From positions 26,749 to 90,748 of IMG/VR virus record IMGVR_UViG_3300012000_000008: a DNA stretch of 64,000 bases, one strand, 5' to 3'. The notes below the pieces were generated by a model. The model was not told the origin of the DNA, did no database searches, and worked only from the letters and a program-made list of their open reading frames with translations. Positions within the stretch are counted from its first letter, which is position 1, and every line of letters begins with the position of its first letter. Shown in pieces: positions 1 through 64,000 of this stretch. The position numbers were made by a program, and so were the translations under genes. The DNA is from a virus.

Positions 1-987
1 AATGATACCAATCCAAACCCATTCCAGATTCAAATTTATGCAAAAGATCCAAACGGGACATCCAACAGCTACATAAATGCAGTAAGTGGTGGTCTTGTTA
101 TCCGTGGCCAGAATTCAGTGGGACTTTTAAACAATTATAACGCCACCATTTCACCTCAAATACAGGTTGCAAACAATGGCCAAGTAATATTTACCCCCAA
201 CATTCCTAATCAGAGCTATGGCACACCAGGCAATTTACTCAATGGTATCACCAGAGTTTTAAGCACTGCATATTTTGATAAAGATGTTCTTGTTGCTGGC
301 ACTCTAACAACGTCAATTCTATGTGCTTACAGTACCATAGTTTCTGAAACTACTGCTTTGAGTGTAATCAATAGTAGCAATGCAACAGAAACTGCAACAA
401 TTGTAAATACCAACCCCAATAATGCGCAAAACATCTTAAGAGTTTCAGGCAATTCAGGATCAGGTGTAACACCTTATATGATTGTTAAAGATAGTAACAC
501 CACCAGTGGCCCTGGTGTAGTGGCAATTAATGTTGAACCAGGATCTTTTGATACATATTCATTATTGCTTTCAGGCAGCTTAGGAGTCAATTCAATAGGA
601 GTTCCCAATGGTACGGACAAAGCTTACATCAGATCCAGTGACATTACTCTAGTTGGAGGCTCTGCAGGAACAGGCACAGTAACTGTGAGTGGCAATTTAA
701 GAACTTCACAGGACATAATTGCATTCTCTACATCTGATATTTCATTAAAAGAAAACATAAAACCAATTAGTAATGCATTAATAAAACTTAAAAAATTAAA
801 TGGTGTGCATTTTAAATGGAAAGATGGTACTGTTTACAACGGTGAAGACTATGGAGTAATTGCACAAGAAGTTGAACATATAATGCCTGAAATAGTTATC
901 ACCAGAGCAAATGGTAAGAAAGCAGTTAGATATGAAAAATTAATACCATTAATTATTGAAGCTATTAAAGAAATAGGAGATAGATAA
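1..987 (+). CDS. Tail fibre protein, C-terminal part, with peptidase S74 chaperone domain (5' end outside window)
   Basis: The reading frame is open from base 1, so the gene begins upstream of the window; the first internal GTG at 118 is not its start. The visible 328 residues are Asn/Thr/Ser-rich beta-structured fibre sequence. The last ~85 residues, from SDISLKENIKPI through FKWKDGT and YGVIAQEVEHIMPE, match the intramolecular chaperone (peptidase S74) domain, which trimerises a fibre and then cleaves itself off; the Ser at the domain entry is the expected cleavage residue. It is followed after one base by a second structural gene. A receptor-binding or host-surface role is inferred. Confidence 0.85.
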   Translation, partial: NDTNPNPFQIQIYAKDPNGTSNSYINAVSGGLVIRGQNSVGLLNNYNATISPQIQVANNGQVIFTPNIPNQSYGTPGNLLNGITRVLSTAYFDKDVLVAGTLTTSILCAYSTIVSETTALSVINSSNATETATIVNTNPNNAQNILRVSGNSGSGVTPYMIVKDSNTTSGPGVVAINVEPGSFDTYSLLLSGSLGVNSIGVPNGTDKAYIRSSDITLVGGSAGTGTVTVSGNLRTSQDIIAFSTSDISLKENIKPISNALIKLKKLNGVHFKWKDGTVYNGEDYGVIAQEVEHIMPEIVITRANGKKAVRYEKLIPLIIEAIKEIGDR

Positions 988-988
988 A

Positions 989-1645
989 GTGGCTGCCGGT
1001 AATTTACCTACATCCGGCCCTGTAAGTTTTGGTGCAACAGCTGCTGCTGATAGTAGTTTAAATAATTTTGTAAATGTAAAAAGAATTACAGCCACCAATA
1101 CAGCTAATACATCTCTTTCTTCTCTTATATATTATTTTGAAAATTATGTTAAACCGCCTGGTGATCCAAGCAATGTTTTAATTCCCGGTCCTCCTTATGC
1201 TATTTCTGAAACAAGAAACTTAGAGATTATGGTGTTCCGTGTTTCCATTAAAAATGAATCTACCTCCACTTATGGAAATAATGATGATGCTGGTGTTTAT
1301 GTTCAAGTACTTACACCTGCTGGAAGAAACTATAATTTAAGCTGCACAGGTCTTGGCAGCACAACAGTAGCTGCTGGAGCAACCTATCTTTTTGGCGGTT
1401 ACAGTGGTGCATGGGATGCTAGTGCAACAAAAACTGTTACAATACAAGATGCTACAACTCTTGCAACAATGACTATAGATATTACACCAGCTTATTCTAC
1501 TGGTCAATCATATTCTACTTCAACTAGTACAGTAGCTGCACCTGCAGGCACAATTTATAATACCACAAACCCCAGTGTTGCAGGATCTGATTATCAAACT
1601 TTTTACAGTGGAAAATTAGACCCCTCAGGGAGACCAAATGGATAA
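989..1645 (+). CDS. Putative virion structural protein, 218 aa
   Basis: It starts at a GTG one base after the fibre stop, so the two are probably cotranscribed. The protein is rich in Thr, Ser, Gly and Ala, with beta-strand-like composition and no signal peptide or membrane segment. The end is Gly/Pro/Ser-rich. I do not recognise a named family; position directly behind a tail fibre and composition suggest a tail or baseplate-associated accessory protein. Its last 8 bases overlap the next gene. Confidence 0.5.
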   Translation: MAAGNLPTSGPVSFGATAAADSSLNNFVNVKRITATNTANTSLSSLIYYFENYVKPPGDPSNVLIPGPPYAISETRNLEIMVFRVSIKNESTSTYGNNDDAGVYVQVLTPAGRNYNLSCTGLGSTTVAAGATYLFGGYSGAWDASATKTVTIQDATTLATMTIDITPAYSTGQSYSTSTSTVAAPAGTIYNTTNPSVAGSDYQTFYSGKLDPSGRPNG

Positions 1646-2429
1646 TATTATTTTAATGCAGGAAAAAGCTAAAACTTTTATTGTTAAAGTATTTTATGAT
1701 AAAAGCGGATATGATTCATTTTTGTATTTTACAAACAATGGCACAGTTATAGAAAAAAGCAATTTGGAAGATAAAAAATGTTGTTTTTTTAACTTAATTA
1801 ATAACAATTTTTTAGAGATTGATTCAAAAAATATAACAGGGTTTGAAGTTGAGCATATTTCATTTAATAGTTATTGTAACCCAGAAAAAACAACAGAGTC
1901 TGAATTAATTGAACAAAAAAATAAAATTTATAATTTTATAGATACAATTAATAAGAAAATTAATTATGATTATGAAAACTTTTTTTATGTGAAGCAATTT
2001 CTAGATGAAAGCACTTTTTGTAGTAGATTTGCTTTAGAGTTTGATCAAATTAATGATAAAGATGCTTATATAAAAGAATTGTCTTTTTTAAAAAACACAT
2101 CGCGCAATTTCAAAACTACCTTTATTATTAAAAAATTTGGACTATCAAGCAATAAGTTTGATTCAGTAGATAATATTGAATTAGAAGGTTTTAAAGCAAA
2201 TTGGTTGCAGTACATTAATAACTTTGCAGCCATATTTATTGAATACTTAAAAACAGAAAATAATAAAATTACTGATAATGATATCGACTATAAAAAAGAA
2301 ATGGATAATTTAGTTAGTGAAATAGAAAAAGATATAAAAAATGTTAATCTTTCTGGTGCTAAAACAATTAATGAAGCATTGAGTCTCTGGCCTGTTTTAA
2401 TTTCTCCCCCACCATTTTTTATTGAATAA
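1638..2429 (+). CDS. Hypothetical protein, 263 aa, first gene of the AT-rich island
   Basis: Overlaps the structural gene upstream by 8 nt and the glycosyltransferase downstream by 1 nt (TAATG). Lys/Asn/Ile-rich, mostly soluble, with several charged helices in the C-terminal half and an odd Pro-rich tail (SPPPFFIE). No motif I can assign. Base composition changes sharply here: the sequence becomes much richer in A and T than the fibre genes, marking the left edge of the island. Confidence 0.5.
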   Translation: MDNIILMQEKAKTFIVKVFYDKSGYDSFLYFTNNGTVIEKSNLEDKKCCFFNLINNNFLEIDSKNITGFEVEHISFNSYCNPEKTTESELIEQKNKIYNFIDTINKKINYDYENFFYVKQFLDESTFCSRFALEFDQINDKDAYIKELSFLKNTSRNFKTTFIIKKFGLSSNKFDSVDNIELEGFKANWLQYINNFAAIFIEYLKTENNKITDNDIDYKKEMDNLVSEIEKDIKNVNLSGAKTINEALSLWPVLISPPPFFIE

Positions 2430-3157
2430 TGTACAATTTATTAATTGCTACAACTTCTTGTAAAAAATATTTAAGCACAAGAGTAAACGCAATTAAAAAT
2501 TCTTGGAATTATAATGGTATTTATAAAAATTTTAAAATAACTCACTTATTCTTTATAGGAGGCAATGATGAAAAACAAGAAAATGATTTAATTACGTTAA
2601 AATGTAGAGATGATTATTGTTCATTATCTGGTAAAACCTATAGTGTTTTAAAATATATCAATGATAATTTACATTTTGATTATCTTATTAAGACAAATGA
2701 CGATAGTTATGTAAACATTGAAAAATTTTGTGATTCAAATTTTGAAAATTATGATTATGGTGGCTATTGCTGTATTAATACAGATATGGATGTTTTACAA
2801 CAAACAGATTTTGCACAGGGTGGGTTTTATTTTCTTTCTTGCAAATCAACAGAATATATTTTAAATACTGAAGGGGAACTATCACTTTTAAATAATCTTA
2901 ATAGTTCTATTGAAGATCAGAACATTGGCAGAATAATGGCGCAAAAAAATAATCTTAAATTCTTAAAATTAAATAATTTTCCAAAAATTGATATGCCTTT
3001 TCATATTTGCGAGGAAGGTATGAGCATACACCCTGTTCATCATACATTAATGAGAGAACTTTATACCAATAAAAACCATTTTAATAAACAATTAAGTATT
3101 TTAAAATATAAATCATTTACAAGTGATTATGGTATAAGAAGAACAATAAAAAAATGA
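2429..3157 (+). CDS. Glycosyltransferase, GT31 (galactosyltransferase)-like
   Basis: 242 residues. Features of the GT31 beta-1,3-glycosyltransferase fold: an early LLIATTSCKKY strand with a following RVNAIKNSW (the RR/W region), YLIKTNDDSYVN giving the metal-binding DDS motif near residue 93, a GGYC/GGFYFL acceptor-side segment and an SIEDQNIG acidic motif. It presumably transfers a hexose from UDP-sugar in the cytoplasm. The next gene is a related enzyme overlapping by 4 nt, so the two probably act in one pathway. Donor and acceptor cannot be read from the sequence. Confidence 0.7.
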   Translation: MYNLLIATTSCKKYLSTRVNAIKNSWNYNGIYKNFKITHLFFIGGNDEKQENDLITLKCRDDYCSLSGKTYSVLKYINDNLHFDYLIKTNDDSYVNIEKFCDSNFENYDYGGYCCINTDMDVLQQTDFAQGGFYFLSCKSTEYILNTEGELSLLNNLNSSIEDQNIGRIMAQKNNLKFLKLNNFPKIDMPFHICEEGMSIHPVHHTLMRELYTNKNHFNKQLSILKYKSFTSDYGIRRTIKK

Positions 3158-3816
3158 AACAATTAGTATTTTTAGTAAATATTACAAAAATTGAACATAT
3201 ACTAAATTTTTCAAATTTTTATTATATTACTGATAAAAAATTCACTATTAATGCAGATAATATTATAAAAGTCGATGTAGAGGACAAATATGAAAATTTA
3301 GCACTTAAAACTTTTTTAGGGTATAAAGAATTTAAAAGAAAAAATATTAAGTTTGACTTTTTATGTAGAGTTGACACTGATACTTATATAGATTTTAAAA
3401 ATCTATATAATTCAAAATTTGAAAATAGAAAAAATTATGGATTTATAAATTATGGAAATAGCTTTTTACACGAAAAAAATTTTAATAAATTTCCTTTTTC
3501 TCCAGGGTTTACAGAATATTTTTTAGGAGGTGGCTATATGATCAACAAAGATTCATTTAATAATTTAAAAATAGACCATTTTATTAATTTAATATATGGA
3601 AATATAGAAAAAAATGTTGATATGTGTTTTGAAGATGTGATTACTAGCTTAGCATTAAAAGAACAAAATCAAACCATGGTACATTCAGGAGCATGGATAG
3701 ACAAGAAAAATAACTGTACTTCTTCTTGCAACAATTCTTTTTTTCATTCTTTAAAATTTTATAATGAAAAAAAATTTAAACTTATAAATAAATTACAAAA
3801 CAAAAATTTAGCTTAA
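3154..3816 (+). CDS. Glycosyltransferase, GT31-like
   Basis: 220 residues, overlapping the preceding GT31-like gene by 4 nt (ATGA). It keeps the same landmarks in the same order: FLCRVDTDTYID (DxD-type metal site), a Gly-rich YFLGGGYMI segment and CFEDVITSLAL (the conserved ED acidic pair). The N-terminus is shorter than in the upstream paralogue. Likely a second sugar-adding step on the same glycan. It converges on the GNAT gene of the opposite strand with a 4-nt overlap of the ends. Confidence 0.65.
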   Translation: MKQLVFLVNITKIEHILNFSNFYYITDKKFTINADNIIKVDVEDKYENLALKTFLGYKEFKRKNIKFDFLCRVDTDTYIDFKNLYNSKFENRKNYGFINYGNSFLHEKNFNKFPFSPGFTEYFLGGGYMINKDSFNNLKIDHFINLIYGNIEKNVDMCFEDVITSLALKEQNQTMVHSGAWIDKKNNCTSSCNNSFFHSLKFYNEKKFKLINKLQNKNLA

Positions 3817-4298
3817 TTATTTTTTAAAATATAACAATTATAATAATTTTTAAAGCCCAAATTAAAAGCACCTTTTTGACTCAATATATTTTCTGGATGA
3901 ATTTTTGCAATTAAATATGGTACTTGTTTTTTGTGTTTTCTTAAAATTTTATAAAAAATATCATATAACATAAAATTGTTTTTATCTCTAATAATTTTTT
4001 TAAATTTATTTTTAATTAATTTTAAATGTTTTGTATTTAAAAAAACTGCAAGCTCTAAATTTTTAGATATATAAATTTCTGCAAACGGCATTTTTCTATA
4101 AGTTATTATATAAAAAGCAAGATAATTTTTTTTTCTTAGTTTTTTTACATGCTCATTAAAAGAAGGTAACTGTTTTTGCTGGCTTTCAGATTCTATTTCT
4201 ATATTTTTTTTTTGAAATCTTTCTCTAAGTGTATCATATGTAAATTCTAAATGATTCTTATTATATGTGTCCAAGAATTGCATTTGTATATACTGCAT
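3813..4298 (-). CDS. GNAT-type N-acetyltransferase (probable sugar N-acetyltransferase)
   Basis: 161 residues. The middle has the GNAT beta-hairpin (MPFAEIYISKN), and the C-terminus has the typical closing strand-helix-strand IHPENIL...GAFNLGFKNYYNC, which in this fold binds acetyl-CoA. Such enzymes acetylate amino sugars made by DegT aminotransferases, and a DegT-like gene lies divergently next door, so that pairing is a natural inference. The start is supported by a perfect TATAAATA box at 4304-4311, 5 nt upstream of the ATG on the minus strand. Confidence 0.6.
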   Translation of the reverse strand: MQYIQMQFLDTYNKNHLEFTYDTLRERFQKKNIEIESESQQKQLPSFNEHVKKLRKKNYLAFYIITYRKMPFAEIYISKNLELAVFLNTKHLKLIKNKFKKIIRDKNNFMLYDIFYKILRKHKKQVPYLIAKIHPENILSQKGAFNLGFKNYYNCYILKNN

Positions 4299-4303
4299 GT
4301 AAC

Positions 4304-4311
4304 TATTTATA
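4304..4311 (-). promoter_or_regulatory. T4-late-type promoter box TATAAATA
   Basis: On the minus strand this reads TATAAATA, then 5 nt, then the ATG of the acetyltransferase gene. It is one of the exact consensus members of the family of late-type boxes in this window. Initiation 5-7 nt downstream would give an essentially leaderless mRNA. Confidence 0.7.
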
Positions 4312-4312
4312 A

Positions 4313-4918
4313 GTGAAAAATACAGATCTACAGTTGCTTTATAAAACAGTAAATCTTTTTGAACAAAATTTATGTAATTACACAGGAAGCAAATATGCAG
4401 TATCTGTTGACTGCTGTACCAATGCTCTTTTGTTATGCTTTCAGTATTTAAATCCTAAAACTATTATTTTGCCTAAAAATACTTTTATTGGTGTGGCATC
4501 AGCTGCAACTCATTTAGGAATAAGAGTAAAATTTAAAGATATAAAATGGAATGGTATGTATAAAATAGAACCATTAAATGTATTTGATTGTGCAAGAAGA
4601 TTCACAAGCAACATGTACATAAAAAATTCATTTATGTGTTTATCTTTTCATTACAAAAAACATTTAAAAATAGGCAGGGGTGGCGCTATTCTCTTAGATA
4701 ACTATGAAGCTTATGAATGGTTTTTAAAAGCTAGAAATTGTGGTAAAGATATAAGTCTTCCTCTGTTTAAACAGACCTTTGACGTTTGTGGTTGGAATAT
4801 GCTTTTGCATCCTGAACTTGCTAAAAAAGGAATTAAATTATTAAAAAAAATGCCTAAAAATAATCTAGATCTACCATATGAGTTCTATGGCAATCTAAAC
4901 AAACAAATTACATATTAA
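4313..4918 (+). CDS. Minimal DegT/DnrJ/EryC1-type aminotransferase homologue (about half length)
   Basis: 201 residues versus about 370-400 for the family. It keeps the N-terminal pattern FEQNLCNYTGSKYAVSVDCCTNAL, the LPKNTFIGVASA strand, an FDCARRF (Asp under the PLP ring) and SFHYKKHLKIGRGGAIL, where SFHxxK carries the PLP-binding lysine. The usual 'GEGGA' is 'GRGGA'. The small C-terminal domain is missing. It starts at GTG. Either a streamlined sugar aminotransferase or a degenerate relative; catalytic residues appear intact, so I favour a functional minimal form making an amino sugar. Confidence 0.6.
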   Translation: MKNTDLQLLYKTVNLFEQNLCNYTGSKYAVSVDCCTNALLLCFQYLNPKTIILPKNTFIGVASAATHLGIRVKFKDIKWNGMYKIEPLNVFDCARRFTSNMYIKNSFMCLSFHYKKHLKIGRGGAILLDNYEAYEWFLKARNCGKDISLPLFKQTFDVCGWNMLLHPELAKKGIKLLKKMPKNNLDLPYEFYGNLNKQITY

Positions 4919-6186
4919 ACATGAAATCCGCGTTTTTCTTCAGCAAAAGGAAAATTATTTTGTTCTAAATAAAATCTTAACGGCGATTTATAATATTTGT
5001 TTTTTAATTCTGGAGATAACCATAGAAACTCTTGTACTAATTTTTTATCTAAGAACGGATATCTAGCTTCTATACCCAAACAACCCATCACATACTCGTC
5101 CTTAGTAATGTATTCCTTCATAGTACCATTATAAAAGTTTTTCCAAGGAAAATATTGTGCTAAATTATCAGGAAAAACACCTTTAAAACAAGAAGTACCA
5201 TCTAATTCATAAATATTTTTTATAAAATAATCGCCCATTATTTCATCACATCCAGTACCAGAAAGAAAAATTTTACAATTATTCATTTTGCCTTTTTTTC
5301 CTATAAACAACAAAGGCAATGTAGAAGAATCTTTTATAAAATGGTATTCAGTGTTTTCTTGTAATTCACAGTATTTACGCAAAAAAACTGTTAAAAGAGA
5401 ATTATTAAATTTGTTATAAAATATAAATTCAGTATTTTTTAATAACAATTTTCTTTGTTCTAAAACCTCTATATTTTCATTATTTAAAATACTAAAACAA
5501 TGAAAATTTTTATTTAAATTTAATAATTCTGCTGCTATACATCCACTGTCGTACCCGCTACTTAAACCTATAAAAATTTTTTTATCTGTATTGCTTCTTT
5601 TAAAAATGGATTCTTTAAAGGCTGCAATCCAATCGTTGTAAGAGGTTTTATATTGATTTAAATCAAAAACAGTATTTGTAATATGGTTTATACTATCAGG
5701 TGTTTCGAATACAATAGTTGTATTAGGAGCACAAGGCATTATATTTTTTAAATTTAAACTTATAAGTGCGCTCTTGTAAGTGCTAGCGTGAACCCCTCTA
5801 TCTGTAGAAAAATATATTGGTTTTGTTTTAAAAGTATCTGTTGTAACTAAAATTTTTTTTAAATTATTGTCTTTTAATATTATAGCAAACTCACCATCTA
5901 AATATTTTGCATAATTATCACCGTATTTAAGATAGCATTCTATAATAAAATCTGCTTCATCAATTCCAACATAATTATAAATTTCACCGTTAAAAATTAC
6001 TTCTATATTTTTTTTAACTCTTGGTTGTAGACAATCACCTGTTATTTTTAATTGATTATGTATAAATGTACCACCATTGTTTTTAAGGACTGATGTTTTA
6101 TCAGGACCTCTAAAACACATTAAACTATTGGCCAAACAAATTTCTTGTTCAGTTAATAATTTAGAAGTATATAAAATACTACACAT
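4915..6186 (-). CDS. Asparagine synthase (glutamine-hydrolysing)-like amidotransferase
   Basis: 423 residues from the ATG at 6186, chosen because it places Cys at position 2 (MCSILY), the N-terminal nucleophile of class II glutamine amidotransferases. Then RGPDKT, FNGEIYNY and GEFAI (glutaminase domain), followed by the synthetase domain with FIGLSSGYDSG (ATP pyrophosphatase loop, normally SGGxDS), SGTGCDEIMGDY and IEARYPFLD. In glycan clusters such enzymes convert a sugar uronic acid to its amide or transfer ammonia. It overlaps the upstream GT8 gene by 8 nt. Confidence 0.8.
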   Translation of the reverse strand: MCSILYTSKLLTEQEICLANSLMCFRGPDKTSVLKNNGGTFIHNQLKITGDCLQPRVKKNIEVIFNGEIYNYVGIDEADFIIECYLKYGDNYAKYLDGEFAIILKDNNLKKILVTTDTFKTKPIYFSTDRGVHASTYKSALISLNLKNIMPCAPNTTIVFETPDSINHITNTVFDLNQYKTSYNDWIAAFKESIFKRSNTDKKIFIGLSSGYDSGCIAAELLNLNKNFHCFSILNNENIEVLEQRKLLLKNTEFIFYNKFNNSLLTVFLRKYCELQENTEYHFIKDSSTLPLLFIGKKGKMNNCKIFLSGTGCDEIMGDYFIKNIYELDGTSCFKGVFPDNLAQYFPWKNFYNGTMKEYITKDEYVMGCLGIEARYPFLDKKLVQEFLWLSPELKNKYYKSPLRFYLEQNNFPFAEEKRGFHV

Positions 6187-6961
6187 ATTTTTTATACTCC
6201 TCAATTAATTTTTTTAAAGTTAAAAATTTATTTTGAGGTGCATCGTTTTTGTTATTTAAAATATAGGGGTCGAAATTATTTTTTAATAGTTGATCATTAG
6301 AAAACCATGGTTTTTTCTTACCAACAAAATGAACTATTTTTGCAGTTTTTAGAGTGTTAAGATTTAAGTTTTCAGTAGTTACAAGATATTCTTCAGGCAA
6401 TTTATATGTTTTATTTTTAAAAATTTTATTAAACACCCCTTGATTACCATGCCATTTAAATTTTGTTAATAAAGAAATAGCTTCATTATAATTCTCTTCA
6501 GTTAAATATTTTTTTCCTATAACCATTAATCCTGCATTAAACCCCCCATTAAAATTTAAGATTTTTTCATCAGCTTCAGTCATTTTTTGATTTATAACTG
6601 CACAGAAATCATGATTACAATTAAAAAGTAAACTTATGTCACCTCTGCAAAGCATATCTGTATCTAAATAAATGACCTTATCATATTCAGATAATAAGAA
6701 TATTTCAAATCTGCAAGCAGGGGTTAATGACCAATTGTACGAAAACCTTAAATTTTTCTTATATTTAAGCTTGTCAAAATATTTAAATTCTATATTTTTA
6801 TAAATTTTTAATAAGCTTTCTTTATTTTCCTTTTTGAAATTTTTTTCAACAAAAATTAAATACGGTATTTCTAATTTATTATGTGTAATCAAGCTTTTTA
6901 AAAAGATTTTCATACCAGGTATAAAATCTTCCGTTACAAAAGAAACAAAACACATTTTCAT
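6179..6961 (-). CDS. Glycosyltransferase family 8-like protein
   Basis: 260 residues with GT8 landmarks: CFVSFVTEDFIPGMKIFLKSL at the N-terminus, KVIYLDTDMLCRGDI (DxD metal site, near residue 98), GGFNAGLMVIGKKYL, HGNQGVFN and a C-terminal VHFVGKKKPW. These positions bind UDP-sugar and Mn2+. It overlaps both neighbours by a few bases in a minus-strand operon with the amidotransferase and the next glycosyltransferase. A close relative occurs at 12590-13384. Confidence 0.8.
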   Translation of the reverse strand: MKMCFVSFVTEDFIPGMKIFLKSLITHNKLEIPYLIFVEKNFKKENKESLLKIYKNIEFKYFDKLKYKKNLRFSYNWSLTPACRFEIFLLSEYDKVIYLDTDMLCRGDISLLFNCNHDFCAVINQKMTEADEKILNFNGGFNAGLMVIGKKYLTEENYNEAISLLTKFKWHGNQGVFNKIFKNKTYKLPEEYLVTTENLNLNTLKTAKIVHFVGKKKPWFSNDQLLKNNFDPYILNNKNDAPQNKFLTLKKLIEEYKKYV

Positions 6962-7713
6962 AAATAAATTAACGAATCATCGGTATTTAATAAAAAAAAA
7001 TTTTTGTTATAAAAAACTTCTTTTTCATATTCTTCTACTGCTGCTAGAAGCACTTTATGAGGATTAAAAATAACTTTATTATTCTTAACGGTTTTTCCAA
7101 AATTATGATAAATTTTATTTATTATATTTTTTACAATTTTAGCAGGGCCCGCAATCAAATCATCTCTTAAAATAGCATTAGAACAAAAAGATGTTTTATC
7201 AATACATTGTTTTTCAATAGTAATTATCTTCTCTTCAGATAAAAAAGTTTTTAACCATTCTGTTTTAGAACAAAATAAATTGAGTTTATTAAAATTAAAA
7301 TTTATTTCTTCTTTTATTAAGCAATCTGGTCTTGTTAAAATTATAAAATCATAACTATTATCAACTAGTTCTAATACTTTATTTTTTTTTCTTAAAGACT
7401 TTAATTGATTTAAAAATGCTGCAGTTAAATTATTTAAAAATAATTTTGAAGCTATATTTTCCTTTGATCTTAAAGTAGAGTCACAAATTTCGTCTTCTTT
7501 TTCCAACACAATTTTTTTAGTATTTGTTAAGCTAAAGCTATATTCAGATACCAAATCTTTAAAATTATAAAACCTTTTATCATTTAAATAAGATTTAGTG
7601 GTGTAACTATGAATAAAAATATCACAATTGTATTTTTTTATTGTTTTTTCTAAACCAATTTTACAGTACGGATAATGTCTAAAATGGCCGGCTAAACATA
7701 GAGCAGTTTTCAT
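6958..7713 (-). CDS. Putative glycosyltransferase, 251 aa
   Basis: The N-terminus TALCLAGHFRHYP, followed by CDIFIHSYT and later YDFIILTRPDC, fits a family of small nucleotide-sugar transferases seen in phages and giant viruses; the aspartate-containing TRPD segment resembles a GT-A DxD region. No signal peptide. First gene of a three-gene minus-strand operon (4-nt overlap with the GT8 gene). Family assignment is by pattern only; enzymatic role inferred from the company it keeps. Confidence 0.5.
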   Translation of the reverse strand: MKTALCLAGHFRHYPYCKIGLEKTIKKYNCDIFIHSYTTKSYLNDKRFYNFKDLVSEYSFSLTNTKKIVLEKEDEICDSTLRSKENIASKLFLNNLTAAFLNQLKSLRKKNKVLELVDNSYDFIILTRPDCLIKEEINFNFNKLNLFCSKTEWLKTFLSEEKIITIEKQCIDKTSFCSNAILRDDLIAGPAKIVKNIINKIYHNFGKTVKNNKVIFNPHKVLLAAVEEYEKEVFYNKNFFLLNTDDSLIYL

Positions 7714-7743
7714 TAATTTATTGATATTTAATATTGAAGAAGC

Positions 7744-7749
7744 TATAAT
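7744..7749 (+). promoter_or_regulatory. -10 box TATAAT, exactly 6 nt before the epimerase ATG
   Basis: Perfect TATAAT followed by aaagat and ATG. This is a type member of the TATAAT-N6-start arrangement found at many genes of the window; it predicts a leaderless transcript. Confidence 0.7.
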
Positions 7750-7755
7750 AAAGAT

Positions 7756-8622
7756 ATGATTTTATTGACTGGATCAAGCGGGTTTATTGGTAAACATATT
7801 TACAATATACTTAAAAAATATTATGGTGTCATTCCTTATGATAAAAAATGTGGCAAAGATCTTTTAAATATAAAACAACTTGAAAAATCTATACAAAAGT
7901 GTGAAATTGTTGTGCATGCTGCAGCTGAAGCAAATTTTGAAAATATGGAAGTTTTTGATAAAAGCTATTCAAGCACTTCTATGAATATACAAGGCACTCA
8001 TAATATTGCGCATTTATGCTCTAAACATGAAAAAAAATTAATTTTTATCTCTACGTGTTGTGTGTATGGAAATGCTAGTAAATTTGTAGAAGAAATTAAG
8101 GTATATCCTAAAGATCTTTATAGTTTTTCTAAACTAGCTGGTGAAAATATTATTTTTGGATATCACAAAAATTTTGATTTACAATTTATTATTTTAAGAA
8201 TAGCTACCTGCTATGGTCCTAATATGAGACCTGAGTTAGGCATTGCAAAATTTATTTATAATGCCAGCAAGAACATACCACTTCCTATACATGGTAATGG
8301 AAAGCAAACCCGTACATTTACACATGTATACGATATTGCACAGGGGGTATTAAAATCAATAAAGTTTTTTAATATAGCAAAAAATAATATTATAAATATA
8401 AGTACCACTGAACAGACCTCAGCATTACAAGCTGCAAAAGACATCATAAGACTGTGTAAAAGCAAATCACCACTACAGTTTGTTAAACAAAGAAAACATC
8501 AAATTTTTAAGGAAAATGTGAGCAACCATAAAGCTATGCAACTTTTAAAATGGTCCCCTAAGTATAATTGGCAAAAAGGAATATGCCAAACCATTAAAAC
8601 ATATGTTAATCAAAAATATTGA
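7756..8622 (+). CDS. NAD-dependent sugar-nucleotide epimerase/dehydratase (extended SDR)
   Basis: 288 residues. N-terminal GSSGFIGKHI is the Rossmann dinucleotide-binding loop; IVVHAAAEANF, FISTCCVYG (catalytic Ser/Thr) and LYSFSKLAGE (YxxxK catalytic pair) follow in canonical order, then LRIATCYGPNMRPE and GKQTRTFTHVYDIA for substrate binding. Slightly short for a UDP-glucose 4-epimerase (~320-340). It probably supplies an activated sugar to the glycosyltransferases around it. The end overlaps the radical SAM gene by 20 nt. Confidence 0.8.
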   Translation: MILLTGSSGFIGKHIYNILKKYYGVIPYDKKCGKDLLNIKQLEKSIQKCEIVVHAAAEANFENMEVFDKSYSSTSMNIQGTHNIAHLCSKHEKKLIFISTCCVYGNASKFVEEIKVYPKDLYSFSKLAGENIIFGYHKNFDLQFIILRIATCYGPNMRPELGIAKFIYNASKNIPLPIHGNGKQTRTFTHVYDIAQGVLKSIKFFNIAKNNIINISTTEQTSALQAAKDIIRLCKSKSPLQFVKQRKHQIFKENVSNHKAMQLLKWSPKYNWQKGICQTIKTYVNQKY

Positions 8623-9343
8623 ATATGAAATTGTGGAGCATTGCAATTTAAGATGTAAAAATTGCAATAAGTTTAGTTATATTAAAGAACACAATTGCAT
8701 TGATATAGATCAGATAAAAAAAGACTTTTTTTTATTAAGCAAAAGATTTACACTTGAAAATTTTACCATCCTAGGCGGTGAACCGTTGCTTCACCCTGAT
8801 TTAAACAATATAATTTTACTAGCAAAAAAGGCATTTAATAATAGTGCTATAAAAATAATTACAAACGGTGCTTTATTTTTTAAAAAAGATTTTATTTTTT
8901 TAAATCTCTTATCAGCAAAAAACATAACTTTAGAAATTTCCAAATATGAACTTAATATTGATTATGAAAAAATAAAAAATATTTGCAAAAAATTTAATAT
9001 TAATTTTATTTTAACTGAAAAGCAATATTTTAAAGATTTTGTTGATAAAAGCGGTTCATGCGATCCAGACAAAAGTTTTAAAAGATGTAGAGAATTGGTT
9101 TATTGCCCAAGTTTTTTTAATGGTAAACTCTTTCAATGCGGATATTCAAAAAGCAGCGAATTTTTAACTAAAACAAGCAGACTTTCAAATTTTGCTTTAG
9201 ATAAAGGTATAGATATAAGCAGCACAGATGAACAAATTTACAAATATTTGACTGCACCTGTTCCAACTTGTAAATTTTGTAGTGTTGATGCAGAGTTTCA
9301 TCCATGGAGGCAACTAAGCTCACAGGAAATAAAAAATATATGA
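8603..9343 (+). CDS. Radical SAM protein with auxiliary Cys cluster
   Basis: 246 residues. EHCNLRCKNCNKF gives the CxxxCxxC that binds the [4Fe-4S] cluster and SAM; TILGGEPLLHPDL is the GGE SAM-binding motif. C-terminal cysteines (CRELVYCPS, FQCGYS, CKFCSVD) suggest a second, SPASM/twitch-like cluster. In glycan clusters such proteins catalyse radical epimerisation, dehydration or deoxygenation of sugars, but the substrate cannot be read here. Overlaps genes on both sides (20 nt and 4 nt), so it is part of the plus-strand operon beginning at 7756. Confidence 0.8.
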   Translation: MLIKNIEYEIVEHCNLRCKNCNKFSYIKEHNCIDIDQIKKDFFLLSKRFTLENFTILGGEPLLHPDLNNIILLAKKAFNNSAIKIITNGALFFKKDFIFLNLLSAKNITLEISKYELNIDYEKIKNICKKFNINFILTEKQYFKDFVDKSGSCDPDKSFKRCRELVYCPSFFNGKLFQCGYSKSSEFLTKTSRLSNFALDKGIDISSTDEQIYKYLTAPVPTCKFCSVDAEFHPWRQLSSQEIKNI

Positions 9344-10104
9344 ATGTTTGTTTTTTTTATTCAGTTTATAATAGATATAATATACTAAAACAAAACTTAA
9401 CTCTTTTAAAAAATAACAATATTTCCAACATAGTATTTTTAATTGATAAGACTAAAAGCTATAACTTAAATAACTTAAAAGCAATTAATTTAGTTAAAAA
9501 TTCAAATTTAATTTACAAAGTTAATACTTCACACAAAGGCTCTTTCTGTACTTTTATAGATTTTTTTTATAATTTAAAAAAATTTCCTGACTATTCTATT
9601 TTTATAGAGGATGACTGTTTGCTTACAAATGAGTTCTTTGAATTTCATAATATGGTATCAAACAACTTAAGCTATTTTATTAAAAATAATATAGCCTTGG
9701 TTTCACCGTTTGGTTTTAACTATGCTACTGACAATAATTTTAGTTTATCTAACATTGATTGCAGTCTTATAAAAGGAAATCTGTGGGGATGTGGTTATAT
9801 TGCGCCTTTTATAGAGCAGTTTTTTAAAGAAAAAAAATTTAATGCAGATGGTACTTTTTATTTGGATTTAAATGTCCTTAATTATTTTTCTTCACAGAAT
9901 AAAAGTATAGCTGTTGCTAGTCACAATCTTATTTCTTATGAGGGCCTAAAAGATAGTAGAGATTACGATCAATTAAAACACTGTATTGATCATCCCATGT
10001 TTAAAGCTAATTTAAATTTTAAAGAGCTAAACATAGAATTTAACAATAATAATCATTCATTCCTACAAAAACATAATTTTTTTAGAAATAATTGCATTTG
10101 TTAA
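9340..10104 (+). CDS. Glycosyltransferase (GT-A-like), 254 aa
   Basis: Start at 9340 chosen because ATGA overlaps the radical SAM stop; an earlier in-frame ATG at 9304 would overlap it more. N-terminal NVCFFYSVYNRYNILKQNL is typical of GT-A enzymes, and YSIFIEDDCLLTNEFF carries the DD metal site with the 'EDD' pattern. A GNLWGCGYIAPF segment probably forms the acceptor side. Role inferred as an additional sugar transferase of the island. Confidence 0.6.
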   Translation: MNVCFFYSVYNRYNILKQNLTLLKNNNISNIVFLIDKTKSYNLNNLKAINLVKNSNLIYKVNTSHKGSFCTFIDFFYNLKKFPDYSIFIEDDCLLTNEFFEFHNMVSNNLSYFIKNNIALVSPFGFNYATDNNFSLSNIDCSLIKGNLWGCGYIAPFIEQFFKEKKFNADGTFYLDLNVLNYFSSQNKSIAVASHNLISYEGLKDSRDYDQLKHCIDHPMFKANLNFKELNIEFNNNNHSFLQKHNFFRNNCIC

Positions 10105-10112
10105 AAAGTTTT

Positions 10113-10118
10113 TAAATA
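10113..10118 (+). promoter_or_regulatory. Late-type box TAAATA, 5 nt before the nucleotidyltransferase ATG
   Basis: TAAATA, then attt t, then ATG at 10124. It lies directly after the stop of the preceding gene and matches the TAAATA-N5-start arrangement seen elsewhere. Confidence 0.55.
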
Positions 10119-10123
10119 ATTTT

Positions 10124-10828
10124 ATGCAAATATTAATACCCATGGCAGGAATGGGGTTAAGATTTAAAAATGCTGGTTTTGAAGTACCTAAACCGCTCAT
10201 TAAAGTTAAAAATAAAACCCTCATTGAACATTCTGTAGAGACACTCAATATTAGCGGCCAATACATTTTTATAACAAGAAAATACTGGAATGAGTATGAT
10301 TCTATATTGTCTGAAATATTAAAAAAATTAAGTCCCGATTCTATTGAAATTAAAATTGACTACAATACAAATGGAAGTGTTGATTCATGTCTTTTATCTG
10401 AACCTTTTTTAAAAAAAAATGATGAATTAATAACTACTAACTGTGATCAATATTTAAAATGGAACTCAAATGAGTTTCTGCACTATATGAATAGCAACCA
10501 AGCAGCAGGTGGTATTCTTACTTTTACTTCTACTGATCCTAGACATTCTTTCGCAAAAATAAATCAAAATAGAGTTATACAAATTGTAGAAAAAAAAGCT
10601 ATTAGTAATTGTTCACTTGTAGGTGTACATTATTTTAAAAAGAGTAAGTATTTTTTATATTCTGGAAAAAAATTAAAAAAGATAGTTAAAAACAGAGAAT
10701 GCTATGTTTCTGAAACATATAATTTATTAATTGAAAAAAAATTAAAAGTAATTTATTTTAATTTAGAAAATGGGTACTATCCCCTAGGTGTTCCTGAGGA
10801 TTTAAATAATATAAATGAAATTGTTTAA
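10124..10828 (+). CDS. Sugar-1-phosphate nucleotidyltransferase-like protein
   Basis: 234 residues. ILIPMAGMGLRFKNAG followed by VPKPLIKVKNKTLIEH is the signature G-x-G-x-R...PKP loop of NTP-transferases that make NDP-sugars; ELITTNCDQYLKW replaces the usual 'GD' metal aspartate motif with 'NCDQ'. YPLGVPEDL matches the C-terminal 'NI.TPEDY' region. Probably produces an activated sugar for the island. The stop overlaps the cupin gene by 14 nt. Confidence 0.75.
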   Translation: MQILIPMAGMGLRFKNAGFEVPKPLIKVKNKTLIEHSVETLNISGQYIFITRKYWNEYDSILSEILKKLSPDSIEIKIDYNTNGSVDSCLLSEPFLKKNDELITTNCDQYLKWNSNEFLHYMNSNQAAGGILTFTSTDPRHSFAKINQNRVIQIVEKKAISNCSLVGVHYFKKSKYFLYSGKKLKKIVKNRECYVSETYNLLIEKKLKVIYFNLENGYYPLGVPEDLNNINEIV

Positions 10829-11138
10829 TTTAAATAATATGAAATTAGGCTGGTTTGTAGGTAATTTTGAACCAACAGCATTTAAAACAAGTAATTTTGA
10901 AGTTTCCTATAAACTACACAGAAAAAATGAAAAATGGGATAAACATTTTCATACCACAGTAACTGAAATAAACTTAATCATAAGAGGAAAAATGAAAATA
11001 CAAGGCAAATTGCTCTTTAGTCATGATATTTTTATTTTAGAGCCTTATGAAATTGCGGACCCTGAATTTTTACAAGATACAGAAATTATTTGTGTTAAAA
11101 CACCTTCAGCTAACGATAAAGTGGTTGTTAAATTTTAA
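10815..11138 (+). CDS. Cupin-domain protein
   Basis: 107 residues. FKTSNFEVSYKLHRKNEKWDKHFHTTVTEINLIIRGK resembles a cupin motif 1 (H-x-H with downstream E and G), and LFSHDIFILEPYEIADPEF resembles motif 2. Small cupins in sugar clusters isomerise or epimerise NDP-sugars, or sense a sugar; the exact reaction is not readable. Overlaps the nucleotidyltransferase upstream and converges on the next minus-strand glycosyltransferase. Confidence 0.6.
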   Translation: MKLFNLNNMKLGWFVGNFEPTAFKTSNFEVSYKLHRKNEKWDKHFHTTVTEINLIIRGKMKIQGKLLFSHDIFILEPYEIADPEFLQDTEIICVKTPSANDKVVVKF

Positions 11139-11907
11139 TTTTATATTTATTATCTAAGAAACCACTAACACTTAAACAATCATACTCTAATTTGTAAGAG
11201 ACCAATTTATTATCATTAACAACATTTGTATTCTTATAACCTTCAATTAACATTAATGCAGGTGTGCCACCACCAACAGACCCCTCAATTACATAAGGCA
11301 TAAAAGCAGTTTTCATTTTTTTAAGCTCATTTTTTAAGGTAAAGCTACTTCTTACAAAATAACATCCTTCTTTTATTAAATTAAATGTAGAATCAATATT
11401 ATTAGTAAAAAATTCTTTAAAAATAGTTTCAGTATAGATATTATTTTTAACCTTAACAAAATTTTTTAAAGTATTTTTATCTATGCTTTGATAAACACAT
11501 AAAATATCAAAAACTTTATTTATCAAAAAAGAGTCTATATCTTTAATTATTATATTGTCTGTATCTACCTGTAACACATGTTCATAGCTGTCTAAAAATT
11601 CTAACACCATGAGATGTTTTAAGCAGTTAGCAATTGAACCTGTTTTTCTGAAAAACATTTCATTTATTTTTTTACTATTTGGATGTTTAGGTACAAGAGT
11701 GTCAGCCTTATAAAACTCAAAAAAATCATATGTAAATACTTTAAAGTCTTTACACTTTAAAGACAAATATTTTTTTTCTTCTTCATTATTTACAACAAAT
11801 CTACAATGCATAGATGTATTTGGATTACTAATACGCAAACTTAAATACAGTCTTTCTAAAAAATTAAAATATTTTTTATTGCAGCTTGTTATTACTATTG
11901 CAGACAT
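11128..11907 (-). CDS. Glycosyltransferase (GT-A-like), 259 aa
   Basis: N-terminal AIVITSCNKKYFNFLERLYLSL and HVLQVDTDNIIIKDID (DxD metal site in a GT8-like setting), followed by an EGCYFVRSS segment and GGGTPALMLIEG. Resembles phage and viral nucleotide-sugar transferases. Acceptor unknown. Monocistronic on the minus strand, its stop overlapping the cupin stop region. Confidence 0.6.
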   Translation of the reverse strand: MSAIVITSCNKKYFNFLERLYLSLRISNPNTSMHCRFVVNNEEEKKYLSLKCKDFKVFTYDFFEFYKADTLVPKHPNSKKINEMFFRKTGSIANCLKHLMVLEFLDSYEHVLQVDTDNIIIKDIDSFLINKVFDILCVYQSIDKNTLKNFVKVKNNIYTETIFKEFFTNNIDSTFNLIKEGCYFVRSSFTLKNELKKMKTAFMPYVIEGSVGGGTPALMLIEGYKNTNVVNDNKLVSYKLEYDCLSVSGFLDNKYKIKI

Positions 11908-11943
11908 AGTTGATATTGTTTAAATATATATAATAATTATCTT

Positions 11944-12600
11944 GTGCATAGTAAATATCTATTTTTAGTACCTCATGCAGATGATGAAGCACTAGGGTTT
12001 GGTGGAACTATTGCAAAATTATGTGAAAAAGGCAATGAAGTAACTGTTGCTATTGTGCAAGCACCAAACAACAGTCGTGCTGCTAAACAACTTGAAAATG
12101 CTTTTAAAGCTAAAGAAATTTTAGGCTATAAAGATTTAGATTTTATTTCTATACCCAATGATGTATTTTGTAATGATTTATTTTTCTTAAAGAACAAAAT
12201 TGAAGATTATATTTTATCTAAAACACCTACAGTGATTTACACTTCTTTTGTTGCAGATAATCACCAAGACCATAAAAATCTTTACAGAGCTGTATCAATT
12301 GCATGCAGACCTTCTGGACCATGCAAATCAGTAAGAACTATTTTTGCCGGAGAAATAATTTCTTCTTATGATCAATCATTAGGAGTAGAAAGAATAATTT
12401 TTACACCTAATTACTATGAAACACTTGAATTAAGCCATATAAACAAAAAAATCATGGCATTGGAAGCATATGAATATGAGATACAAGCCTCTCCTCACCC
12501 AAGGTCAAAAGAATCAATAGTTGCCAAGAGTATAGTAAGGGGATCAGAAAGCAACAGCATGTATGCTGAAGCTTTTATGATGCTAAGAACTATAATTTAG
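11944..12600 (+). CDS. PIG-L family zinc N-deacetylase
   Basis: 218 residues. N-terminal LVPHADDEALGFGGT is the PHxDDE zinc-binding signature, and VADNHQDHKNL supplies the third ligand (HxxDH). The family removes N-acetyl groups from GlcNAc-type sugars. It fits a pathway in which an acetylated amino sugar is trimmed before further substitution by the GNAT or amidotransferase nearby. GTG start. The end overlaps the convergent GT8 gene by 11 nt. Confidence 0.85.
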   Translation: MHSKYLFLVPHADDEALGFGGTIAKLCEKGNEVTVAIVQAPNNSRAAKQLENAFKAKEILGYKDLDFISIPNDVFCNDLFFLKNKIEDYILSKTPTVIYTSFVADNHQDHKNLYRAVSIACRPSGPCKSVRTIFAGEIISSYDQSLGVERIIFTPNYYETLELSHINKKIMALEAYEYEIQASPHPRSKESIVAKSIVRGSESNSMYAEAFMMLRTII

Positions 12601-13384
12601 AAAGTTCATCTTTATACTGTTTTAAAAATTTTAATAAAATATTATAGCCTGAAGGGCCATTATTTTTTAAAACACTACTTAAAACAAAACTGCTAAAATT
12701 ATCTTTTATTTTGTCGGAATTAACTAAGAAAGGTTTTTTATCACCACCAAAATGTAAAAATTTTATATCTGTATGAATATTTTTTTTATTAATAAAAGGC
12801 GTAGATAAAAAATAATTTTCTGGTAACATAGTAACTTTATCATTAAAAAAAGCATTAAGAGGGCCTTGATTACCTAGCCAGCTGTTAACACTACTTATTT
12901 TTAATAATTCCTCTACGACACTATCATTCAAGTATTTTTTACCTATTACCATTAATCCAGCATTAAATGATTTGTCCGGACAAAACCCAGAGTAATTAAA
13001 ATTTTTACTATTAACACCGTCAGGATGTGGGTGATATACTGCACCAAAATCACATTGTAAATCAAAAAGTTCATTTATGTTTGACAAACATATCATATCC
13101 AAATCTAAAAAAATAATTTTTTCATAATTTTTAAGTCTAAAAATATTGTATCTAACCAAAGGATTAATGTTCCATTTTCTAACAGCCCGGCCACAAAACT
13201 TTGGCATTGCAGGCTCATCAATAAAAAGCACATTATTACATAATTGCTTATTTTTAACTGTTATTTTTTCTTCTTCTATAGCTAAAAAGTCAAACTTTTT
13301 TGATGTGTTGCGTATGATGGTATTTTGTAAAACTTTAAGTGCAGGAATGTAGTTGTTAGAAACAGTAACTACTATAGCTTGCAT
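12590..13384 (-). CDS. Glycosyltransferase family 8-like protein
   Basis: 264 residues, clear paralogue of the gene at 6179-6961: AIVVTVSNNYIPALKVL, KIIFLDLDMICLSNI (DxD), SFNAGLMVIGKKYL, LGNQGPLNAFF and KFLHFGGDKKPF occur in the same order. Last gene of the AT-rich island; base composition returns to the window norm within about 100 bases. Confidence 0.8.
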   Translation of the reverse strand: MQAIVVTVSNNYIPALKVLQNTIIRNTSKKFDFLAIEEEKITVKNKQLCNNVLFIDEPAMPKFCGRAVRKWNINPLVRYNIFRLKNYEKIIFLDLDMICLSNINELFDLQCDFGAVYHPHPDGVNSKNFNYSGFCPDKSFNAGLMVIGKKYLNDSVVEELLKISSVNSWLGNQGPLNAFFNDKVTMLPENYFLSTPFINKKNIHTDIKFLHFGGDKKPFLVNSDKIKDNFSSFVLSSVLKNNGPSGYNILLKFLKQYKDELSKL

Positions 13385-13463
13385 AAATTATATTAATACT
13401 TTTCTACTTGCAATCAAGAAAAAGAAATGTTGAATTTTAAAATTTAAAGATTAATATAGATAT

Positions 13464-13664
13464 ATGCACATTGAGAAGTATACAGCTTATGTTAAAGATA
13501 CCCTAACCAAAAAAAGTTTTAAACTTTCCATGGATGGAGACTGCCCCATGGAAGCACACAAGAGTTTCTACAATAGAATTAACAACTATCAAGAAATTGT
13601 TAAAATTACTGATGCCAGTAATGCTACCATATATGACTCAAACACAGGCTTCATAAATAGTTAA
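13464..13664 (+). CDS. Small hypothetical protein, 66 aa
   Basis: Start is supported by a TAATAT box exactly 6 nt upstream. Mixed charged, no membrane segment, no recognised motif. Its composition is like the small phage genes to the right rather than the island to the left. Followed immediately by another small gene. Confidence 0.55.
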   Translation: MHIEKYTAYVKDTLTKKSFKLSMDGDCPMEAHKSFYNRINNYQEIVKITDASNATIYDSNTGFINS

Positions 13665-13844
13665 ATGATCATAGATTTTTTTGATGAAGCCAAACCTTGC
13701 CCTCCTGAAATTAAAAATTGTGAAGAACTCAGAAAGCAATACAAGCAGGATTTAAATTCTTTAAACCCCAGAACATGCAAACCTTGCCAGCTAACCAGCC
13801 TAAAAAACAAATATCTCAACATTATACAACACAAAGATAAATGA
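13665..13844 (+). CDS. Small Cys-containing hypothetical protein, 59 aa
   Basis: An open frame from the ATG at 13665, directly at the end of the preceding gene, to a TGA overlapping the next gene's ATG (ATGA). It has four cysteines, two in a C-x2-C-like RTCKPCQL segment and two upstream (PCPPEIKNC), which could bind one zinc. The tight packing between two genes supports it being real. Function unknown. Confidence 0.6.
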   Translation: MIIDFFDEAKPCPPEIKNCEELRKQYKQDLNSLNPRTCKPCQLTSLKNKYLNIIQHKDK

Positions 13845-14158
13845 TTGAAGCACTAACAGTTTATTTTGTAGCCCAAGCTGCAACTGTGTTTTGGTTTTAT
13901 TCACCCATTAAAACTTCATTGTTTTATATGTTTACTAAAGAACACACTTTTAATAGTGACAATTTTGATTTACTTTTATTGTCCAAAAGCTCATTATTCA
14001 AAGTCTTGACTTGCACTTTTTGTTTCAGTTTCTGGACCAGCATTGCTGTTGCATGTGTGATATCACATGATGCAAAATCTTTTATTTTTAATCTGTCATT
14101 TACCATTGTGATGGTATATCTTTATGAGCAAATTTTAAATTTCTTAAAGAAAGGTTGA
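13841..14158 (+). CDS. Small membrane protein with CxFCFSFW motif, 105 aa
   Basis: Three hydrophobic stretches (about residues 2-22, 60-80 and 83-100). The CTFCFSFW segment resembles a conserved motif in small phage and bacterial membrane proteins of the DUF1360 type. Overlaps the previous gene by 4 nt. Location in the inner membrane is likely; role unknown. Confidence 0.55.
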   Translation: MIEALTVYFVAQAATVFWFYSPIKTSLFYMFTKEHTFNSDNFDLLLLSKSSLFKVLTCTFCFSFWTSIAVACVISHDAKSFIFNLSFTIVMVYLYEQILNFLKKG

Positions 14159-14188
14159 TTAAATAATTTTTTATAATATCATATTTTT

Positions 14189-14365
14189 ATGACAGAAAAC
14201 CAAGAGCTACAAACTGAACTAACTGTGCAAGATTTGAGAATTGTTGCCAATTTAATTGAATTGGCATCTGGCAAAGGCCTTCTAAAGGCCAGTGATTTGA
14301 CTGTGGTGGGCAAGGTGTTTGATAAGATTGCTGCTGTATTGAAGATGCTAAAACATGAAGTTTGA
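14189..14365 (+). CDS. Conserved small phage protein, 58 aa
   Basis: Runs from the ATG at 14189 to a TGA inside the start of the next gene. The sequence LTVQDLRIVANLIELASGKG followed by KASDLTVVGKVFDKI is the pattern of a short acidic protein common in T4-like cyanophages and pelagiphages (D-L...I-I-E-x-A...G-x-F-K-x-x-E-L-x-x-V-G-x-V). Function unknown, possibly a virion or assembly accessory protein. A good phage marker. Confidence 0.7.
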   Translation: MTENQELQTELTVQDLRIVANLIELASGKGLLKASDLTVVGKVFDKIAAVLKMLKHEV

Positions 14366-14567
14366 ATTGGTAACTGTTGAGAATACTGATCATGGTGTGC
14401 ATGTTAAAGTGCTTGCCAACAACAAAGAAGTGGGCATTTTATATTTGAGCCATGATGAAGTTGATGCATTGTTAGATCTGATACGCCATGGAGCAGTCAA
14501 CAGCTCCACAGAATTTAAAGACTCTTTGTTTTTAGACAGTCTTTATGATGAAGATGATGACAGTTAA
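14355..14567 (+). CDS. Small acidic hypothetical protein, 70 aa
   Basis: Overlaps the preceding gene by 11 nt. Two-domain-looking beta/alpha sequence with a very acidic tail (YDEDDDS). No family recognised. Its stop codon lies inside the hairpin of a transcription terminator. Confidence 0.55.
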   Translation: MKFELVTVENTDHGVHVKVLANNKEVGILYLSHDEVDALLDLIRHGAVNSSTEFKDSLFLDSLYDEDDDS

Positions 14568-14586
14568 TCAAACTGTCTTTTTTTTG
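14559..14586 (+). terminator. Rho-independent terminator
   Basis: GACAGTT (14559-14565), a 5-nt loop, AACTGTC (14571-14577), then nine T residues. The stem contains the TAA of the gene at 14355, so it ends the 13464-14567 transcript. Confidence 0.75.
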
Positions 14587-14599
14587 ATTAAATATATTA

Positions 14600-14815
14600 A
14601 TGAAGAAGATAGACCTTGTAGAGTCTATATGTGAAGAGTTTACAGATGTTGTCATAACTGACAAGAAGAAGAACTCTGTAATATTGCATTTGCCTAAAAA
14701 ATATTTTAAAGAACTCAATAACCGTTTGACTGACAAGGGGTTTGAGCTTACTTTTAAAAAAGCTGTTAGCCCTAGCCACATTACTGTGTCTTATACACTC
14801 ATAAAAAACAAGTAG
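14600..14815 (+). CDS. Small hypothetical protein, 71 aa
   Basis: Preceded by TAAATA and 5 nt (late-type box). Alternating charged and hydrophobic residues, Lys-rich, no transmembrane segment. No recognised motif. Confidence 0.55.
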   Translation: MKKIDLVESICEEFTDVVITDKKKNSVILHLPKKYFKELNNRLTDKGFELTFKKAVSPSHITVSYTLIKNK

Positions 14816-14847
14816 ATTAATCTCTTAGTTTCCTTTATACTAATGTT

Positions 14848-15516
14848 ATGTTAGCATTTGATAAAGCTTCTCATAGCTACCGCAACATCTATACAGATGA
14901 GCAGTATATATCGGCAACCACTCTTCTGAATAAATTTAAAAAGAAGTTTGATGCCGATTTTCATGCCAAAAGAACTGCTGCCAAAGAAGGTGTTACTCCA
15001 GAAGAAATAAAAGCTCGTTGGAAGAAAATGAATGAAGAAAGCAAAGTCAAAGGCAGTGCCATTCATGAGGCCATTGATGCATTTAACAAAACTGGTGAAA
15101 TCAATGACCAGTACAAAGATCTGCTGGCCTCAGTTGCAGCATTAGGGTTATATGATGTTAGCAAGATCAAATGTGAAGAGTTAGTATACAATCATGTTTT
15201 TAAACTTGCTGGCACTGCTGATATTATTGAAGATTTAGGTTCCAGCTTCAATGTTTATGACTTTAAGACCAACAAGAAGTTTAATCTGTTCTCTCCTTAT
15301 GGTGCAAATCTCTTGGATCCTGTTTCTCATTTGAGTGACTGTGAATACAACATATATGCATTGCAATTGTCTTTGTATGCATTCATGTACAAGAGCATGA
15401 CAGGCAAAAGAGTGGGCAAATTAGCCATCATTTACCTGACCCCTGAGAGCAAAACTGAAATATATCAAGCTCCTTATTTGTACACTGACATTAAGAATTT
15501 GTTAGTCCATGTCTAG
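14848..15516 (+). CDS. PD-(D/E)XK nuclease family protein
   Basis: 222 residues. The core motif is visible as GTADIIEDLG (first acidic residue) followed by FNVYDFKTNKKF (D-x-K with downstream K), then QLSLYAFMYKSMTGK (the Q-x3-Y helix of RecB/Cas4-like nucleases); KGSAIHEAIDAF supplies the N-terminal His of the family. Probably a Mg2+-dependent DNA nuclease acting in phage DNA processing. The start has TATACT 6 nt upstream. Overlaps the deaminase gene by 8 nt. Confidence 0.8.
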   Translation: MLAFDKASHSYRNIYTDEQYISATTLLNKFKKKFDADFHAKRTAAKEGVTPEEIKARWKKMNEESKVKGSAIHEAIDAFNKTGEINDQYKDLLASVAALGLYDVSKIKCEELVYNHVFKLAGTADIIEDLGSSFNVYDFKTNKKFNLFSPYGANLLDPVSHLSDCEYNIYALQLSLYAFMYKSMTGKRVGKLAIIYLTPESKTEIYQAPYLYTDIKNLLVHV

Positions 15517-15955
15517 AATCAATTGGGATGTGCATGCCTTGCTACTAGCATGGGCTGCCACGTTGAGAAGTGAAGACCCTTACATGAAGGTGGGTGCCTG
15601 CGCCCTGGGCCATAGCAATGAAGTACTTGGTGTATCGTACAATGGATTGGCTCCAGGAAAAATTGTAACGGAAGAGTTTTGGGTTGACCGCAACAAACGC
15701 AGACCATTCATGATTCATGCTGAGGCCAATCTCTTGGCCAGAATTAAACGCAATGATGCCAAGACCATGGGTGTCACATTGCAACCTTGCAGTTGTTGCG
15801 CTCAAAGCATTGTGGCCCATGGTATTAAAAAAGTGGTATATACAGAGAAGTATGATTTTGACAAAGGAGGGTTAGACATATTAAAGTTTTATGGTGTGGA
15901 CCTCATTTGCATTCCTAAAGATTATATCATAAGTAAACTCAATGAGATTTCTTGA
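15509..15955 (+). CDS. dCMP deaminase-like (cytidine/deoxycytidylate deaminase family)
   Basis: 148 residues. MIHAEANLLAR is the zinc-binding and catalytic HAE motif, and TLQPCSCCAQSIVAHG is the PCxxC partner. RSEDPYMKVGACALG matches the conserved dCMP-deaminase N-terminal region. It converts dCMP to dUMP for dTTP synthesis and is a common gene in T4-like phages. Flanked by overlapping genes on both sides in a plus-strand operon. Confidence 0.85.
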   Translation: MSRINWDVHALLLAWAATLRSEDPYMKVGACALGHSNEVLGVSYNGLAPGKIVTEEFWVDRNKRRPFMIHAEANLLARIKRNDAKTMGVTLQPCSCCAQSIVAHGIKKVVYTEKYDFDKGGLDILKFYGVDLICIPKDYIISKLNEIS

Positions 15956-16382
15956 CATTATTATTGACAATTCTCCTGTAAAAGAAGCCAAACTATATGG
16001 GCCTGCACAGAAAGCAGCTGAGAGGCCTGACTCAGGTGTTACCATTCAAAACCCTGCTGCTTACCATGTGATTCAAGATTGTGCCAATATTACTAAAAAG
16101 TATCTGCCTGTGTATATATTTGGTTTGTATGCCCATCCTTTTGAAGAACTCAAAGGTAAATTTAACTTTCAAGACATCAAAGAATTTGTAGATGCAGCTT
16201 TTTCAGATGTGACCATGAATCAATTGCTGGTCTTAATTCTGGATAAAGTTAAAAAACTGCCTTATGTGCCTGCCAAGAATGTTAATGATCCCTATGGTGA
16301 TTATGAAAGCTATGAAGGGGCAAATGAAAGAGATGTAGTGTCGCTGCTTTGCAGAGCGTTTAATGTCCCTGTGCTAAAGTAA
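15942..16382 (+). CDS. Hypothetical protein, 146 aa
   Basis: Overlaps the deaminase by 14 nt, so probably translated from the same transcript. Soluble, mixed alpha/beta, with an aromatic YGDYESYEGANERD stretch near residue 115. No recognised family. Confidence 0.5.
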   Translation: MRFLDIIIDNSPVKEAKLYGPAQKAAERPDSGVTIQNPAAYHVIQDCANITKKYLPVYIFGLYAHPFEELKGKFNFQDIKEFVDAAFSDVTMNQLLVLILDKVKKLPYVPAKNVNDPYGDYESYEGANERDVVSLLCRAFNVPVLK

Positions 16383-16383
16383 C

Positions 16384-16683
16384 TTAAACTAGTTCTTTAG
16401 CAACTTTTATGGGCTTGAAATTCAAATCCAATTTGAATGCATTTACTGCTCTCCCATCATCAAAATGTTTGATGAACTCAGATGCAGTTTTATTCAACTT
16501 GGCTTTGAATGCCTGGGTTTTGCTTCTGTTTTTGACCAATAGATAGGCATAATCAGGAAAAACACCAACTTTGTCCAAATTGCGAACTCTGTCTCTCAGA
16601 GCTCTGGCAATGGCACAATTCTGAGGATTGGTTCTTTCTCCTTCATTTATATGCTTATCTTTGATGCCGAGGTTTAATCTCAT
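16384..16683 (-). CDS. Small basic hypothetical protein, 99 aa
   Basis: The start has a TAAATA box and 5 nt upstream on the minus strand. Arg/Lys-rich (ALRDRVRNL, VKNRSKTQAFKAKL) and possibly nucleic acid-binding, without recognised motifs. It shares a divergent promoter region with the gene at 16717. Confidence 0.5.
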   Translation of the reverse strand: MRLNLGIKDKHINEGERTNPQNCAIARALRDRVRNLDKVGVFPDYAYLLVKNRSKTQAFKAKLNKTASEFIKHFDDGRAVNAFKLDLNFKPIKVAKELV

Positions 16684-16716
16684 GTAATTATTTAGGCGTA
16701 AGAATAAATAATTTTA

Positions 16717-17076
16717 ATGAAACTCATAGTACCTTTTATTACTTTGCAAGAACAACTCAGAGTATTTCACTGGCAAAGCAACACATATGGCCAACACAAA
16801 GCTTTTGGCAAAGCATATGAACACTTGGGCGATCTCATTGATTCTTTTGTAGAAGTATATTCTGGTAAATATGGCAAACCCAAAGCCAAATTAAAATATA
16901 ATTTTTCACTGAGTAATTTTGAAGAAGGGTATGTGGAATTTATTGACAGCGGTTTAAGCTTCCTGGATTCTTTAGAGGAGGACCTGGATCTGGCCAAGGA
17001 CAGTGATTTGCTTAACATTCGTGATGAAATGAAAGCAGTGTTGAATAGATTGAAGTACCTGTTAACATTGAAGTAA
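16717..17076 (+). CDS. Conserved phage protein of the DUF5856 (Dps/ferritin-like) type, 119 aa
   Basis: All-helical. LQEQLRVFHWQSNTYGQHKAFGKAY followed by LGDLIDSFVEVY has the H-W...H...D pattern of a Dps-like four-helix fold, and this small version is frequent in T4-like phages of marine and freshwater hosts. Whether it still binds iron is uncertain. AATAAATA lies 6 nt before the ATG. Confidence 0.65.
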   Translation: MKLIVPFITLQEQLRVFHWQSNTYGQHKAFGKAYEHLGDLIDSFVEVYSGKYGKPKAKLKYNFSLSNFEEGYVEFIDSGLSFLDSLEEDLDLAKDSDLLNIRDEMKAVLNRLKYLLTLK

Positions 17077-17429
17077 TGCAACACGGTTATTGGAGTTATT
17101 GTAACACAGGAAAATGCTCTGTGTGCAATACACCATGGCCTGTAAAATTTAAAAGCCCCACAGTAACATATTTGGAATCAACAGGTTATTGCAACAACTA
17201 CCGTTCTGTATATTTTCCTAGCAATGCAGGTGATGGTTTGGAGCATGTAGGCGGGGTTTTTCATGGCGGTGAGTTGCAGCTACCTGCAGGTATCACAGGA
17301 GAAGAATTAATACTTTTAAGAAAGCAATTGAATGAAGATTATAAACACTTGGAGGGTAGATCAGGTGGTTTAGAAGAATGTAAAAAAAGAAGTGCCTTGG
17401 AAGGTTATAATCTGGATAATATTAAATAA
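17076..17429 (+). CDS. Hypothetical Cys-containing protein, 117 aa
   Basis: Overlaps the previous gene by 1 nt. N-terminal CNTGKCSVCNTPW and a later CNNY suggest a small zinc site; the C-terminus is a charged helix. No named family. It ends just before the tRNA cluster. Confidence 0.5.
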   Translation: MQHGYWSYCNTGKCSVCNTPWPVKFKSPTVTYLESTGYCNNYRSVYFPSNAGDGLEHVGGVFHGGELQLPAGITGEELILLRKQLNEDYKHLEGRSGGLEECKKRSALEGYNLDNIK

Positions 17430-17447
17430 CTGCTATAATGTGACTAT

Positions 17448-17518
17448 GCCCCTATGGTGTAATGGTAGCACTGATCCCTTTCAAGGATCTAGCCTCGGGT
17501 CAGAACCGGGTAGGGGTA
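17448..17518 (+). tRNA. tRNA-Glu (anticodon TTC)
   Basis: Acceptor GCCCCTA/TAGGGGT, anticodon stem GATCC/GGATC with loop CTTTCAA (anticodon TTC, Glu GAA). D-loop keeps GG. The T-loop is GTCAGAA rather than TTCGAAT, so it is slightly degenerate. A TATAAT box at 17434-17439 probably drives the tRNA cluster. Confidence 0.8.
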
Positions 17519-17537
17519 ATGAGTTCTTTTACAGATT

Positions 17538-17615
17538 TGCTGGGTGGGCGTTTTAGCACTTTCCTTGCTCTTTAGAGCAACCGAAGAGAGAAGTGCGCCA
17601 GATCGTTCACCAGCA
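17538..17615 (+). ncRNA. Structured RNA candidate between tRNA genes
   Basis: No gene fits here, but three nested complementary segments do: TGCTGG (17538) with CCAGCA (17610), GCACTT (17556) with AAGTGC (17591), and TTGCTC/GAGCAA around a 4-nt loop (17565-17580). Size and position are tRNA-like, but no cloverleaf or T-arm can be drawn. It may be a processed spacer RNA, a tRNA remnant or a small RNA. Confidence 0.4.
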
Positions 17616-17619
17616 TGTT

Positions 17620-17703
17620 GGGCAGGTCGCATAGCGGCAATTGCCGGTGACTGTAGATCACCTCTCTTAATTGAGTACGAAGGTTCGAGTCCTTCCCTGC
17701 CCA
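17620..17703 (+). tRNA. tRNA-Tyr (anticodon GTA)
   Basis: Acceptor GGGCAGG/CCTGCCC, discriminator A, anticodon stem GGTGA/TCACC with loop CTGTAGA, long variable arm as expected for bacterial tRNA-Tyr, and T-arm GAAGG-TTCGAGT-CCTTC. Confidence 0.9.
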
Positions 17704-17713
17704 TTTTTTTAAT

Positions 17714-17795
17714 TCCTAGGTGGCGGAATGGTAGACGCACCGGACTGTTAATCCGGCGTAGAAATACACTGTTGGTTCAAGTCCAACCCTAGGAG
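17714..17795 (+). tRNA. tRNA with anticodon GTT (Asn) on a class II, Leu-like body
   Basis: Acceptor TCCTAGG/CCTAGGA, discriminator G, D-arm GCG/CGC in the style of tRNA-Leu (TGGCGGAATGGTAGACGC), anticodon stem CCGGA/TCCGG with loop CTGTTAA (GTT), a 14-nt variable arm and T-arm GTTGG/CCAAC. The anticodon says Asn; the long arm and D-arm are those of Leu/Ser-type tRNAs. G73 agrees with Asn or Ser. Confidence 0.85.
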
Positions 17796-17802
17796 CGTTT
17801 AT

Positions 17803-17883
17803 GCCGGGGTGCCAGAGCGGTCAAATGGACCTGATTTGTAATCAGGCGCGCAAGCTACGCAGGTTCAAATCCTGTCCCCGGCC
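17803..17883 (+). tRNA. tRNA with anticodon TGT (Thr) on a class II, Ser-like body
   Basis: Acceptor GCCGGGG/CCCCGGC, Ser-like D-arm (CCAGAGCGGTCAAATGG), anticodon stem CCTGA/TCAGG with loop TTTGTAA (TGT), a variable arm of about 12-13 nt and T-loop TTCAAAT. The anticodon reads Thr ACA codons. The long variable arm is unexpected for tRNA-Thr. Confidence 0.85.
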
Positions 17884-17895
17884 CATTATTTTTTT

Positions 17896-17966
17896 TGCCT
17901 TGTGGTGTAATGGTAACACAACAGACTCTGGATCTGTTTTTCTTGGTTCAAGTCCAAGCAAGGCAG
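17896..17966 (+). tRNA. tRNA-Gln (anticodon CTG)
   Basis: Acceptor TGCCTTG/CAAGGCA, discriminator G, anticodon stem ACAGA/TCTGT with loop CTCTGGA, T-arm CTTGG-TTCAAGT-CCAAG, D-loop with GG. Regular class I cloverleaf. Confidence 0.9.
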
Positions 17967-18002
17967 AGTTGAATTGTGATGAATAGCTTATACAATAATA
18001 CA

Positions 18003-18977
18003 GTGAAACATTGTTTGGTATTGGGTGCAGGCGGTTTTATTGGCAGTCATTTAGTTACGAAACTTGTGAACCAAGGATGTTGGGTCAGAGGGGTAGACAT
18101 TAAAACCCCAGAGTATGATGCTACAGATGCACATGAATTTCTTACTTTTGATTTGAGAAATGCTGCACTAGTAGCAGAATCATTTGATTTTCTACCTAGA
18201 AATGTTGTGTTTGATGAAGTGTATCAATTGGCAGCTGACATGGGTGGTGCTGGTTATATTTTCTCCGGTGAACATGATGCTGATGTGATGCACAATTCAG
18301 CGCTCATCAATTTGCATGTGTGTGAACATGCAGTGAAATTCAAGGCCAAGAAAGTGTTCTATTCTTCTTCTGCTTGCATGTATCCTGAACACAATCAAAT
18401 GGATCCTAACAACCCTAATTGTGCGGAGCATTCTGCTTACCCTGCCAACCCTGACAGTGAATATGGCTGGGAGAAACTGTTCAGTGAACGCTTGTATTTG
18501 GCTTTTCACCGCAATTATGGGTTGGATGTGCGCATTGCACGTTTTCACAACATATTTGGACCTCTGGGTTCATGGAACAATGGCAAAGAGAAAGCACCTG
18601 CTGCTATATGCAGAAAAGTAGCACAAGCTGCAAATCATGGTGAAATAGAGATTTGGGGTGATGGCAACCAAACTCGCAGTTTTCTCTACATAGAAGAATG
18701 TTTAGAAGCAGTGGAAAGGCTCGTGAATTCAAGTTTCTTGGGTCCAGTAAATATTGGCTCAGAAGAAATGATCACTATCAATGAATTGGTTGATAAAGTG
18801 AGTAAAATTGCAGGTAAATCATTGACCAAGAAGCATATACCAGGACCACTGGGTGTCAGGGGCCGCAATTCAGATAATAAACTCATTAAAGAAAAGCTTG
18901 GCTGGGCTCCTCATTTGCCAGTAGAATATGGATTGCAAAAAACCTATGAATGGATTCATTCACAGGTGAACAAATAA
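18003..18977 (+). CDS. GDP-mannose 3,5-epimerase-like NAD-dependent epimerase
   Basis: 324 residues from the GTG at 18003, chosen because TACAAT (17991-17996) lies exactly 6 nt upstream and the protein then begins VKHCLVLGAGGFIGSH, right at the Rossmann loop; an earlier in-frame GTG/ATG at 17976/17979 is possible. Diagnostic GME features are QLAADMGGAGYIF, YSSSACMYPE and YGWEKLFSE (YxxxK), then RFHNIFGP and GDGNQTRSFLYIEE. It would convert GDP-D-mannose to GDP-L-galactose or gulose for glycan synthesis. Confidence 0.85.
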   Translation: MKHCLVLGAGGFIGSHLVTKLVNQGCWVRGVDIKTPEYDATDAHEFLTFDLRNAALVAESFDFLPRNVVFDEVYQLAADMGGAGYIFSGEHDADVMHNSALINLHVCEHAVKFKAKKVFYSSSACMYPEHNQMDPNNPNCAEHSAYPANPDSEYGWEKLFSERLYLAFHRNYGLDVRIARFHNIFGPLGSWNNGKEKAPAAICRKVAQAANHGEIEIWGDGNQTRSFLYIEECLEAVERLVNSSFLGPVNIGSEEMITINELVDKVSKIAGKSLTKKHIPGPLGVRGRNSDNKLIKEKLGWAPHLPVEYGLQKTYEWIHSQVNK

Positions 18978-19094
18978 TTAATATTGTATCAACTTTTTGT
19001 TTATAATTTTTTTTACAATGTCTAGAAATAGAAAAGTTATTTTTAACCCCTGTTAGGTGCTTGATAATTTTGAATTTACAATTAAAATTTAAAT

Positions 19095-19172
19095 GTGCCT
19101 GTAGCTCAGTAATTTTAGAGCAATGCCCTTCTAAGGCATAGGTCGTGGGGGAGGAGCCCACCAGGCACGCCA
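19095..19172 (+). tRNA. tRNA-Arg (anticodon TCT) with non-canonical D- and T-loops, CCA encoded
   Basis: All four stems are perfect: GTGCCTG/CAGGCAC, GCTC/GAGC, ATGCC/GGCAT and GTGGG/CCCAC, followed by G and encoded CCA. The anticodon loop is CTTCTAA (TCT, Arg AGA). The D-loop AGTAATTTTA lacks the GG pair, and the T-loop GGAGGAG lacks TTC and A58, so the standard elbow contact cannot form. Confidence 0.75.
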
Positions 19173-19204
19173 TTGATTTTGCATATTTATATATAAATGT
19201 TTAT

Positions 19205-19477
19205 ATGTCTGACAGAATAAATAATTTTATGAGAGATTGTGCATGGGTCAGAGCTGGTTTATATTTTCTAATTGCTGCTATTCCTGCACTCATGGTGGAT
19301 TTGCAACAATATAAATCTTTTGCTGATATTTCTGACATTGCTTTAGCAGTTATAATTGGCAATTTTATTCTGCAAGGTCTCATTGCAGTCAGGGCTTTTA
19401 TTGACCAATCTTTGAGCCGAGTTCAAAAGGAAAAGAAAGAAAAGAAAGTAGAACTCATAAACGAAAAGACTAATTAA
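19205..19477 (+). CDS. Holin candidate (small two-TM membrane protein)
   Basis: 90 residues from the ATG at 19205, chosen over an upstream in-frame ATG because a TATAAATG box lies 5 nt before it. It has two hydrophobic segments (about residues 16-33 and 44-63) and a strongly charged Lys/Glu tail (KEKKEKKVE), the topology of a class II-type holin. It opens a cassette that continues with lipoproteins and a cell-wall peptidase, which supports a role in making the lysis pore. Confidence 0.6.
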   Translation: MSDRINNFMRDCAWVRAGLYFLIAAIPALMVDLQQYKSFADISDIALAVIIGNFILQGLIAVRAFIDQSLSRVQKEKKEKKVELINEKTN

Positions 19478-19483
19478 TTATAT

Positions 19484-19948
19484 ATGAAAAACTTCTTACC
19501 TTTTGTTCTCATTCCATTTTTACTTGTTGGATGTGCTACTAATGATGGTGGCAGTGGTGGTTCTGATGTGGGTGGTACCACCCCTAAGCAAGCAGTAGAG
19601 AGTGCATTGCCTTACATTGCTCCTGCTGTGACATTGGCTTGCACAGTGGTACTTGAACAAGCAGTTTCTCCTGATGATCGTGTTGAGAAGGCCAACATGA
19701 TCAATCATGTGGCAACAGTAGTTGAAGGGCTTACCCGTGGTGCTACCCCCACTCCTGATCAATTGCAGAAAGCTCTTACTGACTACCTGCCAGTTGAGAA
19801 GACTCACTGGGCCAAGTACATCACAGTAGTCAAGGACATATATGCTGCACAATTTGCTAAACTAGGTGGTGATGCCAAGCTTGGAGTAGATGTTCTTAAT
19901 GCTATTGCCAAGGGTTGCAAGACTGCCACAGACGAGTACGTACAGTAA
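19484..19948 (+). CDS. Secreted lipoprotein of the lysis cassette, 154 aa
   Basis: Signal peptide MKNFLPFVLIPFLLVGCATN with lipobox LVGC, so it should be lipidated at Cys17. The mature part is Gly/Thr-rich at first and then helical. Located between the holin candidate and the endopeptidase; it may be an outer-membrane spanin component or a structural lipoprotein. Overlaps the next gene (TAATG). Confidence 0.55.
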   Translation: MKNFLPFVLIPFLLVGCATNDGGSGGSDVGGTTPKQAVESALPYIAPAVTLACTVVLEQAVSPDDRVEKANMINHVATVVEGLTRGATPTPDQLQKALTDYLPVEKTHWAKYITVVKDIYAAQFAKLGGDAKLGVDVLNAIAKGCKTATDEYVQ

Positions 19949-20145
19949 TGCCTGGCATAGCTGAAGCAATCATAGGCGCCATTTCTGGGATATTTCAAGC
20001 CATAAACAATGTGTTTGGTGCCAAGAATACCAAAGAGATGAAAGACAGGCAAGTCAAACAGAAAGAAGCTGATCATCAGAATCAATTGGAAAAAGCCATC
20101 AAGGAGAAAGACATTGAAACCATTCGTCGTCTTCTTTCTGAGTAG
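19948..20145 (+). CDS. Small amphipathic protein of the lysis cassette, 65 aa
   Basis: Start codon overlaps the preceding stop. Residues 3-24 (GIAEAIIGAISGIFQAINNVFG) form a hydrophobic or amphipathic helix, followed by a highly charged coiled-coil-like segment. Such a layout suits a membrane-active helper, an inner-membrane spanin or an antiholin. Overlaps the next lipoprotein gene by 32 nt. Confidence 0.5.
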   Translation: MPGIAEAIIGAISGIFQAINNVFGAKNTKEMKDRQVKQKEADHQNQLEKAIKEKDIETIRRLLSE

Positions 20146-20530
20146 TTTGCTTCTAGCTGGGTGCGCTACTGTGACACCAGACAAAGTTAAAGATAATACT
20201 GCTTCTTTTGATTCTACTACACCAGCGAATTATGATAATTATAACTCTGGTATCATTGGATTCACTGAAGATGGCAGTGGCATTTTAACTTCCTTTGGAG
20301 TGCAGAGATATAACAATCTTATCAAAGATTATAAAATCAGATTCAAGGTGAACAAAGGTGTAGAATTAAATGAAAATGCAGGCATCTCTGATTATGTGGA
20401 TAAGAATAAAAATGTACTTGCTAAAATTGACTCTCAGCATTTTGTTTATTATGGCATTTTAAATTCATGGAGAAAAGATGGTGTAGAGCCTGATTCATTG
20501 TGGGACAAAGCCAAAGAATTAATTAAATGA
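20114..20530 (+). CDS. Secreted lipoprotein, 138 aa
   Basis: Signal peptide MKPFVVFFLSSLLLAGCATV with lipobox LAGC (Cys17). The body is mostly polar, with a GIIGFTEDGSGI segment. It starts inside the preceding gene in another frame, as o-spanin genes often do, and overlaps the following lipoprotein gene by 4 nt. Confidence 0.55.
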   Translation: MKPFVVFFLSSLLLAGCATVTPDKVKDNTASFDSTTPANYDNYNSGIIGFTEDGSGILTSFGVQRYNNLIKDYKIRFKVNKGVELNENAGISDYVDKNKNVLAKIDSQHFVYYGILNSWRKDGVEPDSLWDKAKELIK

Positions 20531-20682
20531 GATATTTTTTAATTTTAATAGCAATGATGATGGTTTCTTGTTCTCCTGTGCAAGAGTCAAAAGAACACAA
20601 AACTAAATATGCTGATGTGCCTACCATGCAGTCAGCAGAAGATGCAAACACTAAAGACTTTACAGAACAATCATTTAAATAA
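20527..20682 (+). CDS. Very small lipoprotein, 51 aa
   Basis: ATGA overlap with the preceding stop. MRYFLILIAMMMVSCSPVQ is a short signal peptide with lipobox MVSC (Cys15); the mature part is about 37 polar residues. Size and position between another lipoprotein and the endolysin fit an o-spanin-like or Rz1-like role, without sequence proof. Confidence 0.55.
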   Translation: MRYFLILIAMMMVSCSPVQESKEHKTKYADVPTMQSAEDANTKDFTEQSFK

Positions 20683-20688
20683 TAGCAT

Positions 20689-21285
20689 ATGGGATGGTCA
20701 TCCAGAGACAATAATTTAAGAAGGTCAACACCAAAACCGGTTCCTGCTTCTACACCTGCACCTGTGGAGAAAAAACCGGTTACCCCTCCACCTAGTAACA
20801 TCGCTGTGGATTTATCAGTTTTAGATGAAAGAAGTGCTAAGAATGTAGCAACTTTGCATGCAAGAGTGCAGTCTATATTTCGTGATTGGATAGCAGAATG
20901 CCAAATTATAGCCAAGGCTCATGGCTATGAATACAAAGCCATTTCTGGTAATAGAACTTGGGAAGAACAAGCCAAAATTTATGCACAAGGTAGAACTGCT
21001 CCAGGTAAAATAGTTACTAATGCTAAACCCGGGTACAGCAATCATAATTTTGGCATTGCTGTAGACATGGGTGTTTTTAAAGACGGTAAATATTTGGACG
21101 GTAACAACCCTTCAGAAGCAGAAATGTTTCATCGCAAAGCTGCTACCATTGCTGAGAAATATGGCATAGAGTGGGGAGGCAGTTGGAAGTCCTTCAAAGA
21201 TTACCCCCACTTTGAATATAAAACTGGCAAAGCATTGGCTCAATTGCGTCAATTGGTCACAGAAGGCAAAGACATTTTTGCATAA
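20689..21285 (+). CDS. Endolysin, peptidase M15-type (L-Ala-D-Glu / D-Ala-D-Ala peptidase)
   Basis: 198 residues. A Pro-rich N-terminal linker (residues 13-35) precedes the catalytic domain with ISGNRTWEEQAKIYAQGR, YSNHNFGIAVDMGVF (the S-x-H-x3-G-x-A-x-D zinc-binding motif) and KDYPHFEY (third ligand). It cleaves peptide crosslinks in peptidoglycan. No signal peptide, so it depends on the holin for export. Confidence 0.85.
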   Translation: MGWSSRDNNLRRSTPKPVPASTPAPVEKKPVTPPPSNIAVDLSVLDERSAKNVATLHARVQSIFRDWIAECQIIAKAHGYEYKAISGNRTWEEQAKIYAQGRTAPGKIVTNAKPGYSNHNFGIAVDMGVFKDGKYLDGNNPSEAEMFHRKAATIAEKYGIEWGGSWKSFKDYPHFEYKTGKALAQLRQLVTEGKDIFA

Positions 21286-21293
21286 GTAATGGT

Positions 21294-21443
21294 GTGACTT
21301 TCAAAGATTACTACAAAAAAATAAAGAAAAAAAAGAAAAATACATTGCCTCAAGCCAACAATACTCACACTGATTCTTCCAACATGCCTGGTACCGCTGC
21401 TTTGCCTGCTGCTTCTGCTGGCATGCAACCCAGACTGTCTTGA
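21294..21443 (+). CDS. Possible small Lys-rich protein, 49 aa
   Basis: GTG start a few bases after the endolysin stop. Very Lys-rich near the N-terminus (YYKKIKKKKK) and then Ala/Pro/Thr-rich. It fills the gap before the tmRNA promoter, but coding potential is modest. It could be a small head or DNA-binding protein or not be real. Confidence 0.35.
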   Translation: MTFKDYYKKIKKKKKNTLPQANNTHTDSSNMPGTAALPAASAGMQPRLS

Positions 21444-21472
21444 TGCATTTATGGCTTGATTTTTGCCATGTT

Positions 21473-21480
21473 TATAAATA
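21473..21480 (+). promoter_or_regulatory. TATAAATA promoter box of the tmRNA gene
   Basis: Exact T4-late-type consensus about 25 nt upstream of the mature tmRNA 5' end; the extra bases would be removed by RNase P as for tRNAs. Confidence 0.6.
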
Positions 21481-21505
21481 TAATTGTGTTGTTCTTTGAC
21501 ATGAT

Positions 21506-21911
21506 GGGCCAGTACATGGAATCGATTGAACTGTGGAATTCATGGACGCAAGCACTGGGGCATGCCAGTATAAAATAGCAAACAAAATTAAATGCCGAAG
21601 ATACCTTCGACATGGCCATGAGTCTGGAACAGGCTGATGCAATTCTTGCTCAGCATGGCTTTGTAGACTCAGAAGCTGAACTCGAGTTAGTTTAACTCGA
21701 TCGTCTTGTTGTAGATTGAGATTGGTAAAACAAGGCGTGTTACAAATCTCTGACTTGGTGTGTTGTGATGGTTATCTGCCAAGCGTATAAAACTATCATA
21801 TGAAATGCGTTTAGCTTGGTTGCATGCATTTTGAATTTTAACCAAGATAAGCTTGTAGAGTCAATGAATGAAATTGTTCAAGACGTGGGTTCAAATCCCA
21901 CCTGGTCCACA
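21506..21911 (+). ncRNA. ssrA: Phage-encoded tmRNA (transfer-messenger RNA)
   Basis: The 5' end GGGCCAG pairs with CTGGTCC near the 3' end, where a T-arm GTGGG-TTCAAAT-CCCAC and terminal ACA complete the tRNA-like domain. The 5' side continues with the tmRNA-typical TGGAATCGATTGAAC, and GGGGCATGCCAG resembles the helix 2/pseudoknot start. A resume region AAAATAGCAAAC follows. A perfect hairpin at 21682-21700 (TCGAGTTA/TAACTCGA) contains a TAA at 21693, as helix 5 of tmRNA does. About 405 nt, a normal size. It rescues stalled ribosomes and tags their products. Confidence 0.85.
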
Positions 21912-21959
21912 TGAAAATATATGTGTTGATAAATGCTTGCAATGCATTATAATAATAAT

Positions 21960-22742
21960 GTGAAAGAAGTATTTTTTATTAATGGCATGCCTCGCTCAGG
22001 CAGCACTTTGCTTTGCAACATTCTGGCTCAAAATCCAGATTTCCATGTGACACCCACCAGTGGTCTGAGTGAAATGATCAGAGGCATTCATCAATTCTGG
22101 AAACAAAACCCAGTAATCAAAGCTTCTGAAACACCAGAAAAACAATTGCAAATCATCAAAGATCTTTTTCAAAGCTATCACTCTGACACAGAACGCCCTG
22201 TGGTGTTCAACAAGAGCAGAGGATGGTCATCTATGATTGAACTGGTGGAAAATGCTTTGGATCGTCCCATTAAAATTTTAACCACCACCAGAAGAATCAC
22301 ATGCATTCTATCATCTTTGGAAAAATTGTACCGCAAAGAAATAAAGCTTGTTAATAGTCCCATGGAAATTGGTCCCATGATGGCTACCCTGGAAGGCAGA
22401 ATTACCATGTGGACCAATCAAGATGGACTGGTGGGAGGCACATTCAATACCATCAGAGATGCATGCATGAGGGGCCACCGAGACAAGTTTCATTTTGTAG
22501 ATTTTGAAGAACTCACATCCACACCCAAGAGAGTCATGCAATCTGTGTACAAGTTTCTGGACAGAGACTATTATGACCATGACTTCAATAACATTGCTCA
22601 ATACACCAAAGAGAATGATGCAGAGCATGGATTCACAGATTTGCATACTATTCGGCCTGAAATCAAGCCGGTCAAAGATGATAGCAAAGAAATATTGGGT
22701 CATTTGCATGAAAATTTTAAAAATTTTCACTTTAATTTTTAA
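21960..22742 (+). CDS. Sulfotransferase family protein
   Basis: 260 residues from the GTG at 21960, chosen because TATAAT lies exactly 6 nt upstream (an in-frame ATG at 21933 precedes the box). The N-terminal FINGMPRSGSTLLCNIL is the PAPS 5'-phosphosulfate P-loop, with VVFNKSRGW and later FHFVDFEELTSTPKRVM (3'-phosphate region). Would move sulfate from PAPS to a sugar or protein hydroxyl. It fits the glycan-modification theme of this genome. Confidence 0.8.
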   Translation: MKEVFFINGMPRSGSTLLCNILAQNPDFHVTPTSGLSEMIRGIHQFWKQNPVIKASETPEKQLQIIKDLFQSYHSDTERPVVFNKSRGWSSMIELVENALDRPIKILTTTRRITCILSSLEKLYRKEIKLVNSPMEIGPMMATLEGRITMWTNQDGLVGGTFNTIRDACMRGHRDKFHFVDFEELTSTPKRVMQSVYKFLDRDYYDHDFNNIAQYTKENDAEHGFTDLHTIRPEIKPVKDDSKEILGHLHENFKNFHFNF

Positions 22743-22762
22743 AATAAAACATAAATAACTAT

Positions 22763-23053
22763 ATGAGCGAAAGAACTAAAGTAGATGTACTATTTGACAG
22801 TGTTTACACTATCAACCAAGTATTGGGCAATGAAAACAAAGGTGATGGTCAAAGAGGCGCACTCAAGGCCAATGTTGACTACATCAAGCATTGCTTGAAA
22901 AAAGAGGAATACACTCAGGTGCTAACAACTGAACAGACACAAGCTCTTAACAAAGCTGTTGCAGATGCAGAAGCTAAGATTGCTACTCTGCCTGTGCCAG
23001 AAGATGAAGCTAAGCGCGCTGAAAAACAAGCTCAGTTCAAGCCCAAAGCCTGA
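22763..23053 (+). CDS. Small helical hypothetical protein, 96 aa
   Basis: Start supported by CATAAATA and 5 nt. Mostly alpha-helical with an Ala/Glu/Lys-rich C-terminus (EAKRAEKQAQFKPKA). No recognised family. Sits between two glycan-related genes. Confidence 0.5.
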   Translation: MSERTKVDVLFDSVYTINQVLGNENKGDGQRGALKANVDYIKHCLKKEEYTQVLTTEQTQALNKAVADAEAKIATLPVPEDEAKRAEKQAQFKPKA

Positions 23054-23065
23054 GTATAACACTGC

Positions 23066-23962
23066 ATGTATAGTATCCTGCACGTAGAAGGCGGCGCTGG
23101 AAAAAATATTGTGGCCACCAATGTGGTCAGGAACATCAAAAAAACACATCCAGACAGAAAGCTGGTGGTTGTAGCACCATATCCTGAGGTGTTTTTGCAC
23201 AATCCTCATGTGCATCGTGTATATAAGACTGGTGTGTGTCCTTATTTTTACGAAGATTACATTCAAAACAAAGATACTCTGGTGTTTAAGCATGAACCAT
23301 ACAACAGCAATGATGTTATTACTAGAAAATGCAGCTTAGCACAAGCATGGTGTCAAAGCTTAGGGTTGGAATTGGATAGAAATGCACCTGAATTATTTTT
23401 TAATAACATTGAAAGACAAAACAGCAATGTCTTATTGAATCAAATCAACACAGACAAACCCATTATTGCACTGCAGATCAATGGAGGCATGGGCAACAAA
23501 CAGAACCAAATTAATTTTAATTGGTTCAGAGATTTGCCTCCTTTCTATGCACAAGCTTTGATCAATCAATATGCAGATCGTTTCACTTTTGTGCAAATCA
23601 AGAATTCTCACCAAGTAGCTTTGCAAGGTGCATTGCAAGTGGATTTGTCTTTGAGAGAAATATTCTTAATTTTAGCTCAATGCAAGGGTGCTATTGGCAT
23701 TGATTCAGTGGTGCAGCATGCCATGGCTGCTTTTGGTAAATCGAGCTTGGTTTTTTGGATCGGCAACAACCCCACAGTTTTTGGTTACGATATGCACACC
23801 AACATGGTTGCCAATGTGCCTGCTGCTGATAATCTGGAAAGTTATCTGGACCCTTACCCTCTTAATACTCATGGGCATCAGTGCCCTGCTGGCTACCGCA
23901 TGGTGGATTTGTTTGATGCCAAGGAAATTATTAGTAATTTTGAAAAATTATTTTTGGCTTAA
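23066..23962 (+). CDS. Glycosyltransferase family 9-like (heptosyltransferase-type) protein
   Basis: 298 residues. The N-terminal VEGGAGKNIVATNVVRNIKKTHPD matches the GT9/GT-B start (GxGD-type loop with A-T-x-V-x-x-L), and the C-terminal half has KGAIGIDSVVQHAMAAFGK followed by SLVFWIGNNP, the nucleotide-sugar-binding 'G.DS...HLA.A.G.P...L' region. Likely transfers a heptose or related sugar, or acts as a modified phage relative. The end overlaps the convergent fibre gene by 4 nt. Confidence 0.7.
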   Translation: MYSILHVEGGAGKNIVATNVVRNIKKTHPDRKLVVVAPYPEVFLHNPHVHRVYKTGVCPYFYEDYIQNKDTLVFKHEPYNSNDVITRKCSLAQAWCQSLGLELDRNAPELFFNNIERQNSNVLLNQINTDKPIIALQINGGMGNKQNQINFNWFRDLPPFYAQALINQYADRFTFVQIKNSHQVALQGALQVDLSLREIFLILAQCKGAIGIDSVVQHAMAAFGKSSLVFWIGNNPTVFGYDMHTNMVANVPAADNLESYLDPYPLNTHGHQCPAGYRMVDLFDAKEIISNFEKLFLA

Positions 23963-26900
23963 ACGCTGTTGAATTGTATTTTTCGCAAAGTGCCATTCAA
24001 ATTGATTACTAGCCAGCCAGCTGCTGCACCTGCTGTAGCTGTGGTGCTCAATGGCCATGTGGTGCTGCCCATGGCCCATTGATTGCTGGCAGTTGCAGTA
24101 GCAAATGCACCCATGGCAATGACACCAGACAAACTGCCAGTAGACACATTGGCTTGATTGCCAATGATAACATTATTAGACCCTATGGTGTTGGTGCACC
24201 CTGCGCTCAATCCCAAGAAATTGTTACCATTGCCTGAAGTATTGCAGAGACCAGCTACTCGACCCAAGAAATTGTTATCATTGCCTGTGGTGTTGCAACG
24301 GCCAGCTGCATATCCAAAGAAATTGTTGTTATTGCCTGTGGTGTTACAAAAGCCAGCACTTCTTCCCATGAAATTGTTGCAACTGCCTGCATTGTTATTG
24401 TAGCCAGCACGTCTTCCTAGAAAATTGTTGTCATTGCCTGTGCAGCTGTTACGACCAGCTCTGTATCCAAAGAAATTGTTGTAAGCACCTGTGGTGTTGC
24501 TAAAGCCAGCACTTGGTCCCAAGAAATTGTTGTTACCGCCTGTGCAGTTGTTACGGCCAGCCGCATATCCAAAGAAATTGTTGTTATTGCCTGTGGTGTT
24601 ACAAAAGCCAGCATATCTTCCCATGAAGATATTGGCACCGCCTGTGCAGTTGTTACGGCCAGCACGGTATCCAACAAAGATATTGTTGTTACCACTTGTG
24701 TTACAAAACCCTGCACGGTATCCTAAGAAATTGTTGCTGCTACCAGTGCAGTTATTATAGCCAGCACCATCACCAAAGAAATTGTTATTTCTGCCTGTGG
24801 TATTGCTACATCCAGCATTTCTTCCCAAGAAATTGTTGTAACGGCCTGTGGTGTTGGAACGGCCAGCATATCTGCCTAAGAAATTGTTGTAACTGCCTGT
24901 GCAGTTGCAGTAGCCAGCATCATATCCAAAGAAATTGTTGTGGTTGCCTGTGCAGTTGCAATAACCAGCAAATCTTCCCAAGAAATTGTTGTGGTTGCCT
25001 GTGGTATTGCCAAAGCCAGCATTGTTTCCAAAGAAATTGTTGTGGCTGCCTGTGGTGTTGTTACGGCCAGCAACGAATCCCAAGAAATTGTTCGAGTTAC
25101 CTATGGTGTTGCTATAGCCAGCAATTCTTCCCAAGAAATTGTTGCCACTGCCTGAGGTTAATGCATTACCAGCACTCAATCCAAATACAAAATTATGACT
25201 GCCCGTAGCATTATTGTTACCTGTGGTACTATCACCAATGAATACGTTAGGACCTGGGTTAGTACCTTTTAATGTTCTTATAGATATATCTGCAGAAGAT
25301 AATACTATTTGATTGGTTTGGGTGGCTATGGCTCTTGTACCAAGAACTATGACCCCTGACAGACTGCCAGTACTAACGTTAGCACCATTGCCAATGATAA
25401 CATTATTAGACCCTATAGTGTTGGTGCTCCCTGCATTTAATCCCAAGAAATTGTTGTCATTGCCTGTGCAGTTGCAATAGCCAGCACGGTATCCCAAGAA
25501 ATTGTTGCTATTGCCTGTGGAGTTGCAGTAGCCAGCACGGTATCCCAAGAAATTGTTGTAACGGCCTGTGGTATTATATTTACCAGCACTTTGTCCTATG
25601 AAATTGTTGTGACTGCCTGTGGTGTTGCTACGGCCAGCATTACCTCCAAAGAAATTGTTGCTACCGCCTGTGGTGTTGGAAAAGCCAGCATATCTGCCCA
25701 AGAAATTATTGTAACTGCCTGTGGTGTTGCAGTAGCCAGCATATCTGCCCAAGAAATTATTGTAACTGCCTGTGGTGTTGCAGTAGCCAGCACGACTTCC
25801 CAAGAAACTATTAAAGTTGCCTGTGGTGTTGTAAAAGCCAGCATGGAATCCAAAGAAATTGTTGTTACTGCCTGTGGTGTTAAATGCACCTGCTGCTATT
25901 CCCAAGAAATTGTTGTAATTGCCTGTGGTGTTAGATGCACCTGCTGCAGGCCCCAAGAAGTTATTGCCACTGCCACTGTAATTGGAAAAACCAGCATTGC
26001 ACCCCAAAAAGTTATTAAAAGAACCAACATTATTTGCCCGGCCAGCATTTTCACCCAAGAAATTGTTAAAACCACCAGAACTAAGCCCATTGCCCGCACT
26101 CAATCCAACTGCAAAATTGCCAGTTTGACTTGCATTACCATTGCCTGCAGCAGTACCAATGAAAACGTTTTGCAATGCATCACTTGCAAACCTGGTGGTT
26201 AGCAAATACAAATCAGTGGCACTCAAGCTGGTGGTGCTCAAACCGCTGGCCAATGTTAAATTGCCACCAATGTACACATCACCTGCAGAATTTACAGAAA
26301 AGGCAGTGGCGCTGAATGGATTGCCTATGGTAGTATTATTGAACAGATAAATGCCACCAGAAGCAAATGCATTTATGGAGTTATTAGCAAAAGAAGAACT
26401 GTTCAATGCATTTGTATTGGCAGATATGACTGTAGACCCCGGATGCACTGCATTGGCTTGCTTGCCAATGGCTGTACTATTGAATGCTGTAGCATTGGAA
26501 TCAATGCCTTGTGCATAAGCATAATTTCCAGATGCAACAGAATTATAACCTTGTGCATGAGATCCTGTGCCAGATGCCAATGTGAACACTCCCTCTGAAT
26601 GAGAACCTACACCTGTTGCAGAAGTATTGAACCCTTGCGCTACTGTATTAAAATTAGTAGCTGTATTGTCAAAAAACTCAACTTGAAGGTTGTTTTTTAT
26701 TTTGAGTGACACATCATTGTCATCATAAAATACTGCCACAGGCTGTGCTCCTGTTTGTTTGACTGTGAGTGCAGGGCCTGTTCCAGTGTTAACCACACTC
26801 AATGCACTGGTGACTGAAACAATGGTATCAATGTAAGAGAAATCACCCAAAGCTGTCAAGCTGCCAGCAATCAAAGCATTGCCTCCTACAAACAAATTGT

Positions 26901-27057
26901 TAGAAGCAGAAAGACTGCCAGCCAGGTGAAAATCACCCAAAAATGGTTCACTTGCTGAAGCTATGGGATCAGATGCAGAATCTGGATAGCCTGCTGAAGC
27001 ATTGGTATGGTGACCTCTTCTGTGTAGTTTGTTATGAAAGCGAGCATTTCCTGCCAT
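23959..27057 (-). CDS. Giant repeat tail fibre protein, 1032 aa
   Basis: The N-terminal ~270 residues resemble the shaft of the other fibres. Then come two long arrays of an ~18-residue repeat of the type NNFLGxxAGxxNTTGxx, the kind seen in beta-solenoid or head-repeat fibres, separated by a non-repeat block (residues ~565-625) with NPGPNVFIGDSTTGN. Many repeats carry a Cys at the same register (AGYCNTTG, NNCTG). The C-terminus ends LNGTLRKIQFNSV with no S74 domain. Late-type box upstream. Confidence 0.85.
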   Translation of the reverse strand: MAGNARFHNKLHRRGHHTNASAGYPDSASDPIASASEPFLGDFHLAGSLSASNNLFVGGNALIAGSLTALGDFSYIDTIVSVTSALSVVNTGTGPALTVKQTGAQPVAVFYDDNDVSLKIKNNLQVEFFDNTATNFNTVAQGFNTSATGVGSHSEGVFTLASGTGSHAQGYNSVASGNYAYAQGIDSNATAFNSTAIGKQANAVHPGSTVISANTNALNSSSFANNSINAFASGGIYLFNNTTIGNPFSATAFSVNSAGDVYIGGNLTLASGLSTTSLSATDLYLLTTRFASDALQNVFIGTAAGNGNASQTGNFAVGLSAGNGLSSGGFNNFLGENAGRANNVGSFNNFLGCNAGFSNYSGSGNNFLGPAAGASNTTGNYNNFLGIAAGAFNTTGSNNNFFGFHAGFYNTTGNFNSFLGSRAGYCNTTGSYNNFLGRYAGYCNTTGSYNNFLGRYAGFSNTTGGSNNFFGGNAGRSNTTGSHNNFIGQSAGKYNTTGRYNNFLGYRAGYCNSTGNSNNFLGYRAGYCNCTGNDNNFLGLNAGSTNTIGSNNVIIGNGANVSTGSLSGVIVLGTRAIATQTNQIVLSSADISIRTLKGTNPGPNVFIGDSTTGNNNATGSHNFVFGLSAGNALTSGSGNNFLGRIAGYSNTIGNSNNFLGFVAGRNNTTGSHNNFFGNNAGFGNTTGNHNNFLGRFAGYCNCTGNHNNFFGYDAGYCNCTGSYNNFLGRYAGRSNTTGRYNNFLGRNAGCSNTTGRNNNFFGDGAGYNNCTGSSNNFLGYRAGFCNTSGNNNIFVGYRAGRNNCTGGANIFMGRYAGFCNTTGNNNNFFGYAAGRNNCTGGNNNFLGPSAGFSNTTGAYNNFFGYRAGRNSCTGNDNNFLGRRAGYNNNAGSCNNFMGRSAGFCNTTGNNNNFFGYAAGRCNTTGNDNNFLGRVAGLCNTSGNGNNFLGLSAGCTNTIGSNNVIIGNQANVSTGSLSGVIAMGAFATATASNQWAMGSTTWPLSTTATAGAAAGWLVINLNGTLRKIQFNSV
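24150..26110 (-). repeat. Tandem ~54-bp repeat arrays inside the fibre gene
   Basis: Two arrays (about 24180-25170 and 25430-26110) of a degenerate 54-bp unit encoding NNFLGxxAGxxNTTG-type repeats. Individual units are similar enough to recombine, and the same unit recurs in the fibre gene at 59378-64000. Confidence 0.85.
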
Positions 27058-27073
27058 ATAATATTATTTATTA

Positions 27074-28174
27074 TCAATACCCAGAATAAGTTTTTTTGTA
27101 AATAAATTTTTTATCATCATCTGCAGATTTTGACAGCTGCACACTTGTTTTTAGCTCTTTTTCATATCTAATCACATACACAATTACAATATCACCAATT
27201 TCCATGAGAACTGCCAATAACAAACATACCCATGCAGTTATCTCCCAATTTAACAGAGCTGAAAATGATAGTTTTATTATGTTATCAGAACCAACTATTT
27301 GAACTGCATTGTATTGTACATTCAATTTGGAAGCTATGGTAGATAGAGCTGCATTCACATCTACAACAGCATCTTCTAATTCCTTGAAGGTACTAGCAGC
27401 ATTTACTTGTTTCTTTATTTTTATTAATTTTTCTTCTAACAAAACATTGGCTTGTTTCAGTTGATTAATAGCATCTTTGGTTTGATTTTGTACAAGCAGT
27501 GTTTCTCTTGATATTTTCTCTGCAGCAGCTTTGTTTTCAATTTCTGCTTGACTCTGCAATTTTCTCACTTCTGCTTGTAATTCTTTGGTTCTGGGGCCCT
27601 CTCCTACTTTTCCTGTTGAATAATCTGCTTTTACCCCTGTTTTTTCATCAATAACTTTTTGATTGGCATCATTAATTTCTATGTTCAATTGGGTTTTTTT
27701 CTGAGAATGGTGTTCTTCTATTTCTGCAATTTTGTTTCTCTCTTGATCTTTAATTTTTATTTCTTCTTCTGCAGCATTTTTTTTGCTCTGAATTTCAAAA
27801 GAGTTAATTTGCTCACTAATAGTTAATTTGCTCAGTTTGACGCTGTCTTGCAAGCCAGTTTCTGCATAAAAACCAGAGAAGTCAAATATGGTGGGCAAGA
27901 GACTCAAGAATGCACACAACAATGCAGCTTTCTTGGGAAATTTTTCACGTCCAAACAAAATAATTTTAACACAATAAGGCAAACCTACCACTCCTAATGC
28001 AGCCAATGCTACCAGAAACCAATTCCATGAAACCAATATAAAATTCAATGCATGAAAAGCAAAACAGTATGCAACACCAATTATGATCCAATAAACTATG
28101 TCTATGGCTTGTGCAGATACTTTATGTGAAGTATCAAATCCAAAAATGGTAGGATAGCTAGTCTTAAGCTGCAC
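27074..28174 (-). CDS. Membrane protein with central coiled coil, 366 aa
   Basis: Starts at GTG 28174, with TAAATA and 5 nt upstream. Hydrophobic segments at about 25-45, 48-70, 80-97 and 310-335 frame a long Lys/Glu/Gln-rich coiled coil (residues ~120-260). No motif for a known enzyme. It lies in the same minus-strand group as the giant fibre. A membrane-anchored scaffold or superinfection/adsorption protein is possible; no function assigned. Confidence 0.55.
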   Translation of the reverse strand: MQLKTSYPTIFGFDTSHKVSAQAIDIVYWIIIGVAYCFAFHALNFILVSWNWFLVALAALGVVGLPYCVKIILFGREKFPKKAALLCAFLSLLPTIFDFSGFYAETGLQDSVKLSKLTISEQINSFEIQSKKNAAEEEIKIKDQERNKIAEIEEHHSQKKTQLNIEINDANQKVIDEKTGVKADYSTGKVGEGPRTKELQAEVRKLQSQAEIENKAAAEKISRETLLVQNQTKDAINQLKQANVLLEEKLIKIKKQVNAASTFKELEDAVVDVNAALSTIASKLNVQYNAVQIVGSDNIIKLSFSALLNWEITAWVCLLLAVLMEIGDIVIVYVIRYEKELKTSVQLSKSADDDKKFIYKKTYSGY

Positions 28175-28182
28175 CCTATTAT

Positions 28183-28350
28183 TTACTTTTTCTTTTTTTT
28201 GGATTTGGCCTTTTTTTTAGGCTTTTTAGCTACAGGATCAATGGTCAAATCAGTGAAATCATGAATTTTGTATTTTCTAGCAAAAATCCAATCTTCTATT
28301 TGGAACTTTGTATTGTAATATAAATCAATTATTCTGTCTAGTAAGTTCAT
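28183..28350 (-). CDS. Small Lys-rich protein, 55 aa
   Basis: ATG at 28350 with AATAAATA and 5 nt upstream; stop just before the membrane-protein gene. Hydrophobic/aromatic N-terminal half ([16 protein letters not shown]) and a tail of lysines ([14 protein letters not shown]). Clear promoter and tight packing support it. Possibly nucleic-acid- or membrane-binding. Confidence 0.6.
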
Positions 28351-28380
28351 GTAATTATTTATTCTCTATTAAATAATTTC

Positions 28381-28833
28381 ATGGGATTTGCTGTAAAACT
28401 AGGTACTCAATTGAAGATAAACAAGGGTATTCCATTGGAAGCTAAAGTTTCTGATGATTATTTTATACAGCCTACACCTACACCAACGCCTACACCTACA
28501 CCAACTGCAACACCTACACCAACTGCAACACCAACACCTACACCAACGCCTACGCCTACACCTACACCTACACCAACTGCAACGCCTACACCTACACCAA
28601 CGCCTACACCAACGCCTACACCAACTGCAACACCTACACCTACACCTACACCAACTGCAACGCCTACACCAACTGCAACACCAACACCAACTGCAACCCC
28701 TACACCTACACCTACACCAACACCAACTGCAACTCCTACACCAACACCAACTGCAACTCCTACACCAACACCAACTGCAACTCCTACACCTACACCCGGA
28801 TCCTTGGGAGGTGTAGGTGGAGGAGGCATTTAA
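28381..28833 (+). CDS. Pro-Thr repeat protein, 150 aa
   Basis: A 30-residue N-terminal segment ([20 protein letters not shown]...) is followed by about 105 residues of [10 protein letters not shown] repeats and a Gly-rich end ([11 protein letters not shown]). TTAAATA box 5 nt upstream. The PT stretch would be an extended, possibly O-glycosylated linker or spike on the virion; a similar PT stretch and Gly-rich tail ends the LamG protein at 38705-40339. Confidence 0.65.
28471..28795 (+). repeat. CCTACA/CCAACN hexanucleotide tandem repeat
   Basis: Roughly 50 copies of a 6-bp Pro-Thr (or Ala-Thr) unit. Such an array can change length by slippage without changing the reading frame. Confidence 0.85.
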
Positions 28834-28834
28834 A

Positions 28835-29692
28835 ATGAACATTTATTTTAGCTTCTGGCAGAGTGGTTGGAGAAAGAGCAATCTAAACATGGACATGTGG
28901 AGATTGAGTTTTGAATTGGTTAAGAAGCATTATGGTAATAAAAAACTGTATCTTATTACTGACACGCAAAGCATGCATCTTTTTAAAAATTATGATTTTA
29001 CCGAAATTTTACCCATTTTAGATGGCATACCCGATTTTCAAAAAGTATGGTGCTTGGGCAAAATTTTTGCATACAAACATGCAGTTAGCATGGGCCCATT
29101 CTTGCATTTGGATGCTGATGTATTCTTATGGGAGCCATTGCCTGAATCTTTGCTGCAATCTGAAGTTTTTTGTCAATCACCTGACAAGCCCAGATTATTT
29201 GAAAAAGGATTAAAATTTTCACCTTATGATATTGATCATGTTAAAAAAGAATATGGCAAAGTGCCCCAAGACTGGCAAACATTGCTGGATACTAACTATG
29301 ATATCCAAGCTTATAATGTGGGCATATTTGGTGGAACAAATTTAAAATTCATTTCAGAATATTGTGACTATGTGTTAGAAATGGTAAATGATTCACAGTT
29401 TTATGATTTGTGGAGAGGCATAAACAAAGGTTACAGTGTTCATGCATGTTTGCCTTGCATGTTGGAACAAATGAATTTAACTTTGTTTGCAGAGAAGAAA
29501 AACATAAAGATTAACTGTCTCCTGGATGATTTTTATGATTTAAAAAATAAATCTTATCTCAAATACAGTCATTTAATGTTGCTCAAAGACAAACATTACA
29601 TTATGCAAAGGGTATCCGAAAGAGTAAGAAAAAATCCTATTGATTTAGAAGTAAAAAAAGTTTCTATTGATGAATGGAATATACATGTCTGA
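28835..29692 (+). CDS. Putative glycosyltransferase, 285 aa
   Basis: ATG at 28835, one base after the PT-protein stop, so probably cotranscribed. [13 protein letters not shown], then [12 protein letters not shown], and [16 protein letters not shown] (DxD metal site) give a GT-A-like core; [10 protein letters not shown] follows. Its pairing with a Pro-Thr repeat protein is suggestive of glycosylation of the Thr-rich stretch. Confidence 0.6.
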
Positions 29693-29846
29693 AAATTGCA
29701 AATTTTGGATAGACAGGCAGAAAACACAATGTGGAAAACCTGCTACCCAGGTGTTTTCAATACCTGGCATGCAACCACAAGAAGTTTGTGAAGAACACTA
29801 CCAAGCTTGGATGCATCATTTTGGTTTAAATACAGAAAAAAAATAA
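29685..29846 (+). CDS. Small Cys/His protein, 53 aa
   Basis: Runs from ATG 29685, overlapping the previous stop, to TAA 29846. Pattern C-x9-C-x17-C-x3-H (CKFW...QCGKP...VCEEHY) suggests a small zinc site of treble-clef type. The next gene repeats the same pattern, so the two are likely a duplicated pair. Confidence 0.6.
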   Translation: MSENCKFWIDRQKTQCGKPATQVFSIPGMQPQEVCEEHYQAWMHHFGLNTEKK

Positions 29847-29854
29847 ATAATTTT

Positions 29855-30037
29855 ATGCACAAATGTGAATTCATAGTGGATGTTGATGCAAGAACACCTT
29901 GTAATGAGCAGGCTTCAGATCAAGATTTTATTTATGAGAATAATGTGAAAAGATTTTATTGTCAAAAACACCTCAAAAAGACGCTGTCCATGTTAGGTTA
30001 CGACAGAACATCCAGTTTGTACGATACAGAAGAATGA
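29855..30037 (+). CDS. Small Cys/His protein, 60 aa, related to its upstream neighbour
   Basis: ATG at 29855 chosen because AATAAATA lies 5 nt upstream; an upstream in-frame ATG precedes this box. Same spacing of Cys and His as the preceding gene (CEFI...PCNEQA...YCQKHL). Converges with a minus-strand gene. Confidence 0.6.
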   Translation: MHKCEFIVDVDARTPCNEQASDQDFIYENNVKRFYCQKHLKKTLSMLGYDRTSSLYDTEE

Positions 30038-30039
30038 TA

Positions 30040-30573
30040 TTATTTTAATTGTTTGTTTGCGCACAAGCAATGTTCATGATAAGGGCAAGGCCTGCAGCGC
30101 CCTTGTTTATTAAATTCATTGTCATAATAAATGTCTGGCCGTATACACGTGCCACCATGGGGAACTTGGCATTTGCCAGGGCCACCTGTCATTTCTTCAA
30201 TCCATGTTTTGGAACATGTCTTCATGGTTTCTTGCCTCTCATACCAATCTCTTTCATTCTTTTCAGTTTGTTCTCTGAGCTGCTTCATTTCTTCTGCAGT
30301 CATTCTGGACTTGCCTCTGGCTTTCTTGAGCAGTTTTAACCGGGCCAAAGCATGCAAATTAATGGCAAAAGGCTTCTTGCCTGCAGGCAACAGTTTCATT
30401 TGTACTTGATCTGGTGGAATGCGTTGACGCAAAAGCCGTTTAGCCTCTGTGCATACAAAATGCTCCTCAAACTGTTCCAAGTTACCAAATCTCAGTGATT
30501 GCTTGTTTATGGTCATGCCAGAAACACGTTTCTCAATGCCAGTTACTATGCAACTCATGACTTTTGAACTCAT
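30040..30573 (-). CDS. Hypothetical protein with Cys-rich C-terminus, 177 aa
   Basis: TATAAT lies exactly 6 nt upstream of the minus-strand ATG. A basic helical middle (RLKLLKKARGKSRM) leads to a C-terminal Cys/His cluster (TCIRPD, RCRPCPYHEHCLC), a likely zinc-binding domain. Possibly a nucleic acid-binding regulator; no family recognised. Confidence 0.5.
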   Translation of the reverse strand: MSSKVMSCIVTGIEKRVSGMTINKQSLRFGNLEQFEEHFVCTEAKRLLRQRIPPDQVQMKLLPAGKKPFAINLHALARLKLLKKARGKSRMTAEEMKQLREQTEKNERDWYERQETMKTCSKTWIEEMTGGPGKCQVPHGGTCIRPDIYYDNEFNKQGRCRPCPYHEHCLCANKQLK

Positions 30574-30579
30574 GTTTTT

Positions 30580-30585
30580 ATTATA
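30580..30585 (-). promoter_or_regulatory. -10 box TATAAT with N6 spacing
   Basis: On the minus strand, TATAAT, then aaaaac, then ATG (30573). Confidence 0.65.
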
Positions 30586-30636
30586 CAGGAAAAAAAATAG
30601 CTTTCCATTGTTTTTATTTTATCATATAATATTAAC

Positions 30637-30954
30637 ATGCAGGAACTAGAAGAAATTCTGTGTGAATTGTACCATGCTTCAGAAGAAGCTGGCAAAGAAA
30701 TTTATGTGGATACAGATGTGTATGAAGAAGAAGGTTTTTATATTGTTATCAGTCATAAAGGACACATTGGTGCATTTGGCATAATTACAGAAGAAAATGG
30801 GCATGAGCACAACATATTTCTGTTACTGGATGACAAGCGCATCAAATACTTGCATGATGAAGGGTTTCATTTGAATGATTTCTACCAGGCCATGGGTGAA
30901 AAACTGTTCATTAAATTGACAAAAGAAGCATTTATTGCTGAAATGACCAAATAA
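30637..30954 (+). CDS. Acidic hypothetical protein, 105 aa
   Basis: TATAAT (30625-30630) lies 6 nt before the ATG. Glu/Asp-rich, soluble, mixed alpha/beta with HIGAFGIITEENG. Followed by a short terminator. Function unknown. Confidence 0.55.
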   Translation: MQELEEILCELYHASEEAGKEIYVDTDVYEEEGFYIVISHKGHIGAFGIITEENGHEHNIFLLLDDKRIKYLHDEGFHLNDFYQAMGEKLFIKLTKEAFIAEMTK

Positions 30955-30978
30955 ACCAGTAGATCTTGGTTTTTTATA
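30954..30978 (+). terminator. Short rho-independent terminator
   Basis: AACCA (30954-30958), an 8-nt loop, TGGTT (30967-30971), then a run of T. It separates the 105-aa gene from the strongly expressed gene that follows. Confidence 0.5.
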
Positions 30979-31001
30979 TGTTATAATTTATTAATCATGA
31001 G

Positions 31002-31008
31002 AGGAGGT
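31002..31008 (+). promoter_or_regulatory. Strong Shine-Dalgarno AGGAGGT
   Basis: A full anti-16S match 9 nt before the ATG at 31018. This is unusual in the window, where most genes have no leader. Confidence 0.75.
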
Positions 31009-31017
31009 AAGAAACAA

Positions 31018-31218
31018 ATGACAATCGACTATACGAACAAGGATCTGCGTGCTAAGACCTTTTTCGTTAAGATTGAGCGTAGCCGCAGCGGTGAGTTTAT
31101 CGTGAAGCGTGCCAAGGTTCTTAACCAGAAGAACCAGTATGCTCGTTCCATTAGCCGTGTTGATGCTCGCGATCTAACCCGCGCCATCAACCGCAGTGGT
31201 GGTCTTAACGTTGCCTAA
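31018..31218 (+). CDS. Small basic protein, probably highly expressed, 66 aa
   Basis: Start at 31018, fixed by the AGGAGGT upstream; an ATG at 30997 lies before that site. Basic and compact (FFVKIERSRSGEFIVKRAKV, then VDARDLTRAINRS). Its codon use (CGT/CGC, AAG, GTT, CTT) differs strongly from its AT-rich neighbours and resembles a translation-optimised gene. It sits between terminators. A DNA- or RNA-binding or virion protein is possible; no family recognised. Confidence 0.6.
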   Translation: MTIDYTNKDLRAKTFFVKIERSRSGEFIVKRAKVLNQKNQYARSISRVDARDLTRAINRSGGLNVA

Positions 31219-31246
31219 TTTTATTTAGGCGCTTAATTAATTAAGC
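31213..31246 (+). other. Two consecutive hairpins in the 3' UTR
   Basis: GCCTAA/TTAGGC (31213-31230) and GCTTAA/TTAAGC (31231-31246) are perfect and adjacent. Together with the following terminator they make a three-hairpin 3' end, which could stabilise the mRNA. Confidence 0.6.
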
Positions 31247-31253
31247 GAGTACC

Positions 31254-31297
31254 AGAGGGGTGCAAGAGTCAAAAGCTTTTGCACCCCTCTTTTTTTC
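31254..31297 (+). terminator. Strong rho-independent terminator
   Basis: A perfect 12-bp stem AGAGGGGTGCAA/TTGCACCCCTCT with a 13-nt loop followed by a T-run. Confidence 0.9.
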
Positions 31298-31331
31298 TTG
31301 TAATGCCCCTGATTTCCCTTATAATATGGGC

Positions 31332-31553
31332 ATGATAAAAGAACCACCGTTTCCAATTGGATTCAAGAAACCCATTGTAAATTTACCTGCTGAAAAAATG
31401 CGTAACCGCTTTGGTCGCATGGTGTATGAAGGAAAAGTCGGGGGAGCTATAGAAATACATACAGCACAATCGTGGAAAGAAAATAAGAAATATTTTTTTG
31501 CTGATGGCGCAAGAAGCGCTGTTAAAAATTTTTCAAAAAACGTCTGCAATTAA
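31332..31553 (+). CDS. Small hypothetical protein, 73 aa
   Basis: ATG at 31332 chosen because TATAAT (31320-31325) is exactly 6 nt upstream; earlier in-frame ATGs at 31260 and 31326 lie in the terminator and in the spacer. Basic, with a middle beta segment (GRMVYEGKVGGAIEIHTA). Converges with the homing endonuclease with a 4-nt overlap. Confidence 0.55.
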   Translation: MIKEPPFPIGFKKPIVNLPAEKMRNRFGRMVYEGKVGGAIEIHTAQSWKENKKYFFADGARSAVKNFSKNVCN

Positions 31554-32323
31554 AGCTTTTTGTACCTACCACAGCTTCTAAATTTAAGACCGTAATATTT
31601 AAACCACTTATTTAACAGCTCAGCGCTAACGTTATTTAGCTGCTTTCTAATCTGTAATTTATTAAGATGTTGTTTGAAATAAAAATCTATAAGAATTTTT
31701 TTATCTGGTATAGGCTTCTCAATGCCTATTACACGGTCTAAAGTTATATTATAGGTTTTAAACCATTTATAAATTAAAGAAGCGCTGACTTTATAAATCC
31801 TACTTATTTCTTTAGGTGTTTTATTTTGTAAGAGATTAATTAAAGTCTCTTTATTAGGTTTTTTAAAACAATATTCTCTATTTTTTTTAGGGGGTATATT
31901 AAGCATTTTAAACCATTTGCAGACTGTCATATCAGAAACATTGAATTTAGTAGCAATTTTTTTAAAGGACATATTGCGGTTAAAATACATTTTCTCTAAA
32001 ATTGTTTTTTTAGGAAGCTTTTTTGTAATAGTAATTTTAATTAAATGGTATTGATTACTATTTAGATTTCGCCTTCTACCATAAGACATAGCACTTAGTG
32101 CATTTTTAAGTTTATTATTTTTTGGATATGCTTTACATAAAATTAAATGTGCAAAATAATGTTCTCTAGGGGTGAGAATTATAATATTGTTTTTGTTATT
32201 GGAGCCTCCTAAACATTTTGGTTTTATATGATGTCTTTCCGTATAGTTAAAGTTTGTTTTATTAGAAGAACGAGATGATATGAATTTTCTATATAAATCT
32301 TTATAATAGAAAGAACTTTTCAT
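31550..32323 (-). CDS. HNH homing endonuclease with helix-turn-helix repeats
   Basis: 257 residues. The N-terminal ERHHIKPKCLGGSNNKNNIIILTPREHYFAHLIL (read here in parts: ERHHIKPKCLGG, then LTPREHYFAH) is a H-H/N-type nuclease motif. Three similar HTH repeats follow (e.g. SFKKIATKFNVSDMTVCKWF), as in site-specific homing enzymes. CATAAATA and 5 nt precede the ATG. More AT-rich than its neighbours. Free-standing, with no intron around it. Confidence 0.85.
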   Translation of the reverse strand: MKSSFYYKDLYRKFISSRSSNKTNFNYTERHHIKPKCLGGSNNKNNIIILTPREHYFAHLILCKAYPKNNKLKNALSAMSYGRRRNLNSNQYHLIKITITKKLPKKTILEKMYFNRNMSFKKIATKFNVSDMTVCKWFKMLNIPPKKNREYCFKKPNKETLINLLQNKTPKEISRIYKVSASLIYKWFKTYNITLDRVIGIEKPIPDKKILIDFYFKQHLNKLQIRKQLNNVSAELLNKWFKYYGLKFRSCGRYKKL

Positions 32324-32400
32324 AAAATTATTTATGTCCGTATACTATTAGCCCAAATAACTTCTTGAAAAAAGTAAAATTTCTTTTATTATAAAAGCAC

Positions 32401-32664
32401 ATGAAGATTATTAAAAAAGATTTTGATAATGTAGTAAATGACTGTGCTGCAGTCAACATTGCCAGAACCAGAGGTGGCACAGTAATTGAATTAACCTTCA
32501 AACCACATGCAGGATCCACACAAGGGCACAAGGTGTACATAACAAAAAAAGAAGTGAATTCTTTGATTACTAACCTTAAATCTACTGTAGATGCATATGA
32601 ATGTATGCATGACCCTTATGGATACTATTACAAGAAGACAGCAGTTGCTGGACGGGATTCATAA
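32401..32664 (+). CDS. Small hypothetical protein, 87 aa
   Basis: Follows the divergent endonuclease promoter. Contains VVNDCAAVNIARTRGGTVIELTF, a compact beta/alpha sequence, and a KKEVNSLITNLKST helix. No recognised family. Overlaps the next gene. Confidence 0.5.
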   Translation: MKIIKKDFDNVVNDCAAVNIARTRGGTVIELTFKPHAGSTQGHKVYITKKEVNSLITNLKSTVDAYECMHDPYGYYYKKTAVAGRDS

Positions 32665-32887
32665 CTTATCTACAGATGAGATAGAAACTCGTCGTCATGA
32701 GTTGGACATGTACTTTTTAACAGGTATACCACCACTGTGGGCTGTCAGCAAAGCCAAAAGTTTCTTGGACGTAGACTATTTAGATGATCGTTTTCTGGAA
32801 CACTATCAATGCATGCTCAACATGGAATGCCTGGACAGATGCAAAAGTTTCAAGTTAGTACCAGTACTGGAATTTATATACAATTAA
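32618..32887 (+). CDS. Hypothetical protein, about 80-89 aa, start uncertain
   Basis: The conserved-looking part starts near GIHNLSTDEIETRRHELDM. Several in-frame ATGs (32591-32618) and a TTG at 32645 all lie inside the preceding gene, so translation is probably coupled. Acidic helical protein, no motif recognised. Converges with the structural gene by 4 nt. Confidence 0.45.
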   Translation: MDTITRRQQLLDGIHNLSTDEIETRRHELDMYFLTGIPPLWAVSKAKSFLDVDYLDDRFLEHYQCMLNMECLDRCKSFKLVPVLEFIYN

Positions 32888-34707
32888 TCTGATTCAATAA
32901 ACGTCAAGGTTGCGTATTGCTCTTTTGAATTTGAATCTAAAGGAGTGAATACTAACCACAATTCATCTCTCTGGCCTGCAACAGAGCAACCCAATCTTAA
33001 AAACTTTTCAAACCTACTACCCTCTAAATTAATAGAATTGTTAATATTAGACACACCAGAAGCAATTACAGTACCACCAGTAACTGTAACTGTGTTATCC
33101 GGTACTACAGCATATTGAAAGTTACTGTTTACATCCACATCATTCCATGTAACTGCAGATCCTCCCAGCGTAGGATTAATTACCAATTCATAACGAAATC
33201 CTGCAGGAGATGATGCGCTTTGAGGCAAATCATATATACTTGCATTTAAAACTTCGTTTACACTATCAAGCTTTTGTGACTGTAATCTTACCCCTATAAG
33301 TGCCCTTCTATTTTTTGAAGTGGTAATGGTAATAGCAGTAGTACCGGTATCTACTGCACGTGTCACCCCAGTAAAATCTGCACCAGCTTCTGACATGATG
33401 GAGCAACATATAATTTTCATGGTAGCAGTACCTGCTCCAATCTGCCTTATCTCTGCTCTTACAGGCAAGTTGGGTGTGAGCATGTAAGCACCTGCCACGT
33501 TACCTGCATTGTTGAATGCATGGCAGTAACATATTTGACCATCAATGCAAAAACCAAAACGAGTACGGCCTACACCCAACCACTCATAATCAATGATAAA
33601 GATATTAGCAGCAGACAATTGCAATGTCTTGCCACTGGGGCCTTTACCGTCTAATTTGTCTATGTTCCAATCCTCACGTCGAGCTGATACAGTGGGCACC
33701 AAGAAGCCATTGTTTTGCTGTATAACAGCAATAGAACTAGGAGAATCAGTTTGTGTTTCAAAGTACAATCCACAATTAGGATTATAAGGAGCAGCAGTTA
33801 AGCTTTGGAACGATCCAATTCTTTTGATGGCATTGGAAACAGGTGTAAGAACTCCAGTATACAAGCACAATTGAGACTTGCCTGGTTGGTAATTGAACCT
33901 CTGCGTGGTTTGACGTATGGCATATGCACCATTGGCAGCTGCTGATAGTGTGACACTGGCATCTGTGCCTTCACCTGTAAATTGCACTACAGCACCTGTG
34001 CCCACAGCTGTTTGTGACCAGAATAAACTTGATTTGTTGTGCAATGTTTTGCTGTCAAAAAGAGTAGTAGGAAATGAAACTCTTAATCTGCTAAAAGCAT
34101 CCAAGTTACCAGAATCAAGCGGGTAGGCCACATTTATTGATGCAGAAGCAGGGTTTAAAACAGTTACAGAACCTGCAATAGGAAGTGTTTGTGCAGCACT
34201 AACGCCCACTGTGTTGATTACTTGCAGTGCAGTGACTGGATTGAGTATAGTTATTGCACCAGAAACTGCAGCTGTGTTAATAACTGTGGCCAGAAGAGAT
34301 GTAACTGGGTTGAGTATGGTCACATTACCTGATACTGGAGTAGTTCCATACGGTATAACAGAAACTGCTCCCATTTCATAACTAATGCCAGATACAACAG
34401 CTGTGCTTGTTCTGATAACTTGAGCATGAGTACTGGTACCTGTAGTATAATGATCTACCAGCCCAACATCCCCAATATCCACATTGCTGGCAGACAGAAC
34501 CAATTGAATGTCTGATGCATTTGCCAGGTATGTTATGACACCATATTTGGGATAAACATACAGTGAGCTAACAGAAGCTGTAGAAGAATCAGCATACTCC
34601 CACTTGACAACTGAAATAGGAGGAAATCTTGCATCGTCCTGAATTTGAACAAACTTCTGGTATTCCACCAATTCTTGATTGCTTCTTACATCTGGGTTAT
34701 AAGACAT
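32884..34707 (-). CDS. Virion structural protein, 607 aa
   Basis: Rich in Thr/Ser/Val/Ala with repeats of VTVLNPV/ITILNPVTAL type (residues ~120-190), then a longer beta-rich domain (e.g. FGFCIDGQICYCHAF). The N-terminal ~60 residues (FPPISVVKWEY...YVYPKYG) match the small protein encoded divergently at 34742. Probably a tail or baseplate appendage protein. Confidence 0.65.
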   Translation of the reverse strand: MSYNPDVRSNQELVEYQKFVQIQDDARFPPISVVKWEYADSSTASVSSLYVYPKYGVITYLANASDIQLVLSASNVDIGDVGLVDHYTTGTSTHAQVIRTSTAVVSGISYEMGAVSVIPYGTTPVSGNVTILNPVTSLLATVINTAAVSGAITILNPVTALQVINTVGVSAAQTLPIAGSVTVLNPASASINVAYPLDSGNLDAFSRLRVSFPTTLFDSKTLHNKSSLFWSQTAVGTGAVVQFTGEGTDASVTLSAAANGAYAIRQTTQRFNYQPGKSQLCLYTGVLTPVSNAIKRIGSFQSLTAAPYNPNCGLYFETQTDSPSSIAVIQQNNGFLVPTVSARREDWNIDKLDGKGPSGKTLQLSAANIFIIDYEWLGVGRTRFGFCIDGQICYCHAFNNAGNVAGAYMLTPNLPVRAEIRQIGAGTATMKIICCSIMSEAGADFTGVTRAVDTGTTAITITTSKNRRALIGVRLQSQKLDSVNEVLNASIYDLPQSASSPAGFRYELVINPTLGGSAVTWNDVDVNSNFQYAVVPDNTVTVTGGTVIASGVSNINNSINLEGSRFEKFLRLGCSVAGQRDELWLVFTPLDSNSKEQYATLTFIESD

Positions 34708-34726
34708 TATAAATATTTAATAGAAA

Positions 34727-34734
34727 GTATAAAT
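34727..34734 (+). promoter_or_regulatory. TATAAATA late-type box
   Basis: Exact consensus, 6-7 nt before the ATG at 34742, in a short region that also serves the divergent structural gene. Confidence 0.65.
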
Positions 34735-34741
34735 ATATTAT

Positions 34742-35002
34742 ATGGCAGATAACATTACATACACTTACGTAGACAATTTTCAAACCCGTATTTTTAACAG
34801 TTTTGTTAATTTAACCAAAGCTAATCCTACTGCTTATCCTGCTATTTCTTCTGTAAAATATGAATACAATGACACAGCACTAGGTGGCTCTAATGTGCCT
34901 GTTTTAACAGCAGTTTACATATATGATCAGTGGGCATTCCGTGTGGCATCGCTATCTGGATTTAGCACAGCTGGTGGCTTGCAGACACCTTATGGCCCAT
35001 AA
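34742..35002 (+). CDS. Small structural-domain protein, 86 aa
   Basis: YPAISSVKYEYNDTA...VYIYDQWAFRVASLSG is similar to the first ~60 residues of the 607-aa structural protein on the opposite strand. It therefore looks like a stand-alone copy of an N-terminal attachment domain. Exact function unknown. Confidence 0.6.
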   Translation: MADNITYTYVDNFQTRIFNSFVNLTKANPTAYPAISSVKYEYNDTALGGSNVPVLTAVYIYDQWAFRVASLSGFSTAGGLQTPYGP

Positions 35003-35037
35003 GTTGCACTAGTATATTTTTCATATATAATGATTGT

Positions 35038-35184
35038 ATGGCTGGCAAAGGATCTAAACCTCGTCCTGTAAAGAAAAAGACATTTGATAATAACTTTGAT
35101 CAAATTAACTGGTCAACTGTTCAGAATCAACAAGTTAGAAACTTTGTATCCAAAAAAGGCAAAAAGATTTACAAATATTCTTGA
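35038..35184 (+). CDS. Very small basic protein, 48 aa
   Basis: TATAAT (35026-35031) lies exactly 6 nt before the ATG. Lys-rich, with SKPRPVKKKTF and VSKKGKKIYKY. Its stop overlaps the -35 box of the next gene. Unknown function. Confidence 0.55.
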   Translation: MAGKGSKPRPVKKKTFDNNFDQINWSTVQNQQVRNFVSKKGKKIYKYS

Positions 35185-35209
35185 CAGCAGCCATTGTTTC
35201 CGTTACAAT
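35181..35209 (+). promoter_or_regulatory. Complete sigma70-type promoter, leaderless
   Basis: TTGACA (35181-35186), a 17-bp spacer, TACAAT (35204-35209), then 6 nt and the ATG at 35216. The only promoter in the window with a perfect -35; it anchors the interpretation of the other TATAAT-N6 sites. Confidence 0.8.
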
Positions 35210-35215
35210 AGTATT

Positions 35216-35509
35216 ATGAAATTGACACCTGAAGCTGAGCAGTACTTGGATACTCTGGAAATGCTATCCAAATCTTTTGATTTCTATGAGATGGAGAGCC
35301 GCAAGCTAGATAAAGAAGCAGCAGGCTTGGAGTTTCAAGCTGATGGTGAAGATTTTGCTGCAAAACTAGAAAAAGTTGATAAGAAAATGGAAGAACTGTA
35401 TGTGCGTTACACAAAAGACCGTAAAATTTATTTGGATACCATTCAACAAGTAAAGAATTATTTCTTCAACAAATATGGGGTAGTTCTGGACCTGGACGAA
35501 TACAAATAA
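35216..35509 (+). CDS. Helical hypothetical protein, 97 aa
   Basis: Start at 35216 fixed by the promoter. Long amphipathic helices with Glu/Lys; ends RKIYLDTIQQVKNYFFNKYGVVLDLDEYK (pattern RKIYLDTIQQV then FFNKYGV). It is a paralogue of the gene at 36083, which repeats this pattern. Overlaps the next gene by 1 nt. Confidence 0.6.
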   Translation: MKLTPEAEQYLDTLEMLSKSFDFYEMESRKLDKEAAGLEFQADGEDFAAKLEKVDKKMEELYVRYTKDRKIYLDTIQQVKNYFFNKYGVVLDLDEYK

Positions 35510-35820
35510 TGCCCTGGAAAAGAATTAAACAAGGCGCTCCCTTCACTTTTCAAGAGCTAGTCTTCTTCTCACCTCGTCAATTTGATACTCCTGTAGAACT
35601 AGAAGAAAAAGAATTCATTTTTCGTCTCAAAGTGTGTGTAAATTCTGGACGTTGCTTCACAGGTCCTTTTTATGATGATGTGGCCGGTGAAGAAGAAATA
35701 ACTAGTAAAGAATTTAAAAATCTCATGGACATGGTACACAGTACCCCTGGCATTATTATAACAGGCAAAGAGTATGTGAGGTATGATGACTATGGGGGTT
35801 TAAAAAAGATTTACGGGTAG
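35509..35820 (+). CDS. Hypothetical protein, 103 aa
   Basis: Translationally coupled (TAATG) to the upstream helical protein. Mixed alpha/beta, with two cysteines (KVCVNSGRCF). No family recognised. Stops just before the intron-containing tRNA. Confidence 0.5.
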   Translation: MPWKRIKQGAPFTFQELVFFSPRQFDTPVELEEKEFIFRLKVCVNSGRCFTGPFYDDVAGEEEITSKEFKNLMDMVHSTPGIIITGKEYVRYDDYGGLKKIYG

Positions 35821-35822
35821 AT

Positions 35823-36073
35823 GGCCCAGTAGTCCAACGGCAGAGACAAACGACTTTATTTGGAGTCCTTACATAGGAATATGTATGAAAAAAGCTGTAA
35901 ATTCGGTGAACGCTTAACTGCCAATACCGAGCCAAACCTATAGGGAGGTGTAGAGACTATAATCAGCTACTCAGAACGGGTAAAGGTATAGTCCAGACCA
36001 CAAACATAATGGTAGCGAAAGCTATAGTGGTAAGAAAATCGTTCAAGTGTCAGTTCGAGTCTGACCTGGGCCA
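35823..36073 (+). tRNA. tRNA-Leu (anticodon TAA) interrupted by a group I intron
   Basis: Exons 35823-35856 and 36035-36073 give a 73-nt tRNA: acceptor GGCCCAG/CTGGGCC, discriminator A, anticodon stem AACGA/TCGTT, loop CTTAAAA after splicing (TAA), variable loop CAAGT and T-arm GTCAG-TTCGAGT-CTGAC. The short variable loop is class I, whereas Leu tRNAs are usually class II. D-stem is 3 bp. Confidence 0.8.
35857..36034 (+). other. Group I self-splicing intron, 178 nt
   Basis: P1 is explicit: exon GACTT pairs with intron GGAGTC (35862-35867), with a U-G at the 5' splice site; the intron ends in G (36034). The P3-P8 core is recognisable: AAATTCGGTGAACGC, GCCAATACCGAGCC, GAGACTATA and AAGGTATAGTCC (P7). 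It carries no ORF. Insertion after anticodon base 34 is the classic site in tRNA-Leu(UAA). Confidence 0.85.
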
Positions 36074-36082
36074 TAATATTTT

Positions 36083-36370
36083 ATGAGCATAGACAATATA
36101 TTAAAACAAATCATTGGACATCAGAAGATGTTTGCATGGATTATCAAAGAAACAGAAAAAATCTTTAAAAAGATTGTGGATTTGGAAACAAAACAATTTG
36201 ATGCTAAAAAATATGAAAAGCTCAGAGACATGCTCATAGAATTGCAGTTAAGATATCAGCAAGATAGAATACAATATCAAAAATCTTTTAAACTCTTAAA
36301 AAAGACATTCAAAGAAAATTACGGCATTAACATTGTAGCTTTATTAGAAAGTGATATTGGTGCAAAATGA
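36083..36370 (+). CDS. Helical hypothetical protein, 95 aa, paralogue of the gene at 35216
   Basis: RYQQDRIQYQKSFKLLKKTFKENYGINI corresponds position by position to the C-terminal pattern of the 97-aa gene on the other side of the tRNA. Coiled-coil-like, Lys/Gln-rich. Function unknown. Confidence 0.55.
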   Translation: MSIDNILKQIIGHQKMFAWIIKETEKIFKKIVDLETKQFDAKKYEKLRDMLIELQLRYQQDRIQYQKSFKLLKKTFKENYGINIVALLESDIGAK

Positions 36371-36404
36371 TGGCATTACTCTGTAAGCATAGTATAATAC
36401 TAGT

Positions 36405-36605
36405 ATGAAATTGACAGATCTTATGGACAAAAAAATATTGTTTGTTCATTTTCCTGTGTCTAAGCATGCAGTCATTGAAGGAACAGTAAAAGAATTATCG
36501 CCTTCTAAAAATTTTGTAAAAATAAATAATGATTGGTATTTGATTGAAAATATCAGGATTCTGGAATTATTTTCTGATGATAAGAAGAAATTAGGCTTTA
36601 GCTAA
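36405..36605 (+). CDS. Small hypothetical protein, 66 aa
   Basis: TATAAT (36393-36398) exactly 6 nt upstream. SH3-like beta composition (GTVKELSPSKNFVKINNDWYLI). Converges with the next gene by 15 nt. Confidence 0.5.
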   Translation: MKLTDLMDKKILFVHFPVSKHAVIEGTVKELSPSKNFVKINNDWYLIENIRILELFSDDKKKLGFS

Positions 36606-37391
36606 TTCATTGTCCGCATAATTATAAAAATGTTTGTATGCATGCAAAAAGGCCACATCTGCTTGTTCATGCATGGGCACAGTCCATCCACTCTTGTCAA
36701 ACCAATTGCCCTGATTTTTTGAATCATATTGTGCCCAGTCTGCCCAAATTCCTGTTTTTAGATTAGCATGTTGAAATACGAAACTTAAACTAGCATCTGA
36801 CCATTCAACAGGCCTGGTGTCCAGTGCATAAATTTCATTCCAATTAATGTTTTTTATGTTTTTAAAGGCTTGAATAAAGCTGGTTCTTTTGAAAATAGTA
36901 CCACCGCATGCACCATAGCTTTGCAAAGAACCATTTCTATTCCAATGATTTCTTGTGTTCTTGTTTTCATTGTGTAGATTGCATAAAAAATTAAAAAGCT
37001 CAGGCTTCCACAATGGTCCATTGGCCCCTTCCAAATCAAGATCAGGGTATTTTGCTATACGTCTCTTGCACCAAACATCATCTTCAAACAAAATTATGTA
37101 ATCTGTGTCGTTCAAATAACCTGTACAAGAGGCATATATTCTTTCCAACCATTTCAAATTTGTCTCTAAGTTGTGTACAGGCCGGCCAAAATGCTTTGAG
37201 CTAATACCTGATTGATTGATCTGTGTTAAATTGACGGAAAATTTTTCTTTAATAACATCATACTTCTTGCTACCATCTTCAATTAAATCTATTTTCTCTG
37301 TTGGATAATATTTTCTAAAACTTTCAATAGCTTTGTAACATGCAACTAGTTTATGACCAGACTGATACCAAACACCAATACTATAATGCAT
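36591..37391 (-). CDS. Putative glycosyltransferase, 266 aa
   Basis: IGVWYQSGHKLVACYKAIESFRKYYP followed by YIILFEDDVWCKRRI (EDD metal site) and an SYGACGGTIFKRTSF acceptor-side segment; all in the order expected for GT-A enzymes. Overlaps the GT60-like gene upstream by 11 nt, so both are in one operon. Confidence 0.6.
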   Translation of the reverse strand: MHYSIGVWYQSGHKLVACYKAIESFRKYYPTEKIDLIEDGSKKYDVIKEKFSVNLTQINQSGISSKHFGRPVHNLETNLKWLERIYASCTGYLNDTDYIILFEDDVWCKRRIAKYPDLDLEGANGPLWKPELFNFLCNLHNENKNTRNHWNRNGSLQSYGACGGTIFKRTSFIQAFKNIKNINWNEIYALDTRPVEWSDASLSFVFQHANLKTGIWADWAQYDSKNQGNWFDKSGWTVPMHEQADVAFLHAYKHFYNYADNELAKA

Positions 37392-38625
37392 ACTCTACCT
37401 TTTTTAGCCATCCTTTGTTTTTGCTCACAGGCCATATGCACAATTTTCTGGGTTTATTGCAGCATCTTACTGTTACTGAACGCATATTTTTTTGAAACGT
37501 CAATTCTTCTTTTGCATTCTCCCAATTTAAATCCCCACGGTAAACTACTTGTTCCCTGCTATCTAAAACTGCAAAATACCAAAAAGTATAATCATCAGCT
37601 TTTTCAATATCATTTATATTCCATTTCAAACTTAAATTCATATTTTTTATAAACCCGTTCTCCCAAGTGTCTGCATCAACGTAATTATTGGGAGGATTTA
37701 CACCCATGATAGTATCTTGTTGTAACCTTTTGTTCTTGAAATCTATGCCTGCATACAATTCATAATCATGGTGAGTTCTCTCTGTGCCCAATCCATACTC
37801 ACCCAAATCAATTTTATTGTCTTCTTCTTGCAACATGTGACGCAGCCTTTTTTTACTCAACACATCTCTTTCCCACCAAGTTAATTCAGTTAAATTGGAG
37901 TCTTTAAGTTTTTGATCATGGTCTGACCAGTGCTTGGTTCTGCCTTCTCTAGTATATTCATGCCACACCACAGTTCTGTGAGGATGAAATAAATCATATC
38001 CCAGAGTAAATGATCTGATGCTCAAACTAATTTCATCACCTGCAAAATAAATGTTTGGATCATATTTGTATTCTTGGCAATGTTGACCCAGAGTGAAAAA
38101 GAAATGACCACTTACAAACCTGGCAGCAACAGGTTTTTCTAGTTTCCTCCAATCTGGTATGGCATGAGGGCGGAACAAAATAGTTCCAGAGCTTGTAAAA
38201 TCATCAGCAACCATTTTGTACGGTTCAATATTTAGCTTTACATTGTCAGCTGGTCTGTACATGCCTGCATAAGAAGTTAAGATAGGCTTTTTACTGCCAG
38301 TTTGCTGCATCATGTCTATCAATTGTTCATCCCAGTGTTCTGCAAACCTATGGTGTGAATCCAACTGCAATGTATATTCTTCATCATCGTACATTTTTTG
38401 AATATGGTGACGAGCCCAGCACAATCCTTTGCTTTGCTGCCATGGTACATGCATAATTCTAAATTTGTCATTATTTTCAAATTCAGCCAAAGATTCATTT
38501 TCATCTCTCTGAAAACATATTCCAAAAGTCAGTTTTTCAGGATATTTAGCATTTTTTATGCAATCTCTAATGGTGGGCAGTAGCTCTGGGTCTCTGTAAG
38601 ATGCAATTTGAACAAAAATACTCAT
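37381..38625 (-). CDS. GlcNAc-transferase-like protein (GT60 / Skp1 GnT1 type)
   Basis: 414 residues. IFVQIASYRDPELLPTI, then TFGICFQRDEN, GLCWARHHIQKMY, YTLQLDSHHRF (DxH metal site) and FAGDEISLSIRSFTLGYDLFHP are characteristic of the GlcNAc family that adds alpha-GlcNAc to hydroxy-amino acids in proteins. This suggests modification of protein hydroxyls, for example on the Thr-rich virion proteins. Heads a two-gene operon. Confidence 0.8.
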   Translation of the reverse strand: MSIFVQIASYRDPELLPTIRDCIKNAKYPEKLTFGICFQRDENESLAEFENNDKFRIMHVPWQQSKGLCWARHHIQKMYDDEEYTLQLDSHHRFAEHWDEQLIDMMQQTGSKKPILTSYAGMYRPADNVKLNIEPYKMVADDFTSSGTILFRPHAIPDWRKLEKPVAARFVSGHFFFTLGQHCQEYKYDPNIYFAGDEISLSIRSFTLGYDLFHPHRTVVWHEYTREGRTKHWSDHDQKLKDSNLTELTWWERDVLSKKRLRHMLQEEDNKIDLGEYGLGTERTHHDYELYAGIDFKNKRLQQDTIMGVNPPNNYVDADTWENGFIKNMNLSLKWNINDIEKADDYTFWYFAVLDSREQVVYRGDLNWENAKEELTFQKNMRSVTVRCCNKPRKLCIWPVSKNKGWLKKVEYAL

Positions 38626-38704
38626 TATAATATATAAACCAAATTATTAGAGTTTCCATAAAATATAAAACACTGTTATTTTTAAATTTTTTATAAATAA
38701 TTAA

Positions 38705-40339
38705 GTGCAGTCTTTTAATGTAGTATTGTCCAGTATTCAGACAACACCAGCATACCCTGCTTTTCTTGATCATTACTTGTTTTTGGATCCTGCTTATGGA
38801 TTAAATTTTACTTACCCTAATACTGCTTATGGTGGACTATTCTATGTACCAACCAGTGCATCTAATCCGCAAAATTTATGGTTTGCTTCTTATAACCCTG
38901 CATGTTGTTTTGGCGGTCTTACAGCTTATGACCTCATAAACTCTCAGCCTTTCATTCTGTCTGGTGTTGGTCTAGGTAAAATGCTTAGCTTCTACAACAC
39001 CACATCTGCCAGAGAGTATGTATTTTCAGTTTATAAAAATTCAGTTTACACAGATTTTAGTACAAACAACGATTTTACTGTAGCAGCTGTATTTTCTGCC
39101 AGTAATTTCTCTAGTTCTTCTTTTAAGAGAATAGTTTCCAAAGGCCACTGGTCTCTGGAGCCAGGATATCTTATTCAAATTGATGATAGTGGCAAAGTAT
39201 TAACAGGCATAGGCTCTCTTAGTGGCTTTGTGCCCGGTGCCAGTGCTTTGTATGTGCAAACTATTAGTTCTTGTTTGAATAATAATTGGTTTAATCATGT
39301 GGCAGTAACAGTGAACAGAACAACCAACATTTTAAACTTGTATGTAAATGGTGTTAAGCAGTATCTGAGACCAGCTCTGAATCAAAATGTATCCTTTTTG
39401 TTTAATGCTAGTGGGTATGATATTGATTTTACCACTGCTGCACCAATTTTGTGTGCATCGTCCAATAATTCCTTATTTTTGGGTGGAGCATATGAGGATA
39501 TTAATAATCCCAATGCTGGTGAATTTTATAGTGGTTATATTACTGATGTTAAAATTTTTAACAATGCATTGTCACAGCCTGAAGTAGAGCAAGATTTAAA
39601 TTCTTATTTTTGGTTTACTTCTTCATCTTATGTTTATGCATTAACCACAAGCGGTGGTGTTATATTTCCCTATGGGTACCAAAAACAAAATGTTACTCAT
39701 TATCTTGATTTGAGTGCATTCAAAGGACCAATAACCTTAACATACATTCCTTCAGCTATAGATAATACATATTTTCCAACACTCAAAATTCTTTACAATT
39801 TTGGTGACAATACTACAGCAGAAGTCGATAAAACTGCCATTGGCAATGCTTCCTTCTACAAGAACAATTTAAATGTGGTCACAGGGCCAAATCCAGTTTT
39901 GCCCAACAATTATTATGTGTCTCATGATTATTGGCCTCAAAATAATGATATAACTTCTTTTGCTCCATCTATATCTGTTATTACAGGGGATTCTGTATAC
40001 AACATCTTTAATATTAATTTTAGCCTTGTTCCTGATTCAATTTATAGTTTGGGTGATTTTAGATTACTCAATAGAAATGATTTAAACAGCGCTGGTAACA
40101 AGGCATTTGTTGTTGCAGAAACTGAATATAATGATTTTTATTTAAATAATTTTGTAGTTTCAGAAAATAAAGAATTAATTGTTTCTTCTGTTGCCTTGTC
40201 TGCTGCAACGCCCACCCCCACTCCTACCCCCACCTCCACTCCTACCCCTACCCCCACTCCTACACCCACTCCTACACCTGTTCCTAGTACTGGCATTGGA
40301 TTTGGCATGATTGGCTCCACATTTATTGTTGGTGGATAA
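38705..40339 (+). CDS. Virion protein with LamG/concanavalin-like domain and Pro-Thr tail, 544 aa
   Basis: GTG start with TATAAATA and 5 nt upstream. Residues ~110-300 form a LamG-like carbohydrate-binding fold (NNWFNHVAVTVNRTTNILNLYVNG, later FYSGYITDVKIFNNAL). Near the end lies a [14 protein letters not shown] stretch (~residues 500-525) and a Gly-rich tail. Probably a tail-associated adhesin binding a cell-surface glycan. Confidence 0.75.
   Translation: MQSFNVVLSSIQTTPAYPAFLDHYLFLDPAYGLNFTYPNTAYGGLFYVPTSASNPQNLWFASYNPACCFGGLTAYDLINSQPFILSGVGLGKMLSFYNTTSAREYVFSVYKNSVYTDFSTNNDFTVAAVFSASNFSSSSFKRIVSKGHWSLEPGYLIQIDDSGKVLTGIGSLSGFVPGASALYVQTISSCLNNNWFNHVAVTVNRTTNILNLYVNGVKQYLRPALNQNVSFLFNASGYDIDFTTAAPILCASSNNSLFLGGAYEDINNPNAGEFYSGYITDVKIFNNALSQPEVEQDLNSYFWFTSSSYVYALTTSGGVIFPYGYQKQNVTHYLDLSAFKGPITLTYIPSAIDNTYFPTLKILYNFGDNTTAEVDKTAIGNASFYKNNLNVVTGPNPVLPNNYYVSHDYWPQNNDITSFAPSISVITGDSVYNIFNINFSLVPDSIYSLGDFRLLNRNDLNSAGNKAFVVAETEYNDFYLNNFVVSENKELIVSSVALSAATPTPTPTPTSTPTPTPTPTPTPTPVPSTGIGFGMIGSTFIVGG
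40207..40282 (+). repeat. Pro-Thr coding tandem repeat (CCNACN)
   Basis: About 12 copies of a hexanucleotide unit, similar in sense to the longer array at 28471 but with CCC/ACC-rich codons. Confidence 0.75.
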
Positions 40340-40366
40340 CCTTAATTTTTCCTGTATAATAAATTG

Positions 40367-40768
40367 GTGAAGTTTGACAAGCTTAAAGAAATTTCTATTG
40401 CCATGGCCCCCAAGCATCCTTCCGATCAAAGATGCAGACATTTCTCATTCATTCTCAACAAGAAAAAAATATTAGCTATTGGTTTTAACAGGCAGAAAAC
40501 GCACCCATTCAATTTGAAGTATAATTTTGTTAATCGCAGAAACATACCCATCAATGATTTAGTGGGTATACACTCAGAATTAAATGCTTTAATTAGGCTC
40601 GGGACAGATGATGTGCAGGGGTTAACAATGGTAAACACCCGTGTGAATCGCAAAGGGGAAATTGATTTATCCATGCCTTGCACAGGCTGTCAGAGTTTTT
40701 TGAAAACATTAGATTTCAAGAAAATCTATTATTCTACTAAAGCTGGATTCTTTGAAAGATTTTCTTAA
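40367..40768 (+). CDS. Cytidine/dCMP deaminase-like protein, 133 aa
   Basis: GTG start at 40367, with TATAAT exactly 6 nt before it. IHSELNALIRLG replaces the HAE motif by HSE, and SMPCTGCQSFLKTL is the PCxxC zinc partner. Second deaminase-fold protein of the window and divergent from the one at 15509. Substrate uncertain: dCMP, a modified base or an RNA base. Confidence 0.7.
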   Translation: MKFDKLKEISIAMAPKHPSDQRCRHFSFILNKKKILAIGFNRQKTHPFNLKYNFVNRRNIPINDLVGIHSELNALIRLGTDDVQGLTMVNTRVNRKGEIDLSMPCTGCQSFLKTLDFKKIYYSTKAGFFERFS

Positions 40769-40776
40769 ATTTTTTT

Positions 40777-41031
40777 ATGTCAAAACGCAAAATTGAATGT
40801 TTTATTGCATGCAGCTGTCACTCAGAGGGCATTTATCTGGTAAAACAAGCAGATGATGACTTTTTGTATTTGTCATTTTTTTCACAAGGCATTAATCCAA
40901 AAAGATTCAATTGGAGAGACAAATGCAGATACATATGGAATGTACTGAAGCATGGCAAACCCTTTGAAGATGAATTGGTCATGGACAAGCTAGCAGTTGC
41001 AAAGCTTAAAAAAATATTAAATAAAATTTAG
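40777..41031 (+). CDS. Conserved small phage protein, 84 aa
   Basis: CFIACSCHSEGIYL with a downstream FLYLSFFSQ and FNWRDKCRYIWNVLKHGKPFEDELVM matches a short protein pattern common in phages (C-x-C-x2-H...W..R.....W..L..GkP..D...L). Function unknown. Confidence 0.6.
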   Translation: MSKRKIECFIACSCHSEGIYLVKQADDDFLYLSFFSQGINPKRFNWRDKCRYIWNVLKHGKPFEDELVMDKLAVAKLKKILNKI

Positions 41032-41032
41032 T

Positions 41033-41260
41033 ATGGCAACTTCAAAAACTAATCCACAAGCAGGCACCAGAACTCCAGGCTTCAGAACATCCATTAATAG
41101 AATTAGAATACTGGATGGCAAAGAAGTAAAACCCATTTGGTATTGTGGCAAATGGGAAGGCCATGGGTCTTACATGGCAGGTCATATTGATGGCATTACT
41201 GTGATGGATGCCCATGGCAAGCCGCTGCCTTTTCGTTCCATAGGCAATTTAGAGCCTTGA
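41033..41260 (+). CDS. Small hypothetical protein, 75 aa
   Basis: Starts one base after the previous stop. WYCGKWEGHGSYMAGHIDG suggests a compact beta fold; Pro/Gly-rich. No family recognised. Confidence 0.5.
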   Translation: MATSKTNPQAGTRTPGFRTSINRIRILDGKEVKPIWYCGKWEGHGSYMAGHIDGITVMDAHGKPLPFRSIGNLEP

Positions 41261-41290
41261 TTAAAATATAAATTCCTTTATAATTTACCT

Positions 41291-41551
41291 ATGCAAATTA
41301 GTATAGGTAAAAATCTGCTTAGCATTGACAGAGGCACTTCCAAATTGGACATCCGTATTCCATTTATTAGGATTGGTAAATTTAATGATGGGGATGGTGG
41401 TTATGATGTTAAGTTTCAAGTTGACATCACCACTTACATTGGTTATACTGATTATGATTATGGCAATTCTATTACCTTTATGGTTTTTGGTTTTGGATTC
41501 GATTATTGGTGGTCTGACAAGTTAGAAGTTACTGAAGATGACGACTTCTGA
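41291..41551 (+). CDS. Small acidic aromatic protein, 86 aa
   Basis: TATAAT (41279-41284) is exactly 6 nt upstream. Asp/Tyr/Phe/Gly-rich and probably beta-structured (YIGYTDYDYGNSITFMVFGFGF), ending in TEDDDF. Overlaps the next gene by 14 nt. Confidence 0.5.
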   Translation: MQISIGKNLLSIDRGTSKLDIRIPFIRIGKFNDGDGGYDVKFQVDITTYIGYTDYDYGNSITFMVFGFGFDYWWSDKLEVTEDDDF

Positions 41552-42185
41552 AGCAGTAAGTATTTTTACTGAAAAATATGGTGCATTTGTGTGTCCCACA
41601 AATGATGATGCTAATGATTGCTTGAATCAACACAACACCAACACATATGCTTATGCCATGGTAGCGGATGGCGATGTTGTGGTGCTTGGTGAAGGCACCA
41701 ATGGCAGAAAAAACGTCATGTATCCAGGATTTAGAGCATTGTCGCACCAGAAAGTGTTTATTGCTGCTGCAGCACACCATGTTTGCAAGAATGTGGTAAG
41801 ATTAATTTTACCCACAAGATACAAGAATGAAAAAGCTTTTAATCCCAATTTTAATAAAAAAACTGACAAAATAGAAGATTTTAAAACAATGTTACAAATT
41901 AGCACATGCATTGAAGAACAACTATTTAAAGAATTCAATTTTCATGACAAGTCAACTGTGGATAAGAACATGGAATATTACCACCGAAGACTTGAACAGC
42001 TAGGTATGCAAGAGAACCCATGGTTTACCTCTTTGATGTCTCCTTTGCTTAGATCTCAAGGAAGTGACATGGGTGGATTTAAGGAATGGGTAGCAGAATG
42101 GGATCTATTTCCCAATGGCAAAGGTATCAGGTCATATGTAAGTAAGATATTGGGTGGGTATTACACTGACAAAGGATTCAAATGA
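41538..42185 (+). CDS. Hypothetical protein, 215 aa
   Basis: N-terminal beta/alpha part (YAYAMVADGDVVVLGEGTNGRKN) and a helical, charged C-terminal part. A His pair (AAAAHHVCKNVVRL) may bind metal. No recognised family. Overlaps the amidohydrolase start by 4 nt. Confidence 0.5.
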   Translation: MTTSEAVSIFTEKYGAFVCPTNDDANDCLNQHNTNTYAYAMVADGDVVVLGEGTNGRKNVMYPGFRALSHQKVFIAAAAHHVCKNVVRLILPTRYKNEKAFNPNFNKKTDKIEDFKTMLQISTCIEEQLFKEFNFHDKSTVDKNMEYYHRRLEQLGMQENPWFTSLMSPLLRSQGSDMGGFKEWVAEWDLFPNGKGIRSYVSKILGGYYTDKGFK

Positions 42186-43156
42186 AATTTGATGTGCATT
42201 TAAACTTGGAGCAATTTCCTACATCCAGAAGTTCATCAACTCTCATTTATTCTTCTGTGGATGACTTGGCTGAATTTGTTAAGCGCAACGAAATTGATGC
42301 TGCTGTTACCCTTTACCCTAGGGATGGCTACAAATATATGGAGAAATTTGCTGCTAAGACACCAGGTGTGAAGCATTATGGTGTGCAAGTGCTCATGGGC
42401 ATTGATGCAGGTGATGCCACAGATATTAAAAAACTTCAATTGGATGCCACAGACAACAGCAAAGAGTATTGCAGAGGCATAAAGATTGCCTCACACAGAG
42501 GTTGGTGGAGCAGAGATGGTAAAATAGATAGTGGTCTGGACTATGGCGCAGAATCTAACAAGATACACAAATGGTTAAAACAGCTACCAGAAAATTATAT
42601 TGTTTCTATGCACATGCAAGGCGATCCTATTAACAATTCAGCTTCTATTCCCATGACAGTAGGCATGTATGCTTACAAATATCCTCATCTTAAATTCATA
42701 ATGAATCACATGGGTGATTATGGTCAAGGCGGTCTTTCCAATAGACCCAAGAATTATGTTACTGTTACCAAAGATGGTGAAACCAATCTTTTTCCGGCTT
42801 TCCGTTATGCTCATTCCAGAGCTCTCTGCAAAGCAGCAGTTGAGTATGCCAACATTCAGCACAATATTATACTGGATACTTCAGTCTATATTCCTAACAA
42901 GAGTGAGGTATTGCAGGGATGTCACCGGTGGGCCATTGGTAGTGATTATCCATTTTGCAAAAAAGATTATTTGTTTTTGGATGAAGAGAAGAAATTTATC
43001 AGGGACATGGGTGCAGATGCAGTTAAAAAAATGCATGAAAATACAAAGTGGTTTTTTGAATCTGAATATCAAGAATTAATAAACAGGAATATAGAACTAA
43101 ATAAATTTAATGACTTCCATGCAAGAGCATCTAAAAGAGCTGCTGTTGCAGCTTGA
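42182..43156 (+). CDS. Amidohydrolase-2 (PF04909)-like metal-dependent hydrolase
   Basis: 324 residues. DVHLN (degenerate HxH), IKIASHRGWW, VSMHMQGDP, FIMNHMGDYG and AIGSDYPFCKKDY correspond to metal-ligand positions of the TIM-barrel amidohydrolase superfamily; the catalytic D (GSDYPF) is present. The second His of the first motif is replaced (HLN). Could act on a sugar lactone, amide or nucleobase; substrate unknown. Confidence 0.7.
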   Translation: MKFDVHLNLEQFPTSRSSSTLIYSSVDDLAEFVKRNEIDAAVTLYPRDGYKYMEKFAAKTPGVKHYGVQVLMGIDAGDATDIKKLQLDATDNSKEYCRGIKIASHRGWWSRDGKIDSGLDYGAESNKIHKWLKQLPENYIVSMHMQGDPINNSASIPMTVGMYAYKYPHLKFIMNHMGDYGQGGLSNRPKNYVTVTKDGETNLFPAFRYAHSRALCKAAVEYANIQHNIILDTSVYIPNKSEVLQGCHRWAIGSDYPFCKKDYLFLDEEKKFIRDMGADAVKKMHENTKWFFESEYQELINRNIELNKFNDFHARASKRAAVAA

Positions 43157-43595
43157 AAAAAAATATCCTAAAGGTTCTGCAATTTGTTCTAAAAGCCATT
43201 TAAAAATGGCGCTGTATGATTGGAACAAAGAAAAAAATTGGGATAGCAAGAATTCATTCATTTATTCTTTTGAAGACAAGGGGTATATTTTCTATGCATT
43301 TACCACCAGAGAACCCAGACACTGTACTATAAGACATTTCTTTGTTTTGGAGGAATACAGAGGCAAAGGTATAGGCAGAAAAATTATTGAAATGGTTAAA
43401 ACTCACATGAGAATGAGAAGTATAAAGAGATTTAGATTTTTTTGCAACAAGCCTGCCATTGAATTTTATACAAAATTAGGATTTAAATACCAAGGTGAAA
43501 GTAAGCAAGGGCTGCCATTTGTTTATTGCGATAGAGACACATTGAAAAGTATAAAAGATAAAAAACAATTAAAAAAATTATTTAAAGTTTATTAA
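43110..43595 (+). CDS. GNAT acetyltransferase, 161 aa
   Basis: RHFFVLEEYRGKGIGRKIIE is the acetyl-CoA pyrophosphate-binding motif A (R-G-x-G-x-G), followed by FFCNKPAIEFYTKLGFKYQG (motif B). The start lies 47 nt inside the amidohydrolase gene in another frame. Substrate unknown. Confidence 0.8.
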   Translation: MTSMQEHLKELLLQLEKKYPKGSAICSKSHLKMALYDWNKEKNWDSKNSFIYSFEDKGYIFYAFTTREPRHCTIRHFFVLEEYRGKGIGRKIIEMVKTHMRMRSIKRFRFFCNKPAIEFYTKLGFKYQGESKQGLPFVYCDRDTLKSIKDKKQLKKLFKVY

Positions 43596-44005
43596 TTCCA
43601 GCTTTCTTTTTTAGCCCCATAATATTCTCTTGCATATCCACCATCTAATAGTAACTGTCTTAAACTTTTACCATCCACAAAGACATCTCCTAAAATTCTA
43701 CCTCCAAACTTATCCCACGTTATAACTTGAATTTTTATATCTTTGGCATTTTGTATGAGATTTTTTGTAAAAAAGCATGCTTGTTCTCCCATTTGATTCT
43801 CATGTTCACTATGTGCTCTGAATCCTTTTTCTGGTGTATCCACACCCCATATTCTTACTTTAAGTTTATTGCCTAATTCTTTGGGTAAAAAATCTACTTG
43901 AACTTCTACTGTGTCTCCATCTATGGCTCTTGTCACTTTCCAAGTGTATAATTCTTGACCGAAAGACATGGAACATAAACATAAAAATAAAAATAATTTT
44001 TTCAT
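43592..44005 (-). CDS. Secreted thermonuclease (SNase family)
   Basis: 137 residues. Signal peptide MKKLFLFLCLCSMSFG, then TRAIDGDTVEVQVD, VRIWGVDTPEK (catalytic Arg and Asp), GEQACFFTKNLI and LLLDGGYAREYYG. The family cleaves DNA or RNA with Ca2+. It would act in the host periplasm or outside the cell, perhaps for nucleotide scavenging or exclusion. Confidence 0.85.
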   Translation of the reverse strand: MKKLFLFLCLCSMSFGQELYTWKVTRAIDGDTVEVQVDFLPKELGNKLKVRIWGVDTPEKGFRAHSEHENQMGEQACFFTKNLIQNAKDIKIQVITWDKFGGRILGDVFVDGKSLRQLLLDGGYAREYYGAKKESWN

Positions 44006-44008
44006 TTA

Positions 44009-44437
44009 TTAAACAACAGCACAAGCTTTTTGATACTGCTGAACAACATTACTGTGCAATTCTCTCCCATACTTTAAATCATCTTTTTCCACAGGGCATC
44101 TAGATTTTCTCATTAATTCTAAAGCCTCTTTTCTGTTTAAAAACCTATCTTTATCAGTGTAAAAACCATCAACAAATCTGTCATAATAGTTTCCTCTGTC
44201 TCTAAAGTACTCAAATGATTTTTCATCATTTACAGGAAAATCATAATTTTCTTCTTGATGCATCACAAAAAATGCATCATAATGGCTGTCCCCGGTGTAA
44301 ATATAGCCTGTTTTTTTATCATAAATAGCTGCTGCAATTATGTTTTCACCTGTATAATTTATTTGTGTATATAAAGGTGAAGGTCTTATAACAGACATCT
44401 CCATAATAATCATATCTAAAACTTTATTAAATTTCAT
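44009..44437 (-). CDS. Hypothetical protein, 142 aa, with capsid-targeting-like N-terminus
   Basis: N-terminus MKFNKVLDMIIMEMSV has the hydrophobic-x-x-hydrophobic-x-E arrangement seen at the starts of its four upstream neighbours. The rest (IIAAAIYDKKTGYIYTGDSHYDAF) is beta-rich and acidic. No family recognised. 3 nt from the nuclease gene. Confidence 0.5.
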   Translation of the reverse strand: MKFNKVLDMIIMEMSVIRPSPLYTQINYTGENIIAAAIYDKKTGYIYTGDSHYDAFFVMHQEENYDFPVNDEKSFEYFRDRGNYYDRFVDGFYTDKDRFLNRKEALELMRKSRCPVEKDDLKYGRELHSNVVQQYQKACAVV

Positions 44438-44527
44438 TTTTATACATAGTTATTTATTATTAAAAATTTTAAACTAAGTAAATAACCTTATGGATTGGAT
44501 GGATATTTATTTAAAAGAACTTGTACA

Positions 44528-45619
44528 TTATTTTTCTGCAGACATATCAACAGCTTTATTAAAAATTAAACCTTTTGCATACTCCCTTAATTCTTCACTA
44601 GTTACTTCTTCGCCTGAGGCAATGTTAACTACGCTCAAATTATCCACCTCTCCTCTGCCATAAGGATCATTTTCATCAAATTTCACATCTCCAAAAGCTC
44701 TAAATCTTAAACCATTATGGACAAACTCTACATCAATGTCATCATATGGGCCCCACCCTGGCTTTTGTTCAGCATTTTCATCTCTATTTAAATGTTCTTC
44801 TCTTGGATCTTTTTTAGCTAAAGAATGAATGTATTGATGGGTGTAAGGCAATTCCTTGGAAAGTTTTTTTATTTGAACAGGGCCTTTGTTAATATGTAAT
44901 TTTAGTTTTTCAAATTCTTTAGCAGGCATTTCAGCATCTTCACTATGTTTATGCTTATCTTGTGTGCACCCAGCATAATCAGCCTTGCATCTGCCACATG
45001 ACCAAAATTTACCCTTGAGCTCGGGGTATGTATTTTCAATGGCTTGTACTGCTTTGTCAGTAAGCACCACTTGTCTCTTGCCTTGAATTGTTTCTACATC
45101 AAAAATGCCCTCCTCTACACCCTTATCAACTTGTAATTTTTTAGAGCTAGTATCAAAACCACCTTTGGACATGTCAGTAATAATGTCTTTGTATTTGGAG
45201 ACATTTAATTCTTCTGCATTCTCTTCTGCATCCTTAATCTTCTCATCCCTCTCATTCTCTCTATCCTTATACTTGTCCATGGCTTGATCAAACTTGGTTT
45301 TTCTTTGATCTGCATAATCTTCCGAATTTTCGGTGGGTGCGTGTCTATATAGGTTTCTTAATTCATCTTCCGGAAGCCCGGAATTTCTTAATTGATTGAC
45401 CAATTGCTTGGCTTCTACAGATTGCTGAGGTGTTACATGTCCTCCTGCTTTTTTTACATCGGTAAAAATAGAAATTAAACGCTCTTTTAGTTCCGGTATT
45501 TTACTCTCATCAGGAAGACCATATTTGACCATTCTCATTATGTTTGAGCCCAATTCTTTTTTAGTTTTAGAGAGATTGTCTATGTATGATTCAAATATAA
45601 GATGCGCATCTTTATTCAT
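44528..45619 (-). CDS. Probable head-packaged protein, 363 aa
   Basis: N-terminus MNKDAHLIFESYIDNL: L-I-F-E resembles the T4 prohead-protease site [LI]-x-E. The body is highly charged, with a coiled-coil middle (residues ~100-150) and a Cys/His cluster (SCGRCKADYAGCTQDKHKH, residues ~211-229) that probably binds zinc. Late-type AATAAATA lies 7 nt upstream. Unknown activity. Confidence 0.55.
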   Translation of the reverse strand: MNKDAHLIFESYIDNLSKTKKELGSNIMRMVKYGLPDESKIPELKERLISIFTDVKKAGGHVTPQQSVEAKQLVNQLRNSGLPEDELRNLYRHAPTENSEDYADQRKTKFDQAMDKYKDRENERDEKIKDAEENAEELNVSKYKDIITDMSKGGFDTSSKKLQVDKGVEEGIFDVETIQGKRQVVLTDKAVQAIENTYPELKGKFWSCGRCKADYAGCTQDKHKHSEDAEMPAKEFEKLKLHINKGPVQIKKLSKELPYTHQYIHSLAKKDPREEHLNRDENAEQKPGWGPYDDIDVEFVHNGLRFRAFGDVKFDENDPYGRGEVDNLSVVNIASGEEVTSEELREYAKGLIFNKAVDMSAEK

Positions 45620-45625
45620 GTTTAA

Positions 45626-46399
45626 TTATTTATTGTTTGGAAATAATTTAAAATCAAATACTTTTTCAAAGGTTTTGGGGTCTTGCTTGTAATGCTCTTT
45701 TGATTCATCATGTGAATTAGTAGTATATTGCCAGCAAAACGATAATTCATCTGGTACCTTGAATCCGAAGAATTTAAATACATCCTTCTGTATATCTACT
45801 ACAGCTTGATCATTCCAATTATGGCCAATACCTACAAACCCTGCATCAATATTATCTAATAAATTCTTTTCATTTAAGGTGGTATGTCTATTCTCAAGCC
45901 AGGTTAATCTTTCAATTAATTTCTGATATATACTATTGGCTTGACCCCATCTCACGCTTGCAAAGAACACAACGCAATCAGACTCTAGAAGCGGTTTGGA
46001 TATTTTCCAGAGCTCATCATCCTTATTGTTAATAGAAGCCCAGCAGCGATGATGACCTGATGGATTTTTATTTTTATCTTTCAAAGCCGCATCCTTAGTA
46101 CCACAGTGATTACCATAACGCGAAGATACATTACCCTCGCAACAATGTATAGTTAGTAGAGGCACTTCAATTAACTTAATATTTTTATCCGCTAATTCAT
46201 TTCTTAAATGATACGCAAGTAAAGTACTCTTAGGCTTATCATCTTTATGGCCTTCCCACCGATTAGAGGTAGTTAAAAATAATATATTTTCTTTTGTTTT
46301 AAGATATTCTTTAAAATTTTTTATAGAGCGCTGCACTGGTGCAGGACTGGAGTTAATTTTCTCCGTTATCATTTGTAAATATACTTGCTCTAGATTCAT
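45626..46399 (-). CDS. Flavodoxin-like / NADPH-dependent FMN reductase-fold protein with capsid-targeting-like N-terminus
   Basis: Residues 1-13 (MNLEQVYLQMITE) resemble a T4 capsid-targeting peptide. From residue ~38 the fold is flavodoxin-like: ILFLTTSNR (phosphate loop), STLLAYHLRNEL, VPLLTIHCCEG, and DCVVFFASVRWGQANSIYQKLIERL (the 'SP.YW...S...K..iDR' region). It presumably binds FMN. The stop and start overlap by 4 nt with the upstream gene. Confidence 0.65.
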   Translation of the reverse strand: MNLEQVYLQMITEKINSSPAPVQRSIKNFKEYLKTKENILFLTTSNRWEGHKDDKPKSTLLAYHLRNELADKNIKLIEVPLLTIHCCEGNVSSRYGNHCGTKDAALKDKNKNPSGHHRCWASINNKDDELWKISKPLLESDCVVFFASVRWGQANSIYQKLIERLTWLENRHTTLNEKNLLDNIDAGFVGIGHNWNDQAVVDIQKDVFKFFGFKVPDELSFCWQYTTNSHDESKEHYKQDPKTFEKVFDFKLFPNNK

Positions 46400-47463
46400 T
46401 GGCAGTGGTAGTTTTGAAACCTTCTCGCAGCTTTAGCAGTTGCATTATTTTTATTCTTTTGTCTTGCATGCAAAGCTCTGGCCTTAGAACAAGTAACTTT
46501 GCCTTTTACTTGGCGCTTTAATATACCTGGTCTCACAGGATCATGTATGTTCTTTTCATGAATAGGGTTCTTTCTAGTTAAAACAAAATCAGTAGCATCA
46601 TGTGTGCCATGGCCTGGTTGTGTTGTAAAAATAGATTTTTTAGCGTGAGTAAATCCCAATCTGTCAGCGAATTTTTTAATCAGTCTCTCATATACTTTTT
46701 CTCTGCTTGAAGAATACATCTCATCTTCTAGTAAGTTACTCTTGCCAGACGCAGAAAATGATACTAAATTAACTTTGTAGTTTTCAATAATATCTTTTAT
46801 GAATGCCATGGCATTATTTAATACAGAAGAAACATCTGCATCACCTACCATAGAAATAGAACCTCCATGTTTTGGATCATTAATTGTCTTAAAAGTAATT
46901 TCTGCAGCAGGTAAGTTATCTATGTGTAATTTAGAAAATGCTAAGAGCTCTCTTTTGGAAGGCTCTTTGTCTGGCTTGGGAATAGCAACAACAGCATTAT
47001 ACTCATATATAACAGGCTTACCAATTTTGTTTTTTATTGTTGTATAGTATGTAACTTCTTCTGCTCTTACTCCTCCTTCTGAATCATAATCTTTCATTGG
47101 TTCAATGACCCAGTTTGCCTTTGTTTTTATATTGGGAAAAGATTGAAATAATTCTAGCAATACACTTTCATTTAACTTATGCTGTGATCTAATAATTTGA
47201 TCATACTTATGTTGACCTAGAGATTTTTGAATTTGATTCCATTTAGATTTCCATTGAGTTAATAGGGTTGATGGTACTTCTTTCCATGATGTCCACGCAT
47301 CTTCATTCTCAGGGGTAACAACAGAAACTAAATCTGGTGTCCAAGTAGCACCAGTAGATTGTCTTCCTTTAGGTGTATGCACTATTTTAAAAGTCTTTCC
47401 ATAATTAGAATCCCAATCTATAGGTTGTCTGGATTCAGTAAAAAATTCTTTAAACGTTTTCAT
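46396..47463 (-). CDS. Probable head-packaged protein, 355 aa, with T4-like capsid-targeting N-terminus
   Basis: MKTFKEFFTESRQP is strikingly like the T4 internal protein leader (MKTYQEFIAEA), with a possible cleavage after FFTE. Middle part alpha/beta; the C-terminus is very basic with Cys/His (GKVTCSKARALHARQKNK, RRFQNYHC), typical of a DNA-binding tail. Overlaps both neighbours by 4 nt. Confidence 0.65.
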   Translation of the reverse strand: MKTFKEFFTESRQPIDWDSNYGKTFKIVHTPKGRQSTGATWTPDLVSVVTPENEDAWTSWKEVPSTLLTQWKSKWNQIQKSLGQHKYDQIIRSQHKLNESVLLELFQSFPNIKTKANWVIEPMKDYDSEGGVRAEEVTYYTTIKNKIGKPVIYEYNAVVAIPKPDKEPSKRELLAFSKLHIDNLPAAEITFKTINDPKHGGSISMVGDADVSSVLNNAMAFIKDIIENYKVNLVSFSASGKSNLLEDEMYSSSREKVYERLIKKFADRLGFTHAKKSIFTTQPGHGTHDATDFVLTRKNPIHEKNIHDPVRPGILKRQVKGKVTCSKARALHARQKNKNNATAKAARRFQNYHCQ

Positions 47464-48530
47464 ACAGGCTTCACATATCCAATCTTATTAAACTTAACCC
47501 CTAAAATTTCTTTATGTGCTTGAATCTTGGCTTTAATTTTAATCTTAGCACCTATTTGATCAGTAGGAAACTTGTATGTGATAAATTTATTACCTTGTGC
47601 ATCTTTTAATTTATAAACATTATAACCAGGTGAATATTGATCCCTTGGAGGTACAAATTTGTAATTATATAATTCCAATTCACCTTCATAACGATCTCCA
47701 ACCTTACCCACGTACTGAGCTGTAGAAGTTTCCTGATTCTTTTTAGTGACATCATCATAATACATCTGAGCAAAAGCTTGTATGGCTTGAGCAGTGTCTG
47801 TCTCAGCATACTTGGGGTCAGCATTCTTAGCAAGAAATGCAAAGTATCCAGGATCTTCAAGGTAAACATCTGGGAATGATTTGCCTCTATATTTACCAAA
47901 AGTAAACACAGGTGTAGCTTTAGATCTGCCTATTAAATGTTCTCTGGTTTGATCTCCATACAACTCTACTCTTACATTCTTAACAACGCTTCTTGATAAA
48001 GCTTTTTGAACTGATGTAACAATGTCTGTAGATAGGTTGCCAAAGTAAATAGGATTCTTAATCCAATTGCGTATTGCAGCTGGTAGTATTCTAAATCTCC
48101 AGAAAGTGTAGTAAACTTGATGCTTACCAGTTACATCAATAAAGTAATAGTTTTCTGGCCCGTCTTTTGGGTTGACCACAGCATCATTATGCTTTTTTAA
48201 CATTTCATATGCTTTATCTTTTTGTTCTTGGGGTACTTCTTTCCAAGGTAGAATACCACCAGTAGCTACTGCACCTTCTGCATTCTCAGCTTTGGCTAGT
48301 TTATCATAATACTTTGGGTCTTCAAATAAATGATCCATAGCAATTTTTCTTGCAGTTACGTTATTACCGGTATGTTCGTGCTCTACTTTAATTCCTTTAT
48401 CTAATTGAGCTTGAAGAGTTTTAATATCTACATTATGTTTTTTAGCCAAATCTTCTAGTGTTTTGCCTGCAGCCAAACCTTTTAAATTATAAGCTTCAAA
48501 TATAAGATATGAATCGAGGTCTAAAGGCAT
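47460..48530 (-). CDS. Multidomain probable head-packaged protein, 356 aa (DUF5661 and exoX-C-like parts)
   Basis: N-terminus MPLDLDSYLIFEAYN has the I-F-E leader motif. Residues ~45-78 (GIKVEHEHTGN...IAMDHLFEDPKYYDKL) match the DUF5661 pattern. VFTFGKYRGKSFPDVYLEDPGYFAFL is like the exodeoxyribonuclease X C-terminal domain, and the end (IGAKIKIKAKIQAHKEILGVK) is OB-like. Perfect TATAAATA 5 nt upstream. First gene of the operon. Confidence 0.65.
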   Translation of the reverse strand: MPLDLDSYLIFEAYNLKGLAAGKTLEDLAKKHNVDIKTLQAQLDKGIKVEHEHTGNNVTARKIAMDHLFEDPKYYDKLAKAENAEGAVATGGILPWKEVPQEQKDKAYEMLKKHNDAVVNPKDGPENYYFIDVTGKHQVYYTFWRFRILPAAIRNWIKNPIYFGNLSTDIVTSVQKALSRSVVKNVRVELYGDQTREHLIGRSKATPVFTFGKYRGKSFPDVYLEDPGYFAFLAKNADPKYAETDTAQAIQAFAQMYYDDVTKKNQETSTAQYVGKVGDRYEGELELYNYKFVPPRDQYSPGYNVYKLKDAQGNKFITYKFPTDQIGAKIKIKAKIQAHKEILGVKFNKIGYVKPV

Positions 48531-48535
48531 ATAAT

Positions 48536-48543
48536 TATTTATA
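48536..48543 (-). promoter_or_regulatory. TATAAATA promoter of the head-protein operon
   Basis: Minus-strand TATAAATA, then attat, then ATG (48530). Exact T4 late consensus; fits late expression of virion components. Confidence 0.75.
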
Positions 48544-48601
48544 AAATATAAGAATATTAGTTTTTGTCAATAAAAAAAATTGATTTTTTTTAAAAAGAGA
48601 A

Positions 48602-48609
48602 TATAAATA
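48602..48609 (+). promoter_or_regulatory. TATAAATA promoter of hsp20 with a long leader
   Basis: Exact box ~70 nt before the ATG. The leader contains a GCTAG/CTAGC hairpin (48615-48636) and then the Shine-Dalgarno AGGAGGT (48668-48674), 6 nt before the start. One of very few leadered genes. Confidence 0.65.
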
Positions 48610-48680
48610 TAATTGCTAGTACACATTGTGGCTAGCATTGGACCTAATAGGCCAAAAAAACAAAGAGAGGAGGTAATTAT

Positions 48681-49202
48681 ATGGGAAATAATGGTGACCT
48701 GCCTGTGGAAAGCGGAAAAGCTTATACAGGCCGTGTAGTTCCAAGCTTTACAGCTTGGCCATCGCTAAGAGATGAATTCCTTACACCTTTTGATAGGGTA
48801 TTCGATAAACTAACTAGTGACTTATTCCCTAGCTTGTCTAAGGAGTTTGGTATTGGTTTGTTTGAGAAGGAATCTTATCCTAAAGTTGACATTATTGATC
48901 ACAAAGATCGTGTCTCTATTGAAGCAGAGATTCCTGGTCTGAAGAAAGATCAAATTACTGTTGACGTAAAGGATGGTGTTTTAACTATCTCAGGTCAGAA
49001 GCAATCCAAGAGAGAAGAACAAGAAGAAGGCAATTACGTTCGCAGAGAACTGAAACGTAGTTCATTCCGACGTTCTTTTGCATTGGGTGATAATCTAGAT
49101 CATGACAATGTTAAAGCACAATTCCAAGATGGAATCCTGGTCATTGACGTTGCAAAAGTCAAGCCTGTGGAAACTAAAGCCAAGATCATTGATATCAAAT
49201 AA
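48681..49202 (+). CDS. Hsp20-family small heat-shock protein
   Basis: 173 residues. The alpha-crystallin domain runs from about residue 68: YPKVDIIDHKDRVSIEAEIPGLKKDQI, then VKDGVLTISGQ, RSSFRRSFALGDNLD, and the A-x-x-x-n-G-I-L closing strand FQDGILVIDV. ATP-independent holdase for unfolding proteins. The N-terminal ~65 residues are the variable oligomerisation arm. Strong SD and terminator suggest high expression, independent of neighbours. Confidence 0.9.
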   Translation: MGNNGDLPVESGKAYTGRVVPSFTAWPSLRDEFLTPFDRVFDKLTSDLFPSLSKEFGIGLFEKESYPKVDIIDHKDRVSIEAEIPGLKKDQITVDVKDGVLTISGQKQSKREEQEEGNYVRRELKRSSFRRSFALGDNLDHDNVKAQFQDGILVIDVAKVKPVETKAKIIDIK

Positions 49203-49222
49203 TAGTATATCAGTGGTTAGCT

Positions 49223-49258
49223 AGAACCCGCTAGTATGTCCTGGCGGGTTCTTTTTTA
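49223..49258 (+). terminator. Rho-independent terminator after hsp20
   Basis: AGAACCCGC (49223-49231), a 12-nt loop, GCGGGTTCT (49244-49252), then a T-run. Confidence 0.85.
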
Positions 49259-49399
49259 AAAAATACATGTATAAGTAATTCTAATAACTTTTATAAGGTC
49301 TAACTTTTTTCTAATGTTTTTCAATCTCGTCTGTCTAACTTATATGCTTGCAAATAAACTAACAGCCATTTTAAATAGTTTCATGAGGGAGGACCTCAC

Positions 49400-49465
49400 A
49401 TGCTAAAAGATTGCATGATGCTAGCAACTTTATTGCTAGAGAATGGAGTACAAGCCGCATTCTGA
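49400..49465 (+). CDS. 21-aa mini-ORF (leader peptide-like)
   Basis: The frame starts at ATG 49400, preceded by GGGAGGA (49387-49393) at good spacing, and ends at TGA 49465, inside a terminator hairpin. The peptide is MLKDCMMLATLLLENGVQAAF. TAAATA box 5 nt before an ATG at 49383 gives the likely transcript start. It could be a real micropeptide, or a leader whose translation controls the terminator and hence the downstream PEP-CTERM operon. Confidence 0.5.
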   Translation: MLKDCMMLATLLLENGVQAAF

Positions 49466-49480
49466 GTGCGGCTTTTTTAA
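49453..49480 (+). terminator. Terminator overlapping the mini-ORF stop
   Basis: AGCCGCA (49453-49459), a 7-nt loop, TGCGGCT (49467-49473), then T6. It lies between the mini-ORF and the PEP-CTERM genes. Confidence 0.8.
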
Positions 49481-49490
49481 TGATCAATTT

Positions 49491-50990
49491 ATGAAAAAAC
49501 TAATAGCAATACTAACATTAACTGCTGCAGCAGTTCTTAACACCAATGCTAATACTATTCTCATAGACTTTGGTGCTTCAGGTGCAGGGTGGTATGGAGG
49601 GGCATCTGTGGTAGGAGCAGACGCCAATGGCAATTACTGGAACAGCATTACTTCTGGTTCCTACTATTCTAATCTGTTAGATACCACAGGCACTGCAACT
49701 ACTGTGAGTGGGTTTGGATTCATGACTGGCATGGCGTTTAATAGTTATAATGGCCCTGCGGGTGCTACTTCCAATCCTCTGACTCAAGCACAGATTAATG
49801 CAACTGTGTTTACATCAGGTGCTGGTATTTTTGGAGTTAAAGAGGCATTAGTCGATTACATAGCAACTACAACCAGTGTACCAAGTGTAAGATGGAGCAT
49901 AGACAATTTAGATACATCCTCCTTATATACAGTAAAATTTTATGGGTCAGCAAAGTTTCAAAATGATTATGCTACTAAATTAAGAGTATATAGTGACAAT
50001 ACTTTTGGTTTAGGTAGTCTGCTAGCCACTGCAACTGCTAATTATCAAAGCCCCACTCAATCCTGGGTGATTAATACTGCTGATATTGGTGTACTAAGCA
50101 ATTTAACTACCACTGGTTCTCTTTATTTTGAAATGACTGGTGCCAACGGAGGCACAGGTATCATAAATGCCATGAGCATTGAAACTGTGGCTATTCCTGA
50201 ACCTAATACATATGGCTTGTTAATGCTTGGATTTTTATTAATATGGATTATGAAAACCATAAACAAAACTAAAGCTGGAGTACTGGTTGCATTGATTGCC
50301 ATTTGCAGTTTAGCTCCAGCACATGCTCAACTTTTAATTAATTGGGATCTACCGACCAGCTCAACAAACAGAAGTGTTGTTTCTAATTTTAATGAAAAAG
50401 GTCTATCTTCTAGCACCATTGAAATGGCATCAGGAATCACGCCATCAAGTATTTCAAATGCTTGGGGAGGAATAAGCTGGACCTCTGGTGGTACTGATCC
50501 TTTTAATAATGCTACAACTAACAATGATTATTTCGCTTTTAGCATAACAGCTAATTCTGGATACCAAGTAACAATAAACGGGGTTTCCAATCTTGGCATA
50601 CAAGTAAGCGCTTCAGGACCAAGATATTGGCATTTGCTTTACAGTACAACTAATGATAATGGTGCATTTATTAATCCTCTTAGGAATTATGGCCCCTTTG
50701 AAGTATCAATACCAACCACTTCTAGTTTAATCACAGACATTACAAATGCATTGAATGCTTCATTTGCTGCAAATCCTATCACTATTTCTGAAGCAACAGG
50801 GTATTTTCGTTTGGTTGGTTATGGAGGCGCTGTAAGTTCTGGAAGTGGGAGAATTGCAGCTGCAGGAACTAATGATTTTGGATTGGTAGGATCTGTATAC
50901 ACAATACCAGAGCCTTCAATTGTTAGCCTTGCTCTTGTGGGACTTCTTGCTCTAAGAAAGAAAATTTATGAAAACAACAAACAAAACTAA
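49491..50990 (+). CDS. Two PEP-CTERM secreted proteins fused in one frame, 499 aa
   Basis: Start at 49491 gives a signal peptide MKKLIAILTLTAAAVLNTNA. Residues ~230-250 are a PEP-CTERM tail (IPEPNTYGLLMLGFLLIWIM), followed without stop by a second signal peptide (MKTINKTKAGVLVALIAICS) and a second secreted protein ending in another PEP-CTERM tail (IPEPSIVSLALVGLLALRKK). Both halves are beta-rich extracellular proteins. An ATG at 50250 could restart translation. Function unknown, probably matrix-associated. Confidence 0.75.
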   Translation: MKKLIAILTLTAAAVLNTNANTILIDFGASGAGWYGGASVVGADANGNYWNSITSGSYYSNLLDTTGTATTVSGFGFMTGMAFNSYNGPAGATSNPLTQAQINATVFTSGAGIFGVKEALVDYIATTTSVPSVRWSIDNLDTSSLYTVKFYGSAKFQNDYATKLRVYSDNTFGLGSLLATATANYQSPTQSWVINTADIGVLSNLTTTGSLYFEMTGANGGTGIINAMSIETVAIPEPNTYGLLMLGFLLIWIMKTINKTKAGVLVALIAICSLAPAHAQLLINWDLPTSSTNRSVVSNFNEKGLSSSTIEMASGITPSSISNAWGGISWTSGGTDPFNNATTNNDYFAFSITANSGYQVTINGVSNLGIQVSASGPRYWHLLYSTTNDNGAFINPLRNYGPFEVSIPTTSSLITDITNALNASFAANPITISEATGYFRLVGYGGAVSSGSGRIAAAGTNDFGLVGSVYTIPEPSIVSLALVGLLALRKKIYENNKQN

Positions 50991-51687
50991 AACTGGTTTG
51001 CTTGCTGCATTGCTGGCCATCTTTAGTCTAAACACCATTAATGCAGAAATTATATTCACAGAAGACTTTGAGGATGGTGCATGGACTGGCTTCAGTTCCT
51101 ACCCTTCAGCAAATACTTCAGTACTCAACTCTGGTGATACCATATATGGTGCACCTGCCACTGGTGCCCCTGGAACTTACATTGTAGCTCCTGGTGGCTC
51201 CAAACTGGGTAAAATGTGGCCATTATACTGGTCACCAGGCAATGTGACCACATCCACATTTGTTCTGTATAATGACTACTATGCAACACCTGAAACTGGA
51301 TGGGTGCCTTATTTGCAAGGCAAACAAGTAAAAATATCCATGGATGTGTACATATCCAGCTATGATCCCATGCAAGCCAGCACTGATGTGAACATATTTG
51401 CCAAGTTCTTTAACCAGGACTATTCATACTACTATGATTGGGCATCAGTAATTACTTCTGTCAAAGATACCCTGCTAGACACATGGGTAACCAGAGAAAT
51501 AACTGTAACTGTGCCCAATGATGTTTCCATCATACAGTTTGGATTGGAAATGACTCAAAAAAATTATAGCTCTGGAGCTGTTAATGTTGATAACATGGCA
51601 ATTCAAATAGTACCAGAACCTTCAGCAGGTGCTTTGATAGTAGCTGGTACTGGTTGTTTGGTAGCCCTCAGAAGGTTCAGAAAATAA
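50968..51687 (+). CDS. PEP-CTERM sorted extracellular protein, 239 aa
   Basis: Signal peptide MKTTNKTKTGLLAALLAIFS is nearly the same as the one inside the preceding gene, a sign of duplication. The mature part starts with IIFTEDFEDGAWTGF, resembling carbohydrate-binding jelly-roll domains, and ends VPEPSAGALIVAGTGCLVALRRFRK, a full PEP-CTERM signal (PEP, hydrophobic helix, basic end). Overlaps the preceding gene by 23 nt; 1 nt from the glucanase. Confidence 0.8.
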   Translation: MKTTNKTKTGLLAALLAIFSLNTINAEIIFTEDFEDGAWTGFSSYPSANTSVLNSGDTIYGAPATGAPGTYIVAPGGSKLGKMWPLYWSPGNVTTSTFVLYNDYYATPETGWVPYLQGKQVKISMDVYISSYDPMQASTDVNIFAKFFNQDYSYYYDWASVITSVKDTLLDTWVTREITVTVPNDVSIIQFGLEMTQKNYSSGAVNVDNMAIQIVPEPSAGALIVAGTGCLVALRRFRK

Positions 51688-52611
51688 ATGATAAGAGTTG
51701 CACTCTGCATTCTGCTATTTCTGCATGCTAGCATGGTGCAGAGTGCAACCTATCAACTGGTGTGGCAAGATGAATTCAATCAATTCACCAGTGGCACTTA
51801 CAACAGATGGGACGTTGATAGAAATGCATGGAATGTGGAAGTTGTTGATAATCCTAATAACAATGAAATTCAGCAGTACAGAGATAACAGAGACAATGTA
51901 AGAATAGAAGTAGATACTTCCAACACTTCTGATGGTATTCTTGTGTTAGAGGCCAGGAGACAGAACTTCTCTCAAAACCTGGGAGCATGGACTTCAGGCA
52001 GAATCAATACCAAGAACAAGATGGAAATAACTTATGGCAAGGTTGAAGTTTCTGCTAAATTGCCTTCCTTGCCAGGTAGCTGGCCAGCCATATGGATGCT
52101 GGGCAGCAATTATGGCAGTGCAGGATGGCCTGCCAGTGGTGAAATTGATATCATGGAAATGGGACGCAATACAGGGTGGAACTATATAAACAGCACTGTG
52201 CACTGGGAGTATAATGGCCATGCTTCATATGGCACAGGTAACTATCAGTCTGGTTCTCCATTGCTTTTAAATTCAGCATCCACTGCATTTCATGTTTATG
52301 GATTAGAGTGGACACCAGATTTTATAAAAACATATGTGGATGGCAATTTGTTATGGACCATAAACATGCCTGTGCCTGGTATTGATCCTTTTGATAATCC
52401 TTTCTTTATGATTCTTAACAATGCCATGGGTGGTGATATTGGAGGCACGGTAGATTCTTCTAGCAACATTTCTCGTATGGAAGTGGATTATGTAAAGGTA
52501 TACCAATCAGCTGACATAGCTGGCAACACCTTGGCAATCCCGGAAATGCAAATAAATCATTTGCTTATAACTAGCTTGCTGTTGTTATTAACAAGGAGAA
52601 ATAGTTTATGA
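51688..52611 (+). CDS. Secreted GH16 beta-glucanase (laminarinase type) with PEP-CTERM-like end
   Basis: 307 residues. Signal peptide MIRVALCILLFLHASMVQSA; LVWQDEFNQF (N-terminal GH16 strand), GSWPAIWMLGSNYG, and SGEIDIMEMGR, where E-I-D-I-M-E holds the nucleophile and acid/base glutamates. The end IPEMQINHLLITSLLLLLTRRNSL (in parts: IPEM, hydrophobic stretch, TRRNS) looks like a degenerate PEP-CTERM tail. It would cleave beta-1,3(4)-glucan outside the cell. Overlaps the next gene by 4 nt. Confidence 0.85.
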   Translation: MIRVALCILLFLHASMVQSATYQLVWQDEFNQFTSGTYNRWDVDRNAWNVEVVDNPNNNEIQQYRDNRDNVRIEVDTSNTSDGILVLEARRQNFSQNLGAWTSGRINTKNKMEITYGKVEVSAKLPSLPGSWPAIWMLGSNYGSAGWPASGEIDIMEMGRNTGWNYINSTVHWEYNGHASYGTGNYQSGSPLLLNSASTAFHVYGLEWTPDFIKTYVDGNLLWTINMPVPGIDPFDNPFFMILNNAMGGDIGGTVDSSSNISRMEVDYVKVYQSADIAGNTLAIPEMQINHLLITSLLLLLTRRNSL

Positions 52612-53552
52612 AAAATAAAAATTACATCACCTGGCTGGCTGCATTGCTAATTGTTGCAGTCACTAACATTTGTAATGCAGACTCAGTGTTGTTTGATTTT
52701 GGTCGTCATGATAATACCAATGGAATGACTGTGACAGGTGCTATCAGCCCCAGTGGTGTAGTGGTAGGATCGGCAACTGCTATTGGTGATACAACCAGCT
52801 ATGTATGGAATTCAGTAGGAGCAACCAACCAATTACAAGCATTAAATAACCCCTCTTATACTGGGTTTCAAACACAAGCTGGTGTTTCTGTGGGCTGGAG
52901 CATTGGTAATTTGCTTAGCAATCCTGTATCAGTAACCAACAATGCTTACACACAATCCAATGGATTTTTGAATGGTGGCTTAAAGCAAATCTCCGGTCAA
53001 TCTACCAGTATAAATCCAAGCTTTTCATTGCTAGGAAAATATGCTGTTGCTAATGCAACAGGAGACTATTGGTTTGTAGACAATACTACTGCTACCACAG
53101 GAGGAGCAGCTAGAGCAGGGTTTACTTTGTATGGTTTGGATCCTAATTTGCAATATTCTTTCACCATGTTTGGATCTAGAAGTGGCACTTTAGCCCGATA
53201 TACAAGGTATGTTTTAATTGGAAACAATGTAGGAGATGCAATTCTTCAAACCACAGGCACTGACATTGGAGCTAGCAATGCCACAGGATTGGGTGGCGAC
53301 ACAGGCCTCTACAATGGCAATGACAACAAGACAGCAACAGTCAGTAATATAACTCCTCTGTCTGATGGTACCATATCATTATTATTTTACTCCAGAAGTG
53401 ATGCAAACTTCTCAGCAAACTATTCAACAGACGTGGGCAATACATTTGGTTATTTAAATTTAATGGAAGTAAGCTATATCCCTGAACCTGCAACAAGCAA
53501 TCTTATGATAGCATTTTTGATTTTTTATTCTATATTGGGAAGGAGAAAATGA
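52608..53552 (+). CDS. PEP-CTERM secreted protein, 314 aa
   Basis: Signal peptide MKNKNYITWLAALLIVAVTN, then a Gly/Ser/Thr/Asn-rich beta body (VLFDFGRHDNTNG, repeated SxxxGD-type strands) and C-terminal IPEPATSNLMIAFLIFYSIL with GRRK. The start resembles the first half of the gene at 49491 (ILIDFGASG). Probably an adhesive or matrix protein. Confidence 0.8.
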   Translation: MKNKNYITWLAALLIVAVTNICNADSVLFDFGRHDNTNGMTVTGAISPSGVVVGSATAIGDTTSYVWNSVGATNQLQALNNPSYTGFQTQAGVSVGWSIGNLLSNPVSVTNNAYTQSNGFLNGGLKQISGQSTSINPSFSLLGKYAVANATGDYWFVDNTTATTGGAARAGFTLYGLDPNLQYSFTMFGSRSGTLARYTRYVLIGNNVGDAILQTTGTDIGASNATGLGGDTGLYNGNDNKTATVSNITPLSDGTISLLFYSRSDANFSANYSTDVGNTFGYLNLMEVSYIPEPATSNLMIAFLIFYSILGRRK

Positions 53553-54004
53553 ATGAGCTATCAAAATTTATTAAAACTATTGGCAATAGTTGCTATGCTT
53601 CCTCTGACCATATGCAAAGTTTCTTACCTGCTTATAAAGCATATCACAAGAGGCAAAACATTAGAAGAAACATTTTTAAAATGGGGACGGCGGGAATTGC
53701 CGGACTTATAGTTGCATGTTTAAGCATGTCGTATATAAATACTAATGAGTTAGATATTGATACAGCTGCAGGAGAATATGTGAATAAAATACCTGAAAAA
53801 AAGATAGTTTTTGAAGGCAATGTTTCAGAAGTTACTGTCTTTATCAAGACAAATATAAAAGAAAAAACTGATACATTGTGTCTAAAAGAATATTTTAATG
53901 GTGAAGATGTGTGGGGAGTGTATGTACGTGGTGATGAAAAATTTAGGTTTTATTACCAGTGCATGGGCAAAGGCAAATATATTGTTTTTACTACGGAAGA
54001 ATAG
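53549..54004 (+). CDS. Single-pass membrane protein at the end of the PEP-CTERM operon, 151 aa
   Basis: One hydrophobic segment (residues ~47-63, GTAGIAGLIVACLSMSYI) preceded by a basic region (RQNIRRNIFK), so the C-terminal ~85 residues are probably outside the cytoplasm. This layout recalls anti-sigma or FecR-like regulators, but no motif confirms it. 4-nt overlap with the gene upstream. Confidence 0.5.
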   Translation: MNELSKFIKTIGNSCYASSDHMQSFLPAYKAYHKRQNIRRNIFKMGTAGIAGLIVACLSMSYINTNELDIDTAAGEYVNKIPEKKIVFEGNVSEVTVFIKTNIKEKTDTLCLKEYFNGEDVWGVYVRGDEKFRFYYQCMGKGKYIVFTTEE

Positions 54005-54038
54005 TTGATTTTTTTTATATTTTATGCATAATAGTTAT

Positions 54039-54398
54039 ATGAAAAAGTTTTTACTGCTATGCACGATAGGTCTTGCTTCTGTGGCCATGTCTCAAAATAT
54101 CAATATTGCTGACAAGCCAAGCATTGTTATTAAATTGGTAAAGAATGATGCTGGTGAAATTTTATTAAAGATTTCTGGTCATAGTCAACCTGTAGAATTA
54201 TGCTTGGGGGATGAAAAAATTGCAATTCTCTATGAACAGGATACTGCTGTTAATTTGTCTCAATGCGGTTTTGAATCTAAGATTCTGTCTCTGAGTACAG
54301 AGAGTGGTTCTGCAGGTTCTAAAATTGATGCACAGCCCATAGTGCCTCCAGTAACTCCTGCAGTTTTTTCCAACCCCTCTGCAGCTACTCCTTTTTAA
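54039..54398 (+). CDS. Small secreted protein, 119 aa
   Basis: Start at 54039 is favoured by CATAAT 6 nt upstream and by the signal peptide MKKFLLLCTIGLASVAMS; an ATG at 54024 precedes the box. The mature part is acidic with two cysteines and a Pro-rich end (VPPVTPAVFSNPSAATPF). Periplasmic or secreted. Converges by 14 nt with the next gene. Confidence 0.55.
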   Translation: MKKFLLLCTIGLASVAMSQNINIADKPSIVIKLVKNDAGEILLKISGHSQPVELCLGDEKIAILYEQDTAVNLSQCGFESKILSLSTESGSAGSKIDAQPIVPPVTPAVFSNPSAATPF

Positions 54399-54894
54399 GT
54401 TTAACAAAATCTGGTGGTAATGCTCCCCAATCATCAACAACAAAGCATTTTTCTATTTTTATTTCATAAGTTTTTTCAGCCCATTCTTTTAGTCTTTCGT
54501 TGTAATTACTTCTTTTGCTAGCATTTCCTACTGGCATAGTACCATAATTCATGTCATAAGCCCACAATTTATTTTTATATTCAAATATGCATACAGCATG
54601 TCCAAACACCATGCTTGAATCTTTGCCATCAATTTTTATATCTTCTTTGTATCTGAAAATATATCCAAATATGGAAGAATAAACCCTGGGGGTAGTTTCT
54701 GTTTTTAATACCAAGCTAGCTCTGGAAGAATATATTAAAGATTCCAGAAAACAAGAGTTGGGCAATTGAGTGTAATTATAGGGTTTATAGGCTTTGTTTT
54801 TACTCCATGTAAATCCAGTCTCAAAGGCCAAAAAGATTGCTGTTAAAAACAAACCTATTGCAACACAACACTTTAAAATGCGTATAATCTTCGT
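54385..54894 (-). CDS. Secreted/membrane-anchored protein with Cys-His-Asp pattern, probable ACG start, 169 aa
   Basis: There is no ATG/GTG in the N-terminal region. The promoter TAAATA + attat places the start at ACG 54894 (54894-54892 on the minus strand), giving KIIRILKCCVAIGLFLTAIF, a proper signal anchor; the first conventional candidate is a TTG at 54852 inside that helix. The body has NSCFLESLIYSS, GHAVCIFEY and WAYDMNYG, resembling a papain-like Cys-His-Asp/Asn triad, so a cysteine peptidase or related fold is possible. Confidence 0.55.
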   Translation of the reverse strand, partial: TKIIRILKCCVAIGLFLTAIFLAFETGFTWSKNKAYKPYNYTQLPNSCFLESLIYSSRASLVLKTETTPRVYSSIFGYIFRYKEDIKIDGKDSSMVFGHAVCIFEYKNKLWAYDMNYGTMPVGNASKRSNYNERLKEWAEKTYEIKIEKCFVVDDWGALPPDFVKLKKE

Positions 54895-54941
54895 ATAATT
54901 ATTTAGCTTGTAAAGCCAAGTTTTTCATGTATATTTAGATC

Positions 54942-55853
54942 ATGCAATTGTCATTGTGCTGTCAAAGCAATTTGTTACATGAAGGTGGGGTCAAGTTCCG
55001 TACTATGACTGTTACTCAGTTCAAGAAAAAACCATTGCAAGAATCATTGAATATATTATGTTCTAGAATTATTACTAATTTCCATACATTGGAGCGCACT
55101 GTTAATTTGTGCAAACACATGGGTCTTGCGGGCATGCGCATTGGCAGTGATCTGATTCCTGTTATCAACCATCCTGATCTCAATTTAGACTTTCATAAGC
55201 TTCCTATGCAAAATGAAATAATGCATGCAATTAACAAAGCCAAATATGCCATGCAACAGTCTGGATTGCGCTTCTCTGCACATCCTTCTGAATTTATTAG
55301 TCTTACATCTGAAAACCCTAAAGTGGTGGCTAACAGCATTCGTGATCTTATTGCCCACGCTCTTGTGTTTGAATTGCTTGGGTTGCCAGAATCTTATGAA
55401 GCCCCGCTTAACATTCATATACGCAAAGATGGAGACCCAGAGTTAATTTACCACAATGTAATGCGTAGCTTGAAACAATGCCCCACATGCGTAACTAAAC
55501 GTCTTGTTTTTGAAAATAATGATAACAAATCAGGGGTGTGGAGCATCAAGAATTTGGTGCATTATTTTCATGGTCGGTTAGGAATTCCTATTACCTATGA
55601 TAACTTACATCATGAAATGCTTTCTGATGGGTTGTCACACCATCAAGCTTTTGATGCTGCTTATGATACCTGGGGCAGTTTTATGCCCATATTTCACTAT
55701 TCAGAAGGCATTAAAGGCACTAGGAAACATGCAGACTATGCTAAATCTCTGCCTGTTGACTATGGTAGACCGGTTATTTGGGAAGTAGAATTAAAAGCCA
55801 AAGACAAAGCCATCAAGCGCATGATCAAACAACATGAAGTATCTCATCATTGA
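54942..55853 (+). CDS. uvsE: UV damage endonuclease UvsE/UvdE-like
   Basis: 303 residues with the TIM-barrel AP-endonuclease-2-like signature of UVDE: RMGSDLIP (here MRIGSDLIPVINHPD), RFSAHPSEFI, LNIHIRKDGD, RLVFENNDNK, ITYDNLHHEML, FHYSEGIKGTRKHADY and VIWEVELKAKDKAI. Nicks DNA 5' of UV photoproducts. TATATT lies 6 nt before the ATG. Overlaps the FEN-type gene by 20 nt, so repair and replication genes are linked. Confidence 0.9.
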   Translation: MQLSLCCQSNLLHEGGVKFRTMTVTQFKKKPLQESLNILCSRIITNFHTLERTVNLCKHMGLAGMRIGSDLIPVINHPDLNLDFHKLPMQNEIMHAINKAKYAMQQSGLRFSAHPSEFISLTSENPKVVANSIRDLIAHALVFELLGLPESYEAPLNIHIRKDGDPELIYHNVMRSLKQCPTCVTKRLVFENNDNKSGVWSIKNLVHYFHGRLGIPITYDNLHHEMLSDGLSHHQAFDAAYDTWGSFMPIFHYSEGIKGTRKHADYAKSLPVDYGRPVIWEVELKAKDKAIKRMIKQHEVSHH

Positions 55854-56667
55854 TGCTACCAACTTACTGTACCGCACATGGCATGTCACCCAGCAAGCTC
55901 CAGCTGATATTTTAATTCTTACCTATCTCAGAAGCATCAGAAAGTATTTGAATGAATTTAAACCTGATGCAAGTTACTCAGTTTCTGATAAAAGATTGAC
56001 ACATGGTGTGAAGAATTATCGCAGACAAGATGCAGATTACAAACAAAATCGTGACAAAAGTTTATGGCAAAGTGTGCATGAATCGGAAGACACCATAGAA
56101 CAGCTTACCACACACTTGGGCATTGTAAATTTGTTTCCCGGCATTCTAGAAGCAGATGATGTAATAGCTTATTTGTGCAGAACATTGCAAGGCCATAAAA
56201 CTGTGGTATCAACAGATAACGACATGGCACAGTTGATCTGTGAAGATGTGCAATTGTACTCTCCAGTTAAAAAAATATTAGTAACAATGGAAAATTTTGA
56301 GCAACACTATCCTGTGAACAAAAACAGATTCTTACTATACAAAAGTATCATAGGAGATGCTGCAGACAATATCAAAGGCATACCTGGTTATGGCAAGGTT
56401 AAAGCCAAAAAGCTTACAGAAAACTTTGAACATGAACATCTAAAGTTAACTGAAGATCAAAGGAAAACCTTGAAGTACAATTTAGAAATGGTAGATTTGA
56501 AACATGGCTTGAAAGTGCATCCAGAAGAAGAAGCAGTTTATAAAGAGCAATTGGATAGCAAAGTTTCAAACCCTAATTTTAATGCCTTTTTAGACATGTG
56601 CAAAGAACATAAGATGCATTCCATTGTTTCTGATTCAGCATCTTGGAGCCATTTGTTACCCAGTTGA
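55834..56667 (+). CDS. 5'-3' exonuclease / RNase H (FEN family, T4 rnh type)
   Basis: 277 residues. IIDATNLLYRTWH (first metal Asp), ILEADDVIAYL (ExDD), VVSTDNDMAQLI (DxD) and IIGDAADNIKGIPGYGKVKAKKL, the H3TH DNA-binding motif, all in the FEN order. It removes RNA primers and flaps during lagging-strand synthesis. Confidence 0.85.
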   Translation: MKYLIIDATNLLYRTWHVTQQAPADILILTYLRSIRKYLNEFKPDASYSVSDKRLTHGVKNYRRQDADYKQNRDKSLWQSVHESEDTIEQLTTHLGIVNLFPGILEADDVIAYLCRTLQGHKTVVSTDNDMAQLICEDVQLYSPVKKILVTMENFEQHYPVNKNRFLLYKSIIGDAADNIKGIPGYGKVKAKKLTENFEHEHLKLTEDQRKTLKYNLEMVDLKHGLKVHPEEEAVYKEQLDSKVSNPNFNAFLDMCKEHKMHSIVSDSASWSHLLPS

Positions 56668-56697
56668 AATTCGCATAATATCTTATAATATATTTCT

Positions 56698-57384
56698 ATG
56701 GGTATGTTTGATCATGTTATTATAGAAGGCTTGAAACTGCCCAAGCTTCCTGCAGAAATTAATGCTTTTTTAAAAGCTAATGATGCTGCATTGCCGGCAG
56801 ATTTTCAGACCAAAGATCTAGACAATACCCTGGCTACTTATACTATCAGAGAGAATGGCCAGGTTTACTTGACAGAATATGTGCCTACAGGTAAAAAAGT
56901 CCCTTATGAACCTATCTGGAAGTCGCTCACTGATAATAGAAGCTTCCTAGAAAGAGTTTATTCAAACGTTAAATATGGTTATTACAAAGACAAGTCTAAA
57001 TCAAATCTAGTAGAAGAAAGAAAGGCTGTACAATCCAAAGTAAAATTTACAAGCACATTTAATGCTTTCATTTATCATGAAATTGCTGGCCGTTATCTGG
57101 ATGCAGAATATGAATTTACTGTTGTAGATGGCAAAGTAACCAAAGTAAAATTGCTTAGAATTGAGCTAGAATCAGAAGCTTCTGCCAATAAACGCAAAGC
57201 AGGTGATGCTGCTTTTAAAGCCAAGATGGATGCTTCTTTTGAAGCCAGAAGAAAATTTACTTCTCTGTGGTATTACCCAATTCTTAAAGAAATTTACAAC
57301 CCATTTGTGTTTTTCTCTAAATTAATAATTCAAGCCGTGTGTAACAAAATAATAAGTTGGACATACCGCTGGCATGGCATCTAA
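56698..57384 (+). CDS. Conserved phage hypothetical protein, 228 aa
   Basis: N-terminus MGMFDHVIIEGLKLPKLP is typical of a widespread phage protein, followed by a beta-rich part and a C-terminal hydrophobic patch (FVFFSKLIIQAVCNKIISW). TAATAT lies 6 nt upstream. Function unknown. Overlaps the next gene by 11 nt. Confidence 0.55.
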   Translation: MGMFDHVIIEGLKLPKLPAEINAFLKANDAALPADFQTKDLDNTLATYTIRENGQVYLTEYVPTGKKVPYEPIWKSLTDNRSFLERVYSNVKYGYYKDKSKSNLVEERKAVQSKVKFTSTFNAFIYHEIAGRYLDAEYEFTVVDGKVTKVKLLRIELESEASANKRKAGDAAFKAKMDASFEARRKFTSLWYYPILKEIYNPFVFFSKLIIQAVCNKIISWTYRWHGI

Positions 57385-57544
57385 CAATACATACACTCTC
57401 AAAGTAGAGCAAAATGAAATTACGGAAGAATACTATGTTATTCTGCCTGAGCAGCTTCTCAAAAAATTAAACTGGAAACCTGGAGATACAATTAGTTGGC
57501 ATATTAAAAAAGATGGTTCTATTTTTGTTAAAAAAGCAGAATAA
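57374..57544 (+). CDS. AbrB/SpoVT-like small DNA-binding protein, 56 aa
   Basis: ATG 57374 to TAA 57544. YVILPEQLLKKLNWKPGDTISWHIKKDGSIFV (in parts: LPEQLLKKLNW, KPGDTISW) is the swapped-hairpin AbrB motif common in phages. Probably a dimeric transcription regulator or structural DNA-binder. Confidence 0.7.
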   Translation: MASNNTYTLKVEQNEITEEYYVILPEQLLKKLNWKPGDTISWHIKKDGSIFVKKAE

Positions 57545-57552
57545 AATATGAT

Positions 57553-58095
57553 ATGAACAAGCAGGTGCATAGAATTTTAGGTAAATATCTTGACGGGCAT
57601 GCATTTTCTAAAAATGATTTTTTAGAAAAAATATATTTTATTTTTTGGAGATGGTTTTATAAAATTAAAGCTTTGCCATATACAATACAATATCTTTATC
57701 AGAGAATCACCAGAGGGTTTGATGATTTGGATAAATGGAATGCTGCATGGTATATAGCAAGAAAAGCTGCTCCTGTTCTTCGTGCATGGAGAACAGGAAA
57801 AATGCATGGATCTGCTCTCAAGTGGCACAGAGAAGACCGCCATGGCAACATCATAGAGCTCTCTGTAGAAGAAGTGTATGCTGGGAGCAAAGAAGAAGGA
57901 TGGGAAGGACCCAACGCATTTACAATGGAAGAATGGCAAGCCATATTGGATGATATCATATTTGCTTTTCAGTGGCAGATAGATTTTGATTCCTTTGATG
58001 GCACTGTAGATGACAAAGAATATAAACAAGGCATGAAGAGGCAGAAAAGAGGATTAAAACTGTTTGCTATTTATTTTAATAGCTTGTGGGATTGA
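57553..58095 (+). CDS. Conserved phage hypothetical protein, 180 aa
   Basis: YQRITRGFDDLDKWNAAWYIARKAAPVL followed by a region with W-H-R-E matches a frequent protein of T4-like and jumbo phages. Trp/Arg-rich and helical. Function unknown. Confidence 0.6.
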   Translation: MNKQVHRILGKYLDGHAFSKNDFLEKIYFIFWRWFYKIKALPYTIQYLYQRITRGFDDLDKWNAAWYIARKAAPVLRAWRTGKMHGSALKWHREDRHGNIIELSVEEVYAGSKEEGWEGPNAFTMEEWQAILDDIIFAFQWQIDFDSFDGTVDDKEYKQGMKRQKRGLKLFAIYFNSLWD

Positions 58096-58101
58096 TTTTT
58101 T

Positions 58102-58296
58102 ATGTACAGTGTTTATATTAGAGATAGGGTTATGAAGCTAAAGGAGAACGACCGTTTAAAAGATGACTTAAATGCAGTTCTCAAGAAACATGGCATAGGT
58201 GTTGATGAAGCCATGATGGTGCTGGATGAAATTTTTTATGATAAGTATAATGGTCATAAATCTATGAATTGTATTGCTGAGATCAATGGCAAATGA
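58102..58296 (+). CDS. Small hypothetical protein, 64 aa
   Basis: Charged helical protein (RVMKLKENDRLKDDLNAVLKK). No motif. Overlaps the next gene by 4 nt. Confidence 0.5.
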   Translation: MYSVYIRDRVMKLKENDRLKDDLNAVLKKHGIGVDEAMMVLDEIFYDKYNGHKSMNCIAEINGK

Positions 58297-58544
58297 TTAT
58301 TAAATTTGGAGCTGATAAATCTGATGCTTATGCTTCTTGGGCTAAGATTGAGAATGTCTACATAAGTAGACCATTTTTTAAAATTGTTCTTGACAATGGA
58401 ATGGGTATCTATATGCTCAATAGTTACAAATGTAATCTGCTGCCTCGTTTTTCTTTTCAACACAGTTCTGGTTATTTAAAATTTGGTATTAGATGGTTAA
58501 AAGGTTGCATTGAATTTCAGTACAACAAGGTGTTTGCTACATGA
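58293..58544 (+). CDS. Small hypothetical protein, 83 aa
   Basis: Compact beta-rich sequence with aromatic residues (YASWAKIENVYISRPFFKIVL). ATGA overlap at both ends, so it is part of a chain of coupled small genes. Unknown function. Confidence 0.5.
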   Translation: MIIKFGADKSDAYASWAKIENVYISRPFFKIVLDNGMGIYMLNSYKCNLLPRFSFQHSSGYLKFGIRWLKGCIEFQYNKVFAT

Positions 58545-58618
58545 CCACTTCAACTGTTCTTATTTGTGTTGCAGTGTTGTTGTATGTATTATACTTGCGT
58601 GAAAGATTTAAAGATTAA
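58541..58618 (+). CDS. Single-pass membrane micropeptide, 25 aa
   Basis: ATG overlaps the previous stop (ATGA). The peptide is one transmembrane helix (TVLICVAVLLYVLYL) with a basic tail RERFKD. Coupling and composition support a real small membrane protein. Confidence 0.5.
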   Translation: MTTSTVLICVAVLLYVLYLRERFKD

Positions 58619-58884
58619 TTTTCAAGATACTCTTGTATCTTTTGTTTTAGTTGCTTTCTCCTTTGTCGCTGTCTTCTGTCTAGCACTGTTACAAGTGTTG
58701 CAACTGATATGGGGAAGAAAAATCTCAGGAAAAATTGAAGGTGATCCTGATTGGTCAACTGATCAAAATATACAGTGTATAGTTCGTGAATACCCAACAA
58801 AGTCCAGATCATAGCTGGTGCAAATAAAACCCAGAACACAATATTGTAGCTTTTGCTGAAGTGGCTTTTGATTTTTTGCAGCAT
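58615..58884 (-). CDS. Small membrane protein, 89 aa
   Basis: Start at 58884 chosen because TAAATA and 5 nt precede it; a 23-codon N-terminal extension would cross the promoter. Two hydrophobic segments (~16-36 and ~55-70) and a very basic C-terminus (DRRQRQRRKQLKQK). Holin-like topology, but away from the lysis cassette. Confidence 0.5.
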   Translation of the reverse strand: MLQKIKSHFSKSYNIVFWVLFAPAMIWTLLGIHELYTVYFDQLTNQDHLQFFLRFFFPISVATLVTVLDRRQRQRRKQLKQKIQEYLEN

Positions 58885-58899
58885 ATAATTATTTAGCAC

Positions 58900-59103
58900 A
58901 TGAAGCATATTTTTACAAAGATTTGGTTGATTTGGTCTCGTACCATTGATCACCGAGTAGGTTTATCAGATTCAGACAAGCCAGACATACCCAATCTCAA
59001 AGTGCGGGATGCTAATATAAGCCTAATTCTTAGAACACTCATAGTGTTAGTAAATTTTATAACATGCGGATTCATTATAGCCAATGTTATACATCACTGG
59101 TAA
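58900..59103 (+). CDS. Small membrane protein, 67 aa
   Basis: Divergent from the previous gene across a shared AT-rich promoter. One clear transmembrane helix (LRTLIVLVNFITCGFIIANVI) near the C-terminus. Function unknown. Confidence 0.45.
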   Translation: MKHIFTKIWLIWSRTIDHRVGLSDSDKPDIPNLKVRDANISLILRTLIVLVNFITCGFIIANVIHHW

Positions 59104-59258
59104 TGAACAGAATACAGTACAATGCTGCTCAGTTGTATCTGGAAAAATGTGAGTACAGGTTAAAACTACAGAACTCCAGAGCTTTTATTTTAATATTATC
59201 AGTAACATTTGTTACAATTTTCTTTTATATTTTAAAATTTATAGTAGCATTACCATAA
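59103..59258 (+). CDS. Small membrane protein, 51 aa
   Basis: ATG at 59103 abuts the previous stop. N-terminal charged helix, C-terminal transmembrane helix (AFILILSVTFVTIFFYILKFIV). Function unknown. Confidence 0.45.
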   Translation: MNRIQYNAAQLYLEKCEYRLKLQNSRAFILILSVTFVTIFFYILKFIVALP

Positions 59259-59282
59259 TATTCATTTATACTAATAATAGTT

Positions 59283-59365
59283 CACATTAAATGTTGGGTG
59301 GCAGTTACCGTAATTGTGAACTGATTCGGTATCCATATCCTAGCATACGTTTTGTGGTGTGCGTT
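59283..59365. terminator. Convergent intergenic region with inverted repeats
   Basis: AGTTCACA (from 59279) pairs with TGTGAACT (to about 59322), and a smaller GTGGT/ACCAC hairpin follows near 59354-59374. It separates two convergent genes and may be a bidirectional terminator or a small structured RNA. Confidence 0.4.
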
Positions 59366-59377
59366 AAAACCACTTAA

Positions 59378-62300
59378 TTATTTAAGTTTTTTAATTTGTG
59401 CTTCTAATTGCTCTATGCGCTCCAACAAGTTCTTGATTACTGTGCCATGATATGGAATGGCTTGATCATAATTCATGACCAATGCAGCACTGGCAGGTGA
59501 CACAAAGCCATCTGCATCAATCTGCTCTTGAACATTGGCATTTCCTACTATGCTAATAAGGTGATCAAAACCAGCTCTCATGACTTGTTGAGCAATAAAC
59601 CCACTCTTTTTGCCAGGATTTTCTGCATCTTTCCAATTGAAAGTAACAGCAGAAACACCTTTAACAAAATTAGTAGCATCTTCTAGGGTAATTGGCACAA
59701 TGTTGTCTTTTAATCTCTCATCAGAAGATGCATTGAACTCTGGGCTCTGAATGCGTGAAGAGCATGTGAGTGAGTAAGGATTGGGAGTTGTGCCTGTGGT
59801 AGTGCTTGCTCCACTGGAATTCAAGTAACCATAAGGTTGAGCAATAGCAGCATTTCTGCTTGAATTGATGCTCACATAACCATTCAGTGTGCTGCTACCA
59901 ATTGCAACACCTGTTCCAACTGCTCCTCCATTCACAGGAGATTGAGCCAAAAGATTGAGTTGGCCATTGTTGGTGTTAATCCACATGCCATTGCCTGAAC
60001 CTCTGGCATGAATATGGGTATTACCGTCATCATATATTTGTGTATTATTATTACCGAAACCAATGTAACCGCTCAATGCATCATTATTAACCACTTTGGC
60101 TGTACCTGTGCCATACACATTGATGGCACCATCATCTGTAATTTGTAATAGACTGGCTGTATAAGCATTGTTAATTATTTCCAGACCACCAGCGGAATTC
60201 AAACGGAAAAACTTGCTGGGTGTAGTTGCAGAACCATATGTGTTGGTTACTGATGCAAAATCATGATAACCTGTGCCACCTTTATTGGCATATCCAGCAA
60301 TTTGTAATGTTGGGTTAGCAGTAGAATTAGCCAATGTTACTATACCTGAAGCACTTAAACTACCAAATAAAACACCAGAAAGAGGCGATGTGCTGGAGCC
60401 AATAACTAATTGATTGCTAGCTGTAGCTAAAGCATTAGTGCCCAAAACAATGACACCTGACAAGCTGCCAGTAGACACATTGGCTGTATTGCCTATGATA
60501 ACGTTATTAGAACCAATAGTATTAGCGCATCCTGCACAATTGCCTATGAAATTATTGTTAAAACCTGTACTATTATTAAAACCAGCTTTGTAACCTAAGA
60601 AGTTGTTTCTGTTGCCTGTGGAGTTGTTGAGGCCAGTAGCATATCCCAAGAAATTATTGCAACTGCCTGTGGTGTTTAAACGGCCAGCAGAGTATCCAAT
60701 GAAATTATTGCCAGCACCTGTGTTATTTGCATAGCCAGCTTGATATCCCAAGAAATTGTTGTATTTACCTGAGGTGTTAAATACACCCGATTTTTGTCCA
60801 AAAAAATTGTTATCATTGCCTGTAGTATTTCTTATTCCAGCACAAGTTCCCAAAAAATTGTTGTAATTGCCTGTATAATTGTAGTTGCCAGCTAGGAATC
60901 CAAAGAAATTGTTGCCTTTGCCTATGGTGTTGCAAAAACCAGCATTATATCCTAAGAAATTATTATTACTGCCTGTGGTATTACGATAACCTGTTTTATT
61001 TCCTAAGAAATTGTTATCATAGCCTGAAGTATTGCTTCGACCGGCTTGTCTTCCTATAAAATTGTTTTTGCAGCCTGTAGTATTAAGTCTACCAGCTTGA
61101 AATCCAAGGAAATTGTTATCACATCCTGTGGTGTTACTAAGGCCAGCAAGTACACCAAAGAAATTGTTATTACTGCCTGTGCAGTTGCAAAGGCCAGCAT
61201 TTTGTCCCAAGAAATTGTTGTTACTGCCTGTGGTGTTGCTACAGCCAGCACGTGATCCAAATACAAAATTGTGTGTGCCTGTGGTTGTATTTTTGCCTGT
61301 GGAAGCATCGCCCAAGAACACATTGAATGCAGCAGAAGGAGCTGTGACCAGGGTTCTTCCTGCTAAAAATATGTTATTAGTACTCAATGCAGGTGTGCTC
61401 AGAGCACCTGTCATGGTGTCACCAGACAGCTTAACATACTGTGAACCTAATGCATAATTGGCACTAACTGTGCTCCAGTTGCTCCATGCAGCAGAATTAT
61501 TTTGTGTGGTGGTATATACTGAATTCCATGATGCTGAAGTTGTTGTAATCAAGCTAATATCTACACCGGAAAGATAAGCAGCAGAATTAGTAGTTAAATT
61601 GGTATACGCTTGAGACCAATTGGCACTATTTGTATTTGTGGTTGTCCAATTGGAATCATATTTGGCTGAATTAGAATTAAAAGAAGTATAAACAGAATTC
61701 CATGAACCAGATGCAGCTGCTAACAGACTGATGTCTGCACCAGAGAGGTAAGCAGCAGAGTTAGCAACTAAATTGGTATAAGCCTGTGACCAATTGGCAC
61801 TATTAGTATTGGTGGTGGTATAGTTGCTGTTCCATTGATCACTGTTGCCACTTATTGTGCATAAAGCAGGCAGTGTTGTTGAAGTAACAGCAAGACTACC
61901 GAATAATGTGCCGGTTAGTGGGGCAACAGCAGCACCAATGACCAATGTATTGGAGACAGTAGCAACTGCACTAAGACCTATGACTACAGAACCAGATAAA
62001 TTATTAGAAGCAGTATTGGCTCTGTGACCCATGATGATGTTGTTGGACCCAATGGTGTTGGTACAACCTGCATAATTACCAATAAATATGTTGGTTTGTC
62101 CAAAATTGGTACAATAGCCTGAACGGTTGCCTATGATTGTGTTGCTAAAGCCAGAGCAAATGCAACCACCTGAGTATGAACCTATGATAACATTTCTTGA
62201 AGAGCTAGTACCAGTTCTACCAGCAAAATGACCAATAAAAACATTATTTGAAGCATTACCAAAAGTGTTTATGCCTGCTTGCCTGCCAATTATTACATTA

Positions 62301-64000
62301 AATAATCCAGAATTAAGAGCACCTGCCATTTGTCCAATATGTACATTCATGCTGCCAGTGGCACCACAGCCAGCTATTTGTCCAATTGAAACATTATCAT
62401 ATCCTGTGGTGTTGACACAACCTGCTTCATTTCCAATAAATACATTGCTATTGCCAGTTGTGTTTTTACACCCTGTTTTATTGCCTATAAAAACATTTCT
62501 GCTACCAGTGGTGTTTACCCTGCCTGCATTGAATCCCATAAAAGCATTATCGCTTCCAGTAGAATTATTGTTGCCAGCACTGATACCAAACATAAAATTG
62601 GTATTGCCTGTGGTATTATCATTACCTGTGGAACTGTCACCAATGAACACATTGGGACCAGCTAATATTCCTGACAATGTTCTGATACTGCTAGATCCTC
62701 CACTCAACACAATTTGATTTGTTTGAGTTGCAATGGCACCAGTGCCCAGCACAATAGTGCCACTCAAAGCGCTGGTGGCAACAGTGGCTGTACGGCCCAT
62801 GATAATATTGTCAGAGCCAATGATGTTTCTGTCTCCCGCAGAAAGCCCCATGAATATGTTGTTAAATCCTGTGGTATTATTATTGCCCACTCTGGAACCA
62901 ATGAATATGTTATCACGCCCAGTGGTATTGCTTGTTCCTGTGCATGTTCCAATGATATTGTTGCAATATCCATTGGTGTTTATGCCTGACCTTCTGCCAA
63001 TGATAGTGTTATAACGGCCTGTTTGTGCCAAATAACCTGCATCATTTCCAATAAAAGTGTTGTTTGAGCCAGTGGTGTTGCGATAGCCTGCTCTGGAACC
63101 AAAGAAATTGTTATTACCGCCACCTGTGTTGTATTGACCACTGGCTCGTCCCAAGAAAATGTTGCTACTGCCTGAAGTGTTTCTGCAGCCTACACAATAG
63201 CCCATGAAAATGTTGTTACTGCCTGTGGTGTTAACACAACCGGCTTTCTGTCCAAAAATAAAATTGTGTGTGCCTGTGGTGGTTCTTTCTCCAGTAGTAC
63301 TATCACCAATGAACACATTGTTAGCAGCAGAAGGAGCAGTGATTAATGTATTGCCTGCTAAAAATATGTTATTAGTACTCAATGCAGGTGTGCTCAGAGC
63401 ACCAGTCATGGTATCACCAGACAATTTTACATACTGAGAACCCAAAGCATAATTGGCACTAACTGTGCTCCAGTTGCTCCATGCTGCACTATTGGTATTG
63501 GTGGTGGTATAATTGCTGTTCCACTGATCACTGTTGCCACCTGAAACTGTTATGTATCCGTTACTGCTGATGGCACCATTCACAGTAAGTTCAGCACCAG
63601 GGAAACTCTCATTGATGCCTACAAATCCTCTGCTACCCGGATTAGCATTGCCCACATGCAACACTTCAATACCATCACCATCATAGAAACTAGCCACATC
63701 ATATGGGCCAGCAGCTTGATACACAAATAATGCAGGCCCAGGTCCTGTGTTGTAAACACTCAATGCACTGGTGGTTGTGAATATGGTGTTTTTAAATGTG
63801 CTGGAACCCAAAGCAGTCAAGTTGCCTTGCACAGTTAAATTGTTGGGCACAATTAAATTGGTTGGCAAGCTCAGTGTTACAGAATTGTTACCAGTATTGC
63901 TACCTGCAGGGGTGGCTACTATTTGATTGGCAGTGCCATTGATGGTGTACAAGGCATTGTTGTATCCTGTTTGCCAGTTGGCACTGTTGGCATTGGTAGT
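59378..64000 (-). CDS. Giant repeat tail fibre with peptidase S74 domain (5' end beyond window)
   Basis: The frame stays open to base 64000, so the first codons are outside; the TTG at 63952 is internal. The protein has an N-terminal shaft (NLTALGSSTFKN), then two similar modules, each with SAAWSNWSTVSANYALGSQYVKLSGDTMTG-type sequence (shown in part) and an array of ~18-residue NTTG repeats. The C-terminus SDERLKDNIVPIT...FNWKDAEN...GFIAQQV is a peptidase-S74 chaperone, ending in a coiled coil. Trimeric, self-processing fibre. Confidence 0.85.
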   Translation of the reverse strand, partial: TTNANSANWQTGYNNALYTINGTANQIVATPAGSNTGNNSVTLSLPTNLIVPNNLTVQGNLTALGSSTFKNTIFTTTSALSVYNTGPGPALFVYQAAGPYDVASFYDGDGIEVLHVGNANPGSRGFVGINESFPGAELTVNGAISSNGYITVSGGNSDQWNSNYTTTNTNSAAWSNWSTVSANYALGSQYVKLSGDTMTGALSTPALSTNNIFLAGNTLITAPSAANNVFIGDSTTGERTTTGTHNFIFGQKAGCVNTTGSNNIFMGYCVGCRNTSGSSNIFLGRASGQYNTGGGNNNFFGSRAGYRNTTGSNNTFIGNDAGYLAQTGRYNTIIGRRSGINTNGYCNNIIGTCTGTSNTTGRDNIFIGSRVGNNNTTGFNNIFMGLSAGDRNIIGSDNIIMGRTATVATSALSGTIVLGTGAIATQTNQIVLSGGSSSIRTLSGILAGPNVFIGDSSTGNDNTTGNTNFMFGISAGNNNSTGSDNAFMGFNAGRVNTTGSRNVFIGNKTGCKNTTGNSNVFIGNEAGCVNTTGYDNVSIGQIAGCGATGSMNVHIGQMAGALNSGLFNVIIGRQAGINTFGNASNNVFIGHFAGRTGTSSSRNVIIGSYSGGCICSGFSNTIIGNRSGYCTNFGQTNIFIGNYAGCTNTIGSNNIIMGHRANTASNNLSGSVVIGLSAVATVSNTLVIGAAVAPLTGTLFGSLAVTSTTLPALCTISGNSDQWNSNYTTTNTNSANWSQAYTNLVANSAAYLSGADISLLAAASGSWNSVYTSFNSNSAKYDSNWTTTNTNSANWSQAYTNLTTNSAAYLSGVDISLITTTSASWNSVYTTTQNNSAAWSNWSTVSANYALGSQYVKLSGDTMTGALSTPALSTNNIFLAGRTLVTAPSAAFNVFLGDASTGKNTTTGTHNFVFGSRAGCSNTTGSNNNFLGQNAGLCNCTGSNNNFFGVLAGLSNTTGCDNNFLGFQAGRLNTTGCKNNFIGRQAGRSNTSGYDNNFLGNKTGYRNTTGSNNNFLGYNAGFCNTIGKGNNFFGFLAGNYNYTGNYNNFLGTCAGIRNTTGNDNNFFGQKSGVFNTSGKYNNFLGYQAGYANNTGAGNNFIGYSAGRLNTTGSCNNFLGYATGLNNSTGNRNNFLGYKAGFNNSTGFNNNFIGNCAGCANTIGSNNVIIGNTANVSTGSLSGVIVLGTNALATASNQLVIGSSTSPLSGVLFGSLSASGIVTLANSTANPTLQIAGYANKGGTGYHDFASVTNTYGSATTPSKFFRLNSAGGLEIINNAYTASLLQITDDGAINVYGTGTAKVVNNDALSGYIGFGNNNTQIYDDGNTHIHARGSGNGMWINTNNGQLNLLAQSPVNGGAVGTGVAIGSSTLNGYVSINSSRNAAIAQPYGYLNSSGASTTTGTTPNPYSLTCSSRIQSPEFNASSDERLKDNIVPITLEDATNFVKGVSAVTFNWKDAENPGKKSGFIAQQVMRAGFDHLISIVGNANVQEQIDADGFVSPASAALVMNYDQAIPYHGTVIKNLLERIEQLEAQIKKLK
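60470..63300 (-). repeat. Tandem ~54-bp repeat arrays inside the second fibre gene
   Basis: Two arrays (about 60500-61270 and 62020-63270) of the same repeat family as in the gene at 23959. A larger duplication is superimposed: about 61350-61490 and 63345-63485 are nearly identical. Confidence 0.8.

Follow-up and report, generated by a model that had tools for sequence, protein, structure and literature searches.

Five adjacent genes very probably encode late proteins that carry T4-type capsid-targeting sequences, would be cut by a gp21-type prohead protease and would keep their cargo with the DNA. They span positions 44009-48530 of the window, the 64,000-nt stretch of DNA analysed here, which comes from an uncultured T4-like bacterial virus. 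This explanation builds on the observed leaders, their swaps between relatives, the conservation of the site, the protease and scaffold genes of relatives, and late promoters. All five ORFs lie on the minus strand, with N-termini as quoted in the initial annotation (a slash marks the predicted end of each leader):

44009..44437, minus: gene 1, 142 aa; leader MKFNKVLDMIIME/M, then cargo without a known fold
44528..45619, minus: gene 2, 363 aa; leader MNKDAHLIFE/S, then cargo with a Cys-containing segment
45626..46399, minus: gene 3, 257 aa; leader MNLEQVYLQMITE/K followed by a domain resembling flavodoxin/quinone reductases
46396..47463, minus: gene 4, 355 aa; T4-like leader MKTFKEFFTE/S and three modules; candidate capsid-targeted polyprotein
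47434..47463, minus: gene 4 leader, residues 1-10; predicted cut after FTE10
47460..48530, minus: gene 5, 356 aa; leader MPLDLDSYLIFE/A, DUF5661 at residues 27-82, conserved cargo at residues 94-356
48495..48530, minus: gene 5 leader, residues 1-12; predicted cut after IFE12

Leaders and their predicted cleavage sites

The leaders are 10-13 residues long and each closes in hydrophobic-x-E, with the key glutamate at residues 13, 10, 13, 10 and 12 in genes 1 to 5, which bears out the earlier claim of such a site near residues 9-14 in all five. The T4 proteins IPI, IPII, IPIII and Alt, which are expressed late and have diverse cargo, possess N-terminal propeptides of 7-19 residues with key positions 4 and 7 and an L/I-x-E cut site at 8-10 (PMC9026906). 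The P3 residues of genes 1 to 5 are I, I, I, F and I, so that four of the five (genes 1, 2, 3 and 5) fit the gp21 motif L/I-x-E exactly (PMC9026906), whereas the F-T-E of gene 4, with a P3 residue that is neither L nor I, counts against the exact motif there. Gene 4 has F at both targeting positions, 4 and 7 (MKTFKEF), and its start, MKTFKEFFTES, fits the T4 sequence MKTYQEFIAEA quoted in the initial annotation position by position, except for F at residue 8; the resemblance to T4 internal proteins pointed out there holds. The leaders of genes 1, 2, 3 and 5 differ from the T4 type in sequence but are similar in length and hydrophobic pattern.

As stand-alone evidence, the loose motif [LIF]xE was rejected: with E at residues 9-15, it occurs in 10-17% of genes compared with about 9% in other stretches, only about 1.1- to 2-fold background in the genomes G000-G003. 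Being so close to background, it is uninformative for single genes, although its presence in five of five adjacent genes is still unlikely. In the 217-kb relative G001, the 'MKxFKEF..E' class accounts for five starts against 0.04 expected, and the '..LIFE[ASN]' class for six starts against no internal matches in 66,492 residues. A further regular expression for class-A leaders, M..F....LLE, was dropped as too loose (1-3 matches expected by chance). In IMG/VR, a codon-degenerate MKTFKEF pattern was found in at least 120 stretches, compared with four for the permuted peptide. Similarly, of 76 matches to the LIFE-class pattern, 62 are start-like and 53 have TAAATA no more than 35 nt away, whereas none of the 16 matches to its permuted counterpart is start-like or accompanied by TAAATA. 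The MKTFKEF matches include some noise, such as L142, a CHAP-like protein that lacks a suitable site. Within the MKTFKEF set, 104 of 116 distinct proteins have [LIVMF]xE at residues 9-17, whereas a control stretch gave 12 of 116 (p=3e-37; because of some redundancy among the IMG/VR sequences compared, this and the later p-values overstate independence). When the glutamate is at residue 10 (n=58), residue 8 is one of LIVMF in 55 cases and residue 11 is S or A in 42, a combination of hydrophobic P3 and S/A at P1' that, judged from sequence, is as would be expected for a T4-like cut at L/I-x-E (PMC9026906). The 100 kb covered of Prochlorococcus phage P-TIM68 contain only one clear leader gene, suggesting that isolates may carry few leadered genes; this phage encodes a MKTYKEFIQDIQE/SSLSR protein (AIR93461).

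It appears improbable that the N-terminal helix instead serves as an uncut docking peptide for another part of the virion (tail, baseplate) or for the host membrane. Some leadered cargoes are indeed cell-wall enzymes, also a type of tail component, as exemplified by a G001 protein with a lysozyme domain behind a leader of the same type (MRFDDTVKSILE). However, leaders that are otherwise unrelated retain the glutamate together with the hydrophobic P3 and Ser/Ala P1' residues, and this site is found again at internal joins, where there is no free N-terminus.

Late promoters and the prohead protease

A late promoter, either TATAAATA or TAAATA, precedes three of the five genes:

48536..48543, minus: late promoter TATAAATA, 5 nt ahead of the gene 5 ATG
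45627..45632, minus: late promoter core TAAATA, 7 nt ahead of the gene 2 ATG
44451..44456, minus: late promoter core TAAATA, 13 nt ahead of the gene 1 ATG

The initial annotation had described an operon with a perfect late promoter. The promoter is present before gene 5, but the additional TAAATA sites ahead of genes 2 and 1 indicate that there are probably three separate late transcription units and not a single operon. The number of TATAAATA sites in the window is not above chance (13 compared with 9.1 expected) and was discarded as evidence; their non-random feature is their placement relative to the ATG, not their abundance. A gp55-like late sigma factor is encoded in both G001 and G002. 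The late promoters of this lineage lie 5-6 nt ahead of the ATG, a spacing that predicts leaderless late mRNAs; in T4, late promoters are placed at -13 to -6 (PMC1524935). A scan for ATAAATA across relatives yielded nothing beyond counts.

Promoters this close to the ATG constrain start regions, as would be needed if the leader were mere start-codon context (A/T-rich, on a leaderless late mRNA) without any role at the protein level. We nevertheless regard this idea as extremely improbable, because codon-degenerate patterns return more matches for the leader peptides than for their permutations, MKTFKEF leaders are also found with promoters about 20 nt upstream, and the site is kept at internal junctions.

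The prohead protease gene, for which the initial annotation had proposed a search, was found in relatives but not in the window's own 90.7-kb record, a fragment without head genes in which no S77 (gp21-type) protease was detected. The three closest large relatives, G001-G003, all encode an S77 prohead protease scoring above cut-off, whose gene adjoins those for a gp22-like scaffold and a gp23-like capsid protein. An S77 protease is also present in nine of ten large MKTFKEF contigs (eight above cut-off) and in only six of 11 large LIFE-class contigs, with those lacking a match being fragments of 73-95 kb. The proposal of T4-type capsid-targeting leaders with a gp21-like cut site is thus supported by the protease in relatives, the permuted-peptide controls and the leader swaps described below. 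The set of leadered genes extends beyond these five and beyond 44009-48530.

Exchangeable leaders, cargo and the modules of gene 4

Among relatives, a given cargo is found after different leaders, and a given leader type precedes different cargo. The gene 5 protein is 82-83% identical overall to homologues in L007, L033 and L006, whose leaders differ, and its cargo is joined to unrelated leaders in G001, G002, L007, L010 and L013, with similarity breaking at the leader; MKFDAIVSNILE, MKFDVLVDNILE, MAFDKDFKLLQEE and MDKDGQNIYGLYMES take its place in homologues. Gene 1 is 79% identical to L007 12696-13124, which bears the leader MKFNRLVEDILLE. About seven leader types are found in the gene 3 family. 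Of its 29 distinct upstream stretches, 28 contain [LI]xE; the remaining one belongs to an ORF whose start lies 24 bases from the end of a contig. As part of the whole capsid-targeting explanation, we consider it highly probable that the leader acts as an exchangeable tag, which recombination would shift between cargoes.

The diversity of cargo noted initially was confirmed, with DUF5661, ExoX-like_C, a modelled flavodoxin-like fold and a basic Cys/His tail all located. Gene 5 matches DUF5661 (E=5e-16), a part that forms a separate leadered gene in G001 (196850-197398), and ExoX-like_C (E=7e-7; residues 209-237, inside the conserved cargo); its predicted structure, of low confidence (pLDDT 63), gave only non-significant structural matches, with OB-fold proteins recurring among them. 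Gene 3 has no Pfam or PDB match by sequence. Its AlphaFold model (pLDDT 79, pTM 0.82) best matches SP1951, RosB, NQO1/NQO2 and azoreductases in the PDB (E down to 6e-7, TM only about 0.5), supporting a flavodoxin-like fold, as in NAD(P)H:flavin/quinone oxidoreductases of the flavodoxin-like superfamily; it has at least 306 relatives in IMG/VR and none among 50,697 phage records. The N-terminal cargo domain of gene 2 exists on its own in G001 as a leadered gene of 170 aa (214248-214760); gene 2 as a query retrieved no relatives from viral_contigs. Searches of Pfam, NCBIfam and PHROGs mostly assigned the cargo to no family or to families without known function, and the host defence models of PADLOC returned nothing meaningful. 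None of the cargo could be linked to an anti-defence protein already known, and the role in disarming host defences put forward in the initial annotation is not supported.

New in the present analysis is the fusion in gene 4, a candidate polyprotein composed of three modules:

47152..47463, minus: module 1 with leader, residues 1-104; end LNE99...LLE104
46555..47151, minus: module 2, residues 105-303; end IHE303
46399..46554, minus: module 3, residues 304-355; basic Cys/His module KNIHDPVRPGILKRQ...NYHCQ

These modules are partly separate and tagged in L007. Module 2 is 55% identical to the leadered gene L007 10273-10929 (leader MKTFKEYFLTE), the module 1/2 join LLE104/LFQSFPN corresponds to LTE/LFQSIPD of that gene, and module 3 has a stand-alone leadered counterpart (MKFDKLVNTLLE/KN). 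An L/I-x-E site is found at both traceable joins. Module 3 is preceded by [LIVMF]xE in 39 of 43 complete distinct contexts, compared with a background of 12% (p=1e-24); for internal fusions, the figure is 13 of 16 (p=4e-9). Based on these joins and the conserved site ahead of module 3, we propose that such fusions represent capsid-targeted polyproteins, with the modules of gene 4 probably separated by the same prohead protease at the L/I-x-E joins. Some [LI]xE sites lie within cargo domains, indicating that not all of them are usable.

Proposed delivery route and known systems

We strongly infer from the sequences that the five proteins are packaged and cut. The amphipathic leader of 10-13 residues would bind the scaffold core during head assembly and thereby bring the protein into the prohead, where the S77 protease would cut after hydrophobic-x-E, freeing the mature cargo from the core; in gene 4, several modules would enter behind one leader before being split. 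The cargo would then remain with the packaged DNA and most likely be ejected alongside it. Its injection into the host is likely by analogy with T4 and with an MKTFKEF-tagged protein outside the window that carries an ART-PolyVal domain; any effect there would be hypothetical.

Considerably less probable is a variant in which the leader does target the prohead and is cleaved, while the cargo is made up of core, scaffold-like or DNA-condensing components of the head, which would be retained or degraded instead of injected. The T4 core proteins gp22, gp67 and gp68 share the same core and largely the same protease (PMC9026906). Moreover, module 3 is small and basic, like T4 internal proteins, and L-x-E sites lie close to the N-termini of both the scaffold protein and the protease of G001. 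However, core structural proteins are usually conserved, whereas the cargo differs strongly from one close relative to the next and includes enzyme-like folds, namely the flavodoxin-like fold and, on proteins with the same leader types, lysozyme and ART-PolyVal domains.

Non-DNA deliveries of tailed phages into cells are known for few isolates only. A tag that is readable from sequence and whose protease is encoded in genomes of this kind would allow likely injected proteins to be catalogued: hundreds of related viruses attach tags of this sort to dozens of proteins that are unrelated to one another, and the 119 longer MKTFKEF-tagged proteins among the matches listed alone make up 62 clusters of unrelated cargo. 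The fusions, with their conserved cut sites, point to an easy means of packing several proteins behind one tag. There is perhaps an even chance that exchangeable capsid-targeting tags form a general delivery code in T4-like phages of environmental bacteria, some of which would deliver together polyproteins cut in the prohead at L/I-x-E joins, with the late genes of the window's lineage read from leaderless mRNAs. In the open-access literature, no paper joins the capsid targeting sequence with metagenomics, and capsid targeting and cyanophages are joined in a review only.

In phiKZ and SPN3US, ejection proteins are similarly cut by a gp21-type protease after a short x-x-E, with several cuts within one propeptide and, in SPN3US, a preference for P1' serine (PMC5694885, PMC10052503). 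However, SPN3US uses A-x-E, most propeptides exceed 100 residues, and an exchangeable tag of 10-13 residues is undescribed there. Polyvalent proteins and head-packaged ADP-ribosyltransferases are likewise multi-domain and predicted to be co-injected with DNA, and share the ART-PolyVal domain with the tagged protein mentioned above; in the parts of the source consulted, they are recognised by gene neighbourhood and MuF/portal fusions rather than by a leader, with no mention of protease sites between modules (PMC9503650). With the T4 internal proteins, finally, the proteins described here share the short N-terminal propeptide, the L/I-x-E site, late expression and diverse cargo. They differ in that their cargo has no match to T4 internal proteins, in having further leader classes (MKFD...LLE, MNKD.HLIFE and MISL..LLLE), a single leader that occurs with at least 62 cargo clusters and fused multi-module cargo, and in belonging to an only distantly related lineage, whose major capsid protein shares about 34% identity with cyanophage gp23. 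The T4 system with which phage heads are loaded with foreign proteins would be widened by natural tags taken from many lineages.

Gene layout and late transcription

The five minus-strand genes proposed in the initial annotation are present at 44009-48530 of the window (bases 26749-90748 of an IMG/VR virus record totalling 90,748 bases). Each starts with a leader, a tag of 10-13 residues ending in hydrophobic-x-E.

44009-44437, minus strand: gene 1
44528-45619, minus strand: gene 2
45626-46399, minus strand: gene 3
46396-47463, minus strand: gene 4
47460-48530, minus strand: gene 5
43592-44005: Staphylococcal-nuclease-like (SNase) gene immediately downstream of the leadered set, its product with a signal-like N-terminus; position kept in compared locus L007

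Their description as a single operon with a late promoter holds for genes 5, 4 and 3, which form one unit behind TATAAATA (48543-48536) because they overlap end to start (5/4 at 47460-47463, 4/3 at 46396-46399), but probably not for genes 2 and 1, which have TAAATA sites of their own 7 and 13 nt upstream. A divergent HSP20-type small heat-shock gene (48681-49202) is also a neighbour in L007 and the close relative G003. Beyond it lie two proteins with PEP-CTERM-like sorting motifs (49443-51687; weak Pfam matches) and one resembling GH16-type glycosidases by eye (51688-52611), with similar genes in G003.

Across the window's genome (G000) and its close large relatives (G001-G003), TAAATA lies exactly 5 or 6 nt from the ATG at 96 of 180 sites in the 60 nt before an ATG, for example at window 48536-48543 (ATG at 48530). 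As TATAAATA is placed at -13 to -6 (PMC1524935), this spacing would put the transcript start at the A of the ATG or one base before it. From this, and with Shine-Dalgarno-like motifs before only 6-8% of genes, the late mRNAs of the lineage are predicted to be leaderless. Promoter distances in the MKTFKEF-leader set, mostly from other lineages, peak near 20 nt.

Leader classes, predicted cut site and protease

A loose [LIF]-x-E with the glutamate at residues 9-15 was rejected as an above-chance signal, being found in 10-17% of genes versus roughly 9% elsewhere. Late promoters are commoner at such genes in G001 (p=8e-5), G002 (p=0.017) and G000 (p=0.042); no excess was seen in G003. Taken as defined classes, leaders exceed chance. 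The genome-wide search suggested initially found them well above expectation in G001, with five MKxFKEF-type starts against 0.04 expected, and six LIFE[ASN]-type starts with no internal matches. Throughout IMG/VR, degenerate MKTFKEF codons gave at least 120 stretches versus 4 for the permutation MFKTEFK, and the MxxDxHLIFE codon pattern 70 versus 16 for its permutation; 62 of 76 MxxDxHLIFE matches were start-like and 53 of 76 had TAAATA within 35 nt, versus no control match on either count.

T4 gp21 cuts after L/I-x-E, and in the T4 IPIII tag residues 4 and 7 serve targeting, 8 and 10 processing (PMC9026906). Among 116 distinct MKTFKEF proteins, [LIVMF]-x-E ends within residues 9-17 in 104, versus 12 in residues 31-41. 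Of the 58 with E10, 55 have L, I, V, M or F at residue 8 and 42 have S or A at residue 11; other proteins keep the site, moved by two or three residues (NLDE↓A, QLDE↓S, INE↓A; ↓, predicted cut).

The window's phage is T4-like. G001 (217 kb) carries consecutively a gp23-like capsid gene (44355-45851; product about 34% identical to cyanophage gp23), a gp22-like scaffold gene, a 50-aa ORF and a gp21-type (S77) prohead protease gene, and both it and G002 encode a gp55-like late sigma factor. The protease, whose gene the initial annotation proposed to seek, was found in G001-G003 and G005. It occurs in 9 of 10 large contigs with MKTFKEF leaders (8 over the cut-off) and in 6 of the 11 large ones with LIFE-class leaders, versus 0 of 3 permuted-control contigs, a co-occurrence that is support rather than proof, since the records are fragments and the control small. 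Leader classes against controls, site conservation, protease genes in relatives and the leader exchange described below thus lend good support to the original idea of targeting and cutting.

Leader exchange and cargo diversity

The gene-5 cargo (the part behind the leader) begins near residue 90, and homologues with unrelated leaders (MKFDAIVSNILE, MKFDVLVDNILE, MAFDKDFKLLQEE) align to the protein with 82-83% identity. In G001 the DUF5661 part is encoded on its own, as a leadered gene. Relatives of the gene-3 family number at least 306 in IMG/VR, whereas 50,697 phage records yielded none; the family's N-termini fall into about seven leader types. [LI]xE occurs in 28 of 29 distinct stretches upstream of the family's cargo, the sole exception being an ORF starting 24 bases from a contig end; with a 45% background in 20-residue stretches of the family, position therefore matters more than count. 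Modelling gives the gene-3 cargo a flavodoxin-like fold whose nearest matches are FMN/quinone reductases and azoreductases; at a TM of about 0.5 it is assigned at superfamily level only.

MKTFKEF cargo forms 62 BLAST clusters, 45 of them single, including ART-PolyVal (E=1e-23) and lytic transglycolase-type domains and, by eye, nucleotidyltransferase-like and HNH-like proteins. Nothing points to a named anti-defence function for the cargo, and the suggested role against host defences is therefore not supported.

Outside the window, G000 has a further leadered gene (6856-7461; MEKKFIKLFE↓ATLSRYTRGGFL) with TAAATA upstream, adjoining gp25-like and clamp-loader-like genes; its G001 and G002 homologues retain the leader shape. 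G001 16822-17388 and G002 147753-148286 share alike leaders (MRFDDTVKSILE, MRFKEIFEKLLE) and an alike Pro-rich linker on different proteins, a phage lysozyme and, by eye, a SleB-type cell-wall hydrolase. In Flavobacterium phage immuto (L003, 5923-6681), protein N-termini read MKKSQLRQIIKEA and MKKLIRIVEA, and the MKKSQLRQIIKEA protein combines a DUF5661-like part with a relative of the last gene-4 module; Bacteroidota phages may thus have an additional leader type.

Gene 4 as a candidate polyprotein

We propose, from its module boundaries, that gene 4 encodes a polyprotein with predicted cuts at its joins. L007 has a separate gene, starting MKTFKEYFLTE↓LFQS, that matches residues 105-301 (window join, LLE104↓LFQS); the next gene there, MKFDKLVNTLLE↓KNIHDPVRPG, matches residues 304-355, the basic Cys/His module 3 (window join, IHE303↓KNIHDPVRPG). 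At 74 further loci module 3 stands alone behind about 15 different leaders or within larger proteins behind unrelated modules. [LIVMF]xE immediately precedes it in 39 of 43 complete distinct contexts (background 12%), including 13 of 16 internal ones; the others keep the glutamate, with A or S at P3. A gene-3 family fusion (L205) likewise contains an intact internal leader, ISLNDLLLE↓AKLPQ. In G001, a HiPIP-like segment precedes module 3 (E=0.004, below the cut-off). SPN3US gp53 and gp54 are precedents for a single head protein being cut more than once, in their case within propeptides.
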